Below are positions 1-64,000 of a DNA stretch of 64,000 nucleotides, one piece after another. The DNA is from Stenotrophomonas sp. SAU14A_NAIMI4_8 (GTDB lineage Bacteria; Pseudomonadota; Gammaproteobacteria; Xanthomonadales; Xanthomonadaceae): contig NZ_CP025999.1 of the NCBI RefSeq assembly GCF_003086695.1, forward strand, positions 3,734,344 through 3,798,343, read 5' to 3'. The notes beneath the pieces were generated by a model. It searched no databases, was not told the DNA's origin, and was given only the letters and a program-made list of their open reading frames with translations. Within the stretch, counting starts at the first letter, position 1, and the number at the start of each line of letters is the position of its first letter. The position numbers and the translations under genes were made by a program.

Positions 1-809
1 TGGGTGGTGCCGGTGTTGGGGTCGGTGAAGATGAAGCGGCCATCGGGCGTGGCCGAACTGCCCAGCGCCAGGCCGGTGCCCGGTACCGGGAAGCGCGACT
101 GCTCGCGGTCACGCGCATACACCGCGTCCTGCTTGGTCCAGCTGCCGCCCACGAACAGGCTGTAGCGGTCACCGCGCGTACCCCAGGCCAGGTCCACGCC
201 CTTCTGCGTGCCATCGCCCTTGCTGTACTCGCCGTAGTTCAAGGTTACCTGGCCACCATCGAAATCGCGACGGGTGATGATGTTGACCACACCGGCAATC
301 GCATCGGAGCCGTACAGCGACGAGGCCCCGTCTTCCAGCACTTCGATGCGCTCAACAATCGCCAGCGGAATGGTGTTCAGATCGGTGGCCGCGCCCACGC
401 CGGAAGCGGACGATTCATTCACCCAGCGGATGCCATCGACCAGCACCAGCACGCGCTTGGCGCCCAGGTGGCGCAGATCGACCTGCGCCGAACCGGCGCC
501 CACACCGCTGCCGTCGGGCGGGAAGCCGAAGTTGCCGGAAGAATTGAACTTGGCGTTGAGCGCCGAACCGGAACCGGTCAGCTGCTGCAGCACCTCGCCG
601 ATGGAGTTCAGCCCGGTGCGTTCGATCTCGGTGCGGGTCAGGGTCTGGATCGGCACCTGGCCTTCCACTTCGGCGCGCTTGATGCGCGTGCCGGTTACTT
701 CAACGCGGTCCAGATCGGTGGTGGATTGGGCCGCGGCACTCATCGGTGCCAGAGCCGTCACGCACAGGGCGACGGCAACCGCCAAGGGGCGGTGATGCAG
801 GTACTTCAT
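1..809 (-). CDS. TonB-dependent outer-membrane receptor, N-terminal part
   Basis: This is the first 269 codons of a TonB-dependent receptor that runs off the left edge. The start is ATG at 809-807, preceded by GGAGAG about nine bases upstream. A signal peptide ends near residue 27 (MSAAAQ), followed by a TonB-box-like [12 protein letters not shown]. The plug domain shows the usual [21 protein letters not shown] and [22 protein letters not shown] stretches, split here by short gaps. Such receptors sit in the outer membrane and import large or scarce ligands using TonB-ExbB-ExbD energy. The family is very large in Xanthomonadaceae, and the ligand cannot be read from this fragment. The plug resembles the broad class annotated as Oar-like or generic receptors. 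Function class is certain, substrate unknown. Confidence 0.9.
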
Positions 810-1068
810 TCGCTCTCTCTCCAAAGGAATGTCGGGACAGTGACTGCCGCGCTCCCTCCTGCATGGCGGCAGCGTCTCCTTTGTAAACAACCTGTAAAAA
901 TGACGACGTGATGAAGAACACTCTTTCACGCGCTTTTGACAAATGAACCAACCGTATCCGCAGCACTGGCGAACGATTAGGAATTGTTTGAAATTCAAGT
1001 GCCCGAGCAAACTTGCGTGCAGCTTCATCACAGACTGAGGCTTCCGACGCTGAACGCGAGGTCTCATC

Positions 1069-1459
1069 GTGAAAGCACTCAGTGCCGTGCTGCTGCCCGC
1101 AGCGCTCCTTGCAATTGCCCTGCTGTCATTGCCCACCAACGCCCGCGCGGGCGGGCTGGTCGAATGCAACAACTGTGCGTCCCCCCGGGATGCAGCGCTG
1201 CCATCGGGCGCTGGCCTGACGGTGGTCATGGACTTCGAGCGAGCACGACTTACTGCATTCAACGTCGAATACGATCGCGAGTTCAGAAAATGGCGGGCCC
1301 TTCCCACCCCGGTGCCCAATCAGATCCAGATGGCGTTCCTGCGCATCGTGGACGGCACTTCCACAACCCGGAATCAAGGGGCTGAGCGTGCAGCGTGGCG
1401 ACAGCAGCCGCATGTCCTGTAGCTGGGACGGCCGGACGGTCTACTGCCGCCAGTACTGA
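1069..1459 (+). pseudogene. Small secreted protein gene, apparently frameshifted
   Basis: A GTG start at 1069 opens a reading frame with a clear signal peptide ([20 protein letters not shown], cut near NARA-GG). A small domain follows with cysteines at LVECNNCAS. In that frame the protein ends at 1422 after a low-quality tail. From about 1345 on, the +1 frame instead reads GIKGLSVQRGDSSRMSCSWD and ends ...TVYCRQY at a TGA at 1457-1459. That looks like the natural, cysteine-containing C-terminus. One extra base somewhere in about 1345-1370 would explain both halves, giving a protein of about 129 residues. I do not recognise the family. It may be a true pseudogene or a sequencing error. The gene is convergent with exbD. 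Confidence 0.55.
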
Positions 1460-1466
1460 GCGCCAG

Positions 1467-1502
1467 ACCGGCGTTGAGGAAGCAGAACCCCTCAACGCCG
1501 GT
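1467..1502. terminator. Hairpin between convergent genes
   Basis: A perfect 13-bp stem (1467-1479 with 1490-1502, arm ACCGGCGTTGAGG) with a 10-base loop lies between the convergent small secreted-protein gene and exbD. There is no T-run on either side, so it is terminator-like in position but not a classical intrinsic terminator. Confidence 0.55.
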
Positions 1503-1511
1503 CGTATCGTG

Positions 1512-1919
1512 TCAACGCACGAATGCGATCCGCTGCATGCCCGTGGCCTCGGCCGCGGCCAGGATGCGCGCCATGCCTTCATACTCGGCCGAAGGGTCGC
1601 TGCTGATGCGCAGCTCCGGCAGGTTGCCGGGGTGCTCGCCCGCCTGCGCACGCAGGCGCTGCTGCAGATCACCGATGGCCATCGGCTGCCCGTTCCAGCT
1701 CAACTGGCTGGCCGCATCCAGGCGCAGCTCGATGGGCGGCGGCGGGTCCGGTCGCTGTACCACCCGGTCGGTGGCCTGCGGCAGATCCACCGTGATCGGC
1801 CGCGCCACGATCGGTGCGGTCACGATGAAGATGATCAACAACACCAGCATCACATCCACCAGTGGCGTTACGTTGATCTCAGCCAGTGGTCCGCTTCGTC
1901 CTGCGCTACTGAATGCCAT
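1512..1919 (-). CDS. exbD: ExbD/TolR-family biopolymer transport protein
   Basis: The 135-residue protein has the ExbD/TolR plan: a short cytoplasmic tail, one membrane helix at about residues 20-38, and a periplasmic domain. The start of the helix reads INVTPLVDVMLVLLIIF and carries the conserved membrane Asp (D22), which in the family takes part in proton-driven force generation with ExbB and TonB. The end of the protein, ARILAAAEATGMQRIAFVR, is the typical fold end of the periplasmic domain. No exbB or tonB lies beside it, so it is an orphan copy that must work with partners encoded elsewhere. A TonB receptor starts 0.7 kb to the left on the same strand but is separated by another gene. 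Family assignment is firm; the specific partner is unknown. Confidence 0.9.
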   Translation of the reverse strand: MAFSSAGRSGPLAEINVTPLVDVMLVLLIIFIVTAPIVARPITVDLPQATDRVVQRPDPPPPIELRLDAASQLSWNGQPMAIGDLQQRLRAQAGEHPGNLPELRISSDPSAEYEGMARILAAAEATGMQRIAFVR

Positions 1920-2082
1920 GTGCCGCTCCCTGCAGCAGGGCCGCTTGCCCTGTGGCCGAACTTACGCCGCACATCGCCCACACTGCAGTGCTGCGCAGGT
2001 AGTCGTTCAGCCGCCGTTCGCCCACACCACACGTGCACGCTGCGCGAAACTGAATTCAGCCATGGCCCGCTATGCTGGGGCC

Positions 2083-4056
2083 ATGACCCGACGCTCTTCG
2101 ACCGCCCTGTCCCTGTTCCCGCTGGCCACCACGCTGCTGATCGGCTGCGCCAGTGCCCAGTCCCTTGATGCCCAGAGCGGCCAGTTGAAGGCCGCGCTGG
2201 ACGCCGCCGAGCGTGGCCAGCTGGCGCCCGCCCAGGCCGCCGCGCTCAGCCGCCACCCGGCCTATGGCTGGGTCGAGTTCGCCCAACTGCGGCGCAACAT
2301 CGACAGCGTGGACAACGGCCAGGCCCAGGCCTTCCTGAAGCGCTATGACGGCCAGGCCGTGGCCAACAGCTTCCGCAGCGTGTGGCTGCCCTCGGTGGCC
2401 CGCCGTCAGGATTGGCCGACTCTGCTGGCCAACTGGGCGCCGACCGAAAACCTGGGCCTGCGCTGCGCGCAGCTGACCGCCCGCCAGGCCACCGGCAAGG
2501 TGGACGCGCAGTGGACCAGCGAAGCGCAGGACCTGTGGCGCAAGAACGGCAAGTCGCTGCCCGACGCCTGCGATGCGGTGTTTGCCGTGCTGCAGGCGCA
2601 GGGCGGCATGAGCGATGCCCTGCGCTGGGAACGCATCGATGCGGCCGCCGACGCCCAGCAACCGGCGGTGATGCGCAGCGCCGCGCGTGGCCTGCCAGCC
2701 GCCGAGCTGGCCCAGGCCAACAGCTATGCCGCCTTCGTCGACCGCCCCAATGCCAGCGCCCTGAACTGGCCGCGCACCGAGCGCAGCCGGCGCATCGCCA
2801 CCGACGGCCTGGAAAAACTGGCCAAGGCCGACCCCGGCGCCACCGAACAGCAACTGCCGCAGTACGCACAGGCGCTGGGCCTGAGCGCCGAGCAGCAAGG
2901 CCAGGTGCGCTACCAGATCGCGCTGTGGACCGTGGCCTCGTACCTGCCCGATTCGGCGCGCCGCCTCAATGCCGTGCCCGAATCGGCCTACGACGAGCGC
3001 CTGCACGAATGGCGCGCCCGCGAGGCGATGTCGCGCGGCGATTGGCCGGCCGCGCTGGCCGCGATCCGCAAGATGGGCAGCAAGCAGCGCAGCGATTCGC
3101 GCTGGGCGTATTTCGAAGGGCGCATGCTGGAAAAGACCGGGCAGGTGCAGCAGGCGCAGCCGCTGTTCCGCGATGCCGCGCGCGCGCCCACCTTCCACGG
3201 CTTCCTGGCGGCCGACAAGCTGCAGCAGGCGTACACGCTGTGCCCGTGGAAGCCCAACGACAGTGCCCAGGCGCAGGCCGCGGTCGCCCGCGATCCGGCC
3301 ATCCAGCGCGCCATGGCGCTGTACCAGATCGACCGCACCGGCTGGGCCGTGGCCGAATGGAACAGCGCGCTGTCGCGCTTCGATGACACCCAGCGCCGCC
3401 TGGCCGTGCGCGTGGCGCAGGACAACGGCTGGTTCGACCGCGCCGTGTTCGCGCTGGGCAAGCAGCCGCAGGAACAGCGCCTGTACGACCTGCGCTTCCC
3501 GCTGCACCACGACAGCACCATCCGCCGCGAATCGGCGCGCAACGCCATCGACCCGGCCTGGGTGGCCGCCGAGATACGCGCCGAGAGCACGTTCACCCCG
3601 CGCGCGCGCTCGCCTGCCAACGCCATGGGCCTGATGCAGGTGCTGCCCACCACCGGTGCCAGCGTGGCCAAGTCGATCGGCCTGACCGGCTACGGCGGCG
3701 CCGACAGCCTGTACGACCCGGACACCAACATCGCCATCGGCACCGCGTACCTGCGCCAGCTGATGAACAAGTACGACGGCCTGCCCTACGTGACCATCGC
3801 CGCCTACAACGCCGGGCCGACCCCGACCGCACGCTGGCAGACCCAGCGCCCGGGCTTCGACCCGGACCTGTGGATCGAGACCATCAGCTACAAGGAAACC
3901 CGCGAATACGTGGCCCGCGTGCTGGCCTTCAGCGTGATCTACGACTGGCGCCTCAACGGCAATGCCCTGCCGCTCAGCGACCGCCTGATGGGCCGCCTGG
4001 TGGACAAGCGCAAGGCCTTCACCTGCGCCACCAACGCCGAACAGGGCGGGGATTGA
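2083..4056 (+). CDS. slt: Lytic murein transglycosylase, Slt70 type
   Basis: A 657-residue enzyme that cleaves the MurNAc-GlcNAc bond of peptidoglycan with formation of 1,6-anhydroMurNAc. The N-terminal two thirds are the alanine- and glutamine-rich superhelical U/L domain of Slt70. The C-terminal catalytic domain starts near residue 485 and contains EIRAES (catalytic Glu501 in the ES motif), the GLMQVLP motif and the AAYNAGP motif. I chose ATG 2083 rather than the in-frame ATG 2062 because it gives a compact signal peptide ending in a lipobox-like LLIGC (Cys22). That suggests a lipid-anchored periplasmic protein, whereas E. coli Slt70 is soluble. A GC-rich hairpin follows the stop codon. Identity is secure; the lipoprotein status is an inference. 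Confidence 0.92.
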   Translation: MTRRSSTALSLFPLATTLLIGCASAQSLDAQSGQLKAALDAAERGQLAPAQAAALSRHPAYGWVEFAQLRRNIDSVDNGQAQAFLKRYDGQAVANSFRSVWLPSVARRQDWPTLLANWAPTENLGLRCAQLTARQATGKVDAQWTSEAQDLWRKNGKSLPDACDAVFAVLQAQGGMSDALRWERIDAAADAQQPAVMRSAARGLPAAELAQANSYAAFVDRPNASALNWPRTERSRRIATDGLEKLAKADPGATEQQLPQYAQALGLSAEQQGQVRYQIALWTVASYLPDSARRLNAVPESAYDERLHEWRAREAMSRGDWPAALAAIRKMGSKQRSDSRWAYFEGRMLEKTGQVQQAQPLFRDAARAPTFHGFLAADKLQQAYTLCPWKPNDSAQAQAAVARDPAIQRAMALYQIDRTGWAVAEWNSALSRFDDTQRRLAVRVAQDNGWFDRAVFALGKQPQEQRLYDLRFPLHHDSTIRRESARNAIDPAWVAAEIRAESTFTPRARSPANAMGLMQVLPTTGASVAKSIGLTGYGGADSLYDPDTNIAIGTAYLRQLMNKYDGLPYVTIAAYNAGPTPTARWQTQRPGFDPDLWIETISYKETREYVARVLAFSVIYDWRLNGNALPLSDRLMGRLVDKRKAFTCATNAEQGGD

Positions 4057-4066
4057 TCGACGCAGC

Positions 4067-4139
4067 GGGTGGCGCCGGGCTTGGTCCGGCGCCACCCCGC
4101 AATGCCGTCCGAACCGGTAGCGCCGGGCCATGCCCGGCC
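4067..4139. repeat. Hairpin plus SMAG repeat after slt
   Basis: A perfect 12-bp stem (4067-4078 with 4086-4097, arm GGGTGGCGCCGG) follows slt. It is followed by a SMAG element at 4117-4139, which begins GTAG and has CGCCGGGC/GCCCGGC arms around a CAT loop. The hairpin may end slt transcription. The SMAG lies just before cca. Confidence 0.75.
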
Positions 4140-4182
4140 AGGGCGCAGCGCGGCAACACACGCCCGTGCGATCATCCTCACC

Positions 4183-5403
4183 ATGAAGATCTATCTTGTC
4201 GGCGGCGCCGTGCGCGACCGCCTGCTGCAGCGCCCCGCCGGTGACCGTGACTGGGTGGTGGTCGGCGCCACCCCCGCGCAGATGGAAGCGCAGGGCTACA
4301 CCGCCGTGGGCCGCGATTTCCCAGTGTTCCTGCATCCCAAGACCGGTGAGGAATACGCACTGGCGCGCACCGAACGCAAATCCGGCCGCGGCTATCGCGG
4401 CTTCGTGGTCGATGCCGATCCGGCGGTCACCCTGGAAGAGGATCTGCAGCGCCGCGATTTCACCATCAACGCCATTGCCTGCGACGAAGACACCGGCACT
4501 CTGGTCGACCCCTACGGCGGTGCACGCGATCTGCAGCAGCGCGTGCTGCGGCATGTCGGTCCGGCATTCGTGGAAGACCCGCTGCGCGTGCTGCGCGCGG
4601 CACGGTTCATGGCGCGCTTCGCGCCGCTGGGCTTTACCGTCGCCGACGAAACCATGGCGCTGATGCGCGAGGTCGCCGCCAGTGGCGAGCTGGATGCGCT
4701 GGTGCCCGAACGCGTCTGGCAGGAACTGCGCAAAGCGCTGGTCTGCGAACGCCCGTCCGCCTTCCTGCGCACGCTGCACGACGCGCACGCGCTGGGCCCG
4801 ATCCTGCCGGAACTGGAAGCACTGTACGGCGTGCCGCAGCGTGCCGAATTCCATCCGGAAGTCGACACCGGCATCCACCAGGAAATGGTCAGCGACATGG
4901 CCGCACGCCTGGCGCCGGGCGATGACCTGGTCGGCTTCGCCGCCCTCACCCACGACCTCGGCAAGGGCCTGACCCCGCAGGACGAATGGCCGCGCCACAT
5001 CATGCACGAGCAGCGTGGCGTGAAGCCGCTGAAGGAACTGTGCGCACGGCTGAAGATTCCCACCGAGCACCAGCAGCTGGCGGAGGCGGTCTGCCGTGAG
5101 CACTTGAACGTGCACCGCATCGACGAACTGCGCGATGCCACCGTGCTGGAACTGCTGGGCCGCTGCGATGCACTGCGCCGGCCCGAACGCGTGGCGCGCA
5201 TCGCGCTGTGCTGCGAGGCCGACAAGCGCGGCCGGCTGGGTTTCGAAGACAGCGACTACCCGCAGGGCGAAACGCTCAAGCGCCTGCACCAGGCCGCGCT
5301 TTCAGTGCAGGCGCGCGATCTGGATACCACCCACCTGAAAGGCCCGGCCATTGGCGAAGCGCTGGCCAGAGCGCGGGTGAAGGCGATCGCGGCGGCGCGC
5401 TGA
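4183..5403 (+). CDS. cca: CCA-adding tRNA nucleotidyltransferase
   Basis: A 406-residue enzyme that builds or repairs the 3' CCA end of tRNA without a nucleic acid template. The class II head domain shows LVGGAVRD at residues 5-12, the metal-binding D21-x-D23 in GDRDWVVVG, and [10 protein letters not shown]. The C-terminal half carries an HD phosphohydrolase-type motif, THDLGKG at about His257-Asp258, as in E. coli Cca, which has 2',3'-cyclic phosphodiesterase and phosphatase activity. The length is close to the E. coli protein. ATG 4183 is chosen because it starts directly at the conserved [12 protein letters not shown]; in-frame extensions upstream run through the SMAG repeat. The gene is convergent with the SseB-like gene with a gap of only 6 bases. 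Confidence 0.97.
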
Positions 5404-5409
5404 GCGCGG

Positions 5410-5844
5410 TCAGTGCGCCATGCCGCGGGTAATCGCCGCGGCGCGCTCCTTCAGCTGGGCCACGGCATCGGGAATCATCTCCATGCCCACGTCCAGGCCG
5501 GGGTTCAGCACCAGGCCAACGCCCTCGCCAATGCCCGACAGCAGCGCGTGCACGGCAATCGGCATGGCATGGGCAAACTGCGGCAGCTGTTCGTGCCACA
5601 GCTCGGCGCGTTCCGGCGCGGTGAACACAGCGAACATCGGCTCGCCGCTTTCGCTGGTAAGCACCAGCGGTGAAATGCTCTCGTCCCAGGCGCCATCTTC
5701 ACCAATGGCCTTGTCCAGCAGCACGAACACCGGCGCGGTCAGCAGGCCGTCCAGGAACTGCGCGGCGGTCAGCGTGCCGTCCTGTGCCTGCAGCAGGCGG
5801 ACCTCCAGGTCGTTGGTGGGTTCAAACGGCGTGTCGTGGTCCAT
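5410..5844 (-). CDS. SseB N-terminal domain protein
   Basis: The 144-residue soluble protein has the features of the SseB N-terminal domain family: a start FEPTNDLEVRLLQAQDG, a central strand APVFVLLDK, and then FAVFTAPERAELWHE followed by a GLVLNPG segment. The family was named for enhanced serine sensitivity protein B, and its molecular role is poorly known. ATG 5844 has GGAAG upstream and removes a low-quality N-terminal extension. The next gene leftward on the same strand is cca's convergent neighbour region, so this gene probably forms a short unit with the zinc-ribbon gene upstream. Family call is likely; function is open. Confidence 0.75.
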   Translation of the reverse strand: MDHDTPFEPTNDLEVRLLQAQDGTLTAAQFLDGLLTAPVFVLLDKAIGEDGAWDESISPLVLTSESGEPMFAVFTAPERAELWHEQLPQFAHAMPIAVHALLSGIGEGVGLVLNPGLDVGMEMIPDAVAQLKERAAAITRGMAH

Positions 5845-5894
5845 GGTCGCTTCCGGTACGTGATTGCTGGCCACCACTTTAGCAGGCCGGGACC

Positions 5895-6230
5895 TCAGGC
5901 CAGATAGCCCTGCCGCCACATCCACCCCACCACCGCCAGCCCAGCCACCACCACCAGCATCAGCGGTAGTCCAAAGCGGTGCCGGAACGGTATCGGCACC
6001 CCGCCCAGCTGCTGGTCCAGGGTCTCGGTGTCCAGCACCCAGCCATGGCCGCAGCCGGTGCAGGCCAGTTCGTAGCGGCGCTGGTAGACGAAGCCAAACA
6101 GCAGGTCGATGCGCGCCATGCGGTAGCGCAGCTGCGGGGCAAAGTCGGTTTCTGTCTGGCAGCGCAGGCAGTGGTGTGCCTCGGTCGGGCCGACCACCAC
6201 CACCCGTTCCTGCTGGCCGATCAGCAACAT
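5895..6230 (-). CDS. Zinc-ribbon membrane protein, function unknown
   Basis: The 111-residue protein starts with a short strand region (MLLIGQQERVVVVG). It then has two CxxC pairs, CLRC and CTGC, about 32 residues apart, a typical zinc-ribbon arrangement. A single membrane helix lies near the C-terminus (about residues 88-105, LPLMLVVVAGLAVVGWM). The order suggests a cytoplasmic zinc ribbon tethered to the inner membrane. The gene lies 3 bases after the S41 peptidase stop on the same strand, so the two are probably cotranscribed. I do not recognise a named family. Confidence 0.75.
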   Translation of the reverse strand: MLLIGQQERVVVVGPTEAHHCLRCQTETDFAPQLRYRMARIDLLFGFVYQRRYELACTGCGHGWVLDTETLDQQLGGVPIPFRHRFGLPLMLVVVAGLAVVGWMWRQGYLA

Positions 6231-6233
6231 CCT

Positions 6234-7268
6234 TCAGCCTCCACTACACGCCGGCTGCGCCAGCAGCCACGCCTGGGCGGCGGCAACGGTGGCTGCAGCG
6301 CCGCGGGTGTGCTCGTCAGGCACTATCTTCCGCCCATCGCCGCGACCGTGGCGGTCCTGCATCACGCTGGTAGTCAACACCAGGGAACTGCCGTCGACCA
6401 GCGGCCGCACCACATTCGCGGTGGACACACCGCGGGTGGGTTCGCCGAAACTGCGCGCCTGCGGGCGACCACGGAACGCCAGCGCCGTCGCTTCGCCGGC
6501 ACTGGCGGTGTGCGGCCCGGTCAGCACGGCCACGGGCGCGGCCGGGTGCTTCAGCTGATAACCCGGCTTACCCAGATCGACGATGGCGCCCGCGCCCAGA
6601 CGCAGGCCAGACGGTGTGGACTGCCAGGCGGAAGGGCCGTCGGCGGTGACGAACGCGCCCACGGTCTCGTCATCGCCGGCGGTCATCCGCAGCAACGGGG
6701 CGACGCCCAGCAGCATGGGCCACATGTTGCCGCCCGTGTTGCCACGCAGATCCACGATCCAGCCGCAGCGGGTGCCGTTGTCCTGCTCACCGATGGTCGC
6801 CTGCCAGCGCGCGGCGCGTTGCTGCATCTTCTGCTGCAGCTCCGGGCCGGGAACGATGGAGAACGCGCCGATCTCGACCCAGCCGATGCGTGGGTCAACA
6901 GGCGGTGTATCGGCCGACGTGGCCGTCATGCCTGTACCGGTGGCGTTGGCGGTGCCGGCGGTGTTGGCCCGTCCTGGCCGCTGCGCTTCCGCGCGTATCC
7001 GCTTCGGGCTGAGCCACGCACCGTGCCCACCCGAGCTGCGGCCAATGGCTTCCTTCAGCACGTCGCGTATCTTTTCCGGGTTGCCCTGCGCTGCACTCAT
7101 GCGTGCACGAATCTCTGGCCAGTCCACGCGATCACGGTAGAGCGCCTCGCGCTCCAGCAGGTCCACCAGTTCGATCTGGGCCTGCCGCGTGGGCAGTTCG
7201 ATGGCGTGGGCAGGTGCCGCCATTGCGGCGGTCAGTGCCAGAATCGTGATGCGGATACCCATGGGCAT
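6234..7268 (-). CDS. Secreted S41-family serine peptidase
   Basis: The 344-residue protein begins with a signal peptide (MPMGIRITILALTAAMAAPA, cut after AHA). It contains the tail-specific protease (S41) core: WIVDLRGNTGGNMWPML and then TGPHTASAGEATALAF, in which Ser256 of the SAGE motif is the expected nucleophile. There is no recognisable PDZ domain. The protein is half the length of Prc, which is encoded at 36.7 kb. The start at 7268 is supported by GAAGGA seven bases upstream; an in-frame ATG at 7262 is the alternative. It probably acts in the periplasm on unknown proteins. The zinc-ribbon gene follows directly. Confidence 0.82.
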   Translation of the reverse strand: MPMGIRITILALTAAMAAPAHAIELPTRQAQIELVDLLEREALYRDRVDWPEIRARMSAAQGNPEKIRDVLKEAIGRSSGGHGAWLSPKRIRAEAQRPGRANTAGTANATGTGMTATSADTPPVDPRIGWVEIGAFSIVPGPELQQKMQQRAARWQATIGEQDNGTRCGWIVDLRGNTGGNMWPMLLGVAPLLRMTAGDDETVGAFVTADGPSAWQSTPSGLRLGAGAIVDLGKPGYQLKHPAAPVAVLTGPHTASAGEATALAFRGRPQARSFGEPTRGVSTANVVRPLVDGSSLVLTTSVMQDRHGRGDGRKIVPDEHTRGAAATVAAAQAWLLAQPACSGG

Positions 7269-7519
7269 TCGACGTTCCTTCGCCGGAAGATGGAGGAACG
7301 AGGATACGCCGTTGGACGTCGCGCGACGTGTCGTGTTTCGCACTCCTGGGCCGCGGCAGGATTTGCAACTTTGCTCATGGCTGCGCTGCAGTGAAACCGC
7401 GAAGGTGGCTTTGCCAACGCATCCAGCGTTGGCCGGGATTGGCGTCCTGAATGAAGTAGTTCAAAGGCGGGCTTGCGAACACGTCGCTGGCCCGAATACT
7501 GCACCGTCCGTCGTTCTGC

Positions 7520-7606
7520 GGCGGGCGGTGCGTGGGGATCTCCCGGATCCGCCGGCTTCGTTCCCTTTGAGCAACTTCACCGGCACGCCAACCCGCACCG
7601 CCCGCC
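7520..7606 (+). ncRNA. Candidate three-way-junction RNA, copy 1
   Basis: The 380-base gap 7269-7649 holds a candidate structured leader. Closing stem P1 is a perfect 13 bp (7520-7532 GGCGGGCGGTGCG with 7594-7606). Inside are P2, 7536-7540 with 7546-7550 (GGATC/GATCC), and P3, 7551-7555 with 7580-7584 (GCCGG/CCGGC). Two more copies at 48.4 and 48.9 kb keep all three stems with changed bases. About 110 bases upstream is an 8-bp hairpin (7413-7420 with 7426-7433), and at 7361-7380 a block resembling TTTCAAACTTTCCTCATTGG, also shared with the other copies. The small gene at 7650 starts 43 bases after P1. The role is unknown; a cis-regulatory leader or a small RNA are both possible. Confidence 0.6.
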
Positions 7607-7649
7607 ACCTTGCACGACGCCGGTGGCCTTGCCTTGTGAGGTTGCCGCC

Positions 7650-8045
7650 ATGACCACGCTCTACCCCACCTATCCCCGTCTGCAAGCCCTGCTGGGCAAT
7701 GCGCTGCCCGGGCTGGCGTTGCCCAGTGCCGTGGCCGAGGCCCTGGAAGATGCGTTGATGGAAGCCGCAGAAACCACACCGCCATCGGCATTCTTCACCC
7801 GGTTACGCGGCGTGGCACACGAGGCTGACGATGCACGCGGGCGCGGTCTGGCCGACGCTGCGCGCTGCCTGGCGGCGCTTTCGGCCTGCGGTAGCGTGCT
7901 GCTGGCGGCACAGTCGGCGCGGGAGCTGGATGATGTGGCCGCGCAGTGCCCGGCGCAGGTGGAAGAAGGGTTGCTGCAGGCGGTGGTGGTGCTAGCCGGG
8001 CATGCGGGCGCGCTGGTTCATGACGTTGTCGGTAGCCGCCGGTAA
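7650..8045 (+). CDS. Small acidic protein, orphan family associated with structured RNA
   Basis: A 131-residue, alanine- and leucine-rich acidic protein without signal peptide or membrane segment, predicted mainly helical. Its N-terminus, TLYPTYPRLQALLGNALPG, aligns with that of the protein at 49002 (LSPYPYLFATLGDAAHQLPA). Both are preceded by the same RNA element and a GAGG ribosome-binding site 8-9 bases before ATG, so I treat them as paralogues. I do not recognise the family. The arrangement, a short orphan gene behind a repeated structured cassette, recalls the multicopy small-gene cassettes of pseudomonads, but that is only an analogy. ATG 7650 is chosen because it follows GAGGTTGCCGCC. 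Confidence 0.72.
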   Translation: MTTLYPTYPRLQALLGNALPGLALPSAVAEALEDALMEAAETTPPSAFFTRLRGVAHEADDARGRGLADAARCLAALSACGSVLLAAQSARELDDVAAQCPAQVEEGLLQAVVVLAGHAGALVHDVVGSRR

Positions 8046-8221
8046 CGTCGACCTTGCTCGACTGCCTTGCCAACAGCCGTCGAGCAAGCTCGACGCTACG
8101 GGGTCATGGCGTGTCGACCAAGGTCGACACCTACCAGAGCGGGTCATGACGTCGGGTGGAGTTTCCGGCGGGTCATGGCGTGTCGACCAAGGTCGACACC
8201 TACCAAAGCAGGGGCCCGGCG
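8046..8221. repeat. Cluster of SMAG-type palindromes
   Basis: Between two convergent genes lie a GTCGA-type inverted pair at about 8046-8099, two identical minus-strand SMAG elements at 8111-8134 and 8180-8203 (GTAGGTGTCGAC arms), and half of a CCGGGC-type element running into the autotransporter stop. The two identical elements sit in a 69-base direct repeat that also contains GGGTCATGGC. Confidence 0.8.
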
Positions 8222-11200
8222 CTACCAGTCTGCGCGCAGGCCGATGTTGCCTTCGATCACGCGCCGTTCTTCGTTGCGGCTGCCGCCCACTTCGCGGGTG
8301 TAGTCGGCCACGGCATACGCGCTGATGGTGCGGTTGAAGCGCCCCACCACGCCGATGCCGGCTTCCAGCGCGCGCGAGCGTTGCGCGCTGGTTATCACGT
8401 CGGTGTCGAACTGCACGCGGTCCTCGCCGGAGCGGCCGTGCCAGTAGTTCAGCTTGAAGTACGGCTGCCAACCGTTGTCCGCCAACTGATAATCAGCGGC
8501 CAGGCGCAGGCCCACGCGGCCGGTCCAGGCGTTGTCACTGTCGAACGACACCGCCGACACCGCGTCGCGCTGGTCATCCAGCGAGCTGCGTTGCCAGATC
8601 ACCTGTATCTGCGGTTCCAGCCACCAGGCCGATTGCCCGAACTGCAGCAGGGGCTTGCCGGCTTCCAGCGACAGCGTGGTGCCGTCGCCACGCACATCAA
8701 TGCCCAGCCCGCGCGATGAGCGCATGCGGCCGTCGTAGCGGCTCTGCATCGCCACCGCGTCCAGATATCCACCGTCACGGCCGGTCAGCGTCCAGTACAG
8801 GCCCACGTGCTTGTCGTCCAGGCGGCTCTGGCCCACCTGCACGTTCTCCCAGCCCAAGGCCAGGCCGGTCACCCGGCCATCGGCGCGGGTGCGGCCGACG
8901 AACACGCCGATCTGGTTGCGATGTGCATCGGCGGCGGCGGCCCAGACATCCAGACCGGCCTGCACGCCCATCAGATCGCCGTCGAAGCCGGGCTGGGCAT
9001 CGCCCTTCCACTGGATCTCACTGCTCTGCCCGACCAGTCGGCCCCAGGCGGTGCGCAGGGCGCCGGTGTGGTACAGCAGACGCTGCTCGCCCTGGCGCTC
9101 GTGGAAGGTGCCCAGGCTGGCCAGCGACGCCTCGCGCAGCAGCGGCGGCACCACCGCATAGGTGGCAGTTTCCAGGCGATACAACGGCACCACGTCGCCC
9201 TGCGCGGGTCGCGCGCCGGCACTGGGCGCTGGGCCCAGGCCCGGCAGTGCACCACCGGCCACCGGCACGTCGGGCACCGGCGGGTCGCTGGGCGGGGCAA
9301 CGTCGGCCGGCTGCGGCGGGGGCGCCGGGGGCGCGGTCTCGCCAGCGGTCAGGTCCGGGTCCACCGCCCCTTCGGGCGGCGGTGGCGGGGCCGGCGCAAT
9401 CGCGGGCGGCGGCGCCACGGGCGGCGTGGGCGGCGGCGGCTCGGCGGTGCTGCCGGTTCCGCTGGGTGCCGGAGTCGGGCCGGACACCAGGGTTGAGCGC
9501 AGGTACCAGTTCTCACCGCTGCCCGCGCTTACCCCGCCCTTGAACAGGAAGTACTCGTAGGCACCGGCCGACACCGGGGCAAACAGCGAGAACGCGCCGG
9601 CTGCCGTGGTCGCACCGTTCAGCGCCTGCACCACCAGGATGCCGTCGGCCAGCGTGGCCGCGCCGCCGCCGCCGGCATTGAGGACGCCGATGCCAGTCGT
9701 GCCGGTTGCCGCGCCGCCATCGATCACCAGGCGATCAGTGACCGAATCGTCCCCACCCAGCACGGTGCGCAGGTACAGACCGCCACCCTCACCCCGATAG
9801 TTACCGCGGATCGTGAATACATCGCCGGCGCCCACGCCGGTCAGGTCGATGCGCCCGGCATTGACCACGTTCACCAGCGCGCTGCCGGTGAACGGGCGCA
9901 CCGCATTGGAACCGCTGCCCGCGTACAGCGTGCTGGTGTCATCCAGGGTGAGCGTGCCGGTGCCGGTTGCACTGTCGCCCAGCCGCAGATCGCCATCGAA
10001 GGTCAGTTCGGTGCTGCTGGCCAGGCTGATGGTTTCCCAGTTCTGCAGGCGGCCCACGCCGGTCATCTTGACGTTGCTGAGCGCAAGCCGGTCGTTGCCA
10101 CTGCCGCCGTCGAACAGCGGCACTGCGCCCAGGTTGCCCTGGTTGAGGTTGGCCAGCGTGGCCACGTCATCGTCGGGGCCGGCATCGATGGCGCCATAGA
10201 CGATGCCACCGCCATTCCAGGTGAAGGTGTCGTTGCCGGTACTGAGCAGTATCTGCCCGCGCACGGTGCCATCGGTGATGGTCACGCTGTCGGCGCCACC
10301 GCTCACGCTGATGTTGCCGCCGATATAGGCGGTGCCGGAAATGATGATGGTGTCGGTATCGAAACCGGTCACCACGTTGCCATCCACCGTGCCGCCTGAC
10401 TGGTCCCAGAGGTTCTTGTCCAGCTTCATGTTGACCCGGCCGATGCGGCCGCCGGTCATCCAGGCCTGGTCGCCATCTTCGAACGCACCGACGATGCGGC
10501 CACCGCTCATGCGGAACGTATCGATGTTGTCGCCCTGCTGCAGGGCGCCGATGCTGCCGCCACTCATGACGAAATCGTCGGCGCCGCTGCCCTGCGTGAC
10601 CAGTCCGGTAATGGTGCCGCCGCGCACGGTCATCTGGTCATCGCCGTTGCCCTGGTCAACGCTGTCCAGGGTGCCATCGCTGAGCAGCAGCACGTCGTTG
10701 CCATCGCCCTGCAGTACGGCACCGCTGATGCTGCCTGCGAGCATCTCCAGTCGATCATTGCCGGCGCCGAACTGCACGCCGGTGCGGCCACTGATCGTGC
10801 CGCGGTTGACCAGTACGCTGTCCCCCGCGCCAGTGAACTGCAGCGCAGTAGTGTTGCCGGTGCTGATGCTGCCCAGGTTGTCGACGCGGCTGCCCCCGCC
10901 CAGCTGCACGGCAATACCGCCGGTGGCGGTGATCGCGCCCTGGTTCAGCAGCACATGGCCACCTGCGCCGGTCAGTGCCAGCGGCGTTGCACCACCGCTC
11001 TGCTGCAGTTGCGCGCCGCTGGCCACGTTCACGGTAATGCCGCCGGCGCCATTGGCCGTAATCGGTGTGATGTACGGATTCGGCGGATCGGCACTGCAGG
11101 TGACGGTCTGTCCGGCCACGGGGGCGCTGGAATCGCATCCTGCCCAGGCCGATGGGGCAGCCAGGGCCAGCACCGAGGCGAGGAACAAGGGCGAACGACG

Positions 11201-11227
11201 TACGCCACACAGGTCTGCACGGGACAT
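8222..11227 (-). CDS. Autotransporter (type V secretion) with GD-rich repeat passenger
   Basis: A 1001-residue autotransporter. A signal peptide ends at SAWA-GC. The passenger is a beta-helix-like region rich in short repeats of the form xGDGxDxxxxxGGxIxG (about residues 155-350, for example DQGNGDDQMTVRGGTITG). A Pro/Ala-rich linker lies at about residues 590-690. A C-terminal beta-barrel of roughly 270 residues ends in the aromatic residue typical of substrates of the BAM complex (LRADW). The barrel would insert in the outer membrane and present the passenger at the surface. No protease triad or known adhesin motif is visible. The stop TAG lies inside a GTAG repeat half-element. The start ATG has AGGAGTGC upstream. 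The ligand or target is unknown. Confidence 0.88.
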   Translation of the reverse strand: MSRADLCGVRRSPLFLASVLALAAPSAWAGCDSSAPVAGQTVTCSADPPNPYITPITANGAGGITVNVASGAQLQQSGGATPLALTGAGGHVLLNQGAITATGGIAVQLGGGSRVDNLGSISTGNTTALQFTGAGDSVLVNRGTISGRTGVQFGAGNDRLEMLAGSISGAVLQGDGNDVLLLSDGTLDSVDQGNGDDQMTVRGGTITGLVTQGSGADDFVMSGGSIGALQQGDNIDTFRMSGGRIVGAFEDGDQAWMTGGRIGRVNMKLDKNLWDQSGGTVDGNVVTGFDTDTIIISGTAYIGGNISVSGGADSVTITDGTVRGQILLSTGNDTFTWNGGGIVYGAIDAGPDDDVATLANLNQGNLGAVPLFDGGSGNDRLALSNVKMTGVGRLQNWETISLASSTELTFDGDLRLGDSATGTGTLTLDDTSTLYAGSGSNAVRPFTGSALVNVVNAGRIDLTGVGAGDVFTIRGNYRGEGGGLYLRTVLGGDDSVTDRLVIDGGAATGTTGIGVLNAGGGGAATLADGILVVQALNGATTAAGAFSLFAPVSAGAYEYFLFKGGVSAGSGENWYLRSTLVSGPTPAPSGTGSTAEPPPPTPPVAPPPAIAPAPPPPPEGAVDPDLTAGETAPPAPPPQPADVAPPSDPPVPDVPVAGGALPGLGPAPSAGARPAQGDVVPLYRLETATYAVVPPLLREASLASLGTFHERQGEQRLLYHTGALRTAWGRLVGQSSEIQWKGDAQPGFDGDLMGVQAGLDVWAAAADAHRNQIGVFVGRTRADGRVTGLALGWENVQVGQSRLDDKHVGLYWTLTGRDGGYLDAVAMQSRYDGRMRSSRGLGIDVRGDGTTLSLEAGKPLLQFGQSAWWLEPQIQVIWQRSSLDDQRDAVSAVSFDSDNAWTGRVGLRLAADYQLADNGWQPYFKLNYWHGRSGEDRVQFDTDVITSAQRSRALEAGIGVVGRFNRTISAYAVADYTREVGGSRNEERRVIEGNIGLRADW

Positions 11228-11423
11228 ACAGCACTCCTGGAACGGGGGTCAGGAACTGCGATGCACGGCACTGCTCAGAAAACGGGCGCGCCTACCGTAA
11301 AAGAAGCCCCCAAGGCTGGAAGTGAAGATTCCATCACGCGACAAGTGTGACTTCCGCCGGACGGCACGCGCAGCCACGCATGGCGTGGCTCTACTCGCCA
11401 CATCCACGCAATCCCCACGGGCC

Positions 11424-11579
11424 GTAGATCCACGCCATGCGTGGATGCGCCTCCCCCCGCACGGCCAGTAGATCCACGCCATGCGTGGATGCGCCTACCC
11501 CCGCACGGCCAGTAGATCCACGCCATGCGTGGATGCGCCTACCCCCGCACGGCCAGTAGATCCACGCCATTCGTGGATG
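11424..11579 (+). repeat. Four tandem SMAG units, period 44
   Basis: The gap 11228-11603 holds four direct copies, starting at 11424, 11468, 11512 and 11556. Each is a SMAG element (GTAG then ATCCACGC-CAT-GCGTGGAT) followed by a spacer GCGCCTACCCCCGCACGGCC. The last copy has one base change in the loop (CATT for CATG). A further degenerate element lies at about 11375-11410. The exact 44-base period points to recent slippage or unequal exchange. Confidence 0.9.
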
Positions 11580-11603
11580 CTCCACCCGCCAACCCCACCC
11601 CGC

Positions 11604-12671
11604 TCATATCTTCAAATAAATGCGACGCCGGTCCAGCCACCACACCACGCCCCACCACAGCGCCACGAACGCCGCCGCCTGCAGCAGCGACGCCAACGCC
11701 AGCGCCCCCGGCATCGCCGTGGACAGCTGCTGCCACACCCAGCCCCACGCCCCGCTGGCCAGCAAGACCACCGACATCACCGATGCGCCCAGGTAGGCGG
11801 TAATCGCGTTCACGCCGAAACGGCGCCCCAGCGCAGGCCAACCGCGGCGGTCAATCAACACATGCCCCAGCCACAGCGCCAACGCGGCCAGACCACCGGT
11901 CCACAGCACGTAGCTCGACGTCCACAGCTGCTTGTTCAACGGCAGTACCGTTGCCAGCAGCAGACCCAGCACGGCACAGGCCACGCCCACCCCGGCCAGT
12001 GCAGCGCCACGGCCGGCGCGCAGCAGGCCACCGGCCAGCAGGCCGAGCACGGTGGTGGCCAGCGCGCCCAGGCTGCTCAGCAGGCCTTCCGGGTCGTGAC
12101 CCAGACCGGTGTCGGCCTGCCATTGGTAGATCCACGGCGCAAACCACGCGGTATCCAAGCGGCTGGCCGGATTGGTAAACGGCGCCAGATCGCCGCTGCC
12201 CAGCAGCAGCACCGCGTAGCCCACCAGCAGGCCGACCAGCAGCGCCAGCTGCGTGCGTGGCCGCGCATACACCGCCAGCACGCCCACCAGCGCCGCACAC
12301 AGCGCGATGCGCTGCAGCACCCCCCAGATGCGGAAGTGATGAGTATGCAGCGCCCACCACACCAGCAGGTGCAGCAGCACCCCGGCAATGGCGATGCGCA
12401 GCGCGCGCTCCAGCACGCCCTTGGCCAACGCCGGGCGCGCGGCACGGTCCTGCGCACGCGGGGCCACACTGAAGGCCATCGATACGCCCACCAGGAACAG
12501 GAAGAACGGAAACACCAGGTCGGTGGGCGTGCAGCCATGCCACTCGGCATGGCGCAACGGCGCAAACACCGCGCCCCAGTCACCGGGGTTGTTGACCAGC
12601 AGCATGCCGGCCACGGTCAGGCCACGCAGCGCGTCGATCGAGCCCAGCCGTGCCGACGCCGCCGCGCCCAT
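11604..12671 (-). CDS. nagX: NagX-type membrane protein (DUF5009, HGSNAT-like)
   Basis: A 355-residue polytopic membrane protein of the family related to lysosomal heparan-alpha-glucosaminide N-acetyltransferase. The N-terminus RLGSIDALRGLTVAGMLLVN and the following HAEWHGCTPTDLVFPFFLF are diagnostic for DUF5009. About ten membrane helices are visible. In GlcNAc regulons of Shewanella and Xanthomonas the orthologue is called NagX; its activity is not settled, and transport or transacetylation have been proposed. It is translationally coupled to nagA: the nagA stop and this start overlap as TGATG. A GTG three bases upstream is a possible alternative start. It is the last gene of the leftward nag operon. 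Confidence 0.88.
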   Translation of the reverse strand: MGAAASARLGSIDALRGLTVAGMLLVNNPGDWGAVFAPLRHAEWHGCTPTDLVFPFFLFLVGVSMAFSVAPRAQDRAARPALAKGVLERALRIAIAGVLLHLLVWWALHTHHFRIWGVLQRIALCAALVGVLAVYARPRTQLALLVGLLVGYAVLLLGSGDLAPFTNPASRLDTAWFAPWIYQWQADTGLGHDPEGLLSSLGALATTVLGLLAGGLLRAGRGAALAGVGVACAVLGLLLATVLPLNKQLWTSSYVLWTGGLAALALWLGHVLIDRRGWPALGRRFGVNAITAYLGASVMSVVLLASGAWGWVWQQLSTAMPGALALASLLQAAAFVALWWGVVWWLDRRRIYLKI

Positions 12672-13834
12672 CACGCGGCCTCGTACTGCCCGGCAATCCA
12701 GGTGCCGCGCACCTGCAATGCATCGTCCAGCAGCACCAGGTCGGCCTGGTAGCCCTCGGCGATGTGGCCCAGGCGATCATCCACGTTCAGGAACTGCGCC
12801 GGGTAGGTCGAGGCCATGCGCGCGGCCTCGGCCAGCGGCTGGCCGAGCAACTGCACGGTGTTGCGCACGGCCGTGGCCATGTCCAGCGCCGAACCGGCCA
12901 GCGCACCGGCCGCGTTGCGCACCACGCCATCCACGGCGGTGATGGTTTCGCCGTACAGCACGTAGCTGGGGTCATCGGCACCGACCGGCGGCATGGCGTC
13001 GGTCACCAGCAGCAGGCGCCCGCGCGGCTTGGCTGCCAGCGCCACGCGCAGGCTGGCCGGGTGCACGTGCACACCATCGACGATGATGCCGATCCAGCTG
13101 TCGCGGTCTTCCAGCGCGGCACCCACCGCACCGGGCTCGCGCCCCTGCAGCGGTGACATTGCGTTGTACAGGTGGGTGAAGCCACGCACGCCGGCATCCA
13201 GGCCGGCGCGGATCTCTTCATAACTGCCGGCGGTATGCCCAGCGGCCACGATCACCCCGCGTTCCACCAGTGCCCGGATCGACTCCAGCGGCACCCGCTC
13301 GGGGGCCAGGGTCAGCAGGGTCACGCCGTTGTCCAGCGAAGCGGCCAGCGCGATTTCCTCGGCATCGGGCACGCGGAACTTGCTGGCATCGTGGGTGCCC
13401 TTGCGCGCCGGGGCGATGTACGGGCCTTCCAGATGGATGCCGATCACCCCCGGCACGCCCTGCGCGATGGCATCGCGCATTGCCGCGATGGCCTCGCGCA
13501 TCACGCCCAGGTCGTCGCTGATCAGCGTCGGCAGCATGGCGGTGGTACCGAAGCGCCGGTGTGCCTGCGCGATCGTGCGCAGCGCGGCCACGTCCGGCGT
13601 GTTGTTGAACAGTGCGCCGCCACCGCCGTTCACCTGCACGTCGATGAAGCCGGGCAGCAGCCAGCCGCCGCCCAGGTCCACCTGTTCACCGGCGGCGCCC
13701 AGCTGCGGGGCGGCATCGGGCAGCAGCGCGGTGATGCGCCCGTCTTCGACCACGACCGCCAGATCGTCGCGGAAATCATCGCCGGTCAGGATGCGCGCGT
13801 TGCGCAGCACCTGTTTGCGCGGGGCAGCGGCCAT
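12671..13834 (-). CDS. nagA: N-acetylglucosamine-6-phosphate deacetylase
   Basis: A 387-residue amidohydrolase that converts GlcNAc-6-P to GlcN-6-P plus acetate. The family motifs are present: GFIDVQVNGGGG, the metal ligand Glu in GIHLEGPYIAP, AAGHTAGSYEEI, FTHLYNAMSP, and the catalytic Asp in LVTDAMPPVG. The length is normal. The start ATG overlaps the stop of nagB-II as TGATG, and its own stop overlaps the nagX start, so the three are translationally coupled. An upstream in-frame extension is rejected because it would read back through the nagB-II coding sequence. It acts in the cytoplasm between the kinase step and NagB-II. Confidence 0.97.
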   Translation of the reverse strand: MAAAPRKQVLRNARILTGDDFRDDLAVVVEDGRITALLPDAAPQLGAAGEQVDLGGGWLLPGFIDVQVNGGGGALFNNTPDVAALRTIAQAHRRFGTTAMLPTLISDDLGVMREAIAAMRDAIAQGVPGVIGIHLEGPYIAPARKGTHDASKFRVPDAEEIALAASLDNGVTLLTLAPERVPLESIRALVERGVIVAAGHTAGSYEEIRAGLDAGVRGFTHLYNAMSPLQGREPGAVGAALEDRDSWIGIIVDGVHVHPASLRVALAAKPRGRLLLVTDAMPPVGADDPSYVLYGETITAVDGVVRNAAGALAGSALDMATAVRNTVQLLGQPLAEAARMASTYPAQFLNVDDRLGHIAEGYQADLVLLDDALQVRGTWIAGQYEAA

Positions 13835-14862
13835 CACACCGTCTCCGTAACCTTGTTCAGATGCGGCGGCAGATCCGGGTTGAAGCCGCGGCGCAGGGCC
13901 AGCGCATTGATCGCGCGGTAGAAGCTCTGCACGGTCAGCAGCGGCGCGCACAGCGGGTGCGGTGCTGCCGCCACCGGCAGGTTGCCACCGGCACCGGCCA
14001 GCCACACCTGCGCGCCGCGTGCGCTGAATTCATCCACCACCGCACGGGTGCCGGCGCCGGTTTCATCGGGCTGGGCGAAGGCCAGCACCGGGAAACCGCG
14101 GTCCACCAGCGCCATCGGGCCATGCTTCACTTCGGCCGAACTATAGGCTTCGGCATGCAGGCTGCAGGTTTCCTTGAACTTGAGCGCGGCTTCCTGTGCT
14201 GCGCCCAGACCCAGGCCACGGCCCAGCACGAACAGGTTGTGCGCCTCGACCAGACCGTCGGTCAGCGCCGTCCAGTCGCACTGCCACGCTTCGCGCAGCG
14301 CATCGGGCAGCAGGTCCAGCGCATTGCGCAGGGCGCTGTCCTGCTTCCAGTACGCGGCCAGTTGCAGCAGCGCGGCCAGCGAGGCCAGGTAGCTCTTGGT
14401 CGCGGCCACGCTCTTTTCAGCACCGGCGTGCAGCGGAATGACCGTGTCGGCCAGCTGCGCCAGCGGCGAATCTTCCACGTTCACCAGCGCCACCACGCGT
14501 GCGCCGGCGGCCTTGGCGGCCTCGGCATTGCGCAGCAGGTCCGGGCTCTTGCCCGACTGCGAAATGACGATGAACAGCGCGCCGCGCAACTGCAGCGGTG
14601 CGGCATAGACCGAACCCACCGATGGCGACGCGGAGGCCACCACCAGACCCAGCTGGGTTTCCAGCAGGTACTTGCCGTAGGTGGCGGCATGATCGGAACT
14701 GCCGCGCGCACAGGTCACCACGAACGGCGGCGGCGCCGCGCGAAGGCTGGCGGCCAGGGTTTCCATGGTGGCGTGGTTGCGGGCGAACTGGCGTGCGACC
14801 ACATCGGCCGCTTCGGCGGCTTCGGCAAACATCAGGGTGGCGGTGGGGTCTGACAGCGACAT
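13834..14862 (-). CDS. nagB-II: Glucosamine-6-phosphate deaminase, NagB-II type (two SIS domains)
   Basis: A 342-residue protein with two SIS (sugar isomerase) domains, like the isomerase half of GlmS but without the glutaminase half. Visible motifs are CARGSSDHAATYGKYLLE, ISQSGKSPDLL and LHAEAYSSAEVKHGPMAL, and the end DLPPHLNKVTETV is typical. In Shewanella and Xanthomonas this class replaces classical NagB and converts GlcN-6-P to fructose-6-P and ammonia. ATG 14862 is chosen because the conserved region begins at MSLSDPTATLMFAEA. It starts 7 bases after the LacI regulator and overlaps nagA. A role in GlmS-like synthesis is unlikely because the amidotransferase domain is absent. Confidence 0.93.
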   Translation of the reverse strand: MSLSDPTATLMFAEAAEAADVVARQFARNHATMETLAASLRAAPPPFVVTCARGSSDHAATYGKYLLETQLGLVVASASPSVGSVYAAPLQLRGALFIVISQSGKSPDLLRNAEAAKAAGARVVALVNVEDSPLAQLADTVIPLHAGAEKSVAATKSYLASLAALLQLAAYWKQDSALRNALDLLPDALREAWQCDWTALTDGLVEAHNLFVLGRGLGLGAAQEAALKFKETCSLHAEAYSSAEVKHGPMALVDRGFPVLAFAQPDETGAGTRAVVDEFSARGAQVWLAGAGGNLPVAAAPHPLCAPLLTVQSFYRAINALALRRGFNPDLPPHLNKVTETV

Positions 14863-14869
14863 GGCGGGC

Positions 14870-15937
14870 TCAGGCGGGTTCGGAAGGAAGGGGACGGGCG
14901 CCGGACGGGCGCATCGGCGCAGTGGAACCGCGCACCACCAGCTGCGGCACGAAGCCCTGGTTGTGCAGCGACGCGGGCGCCTCATCGTAGGCATCGCTGC
15001 GCAACTGGCCGATCAGCAGGCGCGCGGCGTGGCGGGCGATGTCTTCAGTGGCCTGCTTGGCGGTGGTCAGCGGCGGCCACGACTGGCGCGAGAACGGGCT
15101 GTCCTCGAAGCCGGCGATGGACAGGTCGTAGGGCACGCTCATGCCGGCCGACTTGGCCGCGGCCAGCACACCGGCGGCGATTTCATCGTTGGAACCGAAG
15201 ATGGCGGTGGGCGGTTCGCGCAGCGCCAGCAGGCGGCGCGCACCGCGGAAACCATCGTCGAAGGTGTAATCGCCCTGCACCACCAGGTGCTTGTCCACGG
15301 TCATGCCGTAGTCCTTCAGGGCCGCCTCGTAACCGGCATAACGTTCGCCGGAAGAACGGTGCGAGGTGCCGCCCCAGAGGAAGCCGATGCGCTGGTGGCC
15401 GAGCTGGATCAGGTGCTCGGTGATCTCGTAGGCGGCCTCGCGGTCGTCCACGAACACGCAGGCACCATCGGCCGGGTCTTCGGTGGCGGCAATGATGCGC
15501 ACCAGCTTGATGCCGCGCGCGGTCAGCGCCTGGATCAGGTCGCGGCGCTCGGACATCGGGGCGGTCAGTACCAGCCCGGCCAGGCGCGAGCGCTGCACCC
15601 AGTCGGCCAGCTCGTCGGCCAGCAGCGGCGAACTGGAATCGCAGGGGTGGATCTGCAGGCCGAAGCCGGTTTCGCGGCAGGCCGCCAGCACACCGTTCTG
15701 CACGCCGATGATGTGGTACGGGTTGGGGTTGTCATACACCAGCCCGATCACGAAGGTGGTGCCGCTGCGCAGGTTGCGCGCGGACGGATCGGGTTCGTAG
15801 TCCAGCTCGGCGATGGCACGCAGCACCCGCGCGCGGGTGGCCTGCATCACCGAGGGCTCGTTGTTGATCACCCGCGACACCGTCTTCAGCGAAACCTTGG
15901 CCTTTTCGGCAACGTCCTTGATGGTCGCTCTGCGCAT
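14870..15937 (-). CDS. nagR: LacI-family regulator of the GlcNAc operon (NagR/NagQ type)
   Basis: A 355-residue LacI/GalR repressor. The N-terminal helix-turn-helix reads ATIKDVAEKAKVSLKTVSRV, followed by the hinge (DYEPDPSARNLRSG) and a periplasmic-binding-protein-like effector domain. Embedded between nagP and nagB-II, it very probably senses a GlcNAc-derived ligand and controls the locus through the palindromes at 17.3-17.6 kb. I chose ATG 15937, which has CAGGAAA seven bases upstream and starts MRRATIKDV; two in-frame ATGs at 15970 and 15967 would add an unconserved leader. Both NagR and NagQ of the published regulon models are LacI-like, and the sequence alone does not tell me which one this is. 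Confidence 0.88.
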   Translation of the reverse strand: MRRATIKDVAEKAKVSLKTVSRVINNEPSVMQATRARVLRAIAELDYEPDPSARNLRSGTTFVIGLVYDNPNPYHIIGVQNGVLAACRETGFGLQIHPCDSSSPLLADELADWVQRSRLAGLVLTAPMSERRDLIQALTARGIKLVRIIAATEDPADGACVFVDDREAAYEITEHLIQLGHQRIGFLWGGTSHRSSGERYAGYEAALKDYGMTVDKHLVVQGDYTFDDGFRGARRLLALREPPTAIFGSNDEIAAGVLAAAKSAGMSVPYDLSIAGFEDSPFSRQSWPPLTTAKQATEDIARHAARLLIGQLRSDAYDEAPASLHNQGFVPQLVVRGSTAPMRPSGARPLPSEPA

Positions 15938-15976
15938 CGGTTTTTCCTGGGGTTGGCTGCCGTCCATCATCGCCGA

Positions 15977-17266
15977 TCAGCCCCGGTCCTGCGGCAGGCC
16001 CACGCGGTGGCCCACCACCGAATAGAACAGGATGTACAGGTAGCAGGGCACCATCAGCAGCACGAAGGTGAGCTGGAAATCGATGTGCTGCTTGAGCAGG
16101 GCGAACAGCTGCGGAATGATCGCGCCACCGGCAATACCCATCACCAGCAGGGCCGAACCGGTTTCGGTGAAACGCCCCAGGCCGCGGATGGCCAGCGGGA
16201 AGATGGCCGGCCACATCATGGCGTTGGCAAAGCCCAGCAGGGCCACGAAGGCCACCGACACATAGCCGTGCGTTGCCCACGCGCCCAGGCAGAACACCAC
16301 GCCCAGCACCGCCGACAGGGTCAGGTAGCGCGACTGCGACACCACCCGCGGAATCACCAGCAGGCCGACCACGTAACCGACCAGCATGGCGCCCAGGGTG
16401 AAGGCGGTGAACATCTTGGTCTCGTCCAGCGGCAGGTTGAAGCCATGACCGTAGGTGCCGATGGCATCACCGGCCATCACTTCCACGCCCACGTACACGA
16501 ACAGGCACAGCACGCCCAGCCACAGGTGCGGGAACTGGAAGATGCTGCGGCGCTCGACCGCACCGGCGGCCACCGGCGTGGCGTTGGCTTCGGACGATTT
16601 GATTTCCGGCAACGGCGAGAACAGTACCGCCACCGCCAGCACCACCAGCAGCGCCGCCATGGCCAGGTACGGGGCGTGGATCTTGGCGGCGAACTGGTTC
16701 AGCAGCACGGCCTTGGTCGCGGCATCGGCCGCCTGCACCTGCACGTCCAGATCGCCAATGCCATGCAGCACCACCGTGCCGATCAGGATCGGCGCCAGGA
16801 TGCCGGCGATCTTGTTGCAGATGCCCATCAACGCAATGCGCCGCGCCGCCGTTTCAATCGGCCCCAGGATGGAGATGTACGGGTTGATGGCCGTCTGCAG
16901 CAACGCCAGGCCGCTGCCGATCACGAACAGGCCGCCCAGTGCGCCGGGGTACCAGCGCTGGGTGGCGAATTCGCCGAACAGTGCCGCGCCACCGGCCATC
17001 ACCAGCAGGCTCAGGCTCAGGCCCTTCTTCATGCCAGTGCGGCGCAGGATCCACGACGAGGGCAGCGCCAGGAAGAAGTAGGACAGGTAGAACACCATCA
17101 GCACCAGGAAGGCGCCGACCTCGCTGAGCTCGAAGGCGAGCTTGACGAAGGTGATCAACGGGCCGTTGAGCCAGGTGAAGAAGCCGATCAGGAAGAACAA
17201 CACGCCGACGATGGCGATGGAGGTGGCCACGTTCGGGCGCGCGCTTGCAGCGGGGACGGCGGACAT
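15977..17266 (-). CDS. nagP: GlcNAc inner-membrane transporter, MFS (FucP-like)
   Basis: A 429-residue major-facilitator protein of the fucose/glucose-galactose permease subgroup. It has twelve membrane helices, with FFLIGFFTWLNGPLITFVK in the first and GSGLALLQTAINPYISILGP, which matches the FucP/GluP signature, in the fifth region. In Shewanella and Xanthomonas the neighbouring orthologue NagP takes up GlcNAc through the inner membrane. It is the first gene of the leftward operon nagP-nagR-nagB-II-nagA-nagX. ATG 17266 has AGGAG about 9 bases upstream. Its promoter region carries a LacI-type palindrome at 17322-17331. The assignment to GlcNAc rests on gene context. Confidence 0.93.
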   Translation of the reverse strand: MSAVPAASARPNVATSIAIVGVLFFLIGFFTWLNGPLITFVKLAFELSEVGAFLVLMVFYLSYFFLALPSSWILRRTGMKKGLSLSLLVMAGGAALFGEFATQRWYPGALGGLFVIGSGLALLQTAINPYISILGPIETAARRIALMGICNKIAGILAPILIGTVVLHGIGDLDVQVQAADAATKAVLLNQFAAKIHAPYLAMAALLVVLAVAVLFSPLPEIKSSEANATPVAAGAVERRSIFQFPHLWLGVLCLFVYVGVEVMAGDAIGTYGHGFNLPLDETKMFTAFTLGAMLVGYVVGLLVIPRVVSQSRYLTLSAVLGVVFCLGAWATHGYVSVAFVALLGFANAMMWPAIFPLAIRGLGRFTETGSALLVMGIAGGAIIPQLFALLKQHIDFQLTFVLLMVPCYLYILFYSVVGHRVGLPQDRG

Positions 17267-17320
17267 CAGGAGGGCTCCTGCGGCGACGGCCGCAGAACGC
17301 GGCGTCGGAGAGTGGCTGGG

Positions 17321-17583
17321 AACAACGTTGTCACATTCTTTCGATGGACGGCGGCGGTTTGTCAACTTCCAATCTGCACCGGTTCGCGCGGGTGCTGCAC
17401 TGCGCAAGGACACCCGAGGCAATCCCGCTGAATGGGCGACAGGCCTTGACGCTTGTGAGACAACGGCCTGCGGGACCGAACGACCATCACGCGGTGTAAA
17501 CGTTTACCCGGCACTTGATTCGTTGCGTCGCAGCAACGAAAGTGTCACGAACTCGTTGACATCGTTGTCAGCGCAGTTACAGA
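17321..17583. promoter_or_regulatory. Divergent nagP/glk control region with LacI-type palindromes
   Basis: The 375-base divergent gap 17267-17641 holds three LacI-type sites. Site 1 has the perfect 10-bp core ACAACGTTGT at 17322-17331, on the nagP side. Site 2 is GTAAACGTTTAC at 17496-17507, a perfect 12-bp palindrome of a different class. Site 3 is TGACATCGTTGTCA at 17557-17570, one mismatch from TGACAACGTTGTCA, overlapping a TTGACA -35 at 17556-17561 with TACAGA at 17578-17583 as a possible -10 for glk. A TTGACA -35 for nagP lies on the minus strand at 17365-17360. Two operator classes suggest two regulators. The sites are seen; binding is inferred. Confidence 0.65.
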
Positions 17584-17641
17584 CTCCGCCCCATCGCCGG
17601 GTCTTTCGTGGGCCCGGTACCCACCTGCAGCAGGAGCCCGC

Positions 17642-18658
17642 GTGACCGCCAGCCATCCCGCCCCGGCCCATGTGCTTTCCCGTCACGCGCCCTCGTTCCT
17701 GGCCGCTGACGTCGGTGGCACCCATGTGCGCGTGGCCCGGGTGCAGGCCAGCGGCGATGCCGCCCATCCGGTGCAGGTGCTGGACTACCGCAAGTACCGC
17801 AACGCCGACCATGCCGGCCTGGCCGCCATCCTTTCCGACTTCCTGGGCGACGACGCCCGCCCCGCGCACTGCGTGGTGGCCACCGCCGGCTACGCCCGCG
17901 AAGACGGCACGGTGATCACCGCCAACGTGCCCTGGCCGTTGTCGGCGCGGCAGATCGAAGCCGAGGTGGGCGTGCAGCGCGTGCACATCGTCAACGACTT
18001 CGAAGCAGTGGCCTATGCCGCCGCGCAGGTCGATGCCAGCGGCGTGCTGCACCTGTGCGGGCCCGAAAGCGCCGCGCGCGGCCCGACCCTGGTGGTCGGC
18101 CCCGGCACCGGCCTGGGCGCGGCGTTGTGGATTCCCACCGCGAACGGCCCGGTGGTCCTGGCCACCGAAGCCGGCCAGCCCACCCTGGCGGCCAGCACCG
18201 CGCTGGAAATGGACATCGTGCGCCACATGCAGCGCGAGCGTGCGCATGTGTCGATCGAACACGCCCTGTCCGGCCCCGGCCTGATGAACCTGTACCACGC
18301 TGTCTGCGCCCTGCAGGGCGATGCCCCGCAGCTGGCCAGCCCCGACGCGGTGACCGCGGCGGCCATGTCCGGCAGCGATGCACACGCACGGCAGGCGCTG
18401 GATGTGTTCTGCGGCCTGCTGGGCAGCACCATCGGCGACATGGCGCTGTTCTACGGCGCCCACGGTGGCGTGTACCTGGCCGGCGGCATCCTGCCGCAGA
18501 TCCGCGAATACCTGCGCGCCAGCACCTTCGTCGAACGCTACCTGCAGAAGGGGCCGATGGGCGAAGCGCTGGCACGCATCCCGGTGAAGGTGGTCGAGCA
18601 TGGGCAGCTGGGCGTGATCGGCGCCGCCAGCTGGTTCCTGCTGCACCACCCCGCCTGA
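17642..18658 (+). CDS. glk: Glucokinase-family sugar kinase, likely NagK-II
   Basis: A 338-residue ROK-unrelated glucokinase of the Glk (E. coli) family. It has the phosphate-binding ADVGGTHVRVARV, the sugar-site HIVNDFEAVAYAA, the adenosine-site VVGPGTGLGAALW and the late GGVYLAGGILPQI. In Xanthomonadaceae GlcNAc loci, kinases of this family are named NagK-II and phosphorylate GlcNAc; glucose is the alternative substrate. GTG 17642 is chosen because AGGAG lies 5 bases upstream. It is the first gene rightward of the divergent control region, with a -35-like TTGACA overlapping a candidate operator. Family assignment is sure; the sugar is inferred from context. Confidence 0.9.
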   Translation: MTASHPAPAHVLSRHAPSFLAADVGGTHVRVARVQASGDAAHPVQVLDYRKYRNADHAGLAAILSDFLGDDARPAHCVVATAGYAREDGTVITANVPWPLSARQIEAEVGVQRVHIVNDFEAVAYAAAQVDASGVLHLCGPESAARGPTLVVGPGTGLGAALWIPTANGPVVLATEAGQPTLAASTALEMDIVRHMQRERAHVSIEHALSGPGLMNLYHAVCALQGDAPQLASPDAVTAAAMSGSDAHARQALDVFCGLLGSTIGDMALFYGAHGGVYLAGGILPQIREYLRASTFVERYLQKGPMGEALARIPVKVVEHGQLGVIGAASWFLLHHPA

Positions 18659-18793
18659 TCGGCAATACGCAGTACGCAACACGCTGTACGCGCTGTATCC
18701 GCACCACCGCGCAGGTTGCTGCAGAGGCAGCCGTGCGCGTTCCTACCTACCGCACGCCGCCGACACCGCAACCCAGTGATGAGGAGAGACATC

Positions 18794-21418
18794 ATGAACA
18801 CCCGCAAGACTCTGCTTTCGGCAGCCATCGTCGGCTGCCTCGCCTTCTCGGCGCATGCACAGCAAACGACCCCGCAGGACCTGGACACCGTGCAGGTGGT
18901 GGGTATCCGTGCCAGCCTGGAAAAGTCGCTGGACACCAAGCGCAACAACGTGGGTGTGTCTGAAGCGATCACCGCCGAAGACATCGGCAAGTTCCCCAGC
19001 ACCAACGTCGCCGAAGCGCTGTCGCAGATTCCGGGCGTGACCCTGGACCGTCGCTTCGGCCAGGGCGAGCGTGTCAGCATCGACGGCACCGATCCCAGCC
19101 TCAACCTGTCCTTCCTGGACAACCACCCGGTGGCGCAGGCCATCTGGCTGTACGGCGAACAGCCCAACCGCGGCTTCGACTACACCCTGCTGGCGCCGCA
19201 GATCCTGGGCCGCGCTGAAATCATCAAGTCCTCCGAAGCGCGCCTGACCGAAGGCAGCCTGGGCGGCACCGTGCTGATGCACACCCGCCAGCCGCTGGAC
19301 ATGAAGCAGAACGAAGTGGCCGCTTCGGTGGGCTACAGCTACAGCCAGCAGGCCAGTGAAGGCAAGCCGAACGCGGCCGTGCTGTACAGCTGGAAGAACG
19401 ATGCCGAGACCTTCGGCGTGGCCGTGTCGGCGCAGCACTATGAAGAAGCCGTGGACCGCCAGGGCAAGGAAGTGTTCGGCTACGTAAAGGCCAGCACCTT
19501 CGCCAACGCGACCGGCGTGGCCGCCGACGTGGACGTGCCGAACTCGTTCAACGCCGCCTGGTTCCAGCAGGAACGCAAGCGCGACAGCGCCGTGGTCAAC
19601 CTGCAGTTCAAGCCGACCGACGAACTCGAGTTCAACCTGAGCGGCCTGTACATCAAGGAAAAGTTCGACAACTACAACCAGTCGCTCTATTCCTTCCTGA
19701 CCTGGAACCCGGGCACCGTGAACGCGGTGGACCAGCTGGGCACCGTGCGCAACGGCGTGGCCACCAGCGGCCATTCCGATGCCAGCGCCACCGCCAACAG
19801 CGGCACGCTGATCTATGACAACAACGTGCGCCTGTCCGAGGTGACCACCAAGGGCGTGGACCTGCGCGGCGCATGGAAGAGCGAATCGTGGGGCGTCAGC
19901 GGCCAGGTCGGCCAGAGCAAGTCGGAGAACAAGGACCTGGCGCAGTACTTCATCGAACCGTTCTACAACGGTGGCTACAGCTGGAACATGGACAAGGGCA
20001 TCACCTTCGATGACCCGGCCGGTGCCCGCGATCCGGCCAACTGGGGTTCGGCCGGTGGCTGGTTCGGCAACAACGGCGTGTTCTCCACCGAGAGCAAGGA
20101 CACCTACGCCCAGCTCGACTTCAACGTGCAGTTCGACAGCATCTTCAACCAGCTGCAGTTCGGCGTGCGCCATGGCAAGCACGATGAAGCCTTCACCCTG
20201 AACGTGTATGGCGGCGTGACCCCGGGCACCCTGGCCGACGTCGGTACCATCGGCCTGACCGACATCCAGGGCTTCACCGTGGACCAGGGCCGCCACGTGC
20301 AGGCCGGCCGTGACAACGTGTTGAACTGGGTGCGCAACAGCCCGATCGACTACAGCAACCCCGATCCGGCCAGCTACCTCAACAACAGCTGGGCGCTCAC
20401 CCAGACCAACAACGCCGCCTACGCGCAGTTGAACTTCTCCAACGGGCCGCTGCGCGGCAACCTGGGCGTGCGCTACGTCGATTCCAAGACCGAAGGCAGC
20501 GGCTTCGTCTACGGTGGCACCCCCACCCTGACCGACCTGGACAGCAAGTGGCAGACCCGCACCAAGAAGGAAGACTTCGTGCTGCCGTCGCTGAGCCTGG
20601 CCTGGGACACCGACAATGACTGGGTGTTCCGCTTCGCCGCGGCGAAGGTGATCGCCTGGGCGCCGTACAACCAGATGGTCAACAACACCTTCCTCAATGA
20701 CACCACCCTGACCGGCTCGGGCGGCAACGCCGACCTGTCGCCGTACGAGTCGTGGAACTTCAACGCGTCGGCCGAGTACTACTACGCACCGCAGTCGGTG
20801 GTGGCGTGGTCGGTGTTCTACAAGAAGATCGACAACTACATCGACACCTCGGCCACCATCGAGCGCCAGTACAACTCGATCCGCGATACCTCGCCGGCCA
20901 CCTGGGCGAACATCGTCGGTACCAACGGCTGCACCGCCGACGGTTACTGCGATTACAGCATCCAGCGCCCGCGCAACGCCGGCAGCGGCCACGTGAAGGG
21001 CTTCAACATCAGCCTGCAGCAGCCCTTCGGTGAAAGCGGCTTCGGCCTGACCGCCAACTACACCTATGCCAACGGTGAGAACAACACCGGCGATCCGCTG
21101 CCCTACCAGTCGCGCAACGCCATCGCGCTCAGCCCGTACTTCGAAAAGGGCCCGGTGAATGCCCGCCTGACCTACAACTGGCGCGACAGCTACCTGGCCG
21201 GTGGCTACGTGGCCGGTGCGGCCCCGGCCAGCGTGGATGACTACGCTGAACTGGGTGCCAGCTTCGGTTACACCTTCAACGACAACTGGTCGTTGAACAT
21301 CGACGCGCAGAACCTGCTGGACGAGACCTACTTCCAGTACCTGGGCGACAAGGAACACCTGGCCGGCAAGTACAAGAGTGGCCGCCGCTACATGGCCACC
21401 GTGCACTTCAAGTTCTAA
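18794..21418 (+). CDS. TonB-dependent receptor of the GlcNAc/chitin-sugar locus
   Basis: An 874-residue outer-membrane receptor. The signal peptide MNTRKTLLSAAIVGCLAFSA ends at HAQ. The TonB box region is LDTVQVVGIRASLEKSLDTK. The plug has the TBDR subfamily signature VSEAITAEDIGKFPSTNVAE and LSQIPGVTLDRR. A 22-strand barrel follows, ending YMATVHFKF. This subclass (SLDTKR, EDIGKFPSTN) is linked to carbohydrate uptake in Xanthomonadaceae and Caulobacter. Its place between the kinase and the GH20 gene suggests GlcNAc or chitooligosaccharide import, like the Nix receptors of X. campestris. ATG 18794 has GAGGAGAGA nine bases upstream; an in-frame ATG at 18779 is less likely. A hairpin follows the stop. 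Confidence 0.93.
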   Translation: MNTRKTLLSAAIVGCLAFSAHAQQTTPQDLDTVQVVGIRASLEKSLDTKRNNVGVSEAITAEDIGKFPSTNVAEALSQIPGVTLDRRFGQGERVSIDGTDPSLNLSFLDNHPVAQAIWLYGEQPNRGFDYTLLAPQILGRAEIIKSSEARLTEGSLGGTVLMHTRQPLDMKQNEVAASVGYSYSQQASEGKPNAAVLYSWKNDAETFGVAVSAQHYEEAVDRQGKEVFGYVKASTFANATGVAADVDVPNSFNAAWFQQERKRDSAVVNLQFKPTDELEFNLSGLYIKEKFDNYNQSLYSFLTWNPGTVNAVDQLGTVRNGVATSGHSDASATANSGTLIYDNNVRLSEVTTKGVDLRGAWKSESWGVSGQVGQSKSENKDLAQYFIEPFYNGGYSWNMDKGITFDDPAGARDPANWGSAGGWFGNNGVFSTESKDTYAQLDFNVQFDSIFNQLQFGVRHGKHDEAFTLNVYGGVTPGTLADVGTIGLTDIQGFTVDQGRHVQAGRDNVLNWVRNSPIDYSNPDPASYLNNSWALTQTNNAAYAQLNFSNGPLRGNLGVRYVDSKTEGSGFVYGGTPTLTDLDSKWQTRTKKEDFVLPSLSLAWDTDNDWVFRFAAAKVIAWAPYNQMVNNTFLNDTTLTGSGGNADLSPYESWNFNASAEYYYAPQSVVAWSVFYKKIDNYIDTSATIERQYNSIRDTSPATWANIVGTNGCTADGYCDYSIQRPRNAGSGHVKGFNISLQQPFGESGFGLTANYTYANGENNTGDPLPYQSRNAIALSPYFEKGPVNARLTYNWRDSYLAGGYVAGAAPASVDDYAELGASFGYTFNDNWSLNIDAQNLLDETYFQYLGDKEHLAGKYKSGRRYMATVHFKF

Positions 21419-21439
21419 GCCAGCGCAGTGCAACACGCG

Positions 21440-21467
21440 CGACGGGCCCGGTCTTCCGGGCCCGTCG
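21440..21467 (+). terminator. GC-rich hairpin after the TonB receptor
   Basis: A perfect 12-bp stem (21440-21451 with 21456-21467, arm CGACGGGCCCGG) with a TCTT loop lies 21 bases after the receptor stop. There is no T-run, so it may attenuate rather than stop transcription before the hexosaminidase gene 79 bases downstream. Confidence 0.6.
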
Positions 21468-21546
21468 TACGATGGGATACCGGTGGGCGCCCGCACAGGC
21501 GCCTGCGCGGCGGCCACTGCAGGCCGCCCACCACAGGAGTGACACG

Positions 21547-23880
21547 ATGCGATTTTCCCCGCTTGCCCCGCTGCTGCTGGGCACCCTGTTCGCGGCCCTG
21601 CCGGCGCTGGCCGCCGATGCGCCGGCCCTGGATTCGGGCCCCGGCCCGCAACTGCGTGCTGGCAGCCTGATGCTGATTCCCGCGCCGGCGCGGGTACAGC
21701 GCGGCACCGGCGCGGGTATCACCGTGCGTGCCGACACCCCACTGCTGGCCGACGGCGAAGCCGCACAGCGGGTGGCCGCGCAGTTTGCCGACCTGCTGGC
21801 GCGCAGCGGTGGCCCGCGCCTGGCCGCAGCGCGTGAGGGCGCAGTAGCGAACACGGGCAGCATCCAGTTCCAGATCGTGCCGACCTTCCGCGACAGCGGC
21901 GAAAGCTACACGCTGGAAAGCAACGCACAGGGCGTGCGGGTGCAGGCCGGCAACGAGACCGGCCTGTTCTACGGCGCCACCACCCTGGCCCAGCTGGCCA
22001 CCGGCGGCAGCAACGGCGTACTGCCGGCCGTGCAGATTTCCGACGAACCGCGCTTCAGCTGGCGCGGTTTCATGCTCGATTCGGCGCGCCATTTCCAGAG
22101 CCTGGACGAGATCAAGCGCGTGCTCGATGCGATGGCCGCGCACAAGCTCAACACCTTCCATTGGCACCTGACCGACGACCAGGGCTGGCGCATGGAAATC
22201 AAGCGCTACCCGAAGCTGACCAGCGTCGGCAGCTGCCGCCTGCCCGCCGGCGATGGCGGCATCGATCCGGTCAGCGGCAAGCAGTACCCGTACTGCGGCT
22301 ACTACACCCAGGACCAGATCCGCGAAGTGATTGCCTATGCGGCCAAGCTGCATATCCAGGTGATTCCGGAAATCGACGTGCCCGGCCACGCCACCGCCGC
22401 CATTGCGGCCTATCCCGAACTCGGCTCGATCAGCACGCCGCTGCAGCCGATCAGCGAGTGGGGCGTGTTCCCCAACCTGTTCAATACCGAAGACAGCACG
22501 GTGCAGTTCCTGGAAAACGTGCTGGAAGAAGTGATCGCGCTGTTCCCCGCGCGCTACGTGCACGTGGGCGGCGACGAAGCAGTGAAAGACCAGTGGATCG
22601 CCTCGGCGCGCGTGCAGCAGCGCATGCGCCAGCTGGGCATCAAGGATGAGATGGCCATGCAGAGCCACATCATCAAGCGCCTGGAAACCTTTCTGGAAGA
22701 ACACGACCGCCGCCTGATCGGCTGGGACGAGATCCTCGAAGGCGGGCTGCCGCCGCAGGCCACGGTGATGTCCTGGCGCGGCACCGAAGGCGGCCTGGCC
22801 GCGGCCAGCGCCGGCCACGACGTGATCATGTCGCCGGTCACCCACCTGTACCTGGATTACCTGCAGACGGCTTCGCCGAACGAACCGCCGGGCCGCCCGG
22901 CACAGGTGAACCTGGCCAAGCTGTACGCCTTCGAGCCGGTGCCGGCCGAACTGGCCGCCGACAAGCGCGGGCACATCCTGGGCCTGCAGGCGAACATGTT
23001 CACCGAGCACACGCGCAGCTACGCGCGCCTGCAGCACAACCTGTTCCCGCGCCTGGCGGCGGTGGCCGAAACCGGCTGGAGCCCGGTCGCGCAGCGTGAT
23101 TTCCGCGATTTCCTGGCCCGCCTGCCGGCGCAGCTGCAGCGCTACCGTGCCTGGGGCCTGGCCTACGCCCAGACGCCGTTCCAGGTGGCCGTGGGCCAGA
23201 CCGACAACCGCGCCGCCAACACGGTAACGGTGTCGCTGTCCAACCCGCTGGGCTACGAGGTGCGTTACCGCACCGATGGCAAGCCGGTGACCGCGCAGTC
23301 GCCGCTGTACACCACGCCGCTGACCGAGAAGCTGCCGGCCAGCGTGCAGGCGGCCGCGTTCTACCAGGGCCAGATGCTGGCCGCTGCGCCCACCGTGGTC
23401 GACTACAGCGCGCAGTCGCTGCTGAGTCGCCGCAGCCAGCAGCTGCTCAGCTGCGTGGGCGAAAAGGGCCTGGTGCTGCGCCTGGAAGACGACGGCCCGC
23501 GCGAAGGCGAGCGTGCCGTATTCAACGTGGATATCTTCCAGCCGTGCTGGCGCTGGGCCGATGCACAGCTGGCCGGTATCAGCGGCATCGACGTGCGTGC
23601 CGGGCGCATTCCGTACTACTTCCAGCTGGCCCACGACGAACCGGCGCGCAAGTTCGAAAAAGCCACGCGCGCGAACGGTGAAATGCGCATCCGCCGCGGC
23701 GACTGCAGCGGCCCGGTGCTGGCCGAAGTGCCGCTGCCGGAAAAGCCCGATGCCGATGGCTTCGTGACCCTGCACGCCACGCTGCCGGCCGGCATCACCG
23801 GTACCGATGATCTGTGCATCAACTTCACCGGTGATACGCGCCCGGCGATGTGGGTGCTGGATGAGGCCACGCTGCGGTAA
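21547..23880 (+). CDS. Family 20 beta-N-acetylhexosaminidase
   Basis: A 777-residue secreted enzyme that releases terminal GlcNAc/GalNAc from chitooligosaccharides or glycans. It has a signal peptide (MRFSPLAPLLLGTLFAALPA), an N-terminal GH20b domain with GNETGLFYGATTLAQL, and the GH20 barrel with FSWRGFMLDSARHF and NTFHWHLTDDQGWRMEIKRY. The catalytic Asp343-Glu344 pair is in RYVHVGGDEAVKDQW. The C-terminal 180 residues are an accessory domain (chitobiase C-terminal-like region and a beta-sandwich). ATG 21547 has AGGAGTGAC upstream. Located next to the GlcNAc transporter genes, it would make GlcNAc for NagP. Family and catalytic residues are certain. Confidence 0.95.
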   Translation: MRFSPLAPLLLGTLFAALPALAADAPALDSGPGPQLRAGSLMLIPAPARVQRGTGAGITVRADTPLLADGEAAQRVAAQFADLLARSGGPRLAAAREGAVANTGSIQFQIVPTFRDSGESYTLESNAQGVRVQAGNETGLFYGATTLAQLATGGSNGVLPAVQISDEPRFSWRGFMLDSARHFQSLDEIKRVLDAMAAHKLNTFHWHLTDDQGWRMEIKRYPKLTSVGSCRLPAGDGGIDPVSGKQYPYCGYYTQDQIREVIAYAAKLHIQVIPEIDVPGHATAAIAAYPELGSISTPLQPISEWGVFPNLFNTEDSTVQFLENVLEEVIALFPARYVHVGGDEAVKDQWIASARVQQRMRQLGIKDEMAMQSHIIKRLETFLEEHDRRLIGWDEILEGGLPPQATVMSWRGTEGGLAAASAGHDVIMSPVTHLYLDYLQTASPNEPPGRPAQVNLAKLYAFEPVPAELAADKRGHILGLQANMFTEHTRSYARLQHNLFPRLAAVAETGWSPVAQRDFRDFLARLPAQLQRYRAWGLAYAQTPFQVAVGQTDNRAANTVTVSLSNPLGYEVRYRTDGKPVTAQSPLYTTPLTEKLPASVQAAAFYQGQMLAAAPTVVDYSAQSLLSRRSQQLLSCVGEKGLVLRLEDDGPREGERAVFNVDIFQPCWRWADAQLAGISGIDVRAGRIPYYFQLAHDEPARKFEKATRANGEMRIRRGDCSGPVLAEVPLPEKPDADGFVTLHATLPAGITGTDDLCINFTGDTRPAMWVLDEATLR

Positions 23881-23888
23881 GCGCCCCT

Positions 23889-24010
23889 GGGGTCGGATCC
23901 CTTTCCGCAGGAAAGGGCTCTGACCCCGCGGGTCGCGTTGCCCCCATCCACGCATGGCGTGGATCTACTACGGGGTCGGATCCCTTTCCGCAGGAAAGGG
24001 CTCTGACCCC
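23889..24010. repeat. Two 39-base palindromes flanking a SMAG element
   Basis: Identical 39-base imperfect palindromes at 23889-23927 and 23972-24010 (arm GGGGTCGGATCCCTTTCC, loop GCA) flank a minus-strand SMAG element at 23946-23969. The same palindrome family recurs at 33497, 33584 and 49831. It is distinct from SMAG because it lacks the GTAG lead. Confidence 0.85.
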
Positions 24011-24023
24011 GAGCCAGGATCCC

Positions 24024-24416
24024 TCACCCCCGCCAGCGCAGCAGCAGGTCGCGCAGCGGGGTAAAGGTGGTGGCCATGCCCGCCAGCACGCCGATCGTGT
24101 TGGCGATGGCATCCATCGCGTCAGCGCTGCGGTTGCTGGTCAGCGCGCCCTGCGCGAACTCGATGCACACGCCCATCAGCACCAGGCCCACGCCCGCCCA
24201 CAGCAGTGGGCGGCCACGGCGGAACAACTGCACGGCGCTGCCGGCCAGGATGAAATAGGCCAGGACGTGCTCGACCTTGTCGCTGTTCTTCGGCAGGTCC
24301 AGCGGCGGCGGTGGGATCAGGCAGACCACGATCACCACCAGCACCGCCAGCGCCCACAGCGCCGCCCACAGCCGCGGCCGGCGCAGTGGTTTGAGCAGCG
24401 GCAGCGCCGCACTCAC
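24024..24416 (-). CDS. VanZ-like family membrane protein
   Basis: A 130-residue protein with four membrane helices and the VanZ signature: a PxxxSDKVEHVLAYFILA-like stretch (KNSDKVEHVLAYFILAGSA), then GVCIEFAQGALTSNRSADAMD and IANTIGVLAGM. VanZ was named for low-level teicoplanin resistance, but most bacterial members have no known role. The start overlaps the stop of the MidA methyltransferase as ATGA, so the two are translationally coupled. The 39-base palindromes lie just downstream. Confidence 0.88.
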   Translation of the reverse strand: MSAALPLLKPLRRPRLWAALWALAVLVVIVVCLIPPPPLDLPKNSDKVEHVLAYFILAGSAVQLFRRGRPLLWAGVGLVLMGVCIEFAQGALTSNRSADAMDAIANTIGVLAGMATTFTPLRDLLLRWRG

Positions 24417-25597
24417 AGGCGCCAGCTCAGGTCACCCAGTTCGAAGGCCGGCTCGAAATCCACATCGCGCTGCAGGCCGATCACCTGGAAGCGCTCGCCC
24501 ATCTCGGTCGGCAAGGTCAGCTTCTTCACCTGGTCACGCAGCTGGATGCGGCCCACCTCATCGGTGCGCTCTTCGGCCAGTACCAGCACCTGGTCCAGGC
24601 CATTGCCCAGCAGGAAGCTGGCCTGGCTGCAGTAGCCGGCCAGATCGAAGCCGGCGTGCAGGCCGGCCTCGGCCATCGCGGTGAAATCCACCGACGCGGT
24701 GATGTCCTGCAGGCCCGGCCAGCGGTACACCTCGTTGTGCACGTGGTGGCGGTAGAACGCGCGCACCGTGCCGTCATCGCGGTCGTGCTGGTAGAACTCG
24801 GCGCGGCTGTAGCCGTAATCGACGAACAGCATCGCACCGCGCTGCAGGCCACCGGCCACCGCCTGCAGCCAGTACGGCAGCTGCGGCAGCACTTCGGAGC
24901 GATAGCCCTCGGCGAAGGGTTTTTCCAGATAGCGCTCGATATGGCGCACCGCGCCGTTCAGCAGCACATCGGCCGGCTGCGCGCCGCGCATGAAGTTGCC
25001 CTGGCCATCCAGTTCTACGGTTTCTTCATAGACCTCGCCGTCCTTCACCAGGAAGCGCGGCGTGGGCAGCGCGTCGATCACCTCGTTGGCGAACACCACG
25101 CCTTCCCAGTCATCGTCGAACGGGCGGTCCACCCACTCCACGCGCGCGGCCAGCTCGGCCGGCAGGTTCTGCTGCAGGCGCTGCTGCTGGCGCTGGCGCA
25201 GGTCGGCACTGGGTTCCAGGATCGCGTAGCGCGCCGGCAGGGCATCCAGCTCGGCCAGGCGCAGCAGCACGGCTTCGGCGAATGCGCCGGTGCCACCGCC
25301 CAGTTCCAGCAGGCGGGCGTGCGCGCCCAGCTGGCCGAACACCGGCGCCAGCGCATTGGCCACGCTGCCGGCGAACAGCGCGCCCAGTTCCGGCGCGGTG
25401 GTGAAATCGCCACTGCCGCCGAACTTGCTGGCACCGGCGCTGTAATAGCCCCAGCCCGGCGCGTACAGGCACAGTTCCATGAAGCGGGAGAACGGCATCG
25501 CCCCACCCTGCGCAAGGATTTCAGCGCGCAGGGCGGCGGCCAGCTGGTCGCTGTGGGCCAGGGCATCGGCTTCGGGCAGGGGGAAGGTGGGCTGCAT
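24413..25597 (-). CDS. MidA/NDUFAF7-family SAM-dependent methyltransferase
   Basis: A 394-residue class I methyltransferase of the DUF185 (COG1565) family. The N-terminus GGAMPFSRFMELCLYAPGWG and YYSAGASKFGGSGDFTTAPE are diagnostic. The SAM-binding loop is LLELGGGTGAFAEAVL, and GVVFANEVIDALP is the second family motif. The human relative NDUFAF7 dimethylates an arginine of complex I subunit NDUFS2; the bacterial target is not established. ATG 25597 is chosen since the conserved region starts shortly after; the open frame continues upstream but crosses the divergent folM gene. It is divergent from folM with a 58-base gap and coupled to the VanZ gene downstream. Confidence 0.9.
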   Translation of the reverse strand: MQPTFPLPEADALAHSDQLAAALRAEILAQGGAMPFSRFMELCLYAPGWGYYSAGASKFGGSGDFTTAPELGALFAGSVANALAPVFGQLGAHARLLELGGGTGAFAEAVLLRLAELDALPARYAILEPSADLRQRQQQRLQQNLPAELAARVEWVDRPFDDDWEGVVFANEVIDALPTPRFLVKDGEVYEETVELDGQGNFMRGAQPADVLLNGAVRHIERYLEKPFAEGYRSEVLPQLPYWLQAVAGGLQRGAMLFVDYGYSRAEFYQHDRDDGTVRAFYRHHVHNEVYRWPGLQDITASVDFTAMAEAGLHAGFDLAGYCSQASFLLGNGLDQVLVLAEERTDEVGRIQLRDQVKKLTLPTEMGERFQVIGLQRDVDFEPAFELGDLSWRL

Positions 25598-25655
25598 GGC
25601 GTCTTCGAATGCGGTGACAATGGTGCACAGGATAGCCGAGCCTTGGAGGACCCTC

Positions 25656-26393
25656 ATGAGCGACACCGCCCCCGTGGCCCTGATCACCGGCAGCGCACGC
25701 CGGATCGGCGCGGCCATTGCCCGCCAGTTCCACGCCTGTGGCTGGTCGGTGGTGCTGCACGCGCATACATCCAGCGCCGAACTGCAGCAGGCCGCCTTCG
25801 ATCTGGAAAACGTCCGCCCCGGCAGCGTGCTGGCCCTGCAGGCCGACCTGCGTGACGCCGCCGCCCTGCCCGACCTGGTGGACCAGGCGGCGGCCCACTT
25901 CGGCCGCCTGGACGCGCTGGTCAACAACGCCTCCAACTTCTTCGCCACCCCGCTGGGCCAGGTCACCGCCGAGGCGATGGACGAACTGTATGCGGTGAAC
26001 GCACGCGCCCCGCTGCTGCTGGCCCAGGCCGCCGCACCGCACCTGCGCCGCCAGCACGGCAGCATCGTGAACCTGACCGACCTGCACGGCACCGACCCGA
26101 TGCGCGACCACGTGGCCTACACGATGGCCAAGGCCGCGCTGGAAATGGCCACCCGTTCGCTGGCGCTGGAGCTGGCGCCGAAGGTGCGGGTGAACGCGGT
26201 CGCCCCGGGCGCGATCCTGTGGCCGGAACAGGGCAAGGATGATTTCGCCCGCGAAGCGCTGCTGGCGCGCACGCCGCTGGCGCGGATCGGCACCGTGGAA
26301 GAGATTGCCGAGGCGGTCTACTGGCTGGTGGCCGATGCGCAGTTCGTGACCGGCCACACGCTGCGCGTGGATGGCGGCCGCACCGTCAGTTGA
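25656..26393 (+). CDS. folM: Pteridine reductase / dihydromonapterin reductase, SDR family
   Basis: A 245-residue short-chain dehydrogenase. The cofactor loop is TGSARRIGAAIA, in which the Arg-Arg variant of the usual TGxxxGIG is typical of pteridine reductases (PTR1, FolM). It also has LVNNASNFF, the catalytic Tyr and Lys in VAYTMAKAAL, and NAVAPGAILWPE. Pteridine reductases reduce dihydropterins with NADPH. The convergent neighbour folK, of the folate pathway, supports a pterin role. ATG 25656 has TTGGAGGA 8 bases upstream. Another SDR function cannot be excluded, but the ARRIG loop and context favour FolM. Confidence 0.88.
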   Translation: MSDTAPVALITGSARRIGAAIARQFHACGWSVVLHAHTSSAELQQAAFDLENVRPGSVLALQADLRDAAALPDLVDQAAAHFGRLDALVNNASNFFATPLGQVTAEAMDELYAVNARAPLLLAQAAAPHLRRQHGSIVNLTDLHGTDPMRDHVAYTMAKAALEMATRSLALELAPKVRVNAVAPGAILWPEQGKDDFAREALLARTPLARIGTVEEIAEAVYWLVADAQFVTGHTLRVDGGRTVS

Positions 26394-26400
26394 ACGTTCC

Positions 26401-26460
26401 GCCGGGCATGGCCCGGCGCTACCGATGCGGGCGGCGGGTAGCGCCGGGCCGTGCCCGGCG
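26401..26460. repeat. Inverted pair of SMAG elements
   Basis: A minus-strand SMAG at 26401-26422 and a plus-strand SMAG at 26438-26460 (CGCCGGGC-type arms) face outward between the convergent folM and folK genes. Together they can form a larger hairpin and may serve as a bidirectional terminator. Confidence 0.85.
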
Positions 26461-26479
26461 AGCGCAGCGGGAACCGCCA

Positions 26480-26965
26480 CTACGCGAGATCGACCACCTC
26501 GAACGCCTCGCCATGCTGCCGGTGCGCCCGCCACAGCGTGGCCAGGTCCTGGCCACTGACCGGGTCGATGAAATCCGGCGCGATATCGGCCAGCGGCTTC
26601 AGCACGAAAGCATGTTTCAGCTCCGGGCGCGGAATGCGCAGGTGGCCGGGGCCTTCCACGATCAGATCGCCGTAGAACACCACGTCGATGTCCAGCGTAC
26701 GGTCGGAAAAACGCGGCCCACTGCGATCGCGCCCATGCGCGTCTTCCAGCGCATGCAGCCAGTCGTCCAGTTCCTGCAGCGGCAGGTCGGTCTCGATCGC
26801 CACGGCGTTGTTGAGGAAGGCCGGGCCTTCAAAGCCGACGGCGGCGGTCTGGTAGGCCGGCGACACCCGCACGGCGCCGAAACGCTCGCGCAGGGCCGCC
26901 ACCGCGGCGTGGAGGTAGCGGCGGGGCTGGACGTTGCTGCCCAGGCTCAGGAGCACGGTGGTCAT
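26480..26965 (-). CDS. folK: 2-amino-4-hydroxy-6-hydroxymethyldihydropteridine pyrophosphokinase
   Basis: A 161-residue HPPK, which transfers pyrophosphate from ATP to 6-hydroxymethyldihydropterin in folate synthesis. The motifs are the start VLLSLGSNVQPRRYL, FLNNAVAIET and the signature GPRFSDRTLDIDVVFYGD with the catalytic aspartates of the DIDV segment. Its length matches E. coli FolK. ATG 26965 is chosen because it begins directly at MTTVLLSLGSN; an in-frame extension upstream has no family match. The gene is divergent from anbu and convergent with folM. Confidence 0.96.
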   Translation of the reverse strand: MTTVLLSLGSNVQPRRYLHAAVAALRERFGAVRVSPAYQTAAVGFEGPAFLNNAVAIETDLPLQELDDWLHALEDAHGRDRSGPRFSDRTLDIDVVFYGDLIVEGPGHLRIPRPELKHAFVLKPLADIAPDFIDPVSGQDLATLWRAHRQHGEAFEVVDLA

Positions 26966-27057
26966 GCGATTCCGGTGGCGGCGTTCTGGGGGACGTGGGC
27001 ATGCCGTCATCACGGCGGCCTGCCTACACTCCGGGACGCACATGATAGGGCACCGAC

Positions 27058-27810
27058 ATGACCTATTGCGTTGGAATCGAGGTGGATGAGGGCCTGGTCT
27101 TCGCCGCCGACACCCGCACCAATGCCTCGCTGGACGACGTGCGCGTGCACCGCAAGCTGCACGTGTTCGACTACCCCGGCCAGGCCGCCTTCGTGCTGAT
27201 GGCCGCCGGCAACCTGGCCACCACCCAGCTGCTGGTCTCGCGGCTGGCCCGCGATGCCGCCGAACGGCGCACGCCGAACCTGCGCGATATGCCCCACCTG
27301 TTCGAGGCGGCGGCCTACGTCGGCCAGCTGCTGGTGGACAGCCAGGTGAAGTGCCAGCACACCGAACACGGCCACGACGGGGTCAACACCCAGGCCACGC
27401 TGATCTTCGGCGGCCAAGTGGCCGGCGAGCGACCCGGCCTGTACATGGTGTACCCGCTGGGCAACGCGATTGCCGCTTCACCGGAAACGCCGTACCTGCA
27501 GATCGGCGAATCCAAGTACGGCAAGCCGATCCTGGACCGCATCCTCAGCCCGGCCACGCGCCTGGGCGATGCCGCACGCACGGCCATCGTGTCGCTCGAT
27601 TCCACCATCCGTTCGAACCTGTCGGTGGGCCTGCCCATCGATCTGGCGCTGATCCGCGATGGCGAGCTGCGGGTCGGCCAGCAGTTGCGGCTGGGGGCCG
27701 ATTCAGCGCTGTACGCCGACATCCACCAGAACTGGTCGCGGCGCCTGGAACAGGCGGTGGAGAGCCTGCCCAGGTTCCCGTGGGAAACCTCGCGCGGCGA
27801 AGCGGGGTAG
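27058..27810 (+). CDS. Anbu, proteasome-like peptidase
   Basis: A 250-residue bacterial proteasome homologue of the Anbu class (also called BPH-related). The Ntn-hydrolase start MTYCVGIEVDEGLVFAADTR exposes Thr2 as nucleophile once Met is removed; Asp18 and Lys33 positions fit the proteasome beta fold. Further matches are DYPGQAAFVLMAAGNLATTQ and GVNTQATLIFGGQ. Anbu forms open helical or ring-like oligomers, and its substrates are uncertain. It usually sits beside an ATP-grasp gene, an alpha-E gene and a transglutaminase-like gene; none of these is here, so the gene stands alone. Its stop codon TAG lies inside the GTAG of a SMAG repeat. Confidence 0.92.
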   Translation: MTYCVGIEVDEGLVFAADTRTNASLDDVRVHRKLHVFDYPGQAAFVLMAAGNLATTQLLVSRLARDAAERRTPNLRDMPHLFEAAAYVGQLLVDSQVKCQHTEHGHDGVNTQATLIFGGQVAGERPGLYMVYPLGNAIAASPETPYLQIGESKYGKPILDRILSPATRLGDAARTAIVSLDSTIRSNLSVGLPIDLALIRDGELRVGQQLRLGADSALYADIHQNWSRRLEQAVESLPRFPWETSRGEAG

Positions 27811-27829
27811 CGCCGGGTCATGCCCGGCG
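27807..27829 (+). repeat. SMAG element providing the anbu stop codon
   Basis: This GTAG-headed element (arms CGCCGGG/CCCGGCG with a TCAT loop) starts at 27807, so its TAG (27808-27810) is the stop codon of anbu. It lies between the convergent anbu and REC-HK-REC genes and may also act as a terminator. Confidence 0.85.
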
Positions 27830-27837
27830 GCCTGCGC

Positions 27838-29349
27838 TCACCCCAATGCTTCGGCCACGGCGCGGAACACGTGCTGCATCTGCAGCGGCTTGCGCAGCAC
27901 ATGCACCTGGATGCCTTCCGGAACATCGTCGGCGGGCATGTCCACCTGCGCCTCTTCCAGCACCAGCGCCGGGCCGCGATAGCCCAACGCCGCCATTTCG
28001 CCCAGCAGCTGGCTGGCCGGCAACAACCGCGATCCCGCATCGGCAATCACCAGCGCCGGCATCGCCTCCTGCTGCATCCAGCGCAACGCCGCTGGGCCGT
28101 CGGAAGCCAGCTGCAACTGGTAGCCCTGGCTGGACAGCGCATTGCCCAGCAGCGACAGCCGCGTGGCTTCACCATCCACCACCAGGATCGATTGGCCACT
28201 GCCCAGCGCCACCAGCTGTTCCACCGGCTCGCTGCGATCTGCACGATCGTGCATCGGCAGGTGCAGCTCGAAACAGCTGCCCTGCCCCGGCTGGCTGCTG
28301 ACCTGGATGCTGCCGCCAGCGCCTTCGACGATGCGCTTGCACGACATCAGGCCCAATCCGGTGCCCTCGGCCTTGGTGGTGAAGAAGGGATTGAACAGGT
28401 GCGACAGCGTATCTGCGTCCATGCCGATGCCTTCGTCGGCCACGGCAATGCGCATCCAGTCCACGCCCTCGCGCTGGCCATCATGGCGCGCGACCAGGCT
28501 CAGGCGGCCGCCATCGGGCATCGCCTGGATCGCATTCAACGCCAGGTTCAACAGCACCTGCTGCAGCTCGGTGGAATTGGCGTCCACGGCCAGGCCTTCG
28601 TCCTGCACCTGTACATCCAGGGTGACCGCATCGGGCACGCTGCTGCGCAACAGCAGCGCCACCGCCTGGAACAGGTCATCGATGCGGATGTGTTCGCTGG
28701 GCTTGCGCGAACCGCGCACGAACGACAGCATCGATTCGGCCATCTCATGGCCACGGCGCCCGCATTCGGCAATCACATCGGCCAGGTGGTGCAGCTGCGG
28801 GTCTTGGGTACGCGCCTTCAACAGGTCCGGCATGATCAGCAGCGGCTGCAGGATGTTGCGCAGGTCATGGCTCAACCCCGCCGCCAGCAGCGACAGGCTT
28901 TCCAGGCGCTGCGCGCGCATCAGTTCGGTTTCCACGCGCATGCGTTCCACCGCGCTGCGTGCCTCGCGTACCGCACGCGCCACCGCCGACGGCAAGCGCG
29001 CCGGCTGGTGCTTGATGATGTAATCGTTGGCGCCCTTCTGCAGCGCTTCCACCGCATTGTCTTCGCCCATCGTGCCCGAGACGAAGATGAAGGGCACATC
29101 CGGCGCGCTCTCGCGCACGATGCGCAGCGCTTCATCGCCGGAAAAGCCCGGCATGCTCAGGTCGGACAGCACGATGTCGGGCAGGAAACCGGCCAGCGCC
29201 TGGCGCAGCTCGCCCGCGCTTTCCACGCGTTCGAAGCGGGCCTCCAGGCCTGCGTCCAGAATCTGTTCGGACATCAGCTCGGCATCTTCCGGCGAATCTT
29301 CCACCAGCAGGATGCGCAGCGGGCCGAGCGCGTGGGCGGTCAGGACCAT
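27838..29349 (-). CDS. Hybrid REC-histidine kinase-REC protein
   Basis: A 503-residue soluble signalling protein. A receiver domain (residues about 10-125) has the phospho-acceptor Asp63 in VLSDLSMPG and the Lys of YIIKHQ. A HisKA domain has His161 in AGLSHDLRNIL. The HATPase domain has LNLALNAIQAMPDGG, ADEGIGM and GTGLGLMSCKRIVEG. A degenerate second receiver at the C-terminus (SILVVDGEATRLSLLG) keeps an Asp in VIADAGS. There is no membrane or sensory domain, so its input is presumably phosphorylation of the first receiver. It lies 4 bases after the single-domain response regulator and is probably cotranscribed with it and the membrane kinase upstream. Confidence 0.9.
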   Translation of the reverse strand: MVLTAHALGPLRILLVEDSPEDAELMSEQILDAGLEARFERVESAGELRQALAGFLPDIVLSDLSMPGFSGDEALRIVRESAPDVPFIFVSGTMGEDNAVEALQKGANDYIIKHQPARLPSAVARAVREARSAVERMRVETELMRAQRLESLSLLAAGLSHDLRNILQPLLIMPDLLKARTQDPQLHHLADVIAECGRRGHEMAESMLSFVRGSRKPSEHIRIDDLFQAVALLLRSSVPDAVTLDVQVQDEGLAVDANSTELQQVLLNLALNAIQAMPDGGRLSLVARHDGQREGVDWMRIAVADEGIGMDADTLSHLFNPFFTTKAEGTGLGLMSCKRIVEGAGGSIQVSSQPGQGSCFELHLPMHDRADRSEPVEQLVALGSGQSILVVDGEATRLSLLGNALSSQGYQLQLASDGPAALRWMQQEAMPALVIADAGSRLLPASQLLGEMAALGYRGPALVLEEAQVDMPADDVPEGIQVHVLRKPLQMQHVFRAVAEALG

Positions 29350-29353
29350 GGGC

Positions 29354-29794
29354 TTACTCGCGCTCCGGCGCCTGGTTGATCAGCGCCCAGAACTTGCCCA
29401 GGGTCTGCACGGCACCGAAGAACTGGTCCACGTCCACCGGCTTGACCACGTAGGCGTTCACGCCCATGTCCCAGCTGCGCGCCAGATCGCTTTCCTCGCG
29501 CGAGGAGGACAGGATGACCACTGGCAGGCGCTTGAGTTCTTCGTGTTCGCGGATCTGCCGCAGCACTTCCAGGCCATCCATGCGCGGCATCTTGATATCC
29601 AGCAGCAGCACCGCCGGCAGGCCTTCCTCGCGATCGGCGAAGGCACCGCGGCGCAGCAGGTAGTCCATCACTTCCACGCCGTCTTCCACGTGCACGATGG
29701 GGTTGGCCAGGCGCGCTTCCTGCAGCGCGTCGATGGCCATTTCAGCGTCGGCCGGGCTGTCTTCGGCCAGCAGGATGGTACGCAGAGTCGTCAT
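29354..29794 (-). CDS. Single-domain response regulator (Rcp1/CheY-like)
   Basis: A 146-residue stand-alone receiver domain. The acidic pocket is LLAEDSPAD, the phospho-acceptor Asp66 is in LLLDIKMPRMDG, and the switch residues are in VVILSSSREE and NAYVVKPVD. The long alpha4-beta5 region and the SSSREE motif match the Rcp1 subclass that partners phytochrome-like kinases. It has no DNA-binding or enzymatic output domain, so it shuttles phosphate, perhaps to the hybrid protein encoded next. The start overlaps the stop of the upstream kinase as ATGA, a strong sign of coupled expression. Confidence 0.93.
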   Translation of the reverse strand: MTTLRTILLAEDSPADAEMAIDALQEARLANPIVHVEDGVEVMDYLLRRGAFADREEGLPAVLLLDIKMPRMDGLEVLRQIREHEELKRLPVVILSSSREESDLARSWDMGVNAYVVKPVDVDQFFGAVQTLGKFWALINQAPERE

Positions 29795-31608
29795 GCGGAA
29801 GGACCTTGGTTGACCGCGTCCAGCGCGGGAGGCAGGTAGAAGTGGAAGGTGGCGCCGGCATCGGGCTCGGCTTCGGCCCAGATGCGGCCACCGTGGCGGG
29901 TCAGCACGCGGCGCACGCTGGCCAGGCCGATACCGGTACCGGGGTAGTCGCTGGCCTTGTGCAGGCGCTGGAACACCCCGAACAGCTTGGCCGCGTAGGC
30001 CATGTCGAAGCCTGCACCATTGTCGCTGACTGTGAACTGATGACCGCCATCGGGCTGTGCCTGGTAGTCCACGCGGATCTTCGCCGGGTCTCGGTTGCCT
30101 GAATACTTCACCGCATTGCCCAGCAGGTTCAGCCACACCTGGCGCATCATGTTTTCATCGGCCACCACGATCGGCAGCGGTGCAATCGACCATTCCACGC
30201 TGTGCGCGGGCGCGCCGGCTTCGGCATCGGTCTTCAGGTTGGCGTCGAGCATGGCGCGGGTGTCGGCCACCAGCGATTGCATGTCCACGGCCTGCTGGCG
30301 CATGGCCGCGCGGCCCAGCCGCGAATAGACCAGCAGATCGTCGATCAGAGCGGCCATGCGCCGCGCCGAACTGGAAATGACGTCCAGGTAGTGGCGGCTC
30401 TTCTCGTCCGCGTCGTCACCCAGGTGGCGCGTCAGTTTGTCCGAGAAGCCGGCCACGTGGCGCAGTGGTGCACGCAGGTCGTGCGATACCGAATAGCTGA
30501 AGGCTTCCAGTTCGCGGTTGACCTCGGACACCTGCGCGACCTTGCCTTCCAGCTGCCGGTTCAGCTCTTCTACGCGCCACTGCACGGCACGCTGCACCGT
30601 CACATCGCTGATGGTCAGCAACACCACTTCATCGTCACTGTCGGGCAGCGGCATGCGCCGTGCGTTCAACAGCATGTAGCGCACCATGCCATCGGCAGTG
30701 CGCTGTTCGTGTTCGAAATCCCACAGTTCGCGGCCGCGCAGCAGCACGTCGGCCAGGCGCTGGCGCACCACTGGGTCCTTCCACGCACCGTCGCCGACAT
30801 CGCCCAGCAGCGTGCCGTCGGCGCGCTCGTCCTGCAGGTCGTACAGCTCAGAAAAGGCCGGGTTGTGCAGCTGCACGCGCAGTTCGCGATCCAGCAGCAC
30901 GATGGGTTCACGCACGGTCTGCAGCACCGACGCCGCACGCCCGGCCGCGCGCAGCGACTGCCGCTCGGCCTGCAGGCGGCGCCCGATCTGCCGTTGCAGC
31001 AGCCACAGCACCAGGCCCAGCAGGCCCAGCTGCACGGCCAGCGAACTCCACGAAATGAACTCGGTCTGGCGGCGCTGACGGCTGGCCTGCTCGGCGCGCT
31101 GGGCCAGCAGTCTCTGCTCGCTGGCCTGCAGCTCTTCCACCAGGCCACGGATCGGATAGCGGGTGCTCAGGTCCTGCACCAGCTCGCGCTGGTCGGTATT
31201 GGGCTCGGCACGGGCCAGTTCGCGCGCCAGCGCCATGCGCCCGTCCAGCATCGCTTCGATGCGACCAATGCGGATCAGCTGATCGGGGTTGTCGCGGGTC
31301 AGGCGGCCCAGTTCGGCCAGGCGGCCGGGAATGTCCTGCGCCTTGGCCATGCGCTCGCGCAGGCCGGGCGCATCCACACCCTTGGACAGGGTCAACGCCG
31401 CCGATTCCACATCGCGCACGTCGGCCTGCAGCTGCTGCAGGGCCACGCCCACGGCCTGGGTATGGGTCACCCAGGCCATCGCCGCCTCGTTGTCCTGCTG
31501 CAGTTTGCGCAGGGTCAGCCACGGCACCACGATGATCGCGGCCGCCGCCAGGGCCAAGGCCGGCAATCGCCAGCGGTCCCAGACATCATCACTGAACACC
31601 AGCGCCAT
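29791..31608 (-). CDS. Membrane sensor histidine kinase with PAS domain
   Basis: A 605-residue kinase. Membrane helix 1 lies at about residues 14-33. A periplasmic helical bundle of about 150 residues, of the CHASE3 or four-helix type, follows, and membrane helix 2 is at about residues 190-205. A PAS domain (residues about 225-345, VREPIVLLDRELRVQLHNPA) comes next, then HisKA with His376 in YSVSHDLRAPLRHV. The HATPase domain has LNLLGNAVKYSGN, SDNGAGFDM and GTGIGLASVRRVL. The phytochrome-like SVSHDLRAPLR box fits the Rcp1-like partner encoded next. GAGGGACT precedes ATG 31608. The signal sensed is unknown. It is the first gene of a three-gene phosphorelay operon. Confidence 0.9.
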   Translation of the reverse strand: MALVFSDDVWDRWRLPALALAAAAIIVVPWLTLRKLQQDNEAAMAWVTHTQAVGVALQQLQADVRDVESAALTLSKGVDAPGLRERMAKAQDIPGRLAELGRLTRDNPDQLIRIGRIEAMLDGRMALARELARAEPNTDQRELVQDLSTRYPIRGLVEELQASEQRLLAQRAEQASRQRRQTEFISWSSLAVQLGLLGLVLWLLQRQIGRRLQAERQSLRAAGRAASVLQTVREPIVLLDRELRVQLHNPAFSELYDLQDERADGTLLGDVGDGAWKDPVVRQRLADVLLRGRELWDFEHEQRTADGMVRYMLLNARRMPLPDSDDEVVLLTISDVTVQRAVQWRVEELNRQLEGKVAQVSEVNRELEAFSYSVSHDLRAPLRHVAGFSDKLTRHLGDDADEKSRHYLDVISSSARRMAALIDDLLVYSRLGRAAMRQQAVDMQSLVADTRAMLDANLKTDAEAGAPAHSVEWSIAPLPIVVADENMMRQVWLNLLGNAVKYSGNRDPAKIRVDYQAQPDGGHQFTVSDNGAGFDMAYAAKLFGVFQRLHKASDYPGTGIGLASVRRVLTRHGGRIWAEAEPDAGATFHFYLPPALDAVNQGPSA

Positions 31609-31678
31609 AGTCCCTCGTCAGCACCGCAGCGGAACCGGCAATATAGCGCAGACGGTCACGGGGTTTCCCGGGCGCGGC

Positions 31679-31709
31679 AAAAACGGGGGCGCCCCGTGGA
31701 CGCCCCCGT
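31679..31709 (-). terminator. Intrinsic terminator of the BON gene
   Basis: On the minus strand, 26 bases after the BON-protein stop, a 9-bp stem (31709-31701 with 31691-31683, arm ACGGGGGCG) is followed by TTTTT (31683-31679). This is a classical intrinsic terminator and separates the BON gene from the kinase operon. Confidence 0.88.
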
Positions 31710-31734
31710 CGTGCTTCAAGCGTTAGCGCCGGTC

Positions 31735-32121
31735 TCAGCGCTTGGCGGCGGCATTCACCTTCAGCGCCGCGGCATCGACGCGGGTCACGCCCTTGATGCC
31801 CTTGGCCGTGGTCACCGCCTTGTCATGCTCGGCCTGGGTGGCCACCGTGCCGCTCAGGCTGACCACGCCGTTCACCGTTTCCACCTTCACTTCGGTGCCC
31901 GGCACATTGCTGCTGGCCAGCAGGTCGGCCTTCACCTTGGTGGTGATCCAGCTGTCGGTCACCGGCTCGTTGGAATCGTGGCGATCGGCATGGGTCATCG
32001 CCGAATGGTCGGCCTTCGGCGGGCTCTTGGCGGCCGGGTCCTTGGCGAATGCAGCAGAGGAGGACAGGGCCAGGCCCAGGGTGAGGGCCGAAGCAATCAT
32101 CGTGCGGGTCAGGGTGCTCAT
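31735..32121 (-). CDS. Periplasmic BON-domain protein (OsmY-like)
   Basis: A 128-residue exported protein. The signal peptide MSTLTRTMIASALTLGLALS ends at SAAFA. A charged linker rich in His and Lys leads to one BON domain (residues about 55-120) with DSWITTKVKADLLAS, KVETVNGVVSLSGTVATQAE and AKGIKGVTRV. BON domains are thought to bind phospholipid or help envelope stability; OsmY has two, this protein one. AAGGAGCACC precedes the ATG. An intrinsic terminator follows, so it is a one-gene unit. Confidence 0.9.
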   Translation of the reverse strand: MSTLTRTMIASALTLGLALSSSAAFAKDPAAKSPPKADHSAMTHADRHDSNEPVTDSWITTKVKADLLASSNVPGTEVKVETVNGVVSLSGTVATQAEHDKAVTTAKGIKGVTRVDAAALKVNAAAKR

Positions 32122-32292
32122 CGTGCGGTGCTCCTTCTGTGTGTGGCGCCAGTGTGCGCACCGTCATGTGTGGCAGGCGTGGCGCCACGGTCATGCCGCC
32201 GTGAATCAGCGTACTTGCACGGCAAACCGTTCAGTTTTGCGCAGCGCGCGTGCTCGTTTACCCTGCCCTTCCCGCCCCCACGGAGACCTGCC

Positions 32293-33336
32293 ATGCGCCC
32301 CGATCTGCAACTGGCCCTGATCGGCTACGGCCTGGCCGGCCGTGTGTTCCATGCACCGCTGATCCAGCACACGCCCGGTCTGGCCCTGCACAGCATCGTC
32401 AGTTCGCAGCGCGACACGCTGCTGCGCAGCTTCAGCGATGTGCACGTGCGCGACACGCCGCAACAGGTGTTCGATGACCCCGCCGTGGATGCGGTGGTGA
32501 TCGCGACCCCCAATGCACTGCATGCGCCGCTGGCGCTGGCCGCGCTGGCGGCAGGCAAGCACGTGCTGGTGGACAAGCCTTTCGCGCTGGACATGGCCGA
32601 GGCCAACGCCGTGGCGGCTGCGGCCCGCGATGCCGGGCGCATCGTCAGCGTGTTCCAGAACCGGCGCTTCGACGCTGACTTCCTCACCCTGCAGGCACTG
32701 CTGGCGCAGGGCGTGCTGGGCAAGGTGGCCGAATGCCATGCGCACTTCGACCGCTACCGGCCGCAGGTGCGCGATCGCTGGCGCGAGCAGGATGGGCCCG
32801 GCAGCGGCCTGTGGTACGACCTGGGGCCGCACCTGCTGGACCAGATGCTGGTGCTGTTCGGCTGGCCGCAGGCGATCGATGCCGATCTGGCGGTGCAGCG
32901 CAGCGGCGGCAGTGGCGTGGATTATTTCCATGCGGTGCTGCACTACCCGCGCCATCGCGCCATCGTGCATGCCGGTTCGCTGGTGGCCGCACCGACGCCG
33001 CGTTTCGCCGTGCACGGTGAATTGGCGAGCTGGGTGAAATACGGTCTGGATGTGCAGGAAGCGCAGTTGCGCCGTGGCGTGGCGCCGGGCGCGCCGGGCT
33101 GGGGCATCGACCCACGGCATGGCGAACTGCTGCGTTGCGAGGCCGACGACAGCGTGCAGCGCAGCACTGTGGACAACGTGCCCGGTGACTATCGGCACCT
33201 GTACGCGCAGTTCGCCGCCGCGCTGCATGGCGACGGTGAGCCGACGGTCAGCCTGGCCCAGGCGCTGCAGGTGATGCAGTTGCTGCAGGCAGGCATGGAC
33301 AGCGCCCAGCAAGGGCGGCGGATCGCACTGGGGTGA
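32293..33336 (+). CDS. Gfo/Idh/MocA-family oxidoreductase
   Basis: A 347-residue NAD(P)-dependent oxidoreductase. The N-terminal Rossmann fold starts LALIGYGLAGRVFHAPLIQ. It has VVIATPNALHAPLALAAL and the catalytic-site VLVDKPFALDMAEA (the DKP motif, with the conserved Lys), and FQNRRFDADFLTL leads into the C-terminal sheet domain. The GYGLAGRVFHAPLI start resembles the YdgJ/YhhX and scyllo-inositol dehydrogenase group. The substrate is unknown. ATG 32293 is preceded by GGAGACC; a very long open frame upstream is a GC artefact and would cross the kinase genes. It is divergent from the BON gene. Confidence 0.9.
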   Translation: MRPDLQLALIGYGLAGRVFHAPLIQHTPGLALHSIVSSQRDTLLRSFSDVHVRDTPQQVFDDPAVDAVVIATPNALHAPLALAALAAGKHVLVDKPFALDMAEANAVAAAARDAGRIVSVFQNRRFDADFLTLQALLAQGVLGKVAECHAHFDRYRPQVRDRWREQDGPGSGLWYDLGPHLLDQMLVLFGWPQAIDADLAVQRSGGSGVDYFHAVLHYPRHRAIVHAGSLVAAPTPRFAVHGELASWVKYGLDVQEAQLRRGVAPGAPGWGIDPRHGELLRCEADDSVQRSTVDNVPGDYRHLYAQFAAALHGDGEPTVSLAQALQVMQLLQAGMDSAQQGRRIALG

Positions 33337-33436
33337 CCGGCAGGGCTGCGCCCTGCACCTGCTCAATGCAACGGCAACTTCAACTTCAACGTCAAAAGCG
33401 GGCTATCTGGGGATGGCACTTTCCCGCGATCTGCCA

Positions 33437-33622
33437 GTAGATCCACGCCATGCGTGGATGACGTGGAAATGATCGGAACACGCTTTTGGGCGCCATGGGG
33501 TCAGAGCCCTTTCCTGAGGAAAGGGATCCGACCCCGACGCCTCCACGCCATGCGTGGATGACGTGGCAACAATCGGAATCGGCGGGGTCGGACCCCTTTC
33601 CTGCGGAAAGGGATCCGACCCC
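33437..33622. repeat. Alternating SMAG elements and 39-base palindromes
   Basis: The 292-base gap 33337-33628 contains a SMAG at 33437-33460, a 39-base palindrome at 33497-33535, a second SMAG-type stem at about 33541-33560, and a second 39-base palindrome at 33584-33622. Each SMAG stem is followed by the same GACGTGG...ATCGGAA spacer, so SMAG, spacer and palindrome form a duplicated compound unit of about 90-100 bases. Confidence 0.85.
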
Positions 33623-33628
33623 GATTGC

Positions 33629-34534
33629 TTATGACTTCTTGATGGCGTGGCCGCCGAATTCGTTGCGCATGGCCGACAGCAGGCGGTCGGTGAACGAATT
33701 GGATTCGCGCGAGCGCAGGCGTTCCAGCAGCGACAGGGTGATCACCGGCGCCGGCACATCCAGGGCAATGGCTTCGGCCACGGTCCAACGGCCTTCGCCG
33801 GAATCTTCCACGTACGGGGCAATGCCATCCAGCGACGGGTTGCGCTTCAGCGCTTCGGTGCTCAGGTCCAGCAGCCACGAACGCACCACGCTGCCGTGGC
33901 GCCAGACTTCGGCCACCTGGGCCAGGTCCAGCTGCAGCTCGTCCTTGCGCTCCATCAGCGCGAAGCCTTCGGCATAGGCCTGCATCATTCCGTATTCGAT
34001 GCCGTTGTGAACCATCTTGGTGAAGTGGCCGGCACCGGACGGGCCGACACGGCCCCAGCCACGATCTTCGGCCGGCGCCAGCGTGCGCAGCAGCGGCGCG
34101 ATCTGCTCGACCACCGCTTCATCGCCGCCCACCATCAGGCTGTAGCCTTCCTGCAGGCCCCACACGCCACCGCTGGTGCCGCAGTCCACGTAGCCCAGGT
34201 CATCTTCGGCCAGCGCCTTGGCGCGGCGCATCGAGTCCTGGTAATTGGAATTACCACCATCGATCACGATGTCGCCCTCGGCCAGGTGCGGGGTCAGTTG
34301 GCCCAGCGTCTGGTCCACGGTTTCGCCGGCCGGCACCATCAGCCACACCACGCGCGGCACCGGCAGCGCGGCCACTGCGGCGGCCAGCGAATCGACCACC
34401 TGCAGGCCGGCCTCGGCCGCACGCTGGCGCGCACCTTCGCCGGGGTCGTAACCCACAACGCGGTGGCCGCCGCGATGCAGGCGCTGGGCCATGTTGGCGC
34501 CCATGCGGCCCAGGCCGATCATTGCAATATCCAT
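33629..34534 (-). CDS. gnd: 6-phosphogluconate dehydrogenase, short decarboxylating type
   Basis: A 301-residue enzyme, shorter than the 470-residue classical Gnd and matching the bacterial YqeC/GntZ-like short class, many of which use NAD. Motifs are MIGLGRMGANMA, VIDGGNSNYQDSMRR, YVDCGTSGGVWGL and the substrate-binding GPSGAGHFTKMVHNGIEYGM with the catalytic Lys. The C-terminus ends EFGGHAIKKS. It would convert 6-phosphogluconate to ribulose-5-phosphate in the cytoplasm. GAAGGTGAAACA precedes ATG 34534. It starts 10 bases after the secreted protein gene upstream and probably shares its transcript. Confidence 0.93.
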   Translation of the reverse strand: MDIAMIGLGRMGANMAQRLHRGGHRVVGYDPGEGARQRAAEAGLQVVDSLAAAVAALPVPRVVWLMVPAGETVDQTLGQLTPHLAEGDIVIDGGNSNYQDSMRRAKALAEDDLGYVDCGTSGGVWGLQEGYSLMVGGDEAVVEQIAPLLRTLAPAEDRGWGRVGPSGAGHFTKMVHNGIEYGMMQAYAEGFALMERKDELQLDLAQVAEVWRHGSVVRSWLLDLSTEALKRNPSLDGIAPYVEDSGEGRWTVAEAIALDVPAPVITLSLLERLRSRESNSFTDRLLSAMRNEFGGHAIKKS

Positions 34535-34544
34535 TGTTTCACCT

Positions 34545-35801
34545 TCAGTTGTTGTCGGAAGTCAGGCTGCCTGGCCGGCCGGTCGTCGCGCAGGCACGCA
34601 GTTGCGCCTGGCGCCAACGCCGGTAGAGCGTGGTATGCAGATTGTGCAACGCCAGGTCGATGGAAAACGCGGTACGCGGGTTCCGGTCGAGCAGGCGCAC
34701 GATGTGGTAGCCGATGGGACGTATACCGCGTGGGTGCACATAGATCACGAACTGCTGGTAGAACGGATCGTCCAGCAACTGGTCCATGCGGTCCAGGGTG
34801 GCACGGTAGCGCGGTGCCAGCTGCGCCCGCAGCGCCGGATCGCGTTCGTACAGCAGCCGCTCGAAGTAGCGCCGGCCGACCCGCGGAATGCCCTGCGCCA
34901 ACCGCCACAGCTGCGCATTGCGCTGGTCGTACCAGGCAAACCCGGCGTGCGCGGCCAGCGCCTTTGCGGCGTCGGCGCCCACATCCACCACCACGAAGTT
35001 CTCGGCCTGGTTGTTCAGATCGTCCAGCAGCGCCTTGTCGCCCACGTGTTCAATGAAGCCGGGCAGGCCGACGAACGCCTGCCGCCCCTGCGCCGACGCG
35101 CGCACCGCCTTGCCGTCGGCCACGAAGTCGCCGGCGTGTGCGCCCAGCAGGATGCTGTCGGTGGCGTGCAGGCCTAGGAAGGTGCCGATGGACAGCTCGG
35201 CGGGGCTGAACTCGGCGTCGAAGGCCGCATCGCCATACAGCGCGCGCTGGCTGGCCAGCTGTGCCACCTGCCGGCCGACCCCGCATTCGGCGCGCACGCG
35301 GCCGCTCTGGAAGGCCTGCAGCGCCGCACTGTTGCTGCCCTGGGGCACGTAACCGCGACCGAAGCTGCGCGTGCGTTGCCAGCCCTGGACTTCCGCACCA
35401 CCCGCGCCGAAGCCGATCCAGCCCAGTTGCAGGCCGGAAAACCGGAAACCGGGGTTGTCCTGCAGTGCCTGGGTGGCACTGCGCGTGGCCGCACCCAACA
35501 GGAAGCTGTACGCGCAGACTGTAGCGGGGTCGTCCAGCAGCTGCTGCAGCAGCGCCTGCCGCACGCTGTCGGGCAGATCCGCCGGCCAGCGCACGCGCAG
35601 ATCACCGGCGGCCTGCGCATCGGCCAGCGAGGCACGCTGGCACACCGGGCCGCCGTGAATGTCGGGCGCCGGCAGCGCGCTGGTTTCAAAGCGCCAGCCC
35701 AGCCGTTGCAGCAGCCCCTGCGTGCAGTCCACCGCGGGCGCCGCGTGGCTGCCCAGCGGACCGGCCAGCAGCAGGCCCAGCAGCAGCGCCCGCCCCCGCA
35801 T
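34545..35801 (-). CDS. Large secreted protein of unknown function
   Basis: A 418-residue protein with a signal peptide (MRGRALLLGLLLAGPLGSHA) and several cysteines. I do not recognise it with certainty. The middle part, from VPQGSNSAALQAFQSGRVRA to QAFVGLPGFIEHVG, has Cys173 in RAECGVGRQVA, then a FDAEFSPAELSIG stretch and a later GDFV/FVGLPGF region. This order loosely recalls bacterial protein-glutamine gamma-glutamyltransferases (Tgl), which use a Cys in a similar EC context. That comparison is speculative. The last 100 residues form a separate charged helical domain. The gene starts 2 bases after the DUF2242 lipoprotein gene and precedes gnd by 10 bases. Confidence 0.8.
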   Translation of the reverse strand: MRGRALLLGLLLAGPLGSHAAPAVDCTQGLLQRLGWRFETSALPAPDIHGGPVCQRASLADAQAAGDLRVRWPADLPDSVRQALLQQLLDDPATVCAYSFLLGAATRSATQALQDNPGFRFSGLQLGWIGFGAGGAEVQGWQRTRSFGRGYVPQGSNSAALQAFQSGRVRAECGVGRQVAQLASQRALYGDAAFDAEFSPAELSIGTFLGLHATDSILLGAHAGDFVADGKAVRASAQGRQAFVGLPGFIEHVGDKALLDDLNNQAENFVVVDVGADAAKALAAHAGFAWYDQRNAQLWRLAQGIPRVGRRYFERLLYERDPALRAQLAPRYRATLDRMDQLLDDPFYQQFVIYVHPRGIRPIGYHIVRLLDRNPRTAFSIDLALHNLHTTLYRRWRQAQLRACATTGRPGSLTSDNN

Positions 35802-35803
35802 GC

Positions 35804-36463
35804 TCAGCCTTGGGCCGCCGCCGGGGCCGGCACATCGGCCGGGGTGGATTCGGGGGGCGCAGGCTCGGTGGGCAGCGGCGGGGTTGGCAACGGTGCCGGC
35901 TGCGGCGCGCTGGCCGCCGGGGGCGCGGGCTTGGCCGCAGCCGCCGGCAGGTACTGCTGCAGGCGCTGGAAGAAGCGCCGGTAGAAATCGGCATCGGTAA
36001 TGGTGCTGCTGGCCACTCTCACCAGCGAATCGTCGTTGCTGCCGAACGGCAGTGACACCGAGCCCAGCGCGCCCACGCCCACGCTGGCCGAGGTCGGGCT
36101 CTTCTTCAGCGCGTAGCGGTCCTGCACCGCGCTGACGAACACCAGCGCCTGGTCGGCGCCGCGCGGGGCACAGGAAATGCGCAGCACCAGCTGCTCGTGG
36201 TCGTCTTCGCGCGGCTGGAAGTTCTTGTTGCCCTCCACCTGGCCGTCGTCGGCGCGGGCAATCGCATAGCCCTGGCTGAGCAGGGTGCGGCGGGCGGCTT
36301 CGCAGGCCTCGGCCGGGCGGCCATCAACGGTGCGCGAGAAGGTATCGCCCGAATCGAAGGATTCGCGCAGCAGCGCGTTGTCGGCGGCGCGGCCGCCACA
36401 GCCGGCCAGAGCCAGGGTGCCAGCCATGGCCAGCAGGGGGAAACGGATGCGCGGGGCCCGCAT
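35804..36463 (-). CDS. DUF2242 lipoprotein
   Basis: A 219-residue lipoprotein. The signal peptide ends in the lipobox LALAGC (Cys22). The DUF2242 domain spans about residues 25-175: ESFDSGDTFSRTVDG, ACEAARRTLLSQGY, NFQPREDDHEQLVLRISC and YALKKSPTSASVGVGALGSV. A Pro/Ala-rich tail of about 45 residues follows. The domain has no known function; the fold and the pairing with a lipid anchor suggest an envelope role. ATG 36463 has AGGAGCACC upstream; the open frame extends further but only through repeat sequence. First gene of a three-gene unit with the secreted protein and gnd. Confidence 0.88.
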   Translation of the reverse strand: MRAPRIRFPLLAMAGTLALAGCGGRAADNALLRESFDSGDTFSRTVDGRPAEACEAARRTLLSQGYAIARADDGQVEGNKNFQPREDDHEQLVLRISCAPRGADQALVFVSAVQDRYALKKSPTSASVGVGALGSVSLPFGSNDDSLVRVASSTITDADFYRRFFQRLQQYLPAAAAKPAPPAASAPQPAPLPTPPLPTEPAPPESTPADVPAPAAAQG

Positions 36464-36579
36464 GGGTGCTCCTGCGAGAACGGAAGCCCCAAGGGTAGAC
36501 CCGGCACCGTGTGCGGCGGGTCGAGGACAACCGGCCCGTTGCTGCCGGTTCATGCGCCGATTGGCGGGCCGCTGCGCTC

Positions 36580-36601
36580 GCCGGGCATGGCCCGGCGCTA
36601 C
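36580..36601 (-). repeat. SMAG element
   Basis: A single minus-strand SMAG (CCGGGC-type arms, GTAG at 36601-36598) lies between the DUF2242 gene and the prc terminator. Confidence 0.85.
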
Positions 36602-36630
36602 CGTCAGGGCGCCGACGCGCGCCCCCCAAA

Positions 36631-36659
36631 CAAAACGGGGCCGGCATTGCCGGCCCCGT
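36631..36659 (-). terminator. Intrinsic terminator of prc
   Basis: On the minus strand, 22 bases after the prc stop, an 11-bp stem (36659-36649 with 36645-36635, arm ACGGGGCCGGC) with a 3-base loop is followed by TTTTGTTT. It is a strong intrinsic terminator. Confidence 0.9.
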
Positions 36660-36681
36660 CGGGTATCACGGTGCGGTGCGA

Positions 36682-38859
36682 TCAGTCGGCCCAGCGGCCC
36701 ACGCCGGTGGACTGCGGCAGCACCTGCGCCGACAGCGGGCGGTCGGTTTCCAGCAGGTTCACCGCATCGGCCAGGATCGCGGCCGATTCACGCAGCAGCG
36801 GGTCCGGGCGCTTCTCGGCGGCCTTCTCGCGAGCGGCATCCTTCACGATGTCGCGCTCGTTGCCGGTCAGGCCGTCATCGCTGCTGTCGTCGGCCAGCGG
36901 GTCCAGGGCCAGGCCCAGTTCCTTGCGGATCACCTGGCGCTCCTTGCGCTGGGTGTCCTGGCGCTCGCGCTCGGCACGACGGGTGGCCTCGTTCAGCGAC
37001 ACATACTTCTTCTCTGCCTCGGTGCGGAACTGCTGCACGTCCTCGTTCCACCACTGGAATTCCTTGTCGGTGGCGATACGGGTGTCGTGGCGGGTTTCCA
37101 GCTTCGGCAGCAGCGGCGCGAAGTTGCCGTACTGGGTGTGCGGCACAGCGGCGATGCGGGTCCACGGCAAGGCGTTGTCGTAGGTGCTTTCGCCGAATTC
37201 GGTGGCATCCACGCTGGCCGGGAAGGCCAGGTCGGGCACCACGCCCTTGTGCTGGGTGCTGCTGCCGCTGATGCGGAAGAACTGGGCAATGGTGAGCTTC
37301 ACCTGGCCGAAGCGCTGGGTCTCGCCGCTCGGCCAACGGTCCAGATCCACGATGTTCTGCACCGTGCCCTTGCCGAAGGTGGTTTCACCAATGACCAGGC
37401 CACGGCCGTAATCCTGGATGGCGCCGGCGAAGATTTCCGAGGCCGAGGCCGAACCGCGGTTGATCAGCACGGCCAGCGGGCCGTCCCAGGCCACGCCCTG
37501 GTTGCGGTCGTTGTTCACGGTCACTCGGCCGCCGGATTCGCGCACCTGCACCACCGGGCCCTGTTCGATGAACAGACCGGTCAGTTCAATGGCTTCGTCC
37601 AGCGAACCGCCACCGTTGTTGCGCAGGTCCAGCACCACGCCGTCCAGCTTGTCGTTCTTGAAGCCGGCCAGCAGCTTGGCCACGTCGCGGGTGGCCGAAG
37701 CGTAGTCGGTCGCGTTGCGGCGGCGGCCTTCGAAGTCCTGGTAGAAGGTCGGCAGCTTGATCACGCCCACCTTGCGCTCGGGCTCGCCGTCCTTGCCCGG
37801 AATGGTCATGGTTTCGCCCTTGGCGGCCTGTTCGGCCAGGCGCACCTTCTGCCGGGTCAGCACCAGGGTGTGGTGCTTGCCGTCGGCGCCCTCTTCGGCC
37901 GGAATGAATTCCAGCTTGACCTGGGTGTCCTTGGCGCCACGGATCTTGGCCACCACGTCGTCGATGCGCCAGCCGATCACATCTTCGATGGTGCCCGACT
38001 TGCCCTGGCCCACGCCCACGATGCGGTCGCCCGGCTTCAGCGTGCCGTCCACGGCGGCCGGGCCACCGGCGATGATCTCGCGGATCACCACCACGTCATC
38101 CTGGCGCTGCAGCTGCGCGCCAATGCCTTCCAGCGACAGCGACATGGCCTGGTTGAAGTTCTCGGCCGTGCGCGGGGTGAAGTAATCGGTGTGCGGATCG
38201 ACCGCGCTGGTATAGGCGTTCATGAAGAACTGGAAGACGTCTTCGCCCTTCAGCTCGTTCACCGACTTTTCCATCGTGGCGTAGCGCTTGTCCAGCGTCT
38301 TGCGGATGTCGTCGGACTTCTTGCCGGCCAGCTTCAGGCGCAGCCAGTCATTCTTCACCGACTTGCGCCACAGCTCGTCCAGTTCAGCGCTGCTGGCGGC
38401 CCACGGCACGTCCTTGCGGTCGTACTCGAAGCGCTCGTCAGTGGTGAAGTCCGGTTCCTGCTTCAGCAGCTTGCGCGCGTAGGCCACGCGCTCGCCCACG
38501 CGCTGCTTGTAGACGGCAAACACCTGGAACGCCGGTTCCATCTCGCCGCCACGGATGGCATTGGCGATGTTGGCCTCGAACGGCGCGAAGCGGGTCACGT
38601 CGGCCTGGGTGAAGTACTGCTTGCCGCCGTCCAGGGTGTCCAGGTAGCGCTTGAACACGTCCTTGGCGGTGGCTTCGTCCAGCGCGCGCGGCCGGTAGGC
38701 GTAGCGGCTGTCGGACAGCAGGCCGTAGACCAGCTTGGAGGTGGTCACCTGGTCGGCGGTGGCCGCAGCCGGCAGGGCCGGCGAATCGGTCTTGGCCGCC
38801 AGCGCCAGCGGCGCTACCAGCGCCAGGGCCATCAGGAATGCAGGGGCTTTGAATTTCAT
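36682..38859 (-). CDS. prc: Tail-specific periplasmic protease Prc
   Basis: A 725-residue S41 protease that in E. coli degrades or trims periplasmic and envelope proteins such as PBP3 and MepS. It has a signal peptide (MKFKAPAFLMALALVAPLAL), the N-terminal helical domain with DPHTDYFTPRTAENFNQAMS, a PDZ domain (AGGPAAVDGTLKPGDRIVGV), and the catalytic Ser-Lys dyad in INRGSASASEIFAGAIQDYG and GETTFGKGTVQ. The C-terminal DUF3340 domain is rich in charged helices. Length fits the E. coli protein (682). ATG 38859 is taken; a TTG four codons upstream is in frame but less likely. It is a single-gene unit closed by an intrinsic terminator. Confidence 0.96.
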   Translation of the reverse strand: MKFKAPAFLMALALVAPLALAAKTDSPALPAAATADQVTTSKLVYGLLSDSRYAYRPRALDEATAKDVFKRYLDTLDGGKQYFTQADVTRFAPFEANIANAIRGGEMEPAFQVFAVYKQRVGERVAYARKLLKQEPDFTTDERFEYDRKDVPWAASSAELDELWRKSVKNDWLRLKLAGKKSDDIRKTLDKRYATMEKSVNELKGEDVFQFFMNAYTSAVDPHTDYFTPRTAENFNQAMSLSLEGIGAQLQRQDDVVVIREIIAGGPAAVDGTLKPGDRIVGVGQGKSGTIEDVIGWRIDDVVAKIRGAKDTQVKLEFIPAEEGADGKHHTLVLTRQKVRLAEQAAKGETMTIPGKDGEPERKVGVIKLPTFYQDFEGRRRNATDYASATRDVAKLLAGFKNDKLDGVVLDLRNNGGGSLDEAIELTGLFIEQGPVVQVRESGGRVTVNNDRNQGVAWDGPLAVLINRGSASASEIFAGAIQDYGRGLVIGETTFGKGTVQNIVDLDRWPSGETQRFGQVKLTIAQFFRISGSSTQHKGVVPDLAFPASVDATEFGESTYDNALPWTRIAAVPHTQYGNFAPLLPKLETRHDTRIATDKEFQWWNEDVQQFRTEAEKKYVSLNEATRRAERERQDTQRKERQVIRKELGLALDPLADDSSDDGLTGNERDIVKDAAREKAAEKRPDPLLRESAAILADAVNLLETDRPLSAQVLPQSTGVGRWAD

Positions 38860-39008
38860 GAACGTGCTCAAGGGCGGCTTGCCAAGGGGGAGACTGCGCG
38901 GTGTTCAGACACCACGACAGTGCCGAAAGTTGCCGGATTTGTCATCCGCCCACGATCGGTGGAAAACCAGCCTAGCCGGGCCGGTGTAGCAAATTGTGAA
39001 TGCAGGGG

Positions 39009-39119
39009 GTAGCGCCGGGCCGTGCCCGGCGAGATGAGGTGTGCGGACCAACGGTCCGCACCCACTGGTAGCGCCGGGCCATGCCCGGCCAAGGCGTGCG
39101 AACCAAGGTTCGCACCTAC
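39009..39119. repeat. Cluster of four SMAG-type elements
   Basis: The gap between prc and lipA holds a SMAG at 39009-39030, a GTGCGGACC-type palindrome at 39041-39061, a SMAG at 39068-39090 and a minus-strand GTAGGTGCGAACC-type element at 39096-39119. At least two stem sequence classes occur side by side. Confidence 0.85.
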
Positions 39120-39121
39120 CC

Positions 39122-40132
39122 TCAGGAAATGCCGGCGCCCTTGGCCTGCACGTCGGCGTGGTACGACGAGCGCACCATCGGGCCGGAGGCCACGTGGCTG
39201 AAGCCCAGTTCGTAGCCGTAGTCTTCCAGCGCCTTGTAGTCTTCCGGGGTCCAGTACTTCAGCACCGGGTGGTGGTGCGCGGTCGGCTGCAGGTACTGGC
39301 CGATGGTGATCATGTCCACGTCGTGGGCACGCAGGTCACGCATGGTGGCCTTGATCTGCTCGAATTCCTCGCCCAGGCCCAGCATGATGCCGCTCTTGGT
39401 CGGCACCGACGGGTGCTGCGCCTTGAAGTTCTTCAGCAGGTTCAGCGACCACTGGTAATCGGCACCGGGGCGCACGTTGCGGTACAGGTCCGGTACGGTT
39501 TCGATGTTGTGGTTGAACACGTCCGGCGGGTTCTGCGCCAGGATTTCCAGCGCGCGCTCCATGCGGCCCTTGCCACGGAAGTCCGGGGTCAGCACCTCGA
39601 TGCGGGTGCCCGGCGACTTCTCGCGGATGGCGGTGATGCAGTCGACGAAGTGCTGGGCACCGCCGTCGCGCAGGTCATCGCGGTCAACGCTGGTCACCAC
39701 CACGTACTTCAGGCCCATGTCGGCCACGGTCTGGCCCAGGCTGGCCGGTTCGTTGGCATCGGGCGGCTTGGGGCGGCCGTGGGCCACGTCGCAGAACGAG
39801 CAGCGGCGGGTGCAGACTTCGCCCAGGATCATGAAGGTGGCGGTGCCGTGGCCGAAGCATTCATGGATGTTCGGGCAGCTGGCTTCTTCGCACACCGTCA
39901 CCAGGCGGTTCTCGCGCAGCTTGGCCTTCAGGTTCTGCACGGCATTGCCCGAAGGAATGCGCACGCGGATCCACGACGGCTTGCGCAGCACCGGGGCATC
40001 GGCGAACTGCACCGGCGAACGGTTGATCTTGTCCCCGCCCATCTGCTTCACGCCCACCTGCAACGGTGCGGCGGTCGGCAGGTCGGCCTGCACGATCTGC
40101 AGGGGAATGGTGCGGGCGGTGGTCTCAGTCAT
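39122..40132 (-). CDS. lipA: Lipoyl synthase
   Basis: A 336-residue radical-SAM enzyme that inserts two sulfurs into protein-bound octanoyl groups. The auxiliary cluster motif [12 protein letters not shown] and the radical-SAM motif CTRRCSFC are both present, as is the conserved late R-S-S motif in [13 protein letters not shown]. Length is typical. It lies 18 bases after lipB in the order ybeD-lipB-lipA, as in E. coli. A SMAG cluster follows the stop. Confidence 0.98.
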
Positions 40133-40150
40133 GGCAGTTCCGGGGGGCGG

Positions 40151-40861
40151 TCAGGCGGCCGCAGAAAGATCGGGCAGTTCGGGCGTGGGCTGCAGCAGCA
40201 GGCCAAACTGGCGGGCCAGGTTGTCCAGCAGCACCGGCTTGACGGCGTCCATCCCGGACGGGCCGCCCAAGTCTACCACCGAGGTCACCTGCAGCCCCTG
40301 GTAACCGCAGGGGTTGATGCGGTGGAAGGGTTCCAGATCCATGGACACGTTGAAGGCCAGGCCATGGAAGGTGCAGCCGCGGCGCACGCGGATGCCCAGC
40401 GCGGCGATCTTGGCCGCACCCACGTACACACCGGGGGCGCCTTCACGGCGCTCGGCGCCGATGTTCCAGTCGGCCAGGGTGTCGATGATGGCCTGTTCGA
40501 TACGGCACACGTAGTCGCGCACGCCAATGCCCAGCCGCGGCAGGCGCAGCAGCGGGTAGACCACGATCTGGCCGGGGCCGTGGTAGGTCACCTGGCCGCC
40601 ACGGTCCACGTGCAGCACCGGAATATCGCCCGGGGCCAGCACATGTTCGTCCTTGCCGGCCTGGCCGAGGGTGAACACCGGATCGTGTTCGACCACCCAC
40701 AGTTCGTCGGCGTCGTCGTCCGTACGCTGGTCGGTGAAGCGCTGCATGGCGCGCCAGACCGGTTCATAGGCCTGGCGGCCCAGGTCACGGACCACCGCCG
40801 GACGCGCCGGGCGGTTTTCGGGGGCGGCGTCGGCCGGGCAGCTGGCGGCTACACCGTCCAC
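40151..40861 (-). CDS. lipB: Octanoyl-ACP:protein N-octanoyltransferase
   Basis: A 236-residue LipB, which moves octanoyl from ACP to lipoyl domains. Motifs are [13 protein letters not shown] and [17 protein letters not shown], holding the catalytic Lys and Cys. The N-terminal 20 residues are not conserved. The GTG start at 40861 overlaps the end of ybeD by 13 bases; other start codons in the leader cannot be excluded. It is followed by lipA after 18 bases, so both steps of lipoate assembly are coexpressed. Confidence 0.95.
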
Positions 40862-41127
40862 TTCACTTCCGGGTGGCCACGCAGCGCCTCATGGGCCACG
40901 TCGTACTGTTCGCGGTTCTCGGCCTGGAACACCAGGCGAACCGAAACATACTTGCCGTTGGTCGAATGCTTCCAGCTGATGCGCTCGTTCACCACGGTGA
41001 TGCCCGCGGCCTGCAACAGGCGCGGAAGCTCGTGCTCGAGGCCGCGGTTGGCGGCGCCCATGGCACTGAGCTCGAACTGACCGGGGAACTGGAAGCCGTG
41101 GTCGGGGTTGTCGGACTTGATTTCCAT
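40849..41127 (-). CDS. ybeD: YbeD/DUF493 family protein
   Basis: A 92-residue ACT-like small protein of the DUF493 family, with the start [20 protein letters not shown], then [20 protein letters not shown] and the end GHPEVKWTV. The role is unknown, but the gene is conserved next to lipB in many gammaproteobacteria, suggesting regulation of lipoate metabolism. ATG 41127 starts at [12 protein letters not shown]; the upstream extension is repeat-derived. Its 3' end overlaps the lipB start. Confidence 0.92.
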
Positions 41128-41262
41128 GGGCCCATTATCGGGCCGGAAGGCAACAAACCCAAGAGTATTCATCAAAGTCGACAGCGGCACCGGCGAGCCG
41201 CTGCGTTGCAGGGGGCGCATGTGCCGGCCGGCGCCACGCTGCTGGGCCAGCCTGCTGGGCCA

Positions 41263-41314
41263 GCCTGCCGGGCCGGCCCCGGCAGGCAACGCGTGCCGGC
41301 CCGATGCCGGCACG
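41263..41314. terminator. Two adjacent hairpins after the CsgG-like gene
   Basis: Reading leftward from the CsgG-like stop, hairpin one (41314-41306 with 41300-41292, arm CGTGCCGGC) and hairpin two (41287-41279 with 41271-41263, arm GCCTGCCGG) lie in tandem without T-runs. Next to them GCTGGGCCAGCCT is repeated. They probably attenuate read-through into ybeD. Confidence 0.5.
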
Positions 41315-41322
41315 CCAGCGGC

Positions 41323-42324
41323 CTACTTGGCCGTTTCCATCAGGGTGGAATTGACCCAGCCCTTGTTGCCCATTTCGTCTTCCACTTCCCACATGGTGCC
41401 GTCCTTCACACCGGTGGGGTACAGCAGCATGCCCGGCTCCAGCGCGCGCACCGCCGCACCGGTGCCCTTGGCGTTGGCCAGCAGTCGGCCAGCCTTCAGC
41501 ATGGTCACGGCCTGGCCGGCATTGGCAGCGGAGGCATTGGCCGGCAGGCCGCCCAGCTCGGTCACCATGGTGCTGTAGGCCTGCAGATAGGCCAGGGTGA
41601 TCACCTGGCCGATTTCGGTGTTGGCGTAGCCGCCCACGCCCATCGCGCCGATGCCGCCACCGCCGAACAGGCCGCCACCGGCGCCCCAGCCCAGGTCGGT
41701 TTTCTTGGAGTTGCCTTCAACGACCGCAACCTGCTCGGAAGAGCGCACATCGGTCAGGGTCAGGGTCACATCGGCGGTCTTCCTGCGGAAGTTCAGGCCA
41801 CTTACGACAGAGCCGGCCTTGCCGCCGATCAGGCCGCCCACCAGGCCACCGATGGCACTGCCGCCAGCGTTGCTGTTCTGCGAGATCAGGTCCGGCACCA
41901 GAACGTAGTCGGCGGCCCGGATCTGGCCCTTGCCGATATTGGAACGCCCGCGCAGCTGGCCTTGGCTGGCCAGCGCGCGCTCGGCCTGGGCCGCGGCCAT
42001 GCCGACGCCGCGGTCGACCAGGGTGAAGCACTTGGACTTGTTGACGAACACCTTGATCAGCTTCGAAGGCGCCGGCAGCTGCTGGCCGGTCCACCAGTTC
42101 ACCGCATCTTCCGATTCGATCACCGAGATGGAACCCAGCGGCTTGGTGCAGACGGGGATCTCGGCTTGGCCCTTCTTGCTCTGCTGCTGGGCAGAGGTAC
42201 GGCTGTTGGCGAAGCTGTCGCGCAGGCCGGCCGACGCCGGGCCACTGACCGCGACCAGCGCAGCACCCAGCAGCACGCAGCCCAACGCAGGGGGGAGCGA
42301 ATTCGATTTTTTCATTTGAGTCAT
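41323..42324 (-). CDS. CsgG/HfaB-family exported protein with SH3-like tail
   Basis: A 333-residue protein with a signal peptide (MKKSNSLPPALGCVLLGAAL, cut after ASA). The CsgG-like domain (residues about 60-230) has LIKVFVNKSKCFTLVDRGVG, ADYVLVPDLISQ, a glycine-rich GGLVGGLIGGKAG segment and TADVTLTLTDVRSSEQV. The C-terminal 60 residues look like an SH3 module (VKDGTMWEVEDEMGNKGWV). CsgG itself is the curli secretion lipoprotein, but no lipobox Cys or other curli gene is present here, so a curli role is unlikely. ATG 42324 has GAGG upstream; ATG 42315 is an alternative. Divergent from lpxR. Confidence 0.78.
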   Translation of the reverse strand: MTQMKKSNSLPPALGCVLLGAALVAVSGPASAGLRDSFANSRTSAQQQSKKGQAEIPVCTKPLGSISVIESEDAVNWWTGQQLPAPSKLIKVFVNKSKCFTLVDRGVGMAAAQAERALASQGQLRGRSNIGKGQIRAADYVLVPDLISQNSNAGGSAIGGLVGGLIGGKAGSVVSGLNFRRKTADVTLTLTDVRSSEQVAVVEGNSKKTDLGWGAGGGLFGGGGIGAMGVGGYANTEIGQVITLAYLQAYSTMVTELGGLPANASAANAGQAVTMLKAGRLLANAKGTGAAVRALEPGMLLYPTGVKDGTMWEVEDEMGNKGWVNSTLMETAK

Positions 42325-42551
42325 CCAGCACCTCGCCGTGGGCGAAGCACATTCCATGGGTTGAGAAAGGGTCCAGGACCTGGGTCCGTTGCGACGCCCC
42401 CCTCAGGCGCCGGCGTAGGAGGTATGGCACGCCTGCGCCGCACGCTACAACCGCAGCTGACTGCCAATGCCGATGACGACACGCACGGCACACGCCCCCT
42501 GCCGGCACGCCGCCGGCGCCGCCCCCCGCCACGTATGGCTGTGCCAGTGGG

Positions 42552-42561
42552 ACAACGTTGT
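42552..42561. promoter_or_regulatory. LacI-type palindrome in the csgG-like/lpxR divergent gap
   Basis: The 331-base gap 42325-42655 contains the 10-bp palindrome ACAACGTTGT, the same core as the nagP operator candidate. No clear promoter was identified nearby, and a 10-base match could be chance. Nothing else was recognised in this gap apart from a GGGTCCAGGACCTGGGTCC inverted sequence near 42370. Confidence 0.3.
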
Positions 42562-42655
42562 TTTCGGAACAGACATGTGAGCGCCATGTGGTCGTTTCGG
42601 CGGCTGCCTGGATGTACCGTGTCGCGGCATAAAACGACAGAAGAACCCGCACCCG

Positions 42656-43729
42656 ATGAGCTCCCCTTCCCAACACCGCCTCGCAGCCCTCGGGCTGTCG
42701 GGTCTGCTCGCTGCCACCCTCCCCCTTGCCGCCCAGGCCGCCGAACAGTGCGGCCCGGATGCCATGCGCGACCACCCGCCGCAGGTGAACTTCCGCGTGG
42801 ACAACGACCTGTTCGGTGGCAAGGACCAGGACCAGGGCTACACCAACGGCGCCCAGCTCACCCTGGTCTCGCCCAACCTGGTGGACTACACCGACGACCC
42901 CTGCCTGCCGAAGCTGGCGCGCTGGGTGAACCGGCATCTGGAACGGCTGCACCCGGGTGAGTTCGAGCAGCAGAACATGATCTTCAGCCTGGCCCAGGGC
43001 ATCTTCACCCCCACTGATTTCACCCGGAAGGACCTGATCGAGGACGACCGCCCCTATGCGGGCGTGCTGATCGCCAGCTTCGGCTACAACGCGCGCCGCG
43101 GCGACCGCCTGCAGACCACCCAGCTGGCGCTGGGCGTGGTGGGCCCGTGGGCACAGGGCAAGCAGGTGCAGAACGCCGTGCACGAGGTGCTGGGTGACGA
43201 GAAATTCCAGGGCTGGGACAACCAGCTGCACAACGAACCGGTGTTCATGCTGACCCACGAGCGCATGCGCCGCTGGCCGGGCGATGCCACTGAGAATGCT
43301 GGCGGCTGGGGCTGGGATGCGATCACCCACTACGGCGGTGCGATCGGCAACCTGGCCACCCACGCCAATGCCGGCGCCGAAGTGCGCTTTGGCTGGAAGC
43401 TGCCCGACGACTTCGGCAGCACCCCGCTGCGCCCGGCCGGCGAAAACACCGCGCCGACCCGCGGCGGCCGCCCGGCCGGTTGGTCGTGGCACCTGTTCGC
43501 CACCACCGATGCCTCGTGGGTGATCCGCGATATCACCCTGGACGGCAACACCTTCCGCAACAGCCACAGCGTGGACAAGCGCAACTTCGTGGCGCTGGGC
43601 GGCTACGGCCTGGCGGTGATGAAGGGACGCTGGAAGTTCGCCCTGGCCCGTTACCACAGCACCCGCGAATTCGACGGCCAGCGCGAAGCGCCGGTGTTCG
43701 GCAGCTTCACCATCAGCCGCTCGCTGTAG
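42656..43729 (+). CDS. lpxR: Lipid A 3'-O-deacylase family protein (LpxR, DUF2219)
   Basis: A 357-residue outer-membrane beta-barrel protein. The signal peptide ends near AAQA. It has NFRVDNDLFGGKDQDQGYTNG with the conserved Asp and Asn residues of the LpxR active site, then DRPYAGVLIASFGYN, QLALGVVGPWAQG and ALARYHSTREFDGQ. LpxR of Salmonella removes the 3' acyloxyacyl group of lipid A in a Ca2+-dependent reaction. Members of DUF2219 are not all characterised, so activity is inferred. The last 19 bases before the stop region pair with sequence just after it, putting the TAG stop in the loop of a long hairpin. Confidence 0.87.
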   Translation: MSSPSQHRLAALGLSGLLAATLPLAAQAAEQCGPDAMRDHPPQVNFRVDNDLFGGKDQDQGYTNGAQLTLVSPNLVDYTDDPCLPKLARWVNRHLERLHPGEFEQQNMIFSLAQGIFTPTDFTRKDLIEDDRPYAGVLIASFGYNARRGDRLQTTQLALGVVGPWAQGKQVQNAVHEVLGDEKFQGWDNQLHNEPVFMLTHERMRRWPGDATENAGGWGWDAITHYGGAIGNLATHANAGAEVRFGWKLPDDFGSTPLRPAGENTAPTRGGRPAGWSWHLFATTDASWVIRDITLDGNTFRNSHSVDKRNFVALGGYGLAVMKGRWKFALARYHSTREFDGQREAPVFGSFTISRSL

Positions 43730-43872
43730 GCGAGTGGCTGATGGTGAAGCGGGTAGGTGCCGACCGTTGGTCGGCACACCGGCTTGAATCGCTCGCTGTA
43801 GGCGAGCGGCTGATGGTGAAGCGGGTAGGTGCCGACCGTTGGTCGGCACACCGGTTTGAATCGCTCGCTGTA
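43706..43872 (+). repeat. 72-base tandem repeat and hairpin over the lpxR stop codon
   Basis: A 19-bp stem (43706-43724 with 43730-43748, one G-T wobble) has the loop TGTAG, which contains the lpxR stop codon. The segment from CGCTCGCTGTA (43718) recurs at 43790 and 43862, a period of 72. Each full unit carries a plus-strand SMAG-type element (GTAGGTGCCGACC arms) at 43753-43777 and 43825-43849. The repeat thus duplicated the gene end together with the SMAG. Confidence 0.85.
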
Positions 43873-43888
43873 ACCGGGGCGTCATTCC

Positions 43889-43943
43889 GCCGGGCATGGC
43901 CCAGCGCTACCGACAACCGGGTAGCGCCGGGCCATGCCCGGCG
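43889..43943. repeat. Inverted pair of SMAG elements
   Basis: A slightly mutated minus-strand SMAG at 43889-43910 and a plus-strand SMAG at 43921-43943 (CGCCGGGC-type arms) lie just before the bidirectional terminator. Confidence 0.85.
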
Positions 43944-43954
43944 GAAATCCACGA

Positions 43955-43980
43955 AAAAGGCCGGCTTTCGCCGGCCTTTT
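43955..43980. terminator. Bidirectional intrinsic terminator between lpxR and dac
   Basis: The stem GGCCGGC/GCCGGCC (43959-43965 with 43970-43976) with a TTTC loop is flanked by AAAAA on the left and TTTT on the right. It can end transcription from both the lpxR side and the dac side. Confidence 0.92.
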
Positions 43981-44003
43981 CATTCACCACGCCAGGGCGT
44001 GGA

Positions 44004-45221
44004 TCATTCCGATTCCCACCACATCCAGAAGCTGTCCCACAGGCGCTTGAAGAAGCCGGCCTGTTCAACAGCCGCCACGGCCACCAGCGGGGCTTCCGCC
44101 ACCACCTTGCCGTCCAGGGTGACCTTCACGGTGCCGATCTGCTGGCCAGCGGTGAACGGTGCTTCCAGGGTCTTGGGCACGTCGATGCTCGGCTTCAGGT
44201 CGTTGTAGCGGCCGCGCGGCACGCTCACCAGCATCGGCTGGGCCACGCCCAGCTGCACCTTGTCGGTGGTGCCCTTCCAGACCTTGTGCTCGGCCACGGC
44301 CTTGCCCGGCTCGTACAGGCGGTGGGTTTCGAAGAAGCGGAAGCCCCAGTTCAGCAGGGCCAGGCTGTCATCGGCACGCTGCTTTTCCGACGAACCACCC
44401 AGCACCACCGCGATCAGGCGCTGGTCGCCGCGCTGCGCCGAGCTCATCAGGCAGTAGCCGGCTTCGGAGGTGTGGCCGGTCTTGATGCCGTCCACGCTGC
44501 CATCGCGCCACAACAGCAGGTTGCGGTTGGGCTGCTTGATGTTGCCGACCTGGAATTCCTTGATCTTGTTGTAAGCGTAGGTTTCCGGGTAATCGCGCAC
44601 CATCGCCCGGCCCAGCAGGGCCAGGTCGTAGGCGGTGCTGTGGTGGCCTTCGGCGGTCAGGCCGTGGGCGTTCACGAAGTGCGAATTCTTCATGCCGATC
44701 TTGGCGGCGTAGCTGTTCATCAGCGAAGCAAAGGCTTCCTCGCTGCCGGCCACGTGTTCGGCCAGGGCGATGGCGGCGTCGTTGCCCGACTGGATCGCCA
44801 TGCCCTTTTCCATGTCTTCCAGGCGCGCGGTCTGGTTCACCGGGAAGCCGCTGTAGCTGCCGTCGGTGCCCGCGCCGCCTTCGCGCCAGGCGCGCTCGCT
44901 CATCATCACCTGGTCATCCGCACGCACCTTGCCGTTCTTGACTTCGGCGGCGATGACATAGGAGGTCATGACCTTGGTGATGCTGGCCGGGGCCAGCTCT
45001 TCGTGCACGTTCTCGCCGGCCAGCACCTGGCCGGTGGCGTAATCCATCAGGACCCACGCCTTGGAAACAGTCGGCACCGGGGCCGGCGGCGTGGCCACGG
45101 TGGCCGGCGCAGCGGCGGCGGCAGGTGCCGGGGTGGCCGGGGTCGGCAGGGGGGTCTGGGCGGAAGCCAGACCGACCACCAGGGTGGCGGCCAGGGCAGT
45201 GGCGGCGGAACGGAAATTCAT
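44004..45221 (-). CDS. dacC: D-alanyl-D-alanine carboxypeptidase, PBP5/6 type
   Basis: A 405-residue low-molecular-mass penicillin-binding protein that trims the terminal D-Ala of peptidoglycan pentapeptides. The signal peptide ends at LASA-Q and is followed by a Pro/Ala-rich segment. The active-site motifs are S80-x-x-K83 in PASITKV, S145-G-N147 and K247-T-G249. The C-terminal PBP5 domain (VPRGRYNDLKPSIDVPKTL) ends in an amphipathic tail, GFFKRLWDSFWMWWESE, that would anchor it to the inner membrane. It lies downstream of mltB and rlpA, as dacA does in E. coli. Confidence 0.96.
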   Translation of the reverse strand: MNFRSAATALAATLVVGLASAQTPLPTPATPAPAAAAAPATVATPPAPVPTVSKAWVLMDYATGQVLAGENVHEELAPASITKVMTSYVIAAEVKNGKVRADDQVMMSERAWREGGAGTDGSYSGFPVNQTARLEDMEKGMAIQSGNDAAIALAEHVAGSEEAFASLMNSYAAKIGMKNSHFVNAHGLTAEGHHSTAYDLALLGRAMVRDYPETYAYNKIKEFQVGNIKQPNRNLLLWRDGSVDGIKTGHTSEAGYCLMSSAQRGDQRLIAVVLGGSSEKQRADDSLALLNWGFRFFETHRLYEPGKAVAEHKVWKGTTDKVQLGVAQPMLVSVPRGRYNDLKPSIDVPKTLEAPFTAGQQIGTVKVTLDGKVVAEAPLVAVAAVEQAGFFKRLWDSFWMWWESE

Positions 45222-45320
45222 GGGACAGCAGGCTCCAGGGACGGCCAGGATGGAGGGTGGTACGAAGCGGCCATTGTAAGGCCGACGGGGCGGAGGCCGG
45301 CAGCACCGGCCCCGGTCGAA

Positions 45321-46574
45321 TCAGTCTTTGACGATCTGCGGTGCGCCCAGGCCCAGACCGGCGATGCGCCCGACAAGTTCCGCGGCGCTGGCATGGTCGG
45401 TGGCGGGTACGCGCAGGCGGAACAGGGTCCGGCCGCCGGCGGCGATGTCGCTGATGGTGGCGCCGACGATGCCGGCCGCGTTCAGCTGGCCCATGGCACG
45501 GGTGGCGTTGTCGCGGCTGGAAAAGCTGGCCACCTGCACCATCACCGCACCCACCACCTGCTGCGACAGCGTGGGCGTGGGGGCCGGCGTGCTGCGTGCC
45601 GGGGCGGCAGCTGCGCGCGGGGCGGCGGCGGCCACGGCCACCGACGCACGCGGCGCCGGGGCGCTGGGCGGCAGCGCGCTCACTGCCACGTCCGGCAAGG
45701 TACTGCTGGCGGCCTGGGTGGTGGCCGGCTGGCCACGTGCGGGCATGGGATCGGCAGGCAGGCGCTGCACCAGGCGGTCGATATCGCTGGCCGGCGTGCT
45801 GCGCGTTGCTGCTGTGGGGCGTGCCGAGGCCACCGCCGTCGCGGCAGCGGCTTCGGCGGCACGGCGCTCGCGGCGCGACGGCTTCTGCGCCAGCAGGTTG
45901 CCTTCGCCCGGCTGCAGCGCGCGCACTTCCACATTGCCGGTGCCACGCTGGGTGATGCCCAGGCGCACGGCGGCGGCATAGCTCAGGTCCACCACGCGGC
46001 CATCGTGGAACGGACCACGATCGTTGACGCGCACGATCACCGATTCGCCGTTGTCCAGGTTGGTCACGCGGGCGAAGCTGGGCAGCGGCAGCGTCTTGTG
46101 TGCGGCGGTGAACTGGTACATGTCGTAGACCTCGCGGTTGGAGGTCAGGCGGCCGTGGAACTTGGCGCCGTAGTACGACGCGGTACCGCGCTCGACATAG
46201 TCATGGGTGTCGTCCAGCACCTTGTACGACTTGCCCAGCACCACATACGGCGATTTGTTGCCGATGGTCGAGCGCTCGACCGCGGTCACTTCCGGCTCGG
46301 GAATGCAGGCCACGTTGGGCACGTAGCTGGGCGTGCTGTCTTTCACCCCGGGCTTGTACAGGCCACCGGCGGTGTAGTTGCCGCGCGTGCTCAGGTCTTC
46401 GGTGGCCGCCGCATAGGGTGAACCGTCCGGGCAGTGCGCCGGGCGCCCGCCCTTGCCCTGCACCACCGTGCCCGGCACCTTGCCGCCGTGGCCGGCGCTG
46501 GGCTTGTTCGGCGCGCTGCTGCACGCGGCCAGTGCGAGTACTGCCAGTGCGGGAACCAGCCATCTGATGTTCAT
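45321..46574 (-). CDS. rlpA: Septal-ring lytic transglycosylase RlpA with SPOR domain
   Basis: A 417-residue lipoprotein with lipobox LALAAC (Cys18). The double-psi beta-barrel RlpA domain has GTASYYGAKFHGRLTSNREV and VRVNDRGPFHDGRVVDLSYA. A long Ala/Pro-rich linker leads to a C-terminal SPOR domain (VQVASFSSRDNATRAMGQLN) that binds denuded septal glycan. In Pseudomonas RlpA cleaves glycan strands lacking stem peptides. ATG 46574 overlaps the mltB stop as ATGA, so the two lytic enzymes are coupled. The gene is 99 bases upstream of dacC. Confidence 0.95.
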   Translation of the reverse strand: MNIRWLVPALAVLALAACSSAPNKPSAGHGGKVPGTVVQGKGGRPAHCPDGSPYAAATEDLSTRGNYTAGGLYKPGVKDSTPSYVPNVACIPEPEVTAVERSTIGNKSPYVVLGKSYKVLDDTHDYVERGTASYYGAKFHGRLTSNREVYDMYQFTAAHKTLPLPSFARVTNLDNGESVIVRVNDRGPFHDGRVVDLSYAAAVRLGITQRGTGNVEVRALQPGEGNLLAQKPSRRERRAAEAAAATAVASARPTAATRSTPASDIDRLVQRLPADPMPARGQPATTQAASSTLPDVAVSALPPSAPAPRASVAVAAAAPRAAAAPARSTPAPTPTLSQQVVGAVMVQVASFSSRDNATRAMGQLNAAGIVGATISDIAAGGRTLFRLRVPATDHASAAELVGRIAGLGLGAPQIVKD

Positions 46575-47716
46575 GCCGGGGGCAGCTCCTGTCCGGCAAT
46601 GGCCTGCGACAACTGGTGCACGGCCATCGCGTACATCTTCGAGAGGTTGTAGCGGGTAATGGCGTAGTAGTTCTGGAAGCCCAGCCAGTACTGCTTGCCG
46701 GTGCTGCCTTCCAGGGTGATGGGCGTTGCGGTGGCGCCCGCCGGGACCGGCGCGCTGGGCTGGTAGCCACGCTGCGCCAGGTCGGCCAGCGACCAGGTCG
46801 GCATCCACTCGGTGGGATTGAACTCCTCGCGACCCGGCGCCAGCGTGGCCGGTACGACCACGGGGCCACCGCGCACCCAGCCACCCTTCTTCACGAAGTA
46901 GTTGGCGATGGACGAGAACACATCGTCGTAGCTGGTGAACAGGTCACGGCGGCCATCGCCGTTGCCGTCCACGGCGTAGTCCAGATAGCTGGACGGCATG
47001 AACTGGCCCATGCCCATCGCCCCGGCGTAGCTGCCCTTGAGCGTGGTGATGTCCAGCTTTTCTTCGCGGCCCAGCTCGAACAGCTTGGCCAGTTCATCGC
47101 GGAAGAACAGTTCGCGGCGCACTTCGCGTTCCAGCTTGGCCGGGTCGCCACTGCGCGGGTAATAGAAGGCCAACGTGTACAGCGCATCCAGCACGCGATG
47201 GTTGCCGGCGTTCTTGCCGTAGCTGGTTTCCACGCCGATGATCGCCACGATCACTTCGGCCGGCACGCCGGTGCGCTGCTGCACGCGGTCCAGTTCGGCA
47301 CGGTGTTCGGCCAGGAACGCGCGGCCGCCATCGATGCGCGCCTTGCTGATGAACATCGGCCGGTATTCGTTCCACGGCTTCACCCGTTCGGCCGGGCGGG
47401 CCATGGCGGCAATGATGGGCTGGCGCACCTGCGCCTGGTCCAGCACGGCGCTGATCTGCTGCGGTGCCAGGCCGTAACGCTTGGCGGTATCGGCAATGAA
47501 GTTGGCGCGCGCGGTTTCAAACGGCACCGGGGTCAGATCCACCGGCGGTGCGGTGCTGGCGGCAGCTTCCGGCGCGGCTTCGGCCGGGCCCTGCGGCTTG
47601 CTGGCCGGGTGGCGCGGCGAACTGCTGGCCTGCGGAGACGACGGGGGGGACGTCGGCTGGGTCGCGCAGGCGACCAGGCCGAGGGTGAGCATGCAGGCCA
47701 GAGTGCGTCGAATCAT
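46571..47716 (-). CDS. mltB: Membrane-bound lytic murein transglycosylase B
   Basis: A 381-residue lipoprotein with lipobox LVAC (Cys17) and a Ser/Pro/Ala-rich linker. The MltB catalytic domain has Glu163 in AIIGVETSYGKNAGNHRVLD, and also YAGAMGMGQFMPSSYLDYAV and DGNGDGRRDLFTSYDDVFSS, an EF-hand-like calcium loop as in Slt35. It cleaves peptidoglycan non-hydrolytically from the outer membrane. ATG 47716 is taken; the preceding GTG is an alternative. The stop overlaps rlpA. In this genome it sits between rlpA and the rod-system genes, but a repeat-rich segment now separates it from rodA. Confidence 0.95.
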   Translation of the reverse strand: MIRRTLACMLTLGLVACATQPTSPPSSPQASSSPRHPASKPQGPAEAAPEAAASTAPPVDLTPVPFETARANFIADTAKRYGLAPQQISAVLDQAQVRQPIIAAMARPAERVKPWNEYRPMFISKARIDGGRAFLAEHRAELDRVQQRTGVPAEVIVAIIGVETSYGKNAGNHRVLDALYTLAFYYPRSGDPAKLEREVRRELFFRDELAKLFELGREEKLDITTLKGSYAGAMGMGQFMPSSYLDYAVDGNGDGRRDLFTSYDDVFSSIANYFVKKGGWVRGGPVVVPATLAPGREEFNPTEWMPTWSLADLAQRGYQPSAPVPAGATATPITLEGSTGKQYWLGFQNYYAITRYNLSKMYAMAVHQLSQAIAGQELPPA

Positions 47717-48447
47717 CACCGCAGGTTAGCAGGTCATGGATGAATTAAAACCCCTAACACCATGAATCACAACGATTTGCCTGCAGGCAGACGCTTTTGT
47801 GAAAACGGTGTGAGTGACCTGCCGCATTCAGAAACAGAGGTGGCCGGTTGCGTCCCCATCCCCGCAGACGCAACCGGCGACCGGATCCGGTCGGTACCTG
47901 CGCGGCTGCCGCTCCCCAGTGGCAGTGCTCCGCGCTCCCTGTACCCGTTGGATCAGTACTGCTTTCCCGCCCGGCGCCCCTCGCGCTGCATCAGTGATGG
48001 CGCGCCGTGCCGAACGGGCCGCCATTGTGCAGGCCGATTGCGACAAGTCTATTGATCAAGATCAACATCGCGTCAAAGTGTGATTGGTCGCCCACTTTTA
48101 TTGGAACTTCGTCAGCGAGCTGGTGTTCATCCGGGGTTACGCAAACGCTTACAGAAACGGGTTTGCGCAGATTCAGGTGGCGAACGCCGGGAATGGCAGC
48201 GGTTTCGGGCGGCGCGTCGTGTCGCTATCGCCACTAGGGTTGCATCGTGCGGCGCACTTCTGACGAATTCGACTTTCAAACTTTCCTCATTGGTGCGGCG
48301 GGCGCGGCGTGCGAAACATGCGGGGCCACCGACAACGGGTGGCACGGGCTTGCAATCCCGTAGCACCAACGCGTTGTTTACGCTTGCCAGTCGGCGTCGT
48401 CTTTTCCGTGTGGGCGACGCCGGCTGGCAATCCGTCCGTGCGTCTCT

Positions 48448-48526
48448 GGCGGGCGGTGCGTGGGGGCCTTGTGCCCGCCGGTTCTTCGCCGTTGGTCCCC
48501 GGTATTGCAACCACGCATCGCCTGCC
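48448..48526 (+). ncRNA. Candidate three-way-junction RNA, copy 2 (no gene attached)
   Basis: P1 is 16 bp (48448-48463 with 48511-48526) with two G-U pairs. P2 is GGGC/GCCC (48464-48467 with 48473-48476, loop CTTGT). P3 is GCCGG/CCGGT (48477-48481 with 48499-48503). Compared with copy 1 the P2 sequence is different but still pairs, and the first P3 pair is G-U instead of G-C. No start codon follows; the second unit of the tandem repeat begins instead. Confidence 0.6.
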
Positions 48527-48871
48527 ACCCTCGCCCTGCGTGCGGGGTGGTGGATCTGCCTGCCGCGCGAGGATCCTGCAACGAATTTGCGCAGATTCAG
48601 GCGGCGAACGCCGGGGAATGGCGGCGGTTTCGAGCGGCGCGTCCTGTCGCTATCGCCACTATGGGTGCGTCGTGCGGCGCCCTTCTGACGAATTCGACTT
48701 TCAAACTTTCCTCATTGGCCCAGCGGACGTGGCGTGCGAAACATCCCGTGCCACCGACAACGGGTGGCACGGGACTCCAATCCCGTTAACCGATGCGTTG
48801 TTTACGCTTGCCAGTCGGCGTCGTCTTTTCCGTGTGGGCGACGTCGGCTGGCAATCCGTCCGTGCGTCTTT

Positions 48872-48951
48872 GGCGGGCGGTGCGTGGAGGGCCTTGTGCC
48901 CACCGGAGTTCCCGCATTGGTTACCGGTATTGGAGCCACGCATCGCCTGCC
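48872..48951 (+). ncRNA. Candidate three-way-junction RNA, copy 3
   Basis: P1 is 16 bp (48872-48887 with 48936-48951). P2 is GGGC/GCCC (48889-48892 with 48898-48901). P3 is ACCGG/CCGGT (48902-48906 with 48924-48928), so the first P3 pair is A-U here, G-U in copy 2 and G-C in copy 1. This compensatory series supports a real structure. The small gene at 49002 starts 50 bases after P1. Confidence 0.6.
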
Positions 48952-49001
48952 ACCCTCGCCCTGCGGGGTGGTGGATCTGCCTGCCGCGCGAGGATCCTGC
49001 C

Positions 49002-49412
49002 ATGACGCTATCGCCTTACCCGTACCTGTTCGCCACCCTGGGCGACGCCGCCCATCAACTTCCGGCCGACATCGCCCGCGCCCTGGAAACCACACTGACC
49101 GCCCACCAGGCGGCCAATACCGAAGACGGCATCACCCTGCTGGGCGCCCCGCGGCGCATCCGCCAGGTGGACGCCGCCGATGGGCAGGCCTGGCAAGGGC
49201 GGCAGCACACGCCGGGGCAGTGCATGGCGCTGGCACGCATCGACCGCGCCAACAGCGGCCTGACCTTCCTGCTGGAACTGCTGCATGCCGCCGAACGCGT
49301 GCGGGTGGACGGCGACGAGGCCCAGCAACTGGGAGACGACGCCCGCGAGGGCTTGCTGCTGGCCTGCCGGGGGTTGTCCGAATACGTGGATGTGCAGTTG
49401 CGCGTGGCGTGA
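49002..49412 (+). CDS. Small protein, paralogue of the 7650 protein
   Basis: A 136-residue soluble, mildly acidic protein with no signal peptide or membrane helix. The N-terminus LSPYPYLFATLGDAAHQLPA aligns with that of the protein at 7650, and the C-terminal half (SGLTFLLELLHAAERVRVDG) is predicted helical. ATG 49002 is supported by GAGGATCCTGCC directly upstream, as in the paralogue (GAGGTTGCCGCC). An open frame continues upstream through both repeat units, but that part reads the structured RNA and is rejected as coding. The gene is on the strand opposite to the surrounding rod and mltB genes. No known function. Confidence 0.72.
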   Translation: MTLSPYPYLFATLGDAAHQLPADIARALETTLTAHQAANTEDGITLLGAPRRIRQVDAADGQAWQGRQHTPGQCMALARIDRANSGLTFLLELLHAAERVRVDGDEAQQLGDDAREGLLLACRGLSEYVDVQLRVA

Positions 49413-49424
49413 GCGAAACGCGTA

Positions 49425-49461
49425 TTGGCTGTTGGCTGTTGGCTGTTGGCTGTTGGCTGTT
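49425..49461 (+). repeat. Heptanucleotide repeat, five copies
   Basis: Five exact copies of TTGGCTG (49425-49459) plus TT follow the small gene by 12 bases. A 7-base unit of this kind is prone to slippage, so copy number may vary between strains. It is outside any coding sequence. Confidence 0.92.
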
Positions 49462-49462
49462 C

Positions 49463-49820
49463 GTAGAGTCGAGCTTGCTCGACTGGTTTGCCCGAAAAGC
49501 AGTCGAGCAAGCTCGACTCTACAAGGGCAAAAGCGAAGTCGAGCAAGCTCGACTCTACAAAGGCCAAGGCGTAGTCGAGCACCATCGACGGTATGCGACG
49601 AGGGCAAAAGCGCAGTCGAGCACCGTCGTCGGTACGCAACGAAGGCAAAAGCGCGGTCGAGCACCGCGGACGGCACGCGACAAAGGCCAAAGCGCCGTCG
49701 CCGCACCATCGTCGGCACGCGGCAAGAGCCAAAGCGCAGTCGGGCACCGTCGAGGGTACGCGACGAGGGCAAGAGCGCAGTCGAGCACCATCAACGGTAC
49801 CCGACGAGGGCCCTAACGCA
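49463..49820 (+). repeat. SMAG elements grading into a degenerate 41-base array
   Basis: A plus-strand SMAG at 49463 is followed by units starting at 49501, 49537, 49573, 49614, 49655, 49696, 49738 and 49779. The first two are intact minus-strand SMAG elements (arm AGTCGAGCAAGCTCGACT, period 36). The remaining six are 41-42 bases long, begin with AGTCGAGCACC or a variant, and end GGGCAAAAGCGC or a variant, with loss of the palindrome. The 465-base gap 49413-49877 holds nothing but these repeats and a 40-base palindrome. Confidence 0.88.
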
Positions 49821-49830
49821 GTCGTGCATC

Positions 49831-49870
49831 GGGGTCAGATCCCGTTCCCCGGAGAGAGGGATCCGACCCC
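49831..49870 (+). repeat. 40-base palindrome of the GGGGTC family
   Basis: A diverged member of the palindrome family seen at 23889 and 33497 (arms GGGGTCAGATCCCG and GGGATCCGACCCC) lies 7 bases after the rodA stop on the minus strand and may act as its terminator. Confidence 0.8.
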
Positions 49871-49877
49871 AGGGGTG

Positions 49878-50990
49878 TCAGCCGTAGCCGCCGTGCACGG
49901 GGTTGTGGCTGCGCACGGCCATCACCAGGCCGAAGCCGGCCAGCAGCGATACGGCGGAGGTGCCGCCGTAGCTGATCAGCGGCATCGGTACGCCCACCAC
50001 CGGCAGCAGGCCGGAAATCATGCCGCCGTTCACCAGCACATAGACGAAGAACGCCAGGCCAGTAGCCCCGGCCAGCAGGCGCGAATAGGAATCGCGCGAC
50101 TGGCTGGCGATCCACAGGCAGCGCCCGATCACCACCAGGTACAGCGCCAGCACGGTGGCCACGCCGATCCAGCCGAATTCTTCGCTCAGCACCGAGAAGG
50201 CGAAATCGGTGGTCTGTTCGGGAATGAAGTTCAGGTGCGACTGCGAGCCTTCGCCCCAGCCCTTGCCGTCGAAGCCGCCCGAACCGATCGCGATCTTCGA
50301 CTGGATGATGTTCCAGCCGGCGCCCAGGGCGTCCATTTCCGGGTCCAGGAACATCATGATGCGGTCCTTCTGGTACGGCCGCAGCAGCCAGAACCAGGCC
50401 ACCGGCGCCACCGCGGCCACGCCGCCCACGCCCAGCCCCACCCACCACCACGGCAGGCCGGCCAGCAGCAGCACGAACACGCCACTGGCGGCAATCAGCA
50501 CGCCGGTGCCGAAGTCGGGCTGCAGCATCACCAGGCCGGTGGGAACGCCGATGATCACCAGCGCCATCAACACCGTGTTGAAGCGCGGCGGCAACGGCAT
50601 CTTGTGCAGGTACCAGGCCACCATCATCGGCAGGCTGACCTTCAGCAGTTCGGCCGGCTGCAGGTAGAAGAACTTCAGGTCCAGCCACTGCCGCCCGTAC
50701 TTGCCGGTGCCCAGCACGAACACCGCCAGCAGCGGAATCATCGAGATCGCATAGATCATCGGTGTGGCCGAGCGGATGCGCAGGATCGGCACGCGCGAAA
50801 TGGCCCACAGCGCGGCCAGGCCGACAATGAAGCGGGCACCCTGCGCCATCACCAGGGTGTCGCCACCGGCGCTCTTCAAGGTGGCCAGGCCAATGGCCAT
50901 CAAGGCGCCCAGGGCCAGGCACAGCACCCAGTCCAGGGTGCTGAAGAAGCGGCGCAGCATGTCGCCGGCCCAGCGCAGGAACACTCTCAT
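49878..50990 (-). CDS. mrdB: Rod-shape SEDS glycosyltransferase RodA
   Basis: A 370-residue polytopic SEDS protein that polymerises lipid II in the elongasome with PBP2. About ten membrane helices are visible. Family motifs are DFGTGVLIAASGVFVLLLAG, with the aspartate of the SEDS catalytic loop region, the periplasmic loop IIQSKIAIGSGGFDGKGWGE, and the end VVGVPMPLISYGGTSAVSL. ATG 50990 overlaps the mrdA stop as ATGA. It is the last gene of the mreB-mreC-mreD-mrdA-mrdB operon; a repeat cassette follows instead of mltB. Confidence 0.97.
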   Translation of the reverse strand: MRVFLRWAGDMLRRFFSTLDWVLCLALGALMAIGLATLKSAGGDTLVMAQGARFIVGLAALWAISRVPILRIRSATPMIYAISMIPLLAVFVLGTGKYGRQWLDLKFFYLQPAELLKVSLPMMVAWYLHKMPLPPRFNTVLMALVIIGVPTGLVMLQPDFGTGVLIAASGVFVLLLAGLPWWWVGLGVGGVAAVAPVAWFWLLRPYQKDRIMMFLDPEMDALGAGWNIIQSKIAIGSGGFDGKGWGEGSQSHLNFIPEQTTDFAFSVLSEEFGWIGVATVLALYLVVIGRCLWIASQSRDSYSRLLAGATGLAFFVYVLVNGGMISGLLPVVGVPMPLISYGGTSAVSLLAGFGLVMAVRSHNPVHGGYG

Positions 50991-53065
50991 CGCGAAGCCT
51001 CGGCGGCAGGGGAGCGCGGCGCGCTGGGGGCGGCGGCGGCCGGTGCGGGCGGCGCAGGCGCAGGAACGGGCTCGGGTGCAGGTGCAGGAACGCCCACCAG
51101 CACCGGCAGTTCGGCCAGCAGCGCGGCGGCGGCATCACCGGCCGGGCGCGCGTTCACGTCTTCGTTGTCGAAGGCGGTGGTGCCGATGGCGGTGGTGCCA
51201 CGCTCGCTGTCCAGCGGCTGCATGCCTTCAGGCATCTTGCCCAGCAGCCAGGCATCGAAGATCTTGCGCGCGATAGGTGCCGCGGCCGAGCCACCGTAGC
51301 CACCGCCTTCCACGGCAATGGCCAAGGCGATCACCGGTTGTTCGGCGGGCGCGAAGCCCACGAACAGCGCGCGGTGGCGCAGGTGCATGGGCAGGCTCTT
51401 GGGGTTCACCGCTGCGGTGCCCTTGCGGCTGATCACCTGCGCGGTACCGGTCTTGCCGGCCATGGTATACGGCGCGCCGACGGCCATGCGCGCGGCGCTG
51501 CCGCCGGGCTGCATGGTGGCCATCATGCCTTCGCGCACGGCCTGCACGTTGTTCGGGTTGGGGCTGACCGGCTTGCTCGGCCCGGCTTCGGTGGTCACCC
51601 AATCGTGGTCGAAGCCGGCGCGCTGCTGCATGACCAGATGCGGGGTGCGCAGCTGGCCATCGGCCAACGCACTGACGCCGCGCGCCAGCTGCAGCGGGGT
51701 GACCTTCCAGTCGCCCTGGCCGATGCTGATGTTGACCGTATCGCCGGGGTACCAGCGCTCCTTGCGGCTCTTGGCCTTGTAGGCCGGCGACGGCAGGATG
51801 CCGCCGATTTCGCCGGTCAGGTCGATGCCGGTCGGCGCGCCGAAGCCGTAGTACTCCATGTAATGGTCGAAGCGCTCGATGCCCAGGTCCAGCGCCAGCT
51901 TGTAGTAGTAGGTGTTCACCGACTGCGCGATCGACTTGCGCAGGTCGGTCCAGCCATGGCCGCCGCGGTGCGAATCGCCCCAGCCGCGGCTGGTGCCCGG
52001 CAGGTAGAACATGCCGGTGGACAGCACCTTGTCTTCCGGCCGGCGCACGCCCGAATCCAGGCCGGCCAGGCCGATCAACGGCTTCAGGGTGGAACCGGGG
52101 GCCACGCCACCCAGCACCAGGCGGTTGAACTGCGGCCGCGACGGGTTCTCGTTCAGCGCCTTGAAATCGGCATGGGAAATGCCGTTGACGAACAGATTCG
52201 GGTCGTAGGACGGCAGGCTGACCATCGCCAGCACTTCGCCGGTACGCGGGTCCATCGCCACGGCCGAGCCTTCCTGCTCGCCGAAGGCGGCGACCATGGC
52301 GCGCTGCAGGTCGGCATCGATGGACAGGCGCAGATCGGCACCGGACTGCGCGGCCACCCGGCCGATGGTGCGGATGGCCCGCCCCTGCACGTTGGTTTCC
52401 ACCTGCTCGTAGCCGACCTTGCCGCGCAGTTCGTGCTCGTAATAGCGCTCCAGGCCGGACTTGCCGATATGGGTCAGGGCCGCATTGCCCTCGCCCAGCA
52501 TTTCCAGATCCTTGTCGTCCACCCGGCCGACGTAGCCGATGATGTGCGCGAACAGGTCGCCATAGGGGTAGCGGCGGGTCAGGTAGGGTTCCAGCTCCAC
52601 GCCGGGGAAGCGCCAGCGGTCCACCGCGAACCGCGCCATTTCCTCGTCGGTCATGCGCAGCTTCAGGGTGACCGGCAGGAACTTGCGGCGCGCCTTGCGC
52701 GATTTGTTGAACGCTTCCAGCTCTTCGGGGCTGATGCTGATGATCTTCGCCAGCCCTTCCAGGGTGGCGTCCATGTCCTTCACCTTGTCCGGGGTCACGT
52801 CCAGGCGGAAGGCCGGCACGTTCTCGGCCAGCAGGCGGCCATTGCGGTCGTAGATCATGCCGCGCCCGGGCACCACCGGCCGCGGTTTGATGCGGTTGGC
52901 TTCCGAACGCGTGGCGTAGATGTCGTGGTCCAGCACCTGCAGCTTGAAGTACCAGCCGCCCAAGCCGAGCAGACAGACCAGCACGCCCAGGAAGCCCAGC
53001 GCCGCGCGGCGGCGGAACTGCTCGGCTTCAGCGTGCGGGTTCTTCACCTGCCGGCGCGGAATCAT
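50987..53065 (-). CDS. mrdA: Penicillin-binding protein 2
   Basis: A 692-residue class B PBP, the transpeptidase of the elongasome. One membrane helix lies at about residues 20-42. The pedestal domain includes VVPGRGMIYDRNGRLLAENV. The transpeptidase motifs are STLK in GVAPGSTLKPLIGLAG, SVN in SIAQSVNTYYYKL and KTGT in TMAGKTGTAQVIS. A Pro/Ala-rich C-terminal tail of about 50 residues is longer than in E. coli PBP2 (633). It starts 3 bases after mreD and overlaps mrdB. Confidence 0.97.
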   Translation of the reverse strand: MIPRRQVKNPHAEAEQFRRRAALGFLGVLVCLLGLGGWYFKLQVLDHDIYATRSEANRIKPRPVVPGRGMIYDRNGRLLAENVPAFRLDVTPDKVKDMDATLEGLAKIISISPEELEAFNKSRKARRKFLPVTLKLRMTDEEMARFAVDRWRFPGVELEPYLTRRYPYGDLFAHIIGYVGRVDDKDLEMLGEGNAALTHIGKSGLERYYEHELRGKVGYEQVETNVQGRAIRTIGRVAAQSGADLRLSIDADLQRAMVAAFGEQEGSAVAMDPRTGEVLAMVSLPSYDPNLFVNGISHADFKALNENPSRPQFNRLVLGGVAPGSTLKPLIGLAGLDSGVRRPEDKVLSTGMFYLPGTSRGWGDSHRGGHGWTDLRKSIAQSVNTYYYKLALDLGIERFDHYMEYYGFGAPTGIDLTGEIGGILPSPAYKAKSRKERWYPGDTVNISIGQGDWKVTPLQLARGVSALADGQLRTPHLVMQQRAGFDHDWVTTEAGPSKPVSPNPNNVQAVREGMMATMQPGGSAARMAVGAPYTMAGKTGTAQVISRKGTAAVNPKSLPMHLRHRALFVGFAPAEQPVIALAIAVEGGGYGGSAAAPIARKIFDAWLLGKMPEGMQPLDSERGTTAIGTTAFDNEDVNARPAGDAAAALLAELPVLVGVPAPAPEPVPAPAPPAPAAAAPSAPRSPAAEASR

Positions 53066-53068
53066 GGC

Positions 53069-53554
53069 TCAGCGCCCACGCTTGCCGAAGCGCACCGCGT
53101 CCAGCAGCACGAACACCAGCGGCCACAGGCCCATGCCCAGCAGCGGTGCCCACCAGTACGACCACGGCAGGGTCGGTTCGTCCACCACGATGTGTACCAG
53201 CGCACTGACGATGCGGTCGTTGAACAGCAGGCCACCGATGGCCAGCATCTGCTGCGACATCGGGAAGAAGCGGATGCGGGCGCGGAAGCGCTGCAGGATG
53301 AAGGCCAGCATGACCAGGCGCAGGGCCTGTTCGCCCAGCACCCCGCCGTACAGCAGGTCGGCCACCACGCCGCTGGCGAAGGCGATGCCCAGGCCCACGC
53401 GCTCGGGGGCTTCGATCACCCAGTACGCCAGCACCAGCGCCAGCCAGTACGGGCGCAGCGGCTGCAGCAGCGCCGGCAACGGCAGCAGGCCCAGCAGCAG
53501 CGCCACCACCAGGCTGGCCGGCAGCACCCACGGGTTGTCGCGCAGGCGGCTCAT
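53069..53554 (-). CDS. mreD: Rod shape-determining protein MreD
   Basis: A 161-residue inner-membrane protein with five to six helices, typical of MreD: WVLPASLVVALLLGLLPLPA, then RPYWLALVLAYWVIEAPERV and GLGIAFASGVVADLLYGGVL. It helps hold MreC and MreB in the elongasome. The start overlaps mreC as ATGA and the next gene, mrdA, begins 3 bases after the stop. Identification rests on the helix pattern, the EAPERVGLG segment and operon position. Confidence 0.95.
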   Translation of the reverse strand: MSRLRDNPWVLPASLVVALLLGLLPLPALLQPLRPYWLALVLAYWVIEAPERVGLGIAFASGVVADLLYGGVLGEQALRLVMLAFILQRFRARIRFFPMSQQMLAIGGLLFNDRIVSALVHIVVDEPTLPWSYWWAPLLGMGLWPLVFVLLDAVRFGKRGR

Positions 53555-54612
53555 CGTACGGGCTCCTGCGTGGTGGGCGCGGTGGGCGTTGCTGCAGGCG
53601 GAGCCGTCGGCGGCGGCGCAGACGAAGCCGAAGAGGGAGCAGGTGCCGGTGCCGGTGCGGCGGCGCCCGGGGCGGCCGCGGCCGGTGCGCTGCCTGCCGG
53701 CTGCGGTGCGCTGCCGGCGGGAGCGTCGGCAGCCCCCATCTGCAGGCTCTGCCGCAGCGCCTGCGGAATCCGGATCGCCGCACCCGGGCGCAGGAGAAGT
53801 ACGTCGCGACCGCGATCCAGCTGCGCCGCCGGCTTCAGTTCGCCCACCAGGAAGGCGTGGGTATCGTCCGGGCGCAGGCCGGTAATGGTGCCGACCGGGA
53901 AGCCGGCCGGGAAACGCCCGCCCAGGCCGGAGGTGACGATCTCGTCGCCCACTTCCACGCCCGCGCTGAGCGGAATGTCACGCAGTTCCAGGGTATCGCC
54001 ACGGCCATAGACGATCAGCCGCACACCGTTGCGGGCCACGGTGACCGGCACGGCGTGGTCGGGGTCGGTCAGCAGCAGCACGGTGGAGGTACCACCGGTG
54101 GTGCTGATCACCTGCCCCATCAGGCCACCGGCGTCGATCACCGCCTGGCCCACGTGCACGCCTTCGCGGCTGCCGGCATCAAGCACCAGGCGCTGCTTCA
54201 CCGGGTCCAGGTCGATATCCAGGATCGGCGCCAGCTGCACGTCCAGCCCGCTGCGCTCGGCCACGTTCAGCAGTTCGCGCAGCTGGGCGTTGTCCAGCGC
54301 GGCGGTCTGCAGGCGGGTCAGGCGCGCGTTGGCCAGCAGCAGCTGGTTGCGCAGTTCGCGGTTGTCGGCCACCAGCTGGCCATGGCTGGCCGCGCTGTCC
54401 TTCACCTGGCTGCCCAGCTTGCCGGGCAGGCCGGCCAGCGACCACACCGGCTGCACCAGGCTGTTGGCCTGTTCGCGCAGGCGCGCCAGCCAGCCGGCCT
54501 GGTCATCCAGCACGATCAGGGTGATGGCCAGCGCCAGATAGGCCAGCAGCCGCAGCGGGCTGGCGGCATCACCGGAACGGGAGGCGACGGGGGGTCCGGC
54601 GTAGGGCGGCAC
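53551..54612 (-). CDS. mreC: Rod shape-determining protein MreC
   Basis: A 353-residue bitopic protein. A membrane helix (residues about 20-37) is followed by a periplasmic coiled coil (ASHGQLVADNRELRNQLLLA). The double beta-barrel domain has LVLDAGSREGVHVGQAVIDA, GLMGQVISTTGGTSTVLLLT and EIVTSGLGGRFPAGFPVGTI. A Pro/Ala-rich tail of about 60 residues ends the protein. MreC activates PBP2 and links it to MreB. The start is GTG at 54612. A 122-base gap separates it from mreB. Confidence 0.95.
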   Translation of the reverse strand: MPPYAGPPVASRSGDAASPLRLLAYLALAITLIVLDDQAGWLARLREQANSLVQPVWSLAGLPGKLGSQVKDSAASHGQLVADNRELRNQLLLANARLTRLQTAALDNAQLRELLNVAERSGLDVQLAPILDIDLDPVKQRLVLDAGSREGVHVGQAVIDAGGLMGQVISTTGGTSTVLLLTDPDHAVPVTVARNGVRLIVYGRGDTLELRDIPLSAGVEVGDEIVTSGLGGRFPAGFPVGTITGLRPDDTHAFLVGELKPAAQLDRGRDVLLLRPGAAIRIPQALRQSLQMGAADAPAGSAPQPAGSAPAAAAPGAAAPAPAPAPSSASSAPPPTAPPAATPTAPTTQEPVR

Positions 54613-54734
54613 GTCAACGATTCAACTGGCAGAAGGCGGAAGGGAAACATGCGGGCGCCCCGCCGGTGCGGGCCGGCCCATGCGGGCAGGCCGCACCCCG
54701 GAGGGGCGCTGCGGGCGGGAGCAGCCGGGACGGC

Positions 54735-55892
<1,158 letters not shown>

Positions 55893-56064
55893 CTAGCTGA
55901 ACCCGCGTCTTCACAGGCTTTCGGCCTGATCGGGCATCACCCGGTTCTGGCCCTGAGCGGCACCAGCGGGTAACCTTTGCGCCGTCGGGCGCCCATGGGC
56001 GCCGTTTGCTTGCCCGCCGAAGCGGGCCGGCCCACCCCAAAATTCACCGCATAGGCTTACATCG

Positions 56065-57003
56065 ATGTCCGCTCTGATCTGTGGTTCTCTTGCCTTCGAC
56101 ACCATCATGGTGTTCCCGGACCAGTTCAAGAATCACATCCTGCCGGACAAGGTGCACATCCTGAACGTGTCCTTCCTGGTCCCGCGCATGCGCCGCGAGT
56201 TCGGCGGCTGCGCCGGCAACATCGCCTACAACCTGCACCTGCTGGGCGGCGAGCCGATCCCGATGGGCACCGTGGGTTCGGATTTCGGCCCCTACCGCGA
56301 ATACTTCGAAGGCCTGGGCATCGACCTGTCGCGCGTGCGCGTGATCGATGAGCTGTTCACCCCGCAGGCGTTCATCACCACCGACCACGACAACAACCAG
56401 ATCACCGCCTTCCACCCGGGCGCGATGATGCGTTCGTACGAAAACCACGTGCGCGGCGTGCCGGGCGTGACCCTGGGCCTGGTCGGCCCGGACGGCCGCG
56501 AGGGCATGATCCAGAACGCGCAGGAATTCCACGAAGACGGCATCCCGTTCATCTTCGATCCGGGCCAGGCCATGCCGCTGTTCAACGGCCCGGAACTGCG
56601 CGCGTTCATCGAGCAGGCCGACTACGTGGTGGTGAACGACTACGAGTCGAACCTGCTGCAGGAACGCACCGGCTGGGATGAGAGGGAGATCGTGAGCCGG
56701 GTGAAGGCCTACATCACCACCCGCGGCCCGAAGGGCGCGGTGATCCACACCCCGGAAAAGAGCTACGACATCCCGCCGGCGCACGAGCGCCGCGTGGTCG
56801 ACCCGACCGGCTGCGGCGACGCCTTCCGCGCCGGCCTGATCTACGGCATCCAGAAGGGCTACGACTGGCTGACCATCGGCCGCATGGGCAACCTGATGGG
56901 CGCGCTGAAGGTCGAGCACCCGGGCACCCAGAACCAGCGCTTCACCTTTGACGAGTTCAACGAACAGTTCAAACAGCAGTTCGGCTACGCGCTGAACGCG
57001 TAA
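56065..57003 (+). CDS. PfkB-family carbohydrate or nucleoside kinase
   Basis: A 312-residue ribokinase-fold kinase, closest in look to the bacterial adenosine-kinase-like group. It starts SALICGSLAFDTIMVFPDQF, has REFGGCAGNIAYNLHLLGGE and FIFDPGQAMPLFNGPELRAF, and carries the PfkB signature with the catalytic Asp in VVDPTGCGDAFRAGLIYGIQ, where GCGD replaces the more common GAGD. Substrate is probably adenosine or a sugar; adenosine is suggested by the long lid segment, but this is not proven. Three tandem SMAG elements follow the stop. Confidence 0.88.
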   Translation: MSALICGSLAFDTIMVFPDQFKNHILPDKVHILNVSFLVPRMRREFGGCAGNIAYNLHLLGGEPIPMGTVGSDFGPYREYFEGLGIDLSRVRVIDELFTPQAFITTDHDNNQITAFHPGAMMRSYENHVRGVPGVTLGLVGPDGREGMIQNAQEFHEDGIPFIFDPGQAMPLFNGPELRAFIEQADYVVVNDYESNLLQERTGWDEREIVSRVKAYITTRGPKGAVIHTPEKSYDIPPAHERRVVDPTGCGDAFRAGLIYGIQKGYDWLTIGRMGNLMGALKVEHPGTQNQRFTFDEFNEQFKQQFGYALNA

Positions 57004-57022
57004 CCGAAGGCCAATGCCCTGG

Positions 57023-57125
57023 GTAGGTGTCGACCTTGGTCGACACGCGCTTGGTAGGTGTCGACCTTGGTCGACACGCGCTGGGTAGGTGTCGACCTTG
57101 GTCGACACGCCGGGCATGGCCCGGC
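57023..57125 (+). repeat. Three tandem SMAG elements, period 31, plus one of another class
   Basis: GTAGGTGTCGACC-type elements start at 57023, 57054 and 57085, separated by short CGCG-containing spacers. They are followed at about 57109-57125 by a CCGGGCATGGCCCGG stem of the second SMAG class. They lie between the convergent kinase and HAD genes. Confidence 0.9.
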
Positions 57126-57137
57126 ACGGCGGAATGA

Positions 57138-57737
57138 TCAGCCCTGCCACGCCGCGTGCAACGCGCGGCAATCGGCGAAATGCCAATCCGCGCGGCCCGG
57201 CCACGGGTTGTCCGGCAGGTTGACCAGCACGGTGCGCGCACCGGCGGCGCGGCCACAGTCCAGATCGTAGGCGTGGTCGCCCACCATCACCGCCCCGCCG
57301 GCGCTGGCACCCCAGCGCCGCAGATGCTGCTGCACGCCATCGGGCGAGGGCTTGGGCACCGCTTCATCGCGGCCGATGATGGCGCCATCGTCGAACAGAT
57401 CCCCTACCCCGATCGAATCCAGCGTCAGCTTGGCCAGCGCATGGTCGTTGCGGGTCAGGATGCCGAGCTGGCAGCCGGCTGCAGCCAGCGCACGCAGCAG
57501 CGCCACCGCCCCCGGCGCCGGCAGTGCGCCTGCGGCCAGCGCCCGCTCATGGTCCAGCAGCCAGGCGTGCTTCTGCGCCGCCTCCGCCGCCGGCAGGCCG
57601 GCCAGGTGCGCCAGGATGTCCGCACTGGGCGGGATGCCCAGCGCGCGCTTGATGCCGTCGAAATCATGCATGGCCACGGTCAGCGTGCCATCCATGTCGA
57701 ACACCCAGTGGCGCACGGCCGACAGGGGCGCTGCCAC
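57138..57737 (-). CDS. HAD-superfamily phosphatase (phosphoglycolate phosphatase-like)
   Basis: A 199-residue HAD hydrolase. Motif I with the nucleophile and acid aspartates is WVFDMDGTLTVAMHD, motif II LGILTRNDHA, motif III the Lys of EAVPKPSPDGV and motif IV VMVGDHAYDLDCGRAAGA. A small helical cap sits between motifs I and II (LAGLPAAEAAQKHAWLLDHE). The substrate is unknown; the pattern fits Gph or YqaB-like phosphatases. The start is uncertain: GTG 57737 begins just before motif I and 15 bases after the stop of the lipoprotein gene; an upstream GTG would overlap that gene. Confidence 0.82.
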   Translation of the reverse strand: MAAPLSAVRHWVFDMDGTLTVAMHDFDGIKRALGIPPSADILAHLAGLPAAEAAQKHAWLLDHERALAAGALPAPGAVALLRALAAAGCQLGILTRNDHALAKLTLDSIGVGDLFDDGAIIGRDEAVPKPSPDGVQQHLRRWGASAGGAVMVGDHAYDLDCGRAAGARTVLVNLPDNPWPGRADWHFADCRALHAAWQG

Positions 57738-57751
57738 CGTCGCGTGGGCCG

Positions 57752-58483
57752 TTACTTCCACCACGACGGCATGCGGCTGCTGTCCACGCCGCCGGTCTCG
57801 AACACCGCGGTGCGGGTGCCGCCGGCCTTCACCGGGAACTCGATGCTGATCGACTGGCCCTTCTGCGCCAGCTTCCACAGTGCCTTCTGGTCGGTGATGA
57901 ACATCGCGATGGCCTCGTCGGTCTTCGGCCGCCACGCAGCCATCGATACCGGCTTGCCGTCGTCCACGGTCACCTTCACCGTGCACTGCGGGCAGCGGAA
58001 ATCGCCGGCCTGCAGCACCAGGTAGGCGTGCCGCTTCCATTCGGGGTGGTCGCGGAACACCAGCTGCACCGGCTTGGCGCCACTGCCATCCACGTCCACG
58101 CGTTCCTTGCTGTAGATCGACGCCGAACGCTGCACGCCCTTGCTGCCGACCGGAATCTCGTTGTACTGCCACAGCGCCTGCATGCGGCGCAGGTTGCGCG
58201 CGGCATCGGCCTTGGCCTTCACCTCATCGAAGCCGGCGGCAATGCGCTCGGCGGCGGCGGTGTCCTTGTACTGGTCCAGCAGCGAGCCGCCGTGGATGCG
58301 CGCGCGTTCCCAATCCTGCGCGGCCACGGCGGTGTCGTACTGCTTGGCCACGTCGTCGGCCTTGGCTTCCTTCTGCGCCTGCGCGGCCGCGGCCGCTGCT
58401 TCCTGCGCCTTGCGCTCTTCTTCGGGGTTGCTGCAGGCGGCCAGCGCCAGGGTGCAGGCGGCGATCAGGAACAGACGTTTCAT
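57752..58483 (-). CDS. Lipoprotein of unknown function with helical N-terminal half
   Basis: A 243-residue lipoprotein with lipobox LALAAC (Cys17). It is followed by an Ala/Glu/Lys-rich coiled-coil-like helix (EEERKAQEAAAAAAQAQKEA). A C-terminal sandwich-like domain has a CPQC pair (GDFRCPQCTVKVTVDDGKPV) and a conserved-looking end FETGGVDSSRMPSWWK. I do not recognise a named family. The gene precedes the HAD gene by 14 bases and probably shares its transcript. Confidence 0.8.
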   Translation of the reverse strand: MKRLFLIAACTLALAACSNPEEERKAQEAAAAAAQAQKEAKADDVAKQYDTAVAAQDWERARIHGGSLLDQYKDTAAAERIAAGFDEVKAKADAARNLRRMQALWQYNEIPVGSKGVQRSASIYSKERVDVDGSGAKPVQLVFRDHPEWKRHAYLVLQAGDFRCPQCTVKVTVDDGKPVSMAAWRPKTDEAIAMFITDQKALWKLAQKGQSISIEFPVKAGGTRTAVFETGGVDSSRMPSWWK

Positions 58484-58512
58484 GTGGTGGTCCTTCGTGT
58501 GTGCACAGATAT

Positions 58513-58570
58513 GTAGAGTCGAGCTTGCTCGACTTGCTCTTCAGGAGCAGTCGAGCAAGCTCGACTCTAC
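58513..58570. repeat. Inverted SMAG pair forming one long hairpin
   Basis: A plus-strand SMAG (GTAGAGTCGAGCTTGCTCGA, from 58513) and its exact inverse (ending at 58570) are separated by a GCTCTTCAGGAGC mini-hairpin. The whole 58-base segment can fold into one stem of more than 20 bp. Confidence 0.92.
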
Positions 58571-58571
58571 G

Positions 58572-58599
58572 AAAAAGCGCCGGGGGGTGCCCGGCGCTT
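58572..58599 (-). terminator. Intrinsic terminator of the M1 peptidase gene
   Basis: Five bases after the peptidase stop on the minus strand a 10-bp stem (58599-58590 with 58584-58575, arm AAGCGCCGGG) is followed by TTTTT (58576-58572). Confidence 0.92.
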
Positions 58600-58603
58600 C
58601 TGC

Positions 58604-60532
58604 TTACTTGGCTTCGGCCTTGGCCAGCATGTCCTGCACCGAGGCGGTGGTGATCGGGTGGTAACCCGGCTTGGCCTTCTCGAAGGCCTGCTTGGCGAAC
58701 GCCAGGCCCTCGGGCGTCTTCACCAGTTCGGCGTAGATCGGCATGATCAGCTTGCGACGGCCCACGCGCTCGATGAACGCACCGGCCGCTTCGTTGGCCT
58801 GGGTGTAGCCGCTGCGGATGGTCAGCGGGTACCAGCGCATGGCGATTTCACCGTTCGCGGTGCCGGTGAAGTGGTAGGCCTTGTCCAGCGCGGCCAGCTT
58901 GTCCAGCGGCAGGGTGGTGCCCAGGCCGTCGATGAAGCGCACCCATTCCTGGGTACCCCATTCGGCGGTGACCTGGCTGCCCGGCAGGCTGCCGGCGCCG
59001 GAGAAGGCGATGCGCGCGGCATCGACGCTGCTGAAGTTGCGCGACTGCGCCTTGGCGGCGAACGCCGGGATGCCCGGCTCGTCCAGCCATGCCTTCAGTT
59101 CGGCTTCGCTCACCGCCGTCGGGTTCTTCGGCAGCAGGTTCTTCTTCAGGTACTCGACGAACTGGTCGGTGTTGGCGCTCTGGAAGGCATGGTCATCGAA
59201 CCAGCCACGCAGGAACGGATCGAAGGTTTCGCGGCCGAAGCGCTGTTCCAGGAACTCCAAGAACCAGGAACCCTTCACGTAGGCCACCTGGCTCAGGGCT
59301 TCGTCGGGGTCACGCTCGTTCAGCGGCGGCAGTGCCAGGGCCTGGTCGGCCGGGCTCATGTCCTTCACTTCGGCCAGCAGGTCGGTCTGGTCGATCTGCT
59401 TTTCCATTTCGGCCATTTCCTTGCCGTACAGGGCTTCGGTAATGCGCCCCTGCACGTAGGTGGTGAAGCCTTCGTTCAACCAGATGTCCTTCCAGCTGGC
59501 GTTGGTGACCAGGTTGCCCGACCAGCTGTGCGCCAGTTCGTGGGCCACCAGCGAAACCAGCGACTTGTCGCCGACGATCACGGTGGGGGTGGCGAAGGTC
59601 AGGCGCGGGTTTTCCATGCCGCCGAACGGGAACGACGGCGGCAGCACCAGCATGTCGTAGCGGCCCCAGCGGTATTCGCCGTACAGCTTTTCGGCGGCAC
59701 CGATCATCTTCTCGGTGTCTTCGAATTCCTTGGCGGCCTTGTTCACCATGGTCGGCTCGGCCCAGACGCCGGAGCGGCCGGAAATCGGCTCGAACACCAG
59801 GTCACCGGCGGCGATGGCCAGCAGGTAGGACGGAATCGGCTGCGGCATCTTGAAGGTGTAGTCACCATCACGCGCGGTCTTGGGATCGTTGTCGGCGCTC
59901 ATCAGCACCATCACGTCCGGGCGCGAGACCACGTGCGCGCTGTAGGTGAAGCGCACGCTGGGGGTGTCCTGCAGCGGCACCCAGGAACGGGCGTGGATGG
60001 CCTGCGACTGGCTGAACATGAAGGGCAGCTTCTTGCCTTCGGTCATCGACGGCTCCAGCCACTGCAGGCCCGAGGCGGTCGGGGCGGTGTGGTAGCTCAC
60101 TTCCACCTTGGCCGGCTGGGCCGGGGCTTCGATGGTCAGCTTGCTGCCGAACACCTTGTCGACCGGGGCCAGCTCGAACTTCAGCGGGCTGCGCGCGCCG
60201 TCGGCGGCGATGGCCTCGACCTTGGAAACGCTCAGCTCACGGGTGTCCAGCACCAGCTGCTGGGCGTCCTTCTGCTTCCATTCCAGGGTGTAGGTGGCGG
60301 TGCCGCCGATCTGCTTCTGGTCGAAGTCCAGCTTCAGATCCAGCGCGATGTCCTTGATGACGACCTTGTCCGGCTCGGCATAGGAGCTTTCGTCGTGGCT
60401 GCGGTTTTCGGCGTTCACGGGGGCGGCGGGGGCCTTTTCGGCAGTCGGGGCGGCGGCGGGCGCGGCCGCCTCCTGGGAGCAGCCGGCGGCCAGGGCCACG
60501 GCCAGCGGAAGGAGCATCAGCGGATTACGCAT
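58604..60532 (-). CDS. M1-family aminopeptidase, lipoprotein
   Basis: A 642-residue metallopeptidase. The signal peptide MRNPLMLLPLAVALAAGC ends in a lipobox (Cys18), predicting a periplasmic lipid-anchored enzyme. The exopeptidase motif GGMEN is followed by the zinc site H331-E-L-A-H335 with the third ligand Glu354 (HEXXH-x18-E). The C-terminal helical domain resembles leukotriene A4 hydrolase-type M1 enzymes in length and order (SQVAYVKGSWFLEFLEQRFG). It probably removes N-terminal residues from peptides in the periplasm. An intrinsic terminator follows. Confidence 0.95.
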   Translation of the reverse strand: MRNPLMLLPLAVALAAGCSQEAAAPAAAPTAEKAPAAPVNAENRSHDESSYAEPDKVVIKDIALDLKLDFDQKQIGGTATYTLEWKQKDAQQLVLDTRELSVSKVEAIAADGARSPLKFELAPVDKVFGSKLTIEAPAQPAKVEVSYHTAPTASGLQWLEPSMTEGKKLPFMFSQSQAIHARSWVPLQDTPSVRFTYSAHVVSRPDVMVLMSADNDPKTARDGDYTFKMPQPIPSYLLAIAAGDLVFEPISGRSGVWAEPTMVNKAAKEFEDTEKMIGAAEKLYGEYRWGRYDMLVLPPSFPFGGMENPRLTFATPTVIVGDKSLVSLVAHELAHSWSGNLVTNASWKDIWLNEGFTTYVQGRITEALYGKEMAEMEKQIDQTDLLAEVKDMSPADQALALPPLNERDPDEALSQVAYVKGSWFLEFLEQRFGRETFDPFLRGWFDDHAFQSANTDQFVEYLKKNLLPKNPTAVSEAELKAWLDEPGIPAFAAKAQSRNFSSVDAARIAFSGAGSLPGSQVTAEWGTQEWVRFIDGLGTTLPLDKLAALDKAYHFTGTANGEIAMRWYPLTIRSGYTQANEAAGAFIERVGRRKLIMPIYAELVKTPEGLAFAKQAFEKAKPGYHPITTASVQDMLAKAEAK

Positions 60533-60639
60533 GAATCGGGACCGTTACGGGGATCAAACCCCAATGGTACCTCCCTCCGGCCCCGCAGGCGTTGCGCGAT
60601 GCGGGGTAAGGCCGGCCGGGGGCCCGCCCTGCGGCGTTG

Positions 60640-60714
60640 GTAGGTGCCAACCTTGGTTGGCACGGATCCATCCACGCGTGCTGCAGGCCCGTGCCGACCA
60701 AGGTCGGCACCTAC
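60640..60714. repeat. Inverted pair of SMAG elements
   Basis: A plus-strand element (GTAGGTGCCAACC arms, 60640-60663) and a minus-strand element (GTAGGTGCCGACC arms, 60714-60691) lie between the M1 peptidase gene and ubiE. The two stems differ in sequence, so each folds on itself. Confidence 0.88.
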
Positions 60715-60725
60715 CAGGGCAGGGC

Positions 60726-61487
60726 TTACAGCTTGTAACCGGAATGGATCGAAACGATGCCACCGGTCAGGTTCTTGTAGTGGCAGCGCTCGAAACCGGC
60801 CTGCCCCATCATCGCCTTCAGCTCTTCCTGCGGCGGGTGCTTGCGGATGCTTTCAGCCAGGTACTGGTAGCTGTCCGAATCGTTGGCGAACAGCTTGCCC
60901 AGCTTCGGCAGGATCCTGAACGAGTGGAAGTCGTAGATCGGCTTGAACCAGTCGGCAGTGACCTCGGAGAACTCCAGCACGCGGGCCTGGCCGCCCACCT
61001 TCAACACGCGGTACATCTCGCGCAGGCCGGCATCCTTGTCGGTCACGTTGCGCAGACCGAAGGCTATGGTGACCAGATCGAAGCTGTTGTCCGGGAACGG
61101 CAGGGCTTCGGCGTTGCACTGCACGTAGTCCAGGCCCAGCACCAGGCCGCGGTTGGTCAGGCGGTCACGGCCGACCGACAGCATGCCGGCGTTGATGTCG
61201 CCCAGCACAACCGAGCCCTCGGCGCCCACGCGCTCCTTCAGCAGGGCGGCGATATCGCCGGTGCCGCCGGCCAGGTCGAGCACGCGGTCGCCCGGTTTCA
61301 CCTGCGCGGTGGCTACGTAGTAGCGCTTCCAGGCCCGGTGCACGCCCAGGCTCATCAGGTCGTTCATCAGGTCGTAGTTGCGCGCGACCGAAGTGAACAC
61401 CTGCCCGACCAGCTTCTGCTTGTCCTTGGCGTCGACGTCGCGGAACCCGAAGTGGGTGGTACCGGATTTGTAGGGGGATTCGCTCAT
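60726..61487 (-). CDS. ubiE: Ubiquinone/menaquinone C-methyltransferase UbiE
   Basis: A 253-residue SAM-dependent methyltransferase that methylates the benzoquinol ring in ubiquinone synthesis and demethylmenaquinol. Motifs are YDLMNDLMSLGVHRAWKR, the SAM loop VLDLAGGTGDIAALL, and the two UbiE signatures in FDLVTIAFGLRNVTD and VLEFSEVTADWFKPIYDF. The length equals E. coli UbiE. ATG 61487 is chosen at MSESPYKSGTTHFG; a longer open frame upstream crosses the divergent deaminase gene. Confidence 0.97.
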   Translation of the reverse strand: MSESPYKSGTTHFGFRDVDAKDKQKLVGQVFTSVARNYDLMNDLMSLGVHRAWKRYYVATAQVKPGDRVLDLAGGTGDIAALLKERVGAEGSVVLGDINAGMLSVGRDRLTNRGLVLGLDYVQCNAEALPFPDNSFDLVTIAFGLRNVTDKDAGLREMYRVLKVGGQARVLEFSEVTADWFKPIYDFHSFRILPKLGKLFANDSDSYQYLAESIRKHPPQEELKAMMGQAGFERCHYKNLTGGIVSIHSGYKL

Positions 61488-61568
61488 GGACCCGATTATC
61501 GCACCGCTGGGGCCGCTGCGGGGCAACGGCGCCGTATCATGGCCGGCCATGACCCACCGGAGCCCCGC

Positions 61569-62021
61569 ATGATCACCACGCCCGACTACCAGGCCCTGCT
61601 GCAGACCGCCATTGCCGAAGCCCGCCAGGGCCTGGCCGAAGGCGGCGTGCCGATCGGCGCGGCGCTGTACCACAACGATGGCCGCCTGCTGGGCTGCGGC
61701 CACAACCGCCGCGTGCAGGAAGGTGACCCGTCGGTGCACGGCGAAACCGATGCCTTCCGCAAGGCCGGCCGCCAGCGCCGCTACCAGGACACCATCATGG
61801 TGACCACCCTGGCCCCGTGCTGGTACTGCTCCGGGCTGGTGCGCCAGTTCAACATCGGCACCGTGGTGGTGGGCGAATCGCGCACCTTCCAGGGCGGCAT
61901 CGACTGGCTGCGCGAGAACGGCGTGAACGTGATCGACCTGGACAGCCAAGAATGCGTGGATCTGCTGGGCGGTTTCATTGCGCAGCATCCGGACATCTGG
62001 AACGAAGACATCGGCGAATAA
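61569..62021 (+). CDS. Nucleoside/cytosine deaminase, yeast FCY1-like
   Basis: A 150-residue zinc-dependent deaminase of the CMP/dCMP deaminase superfamily. The zinc and proton-shuttle motifs are HGE in DPSVHGETDAFRKAGR and PCxxC in TLAPCWYCSGLVRQFN. The C-terminus WLRENGVNVIDLDSQECVDL and FIAQHPDIWNEDIGE closely fits the yeast-type cytosine deaminase group rather than TadA or guanine deaminase. It would convert cytosine to uracil in pyrimidine salvage. Substrate is inferred from the family look. It is divergent from ubiE, with an 81-base gap. Confidence 0.88.
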   Translation: MITTPDYQALLQTAIAEARQGLAEGGVPIGAALYHNDGRLLGCGHNRRVQEGDPSVHGETDAFRKAGRQRRYQDTIMVTTLAPCWYCSGLVRQFNIGTVVVGESRTFQGGIDWLRENGVNVIDLDSQECVDLLGGFIAQHPDIWNEDIGE

Positions 62022-62221
62022 GCCGCCGCGCCGTGAAGGCGCTGCACGCTTTATGAATTCTTCAGCGCCGGCACCGCCTTGTGCCGGCTGCGTCTGCGGC
62101 GTTGCGTGCGCACTGCTGCACAGTCAGCCACGTCAGTTGCACACACGCCACTAACATCGCGTGCACGCAAGGGGCCTACGGTGGAATGCACCGGGGCCCG
62201 TTGCTCCGGCGGAGCCAGCCG

Positions 62222-62482
62222 ATGAGCGCGCACGCCGCACCTTCCCTGCCCGACCACCCGGCCCTTGCCGGCATCCGCGAACGCCTGCGCCAGCAGTTCG
62301 CGCTGCACCGCCGTGGCGCGCCGTTCTGGGCTGCCTACCAAGGCCTGCAGCTGGAAGTGATGCGCGAGCACCCGCGCGATCAGGTGCAGCTGTGCAATGC
62401 CATGGCCGACATGGCCGAAGCACTGGGCGCGGTGGAGCATGCGCAACTGCTGGATGCGCACACCGGATGCACGCCGCACTGA
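62222..62482 (+). CDS. Small hypothetical protein
   Basis: An 86-residue soluble protein, predicted helical, without signal peptide or known motif (HPALAGIRERLRQQFALHRR, DQVQLCNAMADMAEALGAVE). ATG 62222 follows CGGAGCCAGCCG. Codon use is similar to neighbours, and the open frame has the GC-rich third positions expected of a real gene. I do not recognise it. The 108-residue gene follows 75 bases later. Confidence 0.6.
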   Translation: MSAHAAPSLPDHPALAGIRERLRQQFALHRRGAPFWAAYQGLQLEVMREHPRDQVQLCNAMADMAEALGAVEHAQLLDAHTGCTPH

Positions 62483-62557
62483 CACTGCATGCACCGGCAA
62501 CCCACGACACTCGGCATCAGCCCCCACTCCCTTTCACCTTCTGCCCATTGGATCGTC

Positions 62558-62884
62558 ATGCACGCTGAAGTCCCCACCATTCCCCCGGTCATCAATGTCG
62601 ACGCCGAGCTGGACCACTGGCGCCGCCAGCATGCCGATGGCGCGCTTGCGCACAACTCGTTCGGTTCGTACGTGCCGTGGGTCAAGTTCGCCTGCGATTC
62701 GCTGATCACCCAGCCGCGTGCCAGTGATGCGCAGCGCGACGAGATGTTCCAGACCCAGTACGCCCTGCAGATCATGCCGCGCCTGACCGAGGCGCAGGCC
62801 CGCGAGTTCGTCGAACGCTGCTGGCAGCACGTCTACCAGAGCAGCCCGGTACGCAGCCAGCAGGCGCCGCGCCTGCGCGCCTGA
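62558..62884 (+). CDS. Small hypothetical protein
   Basis: A 108-residue soluble protein with INVDAELDHWRRQHADGALA, NSFGSYVPWVKFACDSLIT and LTEAQAREFVERCWQHVYQS. It looks like a compact helical protein; the pattern is well ordered and probably conserved, but I cannot name a family. ATG 62558 is preferred; an upstream in-frame ATG at 62489 would add 23 residues of low-complexity sequence. It lies in a run of small same-strand genes. Confidence 0.68.
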   Translation: MHAEVPTIPPVINVDAELDHWRRQHADGALAHNSFGSYVPWVKFACDSLITQPRASDAQRDEMFQTQYALQIMPRLTEAQAREFVERCWQHVYQSSPVRSQQAPRLRA

Positions 62885-62954
62885 GCCGCGCTGCTGCACG
62901 GCCCGTGCACGGGCCGCTGCCGATCATCCGCGTCATTCCCCTGGAACGACCCCG

Positions 62955-63377
62955 ATGAGCGCACGCAACCTGTTCAACACCCTGGCCAAGAAGGCCTCCG
63001 CCGCGGCCGGCTCGCCGTGGACCTTCCTGACGGCGATCAGCATCGTGGTGCTGTGGGGTATCAGCGGCCCGGTGTTCGGCTTCAACGACACCTGGCAGCT
63101 GGTCATCAATACCGGCACCACCATCATCACCTTCCTGATGGTGTTCCTGATCCAGCACACGCAGAACTCTGATACCGCGGCGATGCAGATCAAGCTGGAC
63201 GAGCTGATCCGCGCCACGGCCGATGCCAACAACGAGTTGCTGGATCTGGAAGAGATGGATGAGGAGCGGCTGGAGGAGATCCGCGCCGAGTACGAGCGCA
63301 TGGCCCGCGAGGCGGGTGACGCGCTGGCGCGGGTGCGCGCATGCCGCGTTCCCCCGCGCGATGATGAAGCCGTGTAA
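62955..63377 (+). CDS. Low-affinity iron permease family membrane protein
   Basis: A 140-residue protein with two membrane helices (about residues 22-42 and 50-68) and an acidic coiled-coil tail. Signature stretches are ASAAAGSPWTFLTAISIVVL, FGFNDTWQLVINTGTTIITF and LMVFLIQHTQNSDTAAMQIK, which define the Fet4-like family. LDELIRATADANNELLDLEE begins the tail. The family name comes from yeast Fet4, a much longer iron carrier; bacterial members of this size are not proven transporters. Confidence 0.9.
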   Translation: MSARNLFNTLAKKASAAAGSPWTFLTAISIVVLWGISGPVFGFNDTWQLVINTGTTIITFLMVFLIQHTQNSDTAAMQIKLDELIRATADANNELLDLEEMDEERLEEIRAEYERMAREAGDALARVRACRVPPRDDEAV

Positions 63378-63402
63378 CGCCCGCGCCTGCAATCCCGCTT
63401 CG

Positions 63403-63544
63403 GTAGATGCCAACCTTGGTTGGCATGCTCTTCAACGCCCGCGCCCGCAATCCCGCTTTGGTAGATGCCAACCTTGGTTGGCATGCTTTTCAACGCACGT
63501 GCCTGCCACGTGCCTGCGTTGTGCCAACCAAGGTTGGCACCTAC
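63403..63544. repeat. SMAG elements in a 58-base direct repeat
   Basis: Plus-strand elements (GTAGATGCCAACC arms) at 63403-63425 and 63461-63483 lie in a tandem duplication of period 58 with the spacer CAACGCCCGCGCC. A minus-strand element of the same stem class lies at 63544-63521. Confidence 0.9.
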
Positions 63545-63597
63545 CAGAGCCAAGGCAACCTCGCGCGGCCTGCGCTGGGCCGTGCCGGGGGCGCGGC

Positions 63598-64000
63598 TCA
63601 GCTGCGCTCGCGCCAGCCGCCGCCCAGTACCTTGTACAGGGTGATGCGGTTGGCCTGCTGCGCCAGCTGCGCCTGCAGCTGGGTCTGCTGTGCGCTGTAG
63701 GCGGTGCGGCGCGCGTCGAGCAGGGTGACGAAGCTGTCCAGGCCGGCGTCATAGCGTGCCTGCGACAGACGATTGGCCAGTTCTGCGGCCTCCACCAGGC
63801 GCTGCTGCGAGGCCACCTGCTCGTCCAGGCTGACGTTCAGCGCCAGCGCATCGGCGGTTTCGCGGAAACCGGTCTGGATCGACTTTTCATACTCGGCCAG
63901 TGCGATATCACGCTCGGCATTGGCCACGGCCAGGTTCGCGCGCAGCTTGCCGCCCTGGAAGATCGGCAGGGTGATGGTCGGCAGGAAGCTCCACACCCGC
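63598..64000 (-). CDS. TolC-family outer-membrane efflux protein, C-terminal part
   Basis: The last 134 codons of an outer-membrane factor that continues beyond the right edge. It shows the second-repeat start LPTITLPIFQGGKLRANLAV, in which the P-I-F-Q-G-G pattern is typical of RND-partner outer-membrane factors. Then come long amphipathic helices (ALAEYEKSIQTGFRETADAL, SQARYDAGLDSFVTLLDARR) and the end ITLYKVLGGGWRERS, where LYKxLGGGW is the hallmark of the NodT/OprM family. Partner pump genes are presumably upstream, outside the window. Family is clear; which pump it serves is not. Confidence 0.93.
   Translation of the reverse strand, partial: RVWSFLPTITLPIFQGGKLRANLAVANAERDIALAEYEKSIQTGFRETADALALNVSLDEQVASQQRLVEAAELANRLSQARYDAGLDSFVTLLDARRTAYSAQQTQLQAQLAQQANRITLYKVLGGGWRERS

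What the first reader, a model, noticed from the sequence alone, without database searches (positions are those of the whole stretch)
7520..7606. Candidate new structured RNA with compensatory base changes, three copies in the window
The segments 7520-7606, 48448-48526 and 48872-48951 share the same three-way-junction plan: a long closing stem P1 and two inner hairpins. P2 is GGATC/GATCC in one copy and GGGC/GCCC in the others. The first pair of P3 is G-C, G-U and A-U in the three copies, and P1 shows G-C to G-U exchange. This is the pattern of selection on structure. Two copies lie 43 and 50 bases before small genes. The stems are read directly; that it is an RNA, and regulatory, is inferred.
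Basis: partly seen in the sequence, partly recalled or inferred. Interest (0 to 1): 0.8.

Follow-up and report, generated by a model that had tools for sequence, protein, structure and literature searches.

The report
Self-targeting C4 antisense RNA family
The three structured RNAs are members of a known phage antisense-RNA family (C4) that this bacterium carries in 26 chromosomal copies, most of them in front of a small gene and nearly all matched to a target just upstream that changes together with it, so a phage switch seems to have become a set of separately addressed gene controls.

Summary
All three copies are C4 antisense RNA (Rfam RF01695, above its cut-off). The genome holds 26. A gene of one paralogous family of unknown function starts behind 23 of them.

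What I found in none of the papers I could search: in 104 of 106 loci from this genus the C4 interior has a 7-base complement in the leader 53-112 bases upstream of the same C4, against 25% for mismatched pairs. At the same chromosomal site in different species, loop and target have changed together (0 of 20000 permutations; 18 sites, 62 loci). C4 loci outside the genus mostly carry a second target on the downstream ribosome-binding site (14 of 14 and 19 of 23) and a leader T-run (10 of 14 and 23 of 23). In the genus the second target is at chance level and the T-run is found in 6 of 106.

Best reading: a phage-type antisense switch, fixed and amplified in Stenotrophomonas chromosomes as privately addressed self-regulators of one protein family. 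Expression, sign and mechanism (attenuation or leader refolding) are inferred; the protein's function is unknown.

The parts
7514..7612 (+). C4 antisense RNA copy c20 (P1/P2/P3)
   Evidence: Rfam RF01695, 50.8 bits, cut-off 45
7434..7469 (+). leader target of c20: hairpin loop plus tail, complementary to about 7563-7593 of its own C4
   Evidence: duplex; sub-threshold matches to isrK (7413-7461) and c4-a1b1 (7400-7453)
7604..7627 (+). hairpin between C4 and ribosome-binding site, sharing the 3' end of P1
   Evidence: sequence; set-wide test
7650..8045 (+). small gene behind c20, 131 aa, member of the paralogous family
   Evidence: family match E 8.6e-31, 4.3e-39; the sequence is itself in both query alignments
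48346..48372 (+). leader target of c12, complementary to about 48488-48512
   Evidence: sequence. Weak: the duplex program placed its best site elsewhere; own pairing -30.0 against -26.0 (c12 C4 on c25 leader) and -24.6 (c25 C4 on c12 leader)
48383..48433 (+). long hairpin between target and C4 of c12, in the position of the leader terminator of loci outside the genus; one run of four T in its loop, none behind it
   Evidence: sequence; comparison
48442..48532 (+). C4 antisense RNA copy c12, without a family gene of its own
   Evidence: Rfam RF01695, 58.4 bits
48771..48797 (+). leader target of c25, complementary to about 48913-48937
   Evidence: duplex
48807..48856 (+). long hairpin between target and C4 of c25
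   Evidence: sequence; fold
48866..48957 (+). C4 antisense RNA copy c25
   Evidence: Rfam RF01695, 45.9 bits
48950..48973 (+). hairpin between C4 and ribosome-binding site of c25
   Evidence: sequence; fold
49002..49412 (+). small gene behind c25, 136 aa, member of the paralogous family
   Evidence: family match E 5.1e-56, 1.3e-58; the sequence is itself in both query alignments
48156..49000 (+). 424-bp head-to-tail duplication holding units c12 and c25 up to just before the ATG
   Evidence: blastn of the stretch against itself

Best explanation
Each copy is one unit: leader with a target hairpin and variable tail, a long hairpin, C4 RNA, a short hairpin, ribosome-binding site, small gene. The leader and the C4 of one unit are an antisense pair. 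C4 is probably cut from the transcript by RNase P and then pairs with the leader of transcripts from its own locus, or pairs with it inside the same transcript, and so holds down expression of the gene behind it. The unit descends from the phage module (P1/P7 C4 with its targets, P4 seqA-CI, Gifsy-1 IsrK) but no longer shows the second target on the ribosome-binding site. That would free the P3 loop from having to match a Shine-Dalgarno sequence, so each locus could drift to a private loop/target pair. Shown here: family membership, copy number, linkage to one gene family, own-leader complementarity, joint change at orthologous sites, absence of a downstream-target signal. Inferred: transcription, processing, repression, and whether it acts by early termination or by refolding of the leader.
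For: Rfam C4 above cut-off for 3 of 3 window copies and 26 in the genome. A family gene directly behind 23 of 26 C4; 23 of 24 family genes lie behind a C4 (query without the c15 gene). Over 41 genus genomes all 22 with a family match also have C4; 2 more have C4 only; 17 have neither. Own-leader pairing in the own genome: -52.8 against -44.2 kcal/mol for other leaders, 0 of 10000 permutations; within each of 9 genomes 0 to 2 of 20000 permutations. 7-base complement in own leader 104 of 106, mismatched rate 25%; downstream 16 of 106 = 15.1%, mismatched rate 15.2%; own genome 25 of 26 up, 3 of 26 down. Same-site swap between species: own -36.96, permuted -31.53, sd 0.67, 0 of 20000; 18 sites, 62 loci. 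C4 loci outside the genus: downstream match 14 of 14 and 19 of 23 (mismatched 25% and 18%), leader match 14 of 14 and 23 of 23 (mismatched 40% and 27%), run of five T before C4 10 of 14 and 23 of 23, against 6 of 106 in the genus. RNase P-like 3' NCC after P1 in 102 of 106. Published precedent for a leader RNA complementary to RNA from the same transcript, with two alternative folds: IsrK, PMC4825925 sections 12 and 21.
Against: No expression data. Privacy is incomplete: by duplex energy the own leader is the single best partner for only 12 of 26 C4 here (64 of 77 in eight other genomes, with fewer loci sampled). c15 and L123 are the 2 of 106 misses; c15 ranks 19th of 26 for its own leader. 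c16 carries the P3 loop of c19 on a leader it fits poorly (-29.7 own, -40.8 on c19). c12's best predicted site lies elsewhere. c12 and c23 have no family gene, c15 has an 82-aa gene that does not match the family when left out of the query, and one family gene has no C4. Loss of the downstream target is not unique to the genus: the 4 of 23 outside loci without it are all in one genome, G519. The T-run that would suit intrinsic attenuation is mostly missing. Target tail and loop change no faster than the upstream flank (identity 0.61 and 0.68 against 0.67), so diversifying selection is not shown. The 106 loci include orthologs and paralogs and are not independent.
Confidence: 0.7

Rival explanations
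1. Cis switch: leader and C4 of the same molecule pair in one fold, C4 folds alone in the other, and the choice sets RNase P cutting and access to the ribosome-binding site; no free C4 acts in trans. This is a sub-case of the main reading.
For: In minimum folds of leader+C4+45 bases, 16 of 26 open P1 in favour of a leader:C4 duplex (36 or more pairs) and 10 of 26 keep P1. The hairpin behind C4 shares the 3' arm of P1: exact stem of 5 or more in 100 of 106, against 44% with shuffled downstream sequence. The IsrK locus switches in this way (PMC4825925 section 12).
Against: Covariation cannot tell cis from trans. Minimum folds of about 260-280 nt ignore co-transcriptional folding. The RNase P-like 3' NCC is conserved, which suggests that a free C4 matters.
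Confidence: 0.35
2. C4 copies are host trans-acting sRNAs with other mRNA targets, as suggested for Acinetobacter baumannii Group 1, and the leader acts only as a sponge.
For: A. baumannii copies are expressed, appear processed, and vary in the a' loop (PMC5320573 section 16). Other targets were not searched here.
Against: The variable loop has a partner in its own leader in 104 of 106 loci and tracks it at orthologous sites.
Confidence: 0.15
3. Domesticated remnants of prophage immunity, kept by drift or as repeats, without present function.
For: The outside loci are phage-type modules, one in front of an AntA antirepressor. Copy number varies from 0 to 26 in the genus sample.
Against: P1 identity 0.94-0.98 against 0.67 in the flank and 0.83 in the first 150 coding bases; preserved pairing; gene linkage. 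The window proteins match no PHROG and no phage record.
Confidence: 0.07
4. Type I toxin-antitoxin-like units in which C4 silences a toxic small protein.
For: Of five genes behind outside C4 loci that I scanned, three are SymE-like (PF08845), so C4 with a toxin-family gene occurs. Many private pairs would fit a need to avoid cross-silencing.
Against: The genus proteins scanned have no SymE or other toxin-family match and no significant solved fold; toxicity is untested.
Confidence: 0.2

Closest known systems
C4 antisense RNA, Rfam RF01695 (phages P1 and P7)
   Same: Three-way junction above the curated score in all window copies; upstream complementary target; RNase P-like ends.
   Different: Host chromosome, up to 26 copies, private targets, no downstream ribosome-binding-site signal, gene family not a known phage one.
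Acinetobacter baumannii Group 1 C4-like sRNAs (PMC5320573; passages and section 16 read)
   Same: Many chromosomal C4-like copies (21) with a variable loop, apparently cut from longer transcripts.
   Different: The paper proposes other host or phage targets for the variable loop; the parts I read do not describe a private upstream partner or joint change.
Gifsy-1 IsrK locus (PMC4825925; abstract, sections 12 and 21 read)
   Same: Leader RNA complementary to a stable RNA made from the same transcript, two alternative folds, control of a small gene; the c20 leader matches isrK below cut-off.
   Different: IsrK has a terminator and acts through orf45/anrP/antQ in one prophage; here most leaders lack a T-run and the units are many and chromosomal.
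Phage P4 seqA-CI-seqC immunity (as told in PMC4825925 section 21)
   Same: Processed antisense RNA pairs with a complementary stretch upstream in its own leader.
   Different: P4 CI also has a downstream partner, seqC; here the downstream signal is at chance level.

Membership tests
C4 antisense RNA (Rfam RF01695) | Covariance model score over the curated cut-off | tested here: met
   50.8, 58.4, 45.9 bits, cut-off 45; 26 in the genome
C4 antisense RNA (Rfam RF01695) | P1/P2/P3 three-way junction under structural selection | tested here: met
C4 antisense RNA (Rfam RF01695) | 5' processing by RNase P at the base of P1 | not testable with these tools
   only the sequence signature was checked: NCC after P1 in 102 of 106
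P1/P7-type C4 control module | Complementary target upstream of C4 (a1b1) | tested here: met
   104 of 106 genus loci, mismatched rate 25%
P1/P7-type C4 control module | Second complementary target over the downstream ribosome-binding site | tested here: not met
   16 of 106, equal to the mismatched rate of 15.2%; 14 of 14 and 19 of 23 in loci outside the genus
P1/P7-type C4 control module | Antirepressor or other phage gene behind C4 | tested here: not met
   both window proteins: no Pfam match over cut-off, no NCBIfam or PHROG match of note; no phage record match
c4-a1b1 / isrK leader (RF03163, RF01394) | Covariance model score over the curated cut-off | tested here: inconclusive
   c20 leader: 15.7 and 19.4 bits against 46.7 and 50, at the expected place; no match over cut-off anywhere in the window
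P4 seqA-CI / IsrK type attenuation | Leader terminator between target and antisense RNA | tested here: inconclusive
   hairpin seen by eye, but run of five T in only 6 of 106, against 10 of 14 and 23 of 23 outside the genus; Rho-dependent termination not testable
sRNA-Xcc1 (RF02221) | Covariance model match | tested here: inconclusive
   not listed, but only the best match of a clan is kept where related families overlap, and I did not check its clan

The most novel reading that the evidence does not exclude
A phage immunity RNA has become a chromosomal address system: some twenty small-protein genes in one cell each carry a private antisense pair, made possible by loss of the ribosome-binding-site target, and the pairs are kept apart by selection against cross-talk, so that they can be read as naturally evolved orthogonal RNA regulators.
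Probability: 0.4. Interest if true: 0.78.

Novelty: new variant of a known kind. Interest (0 to 1): 0.57.

Why it matters
It proposes a concrete answer to a question left open in the A. baumannii work (what do many host C4-like RNAs with variable loops pair with?): look just upstream of each copy. It gives a natural series of paired antisense/target sequences, with same-site replacements between species, for measuring how antisense specificity evolves. It also attaches a regulator to an uncharacterised Stenotrophomonas protein family.

Tried and rejected
Rejected: a new RNA family (Rfam match); a target at the downstream ribosome-binding site in this genus; recent prophage or mobile-element spread as the source of most present copies (20 groups of two or more loci, 68 of 106, share flanking sequence, up to 7 genomes at one site; but 38 loci were ungrouped). 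Neighbours of the window copies are an S41 peptidase, an autotransporter, lytic transglycosylases, RodA and a penicillin-binding protein.

Led nowhere: protein family libraries (two weak PADLOC hits, best E 0.005). One homolog, P0080, carries a source name with DUF3077, but Pfam gives it no match up to E 10. Fold search: AlphaFold2 pLDDT 78, all-helical; best PDB hit E 1.9. Paper searches: C4 antisense with Stenotrophomonas, none; c4-a1b1, one; RF01695, four.

Corrected on checking: the family-gene count was 24 of 26 with a query alignment that contained the c15 gene; without it the count is 23 of 26. The genus scan used the alignment with c15; one genome, G028, has only weak matches there (best 2e-9). 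The fold count is 16 open and 10 closed. The T-run counts now use one pattern for all sets. The confidence was lowered from 0.72 to 0.70 for the c15 and G519 facts.

One search used some loci on the wrong strand and was replaced. A parser failed on P3 loops (5 pairs) and was replaced (104 pairs; 3 of the 26 own loops not parsed). The H2 and a1 cuts of the c12/c25 pair are misplaced and not used; the a1 figure from the same parser (101 pairs) is rough. A promoter-like block about 150 bases before C4 was seen by eye and not tested.

Sampling limits: the 80 loci of other genomes come from 10 genomes and from the listed, higher-scoring part of 294 matches (268 outside the own genome), so weak copies are under-represented. 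Counts are lower bounds (81, 33 and 11 candidates scored a genome). The outside sets (14; 23 from six genomes) were picked from listed matches and share one locus (L138 = L145).

Full report
What is there. Rfam places all three copies in C4 antisense RNA, RF01695, above the gathering score. Fold energies are better than shuffled, and on the 26 copies of the genome the junction shows paired changes beyond shuffles in four of five measures.

How many. The genome, one contig of 4.48 Mb, has 26 copies over the cut-off. In a sample of 41 genomes of the genus, 24 have C4, and 20 of these have 8 to 26 copies; 17 have none found. In a family-wide sample of 119 genomes 19 have a match; the 16 outside the genus have 1 to 4 copies. 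In a class-wide sample of 369, 24 have matches. Counts are lower bounds. No tool names the own genome.

What stands behind it. An open frame of 75 aa or more starts 15-70 bases after C4 in 102 of 106 loci. In the own genome 23 of 26 C4 have a member of one paralogous family behind them; c12 and c23 have none, c15 has an 82-aa gene that matches only if it is put into the query, and 1 of 24 family genes lacks a C4. In the genus sample all 22 genomes with a family match have C4. None of eight genes scanned has a Pfam match over its cut-off. The model of one is all-helical at moderate confidence with no significant solved relative. Neither window protein is found in 50,697 phage records.

The private target. 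Upstream of each C4 lies a hairpin and a short variable tail, read by eye, complementary to J3/1 and the P3 loop of the same C4. In the own genome own pairs beat permuted pairs (0 of 10000), and the same holds within nine genomes (0 to 2 of 20000). Own pairing is the single best for 12 of 26 here and for 64 of 77 loci in eight other genomes with fewer loci sampled. So specificity is strong but not absolute.

Joint change. Loci were grouped by flanking sequence into chromosomal sites. At several sites different species have wholly different tail sequences, each matched by its own C4 loop; at others species share them. Permuting partners among species within 18 sites (62 loci) gave 0 of 20000 as good as observed. 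Mean identity between species is 0.98 and 0.94 in the two arms of P1, 0.92 in J3/1, 0.83 in the first 150 coding bases, 0.67 in the flank, 0.68 in the P3 loop and about 0.61 in the target tail. The recognition letters change about as fast as the flank while staying paired. The tandem units c12/c25 and c11/c24 are 87% and 86% identical overall, but their loops are 58% and 30% identical.

Comparison. 14 C4 loci outside the genus and 23 from six genomes, one locus shared with the first set, show the phage plan: upstream target, a T-run in the leader in 10 of 14 and 23 of 23, C4, and in 14 of 14 and 19 of 23 a second match downstream, often running into the Shine-Dalgarno sequence. The four loci without it are all in one genome, G519. 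In the genus the second target is at chance level and the T-run is present in 6 of 106. In one outside genome with six copies (G414) the J3/1 element varies while the P3 loop keeps a Shine-Dalgarno complement (by eye). This suggests that loss of the ribosome-binding-site target freed the P3 loop in the genus. That step is inference.

Mechanism. Published modules with this layout work by early termination (P4 CI), by covering ribosome-binding sites (P1/P7 C4) or by refolding of the leader (IsrK); I read this in PMC4825925 sections 12 and 21 and PMC5320573 section 16. In the genus units the leader is the only target detected, and leader plus C4 folds either way (16 of 26 open P1, 10 of 26 keep it). 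I think repression of the gene by C4:leader pairing most likely, about 0.7, with attenuation and refolding about equally likely within that.

Literature. Weinberg et al. 2010 (PMC2864571, passages) list C4 and c4-a1b1. A. baumannii has 21 C4-like sRNAs (PMC5320573). Xylella has annotated C4 copies (PMC12189769, one passage). Mycetohabitans chromids carry some (PMC12696581, one passage). No paper in the held library has both C4 antisense and Stenotrophomonas. This covers open-licence papers only, and the supplements were not searched.

Noticed in passing
window 45324-53065: Units c12 and c25 sit on the + strand between - strand genes for lytic transglycosylases (SLT_2; DPBB/SPOR) and RodA/penicillin-binding-protein homologs, so they lie inside a cell-shape gene cluster.
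   Followed up: partly
L047, L050, L051, L137: Of five genes scanned behind outside C4 loci, three (same family) are SymE-like (PF08845) and L137 (class sample) is an AntA antirepressor; L048 has no match.
   Followed up: partly
L143 (G414:C9:1200-3600): Four C4 units in a row about 350-600 bases apart, each with a matching leader and downstream target.
   Followed up: partly
G519 (L147-L150): Four C4 loci of one genome keep leader target and T-run but have no downstream match, in front of similar gene starts.
   Followed up: no
G000:C1:2203132-2203220 (c16) and 2209591-2209678 (c19): c16 has the same P3 loop as c19 on a leader that it does not fit, which looks like a recent conversion or recombination.
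   Followed up: partly
G000:C1:1902735-1903007: One member of the protein family has no C4 match nearby.
   Followed up: partly
about 150 bases upstream of many C4 copies: A promoter-like block such as ACTTTCCTCATTGG or ACTTTTCTGATTGG recurs; sigma factor unknown (by eye).
   Followed up: no
window 35615-35709: ARAGORN reports a tRNA-Gly(gcc) of 95 bases, which seems long for this tRNA (the expectation is recalled).
   Followed up: no
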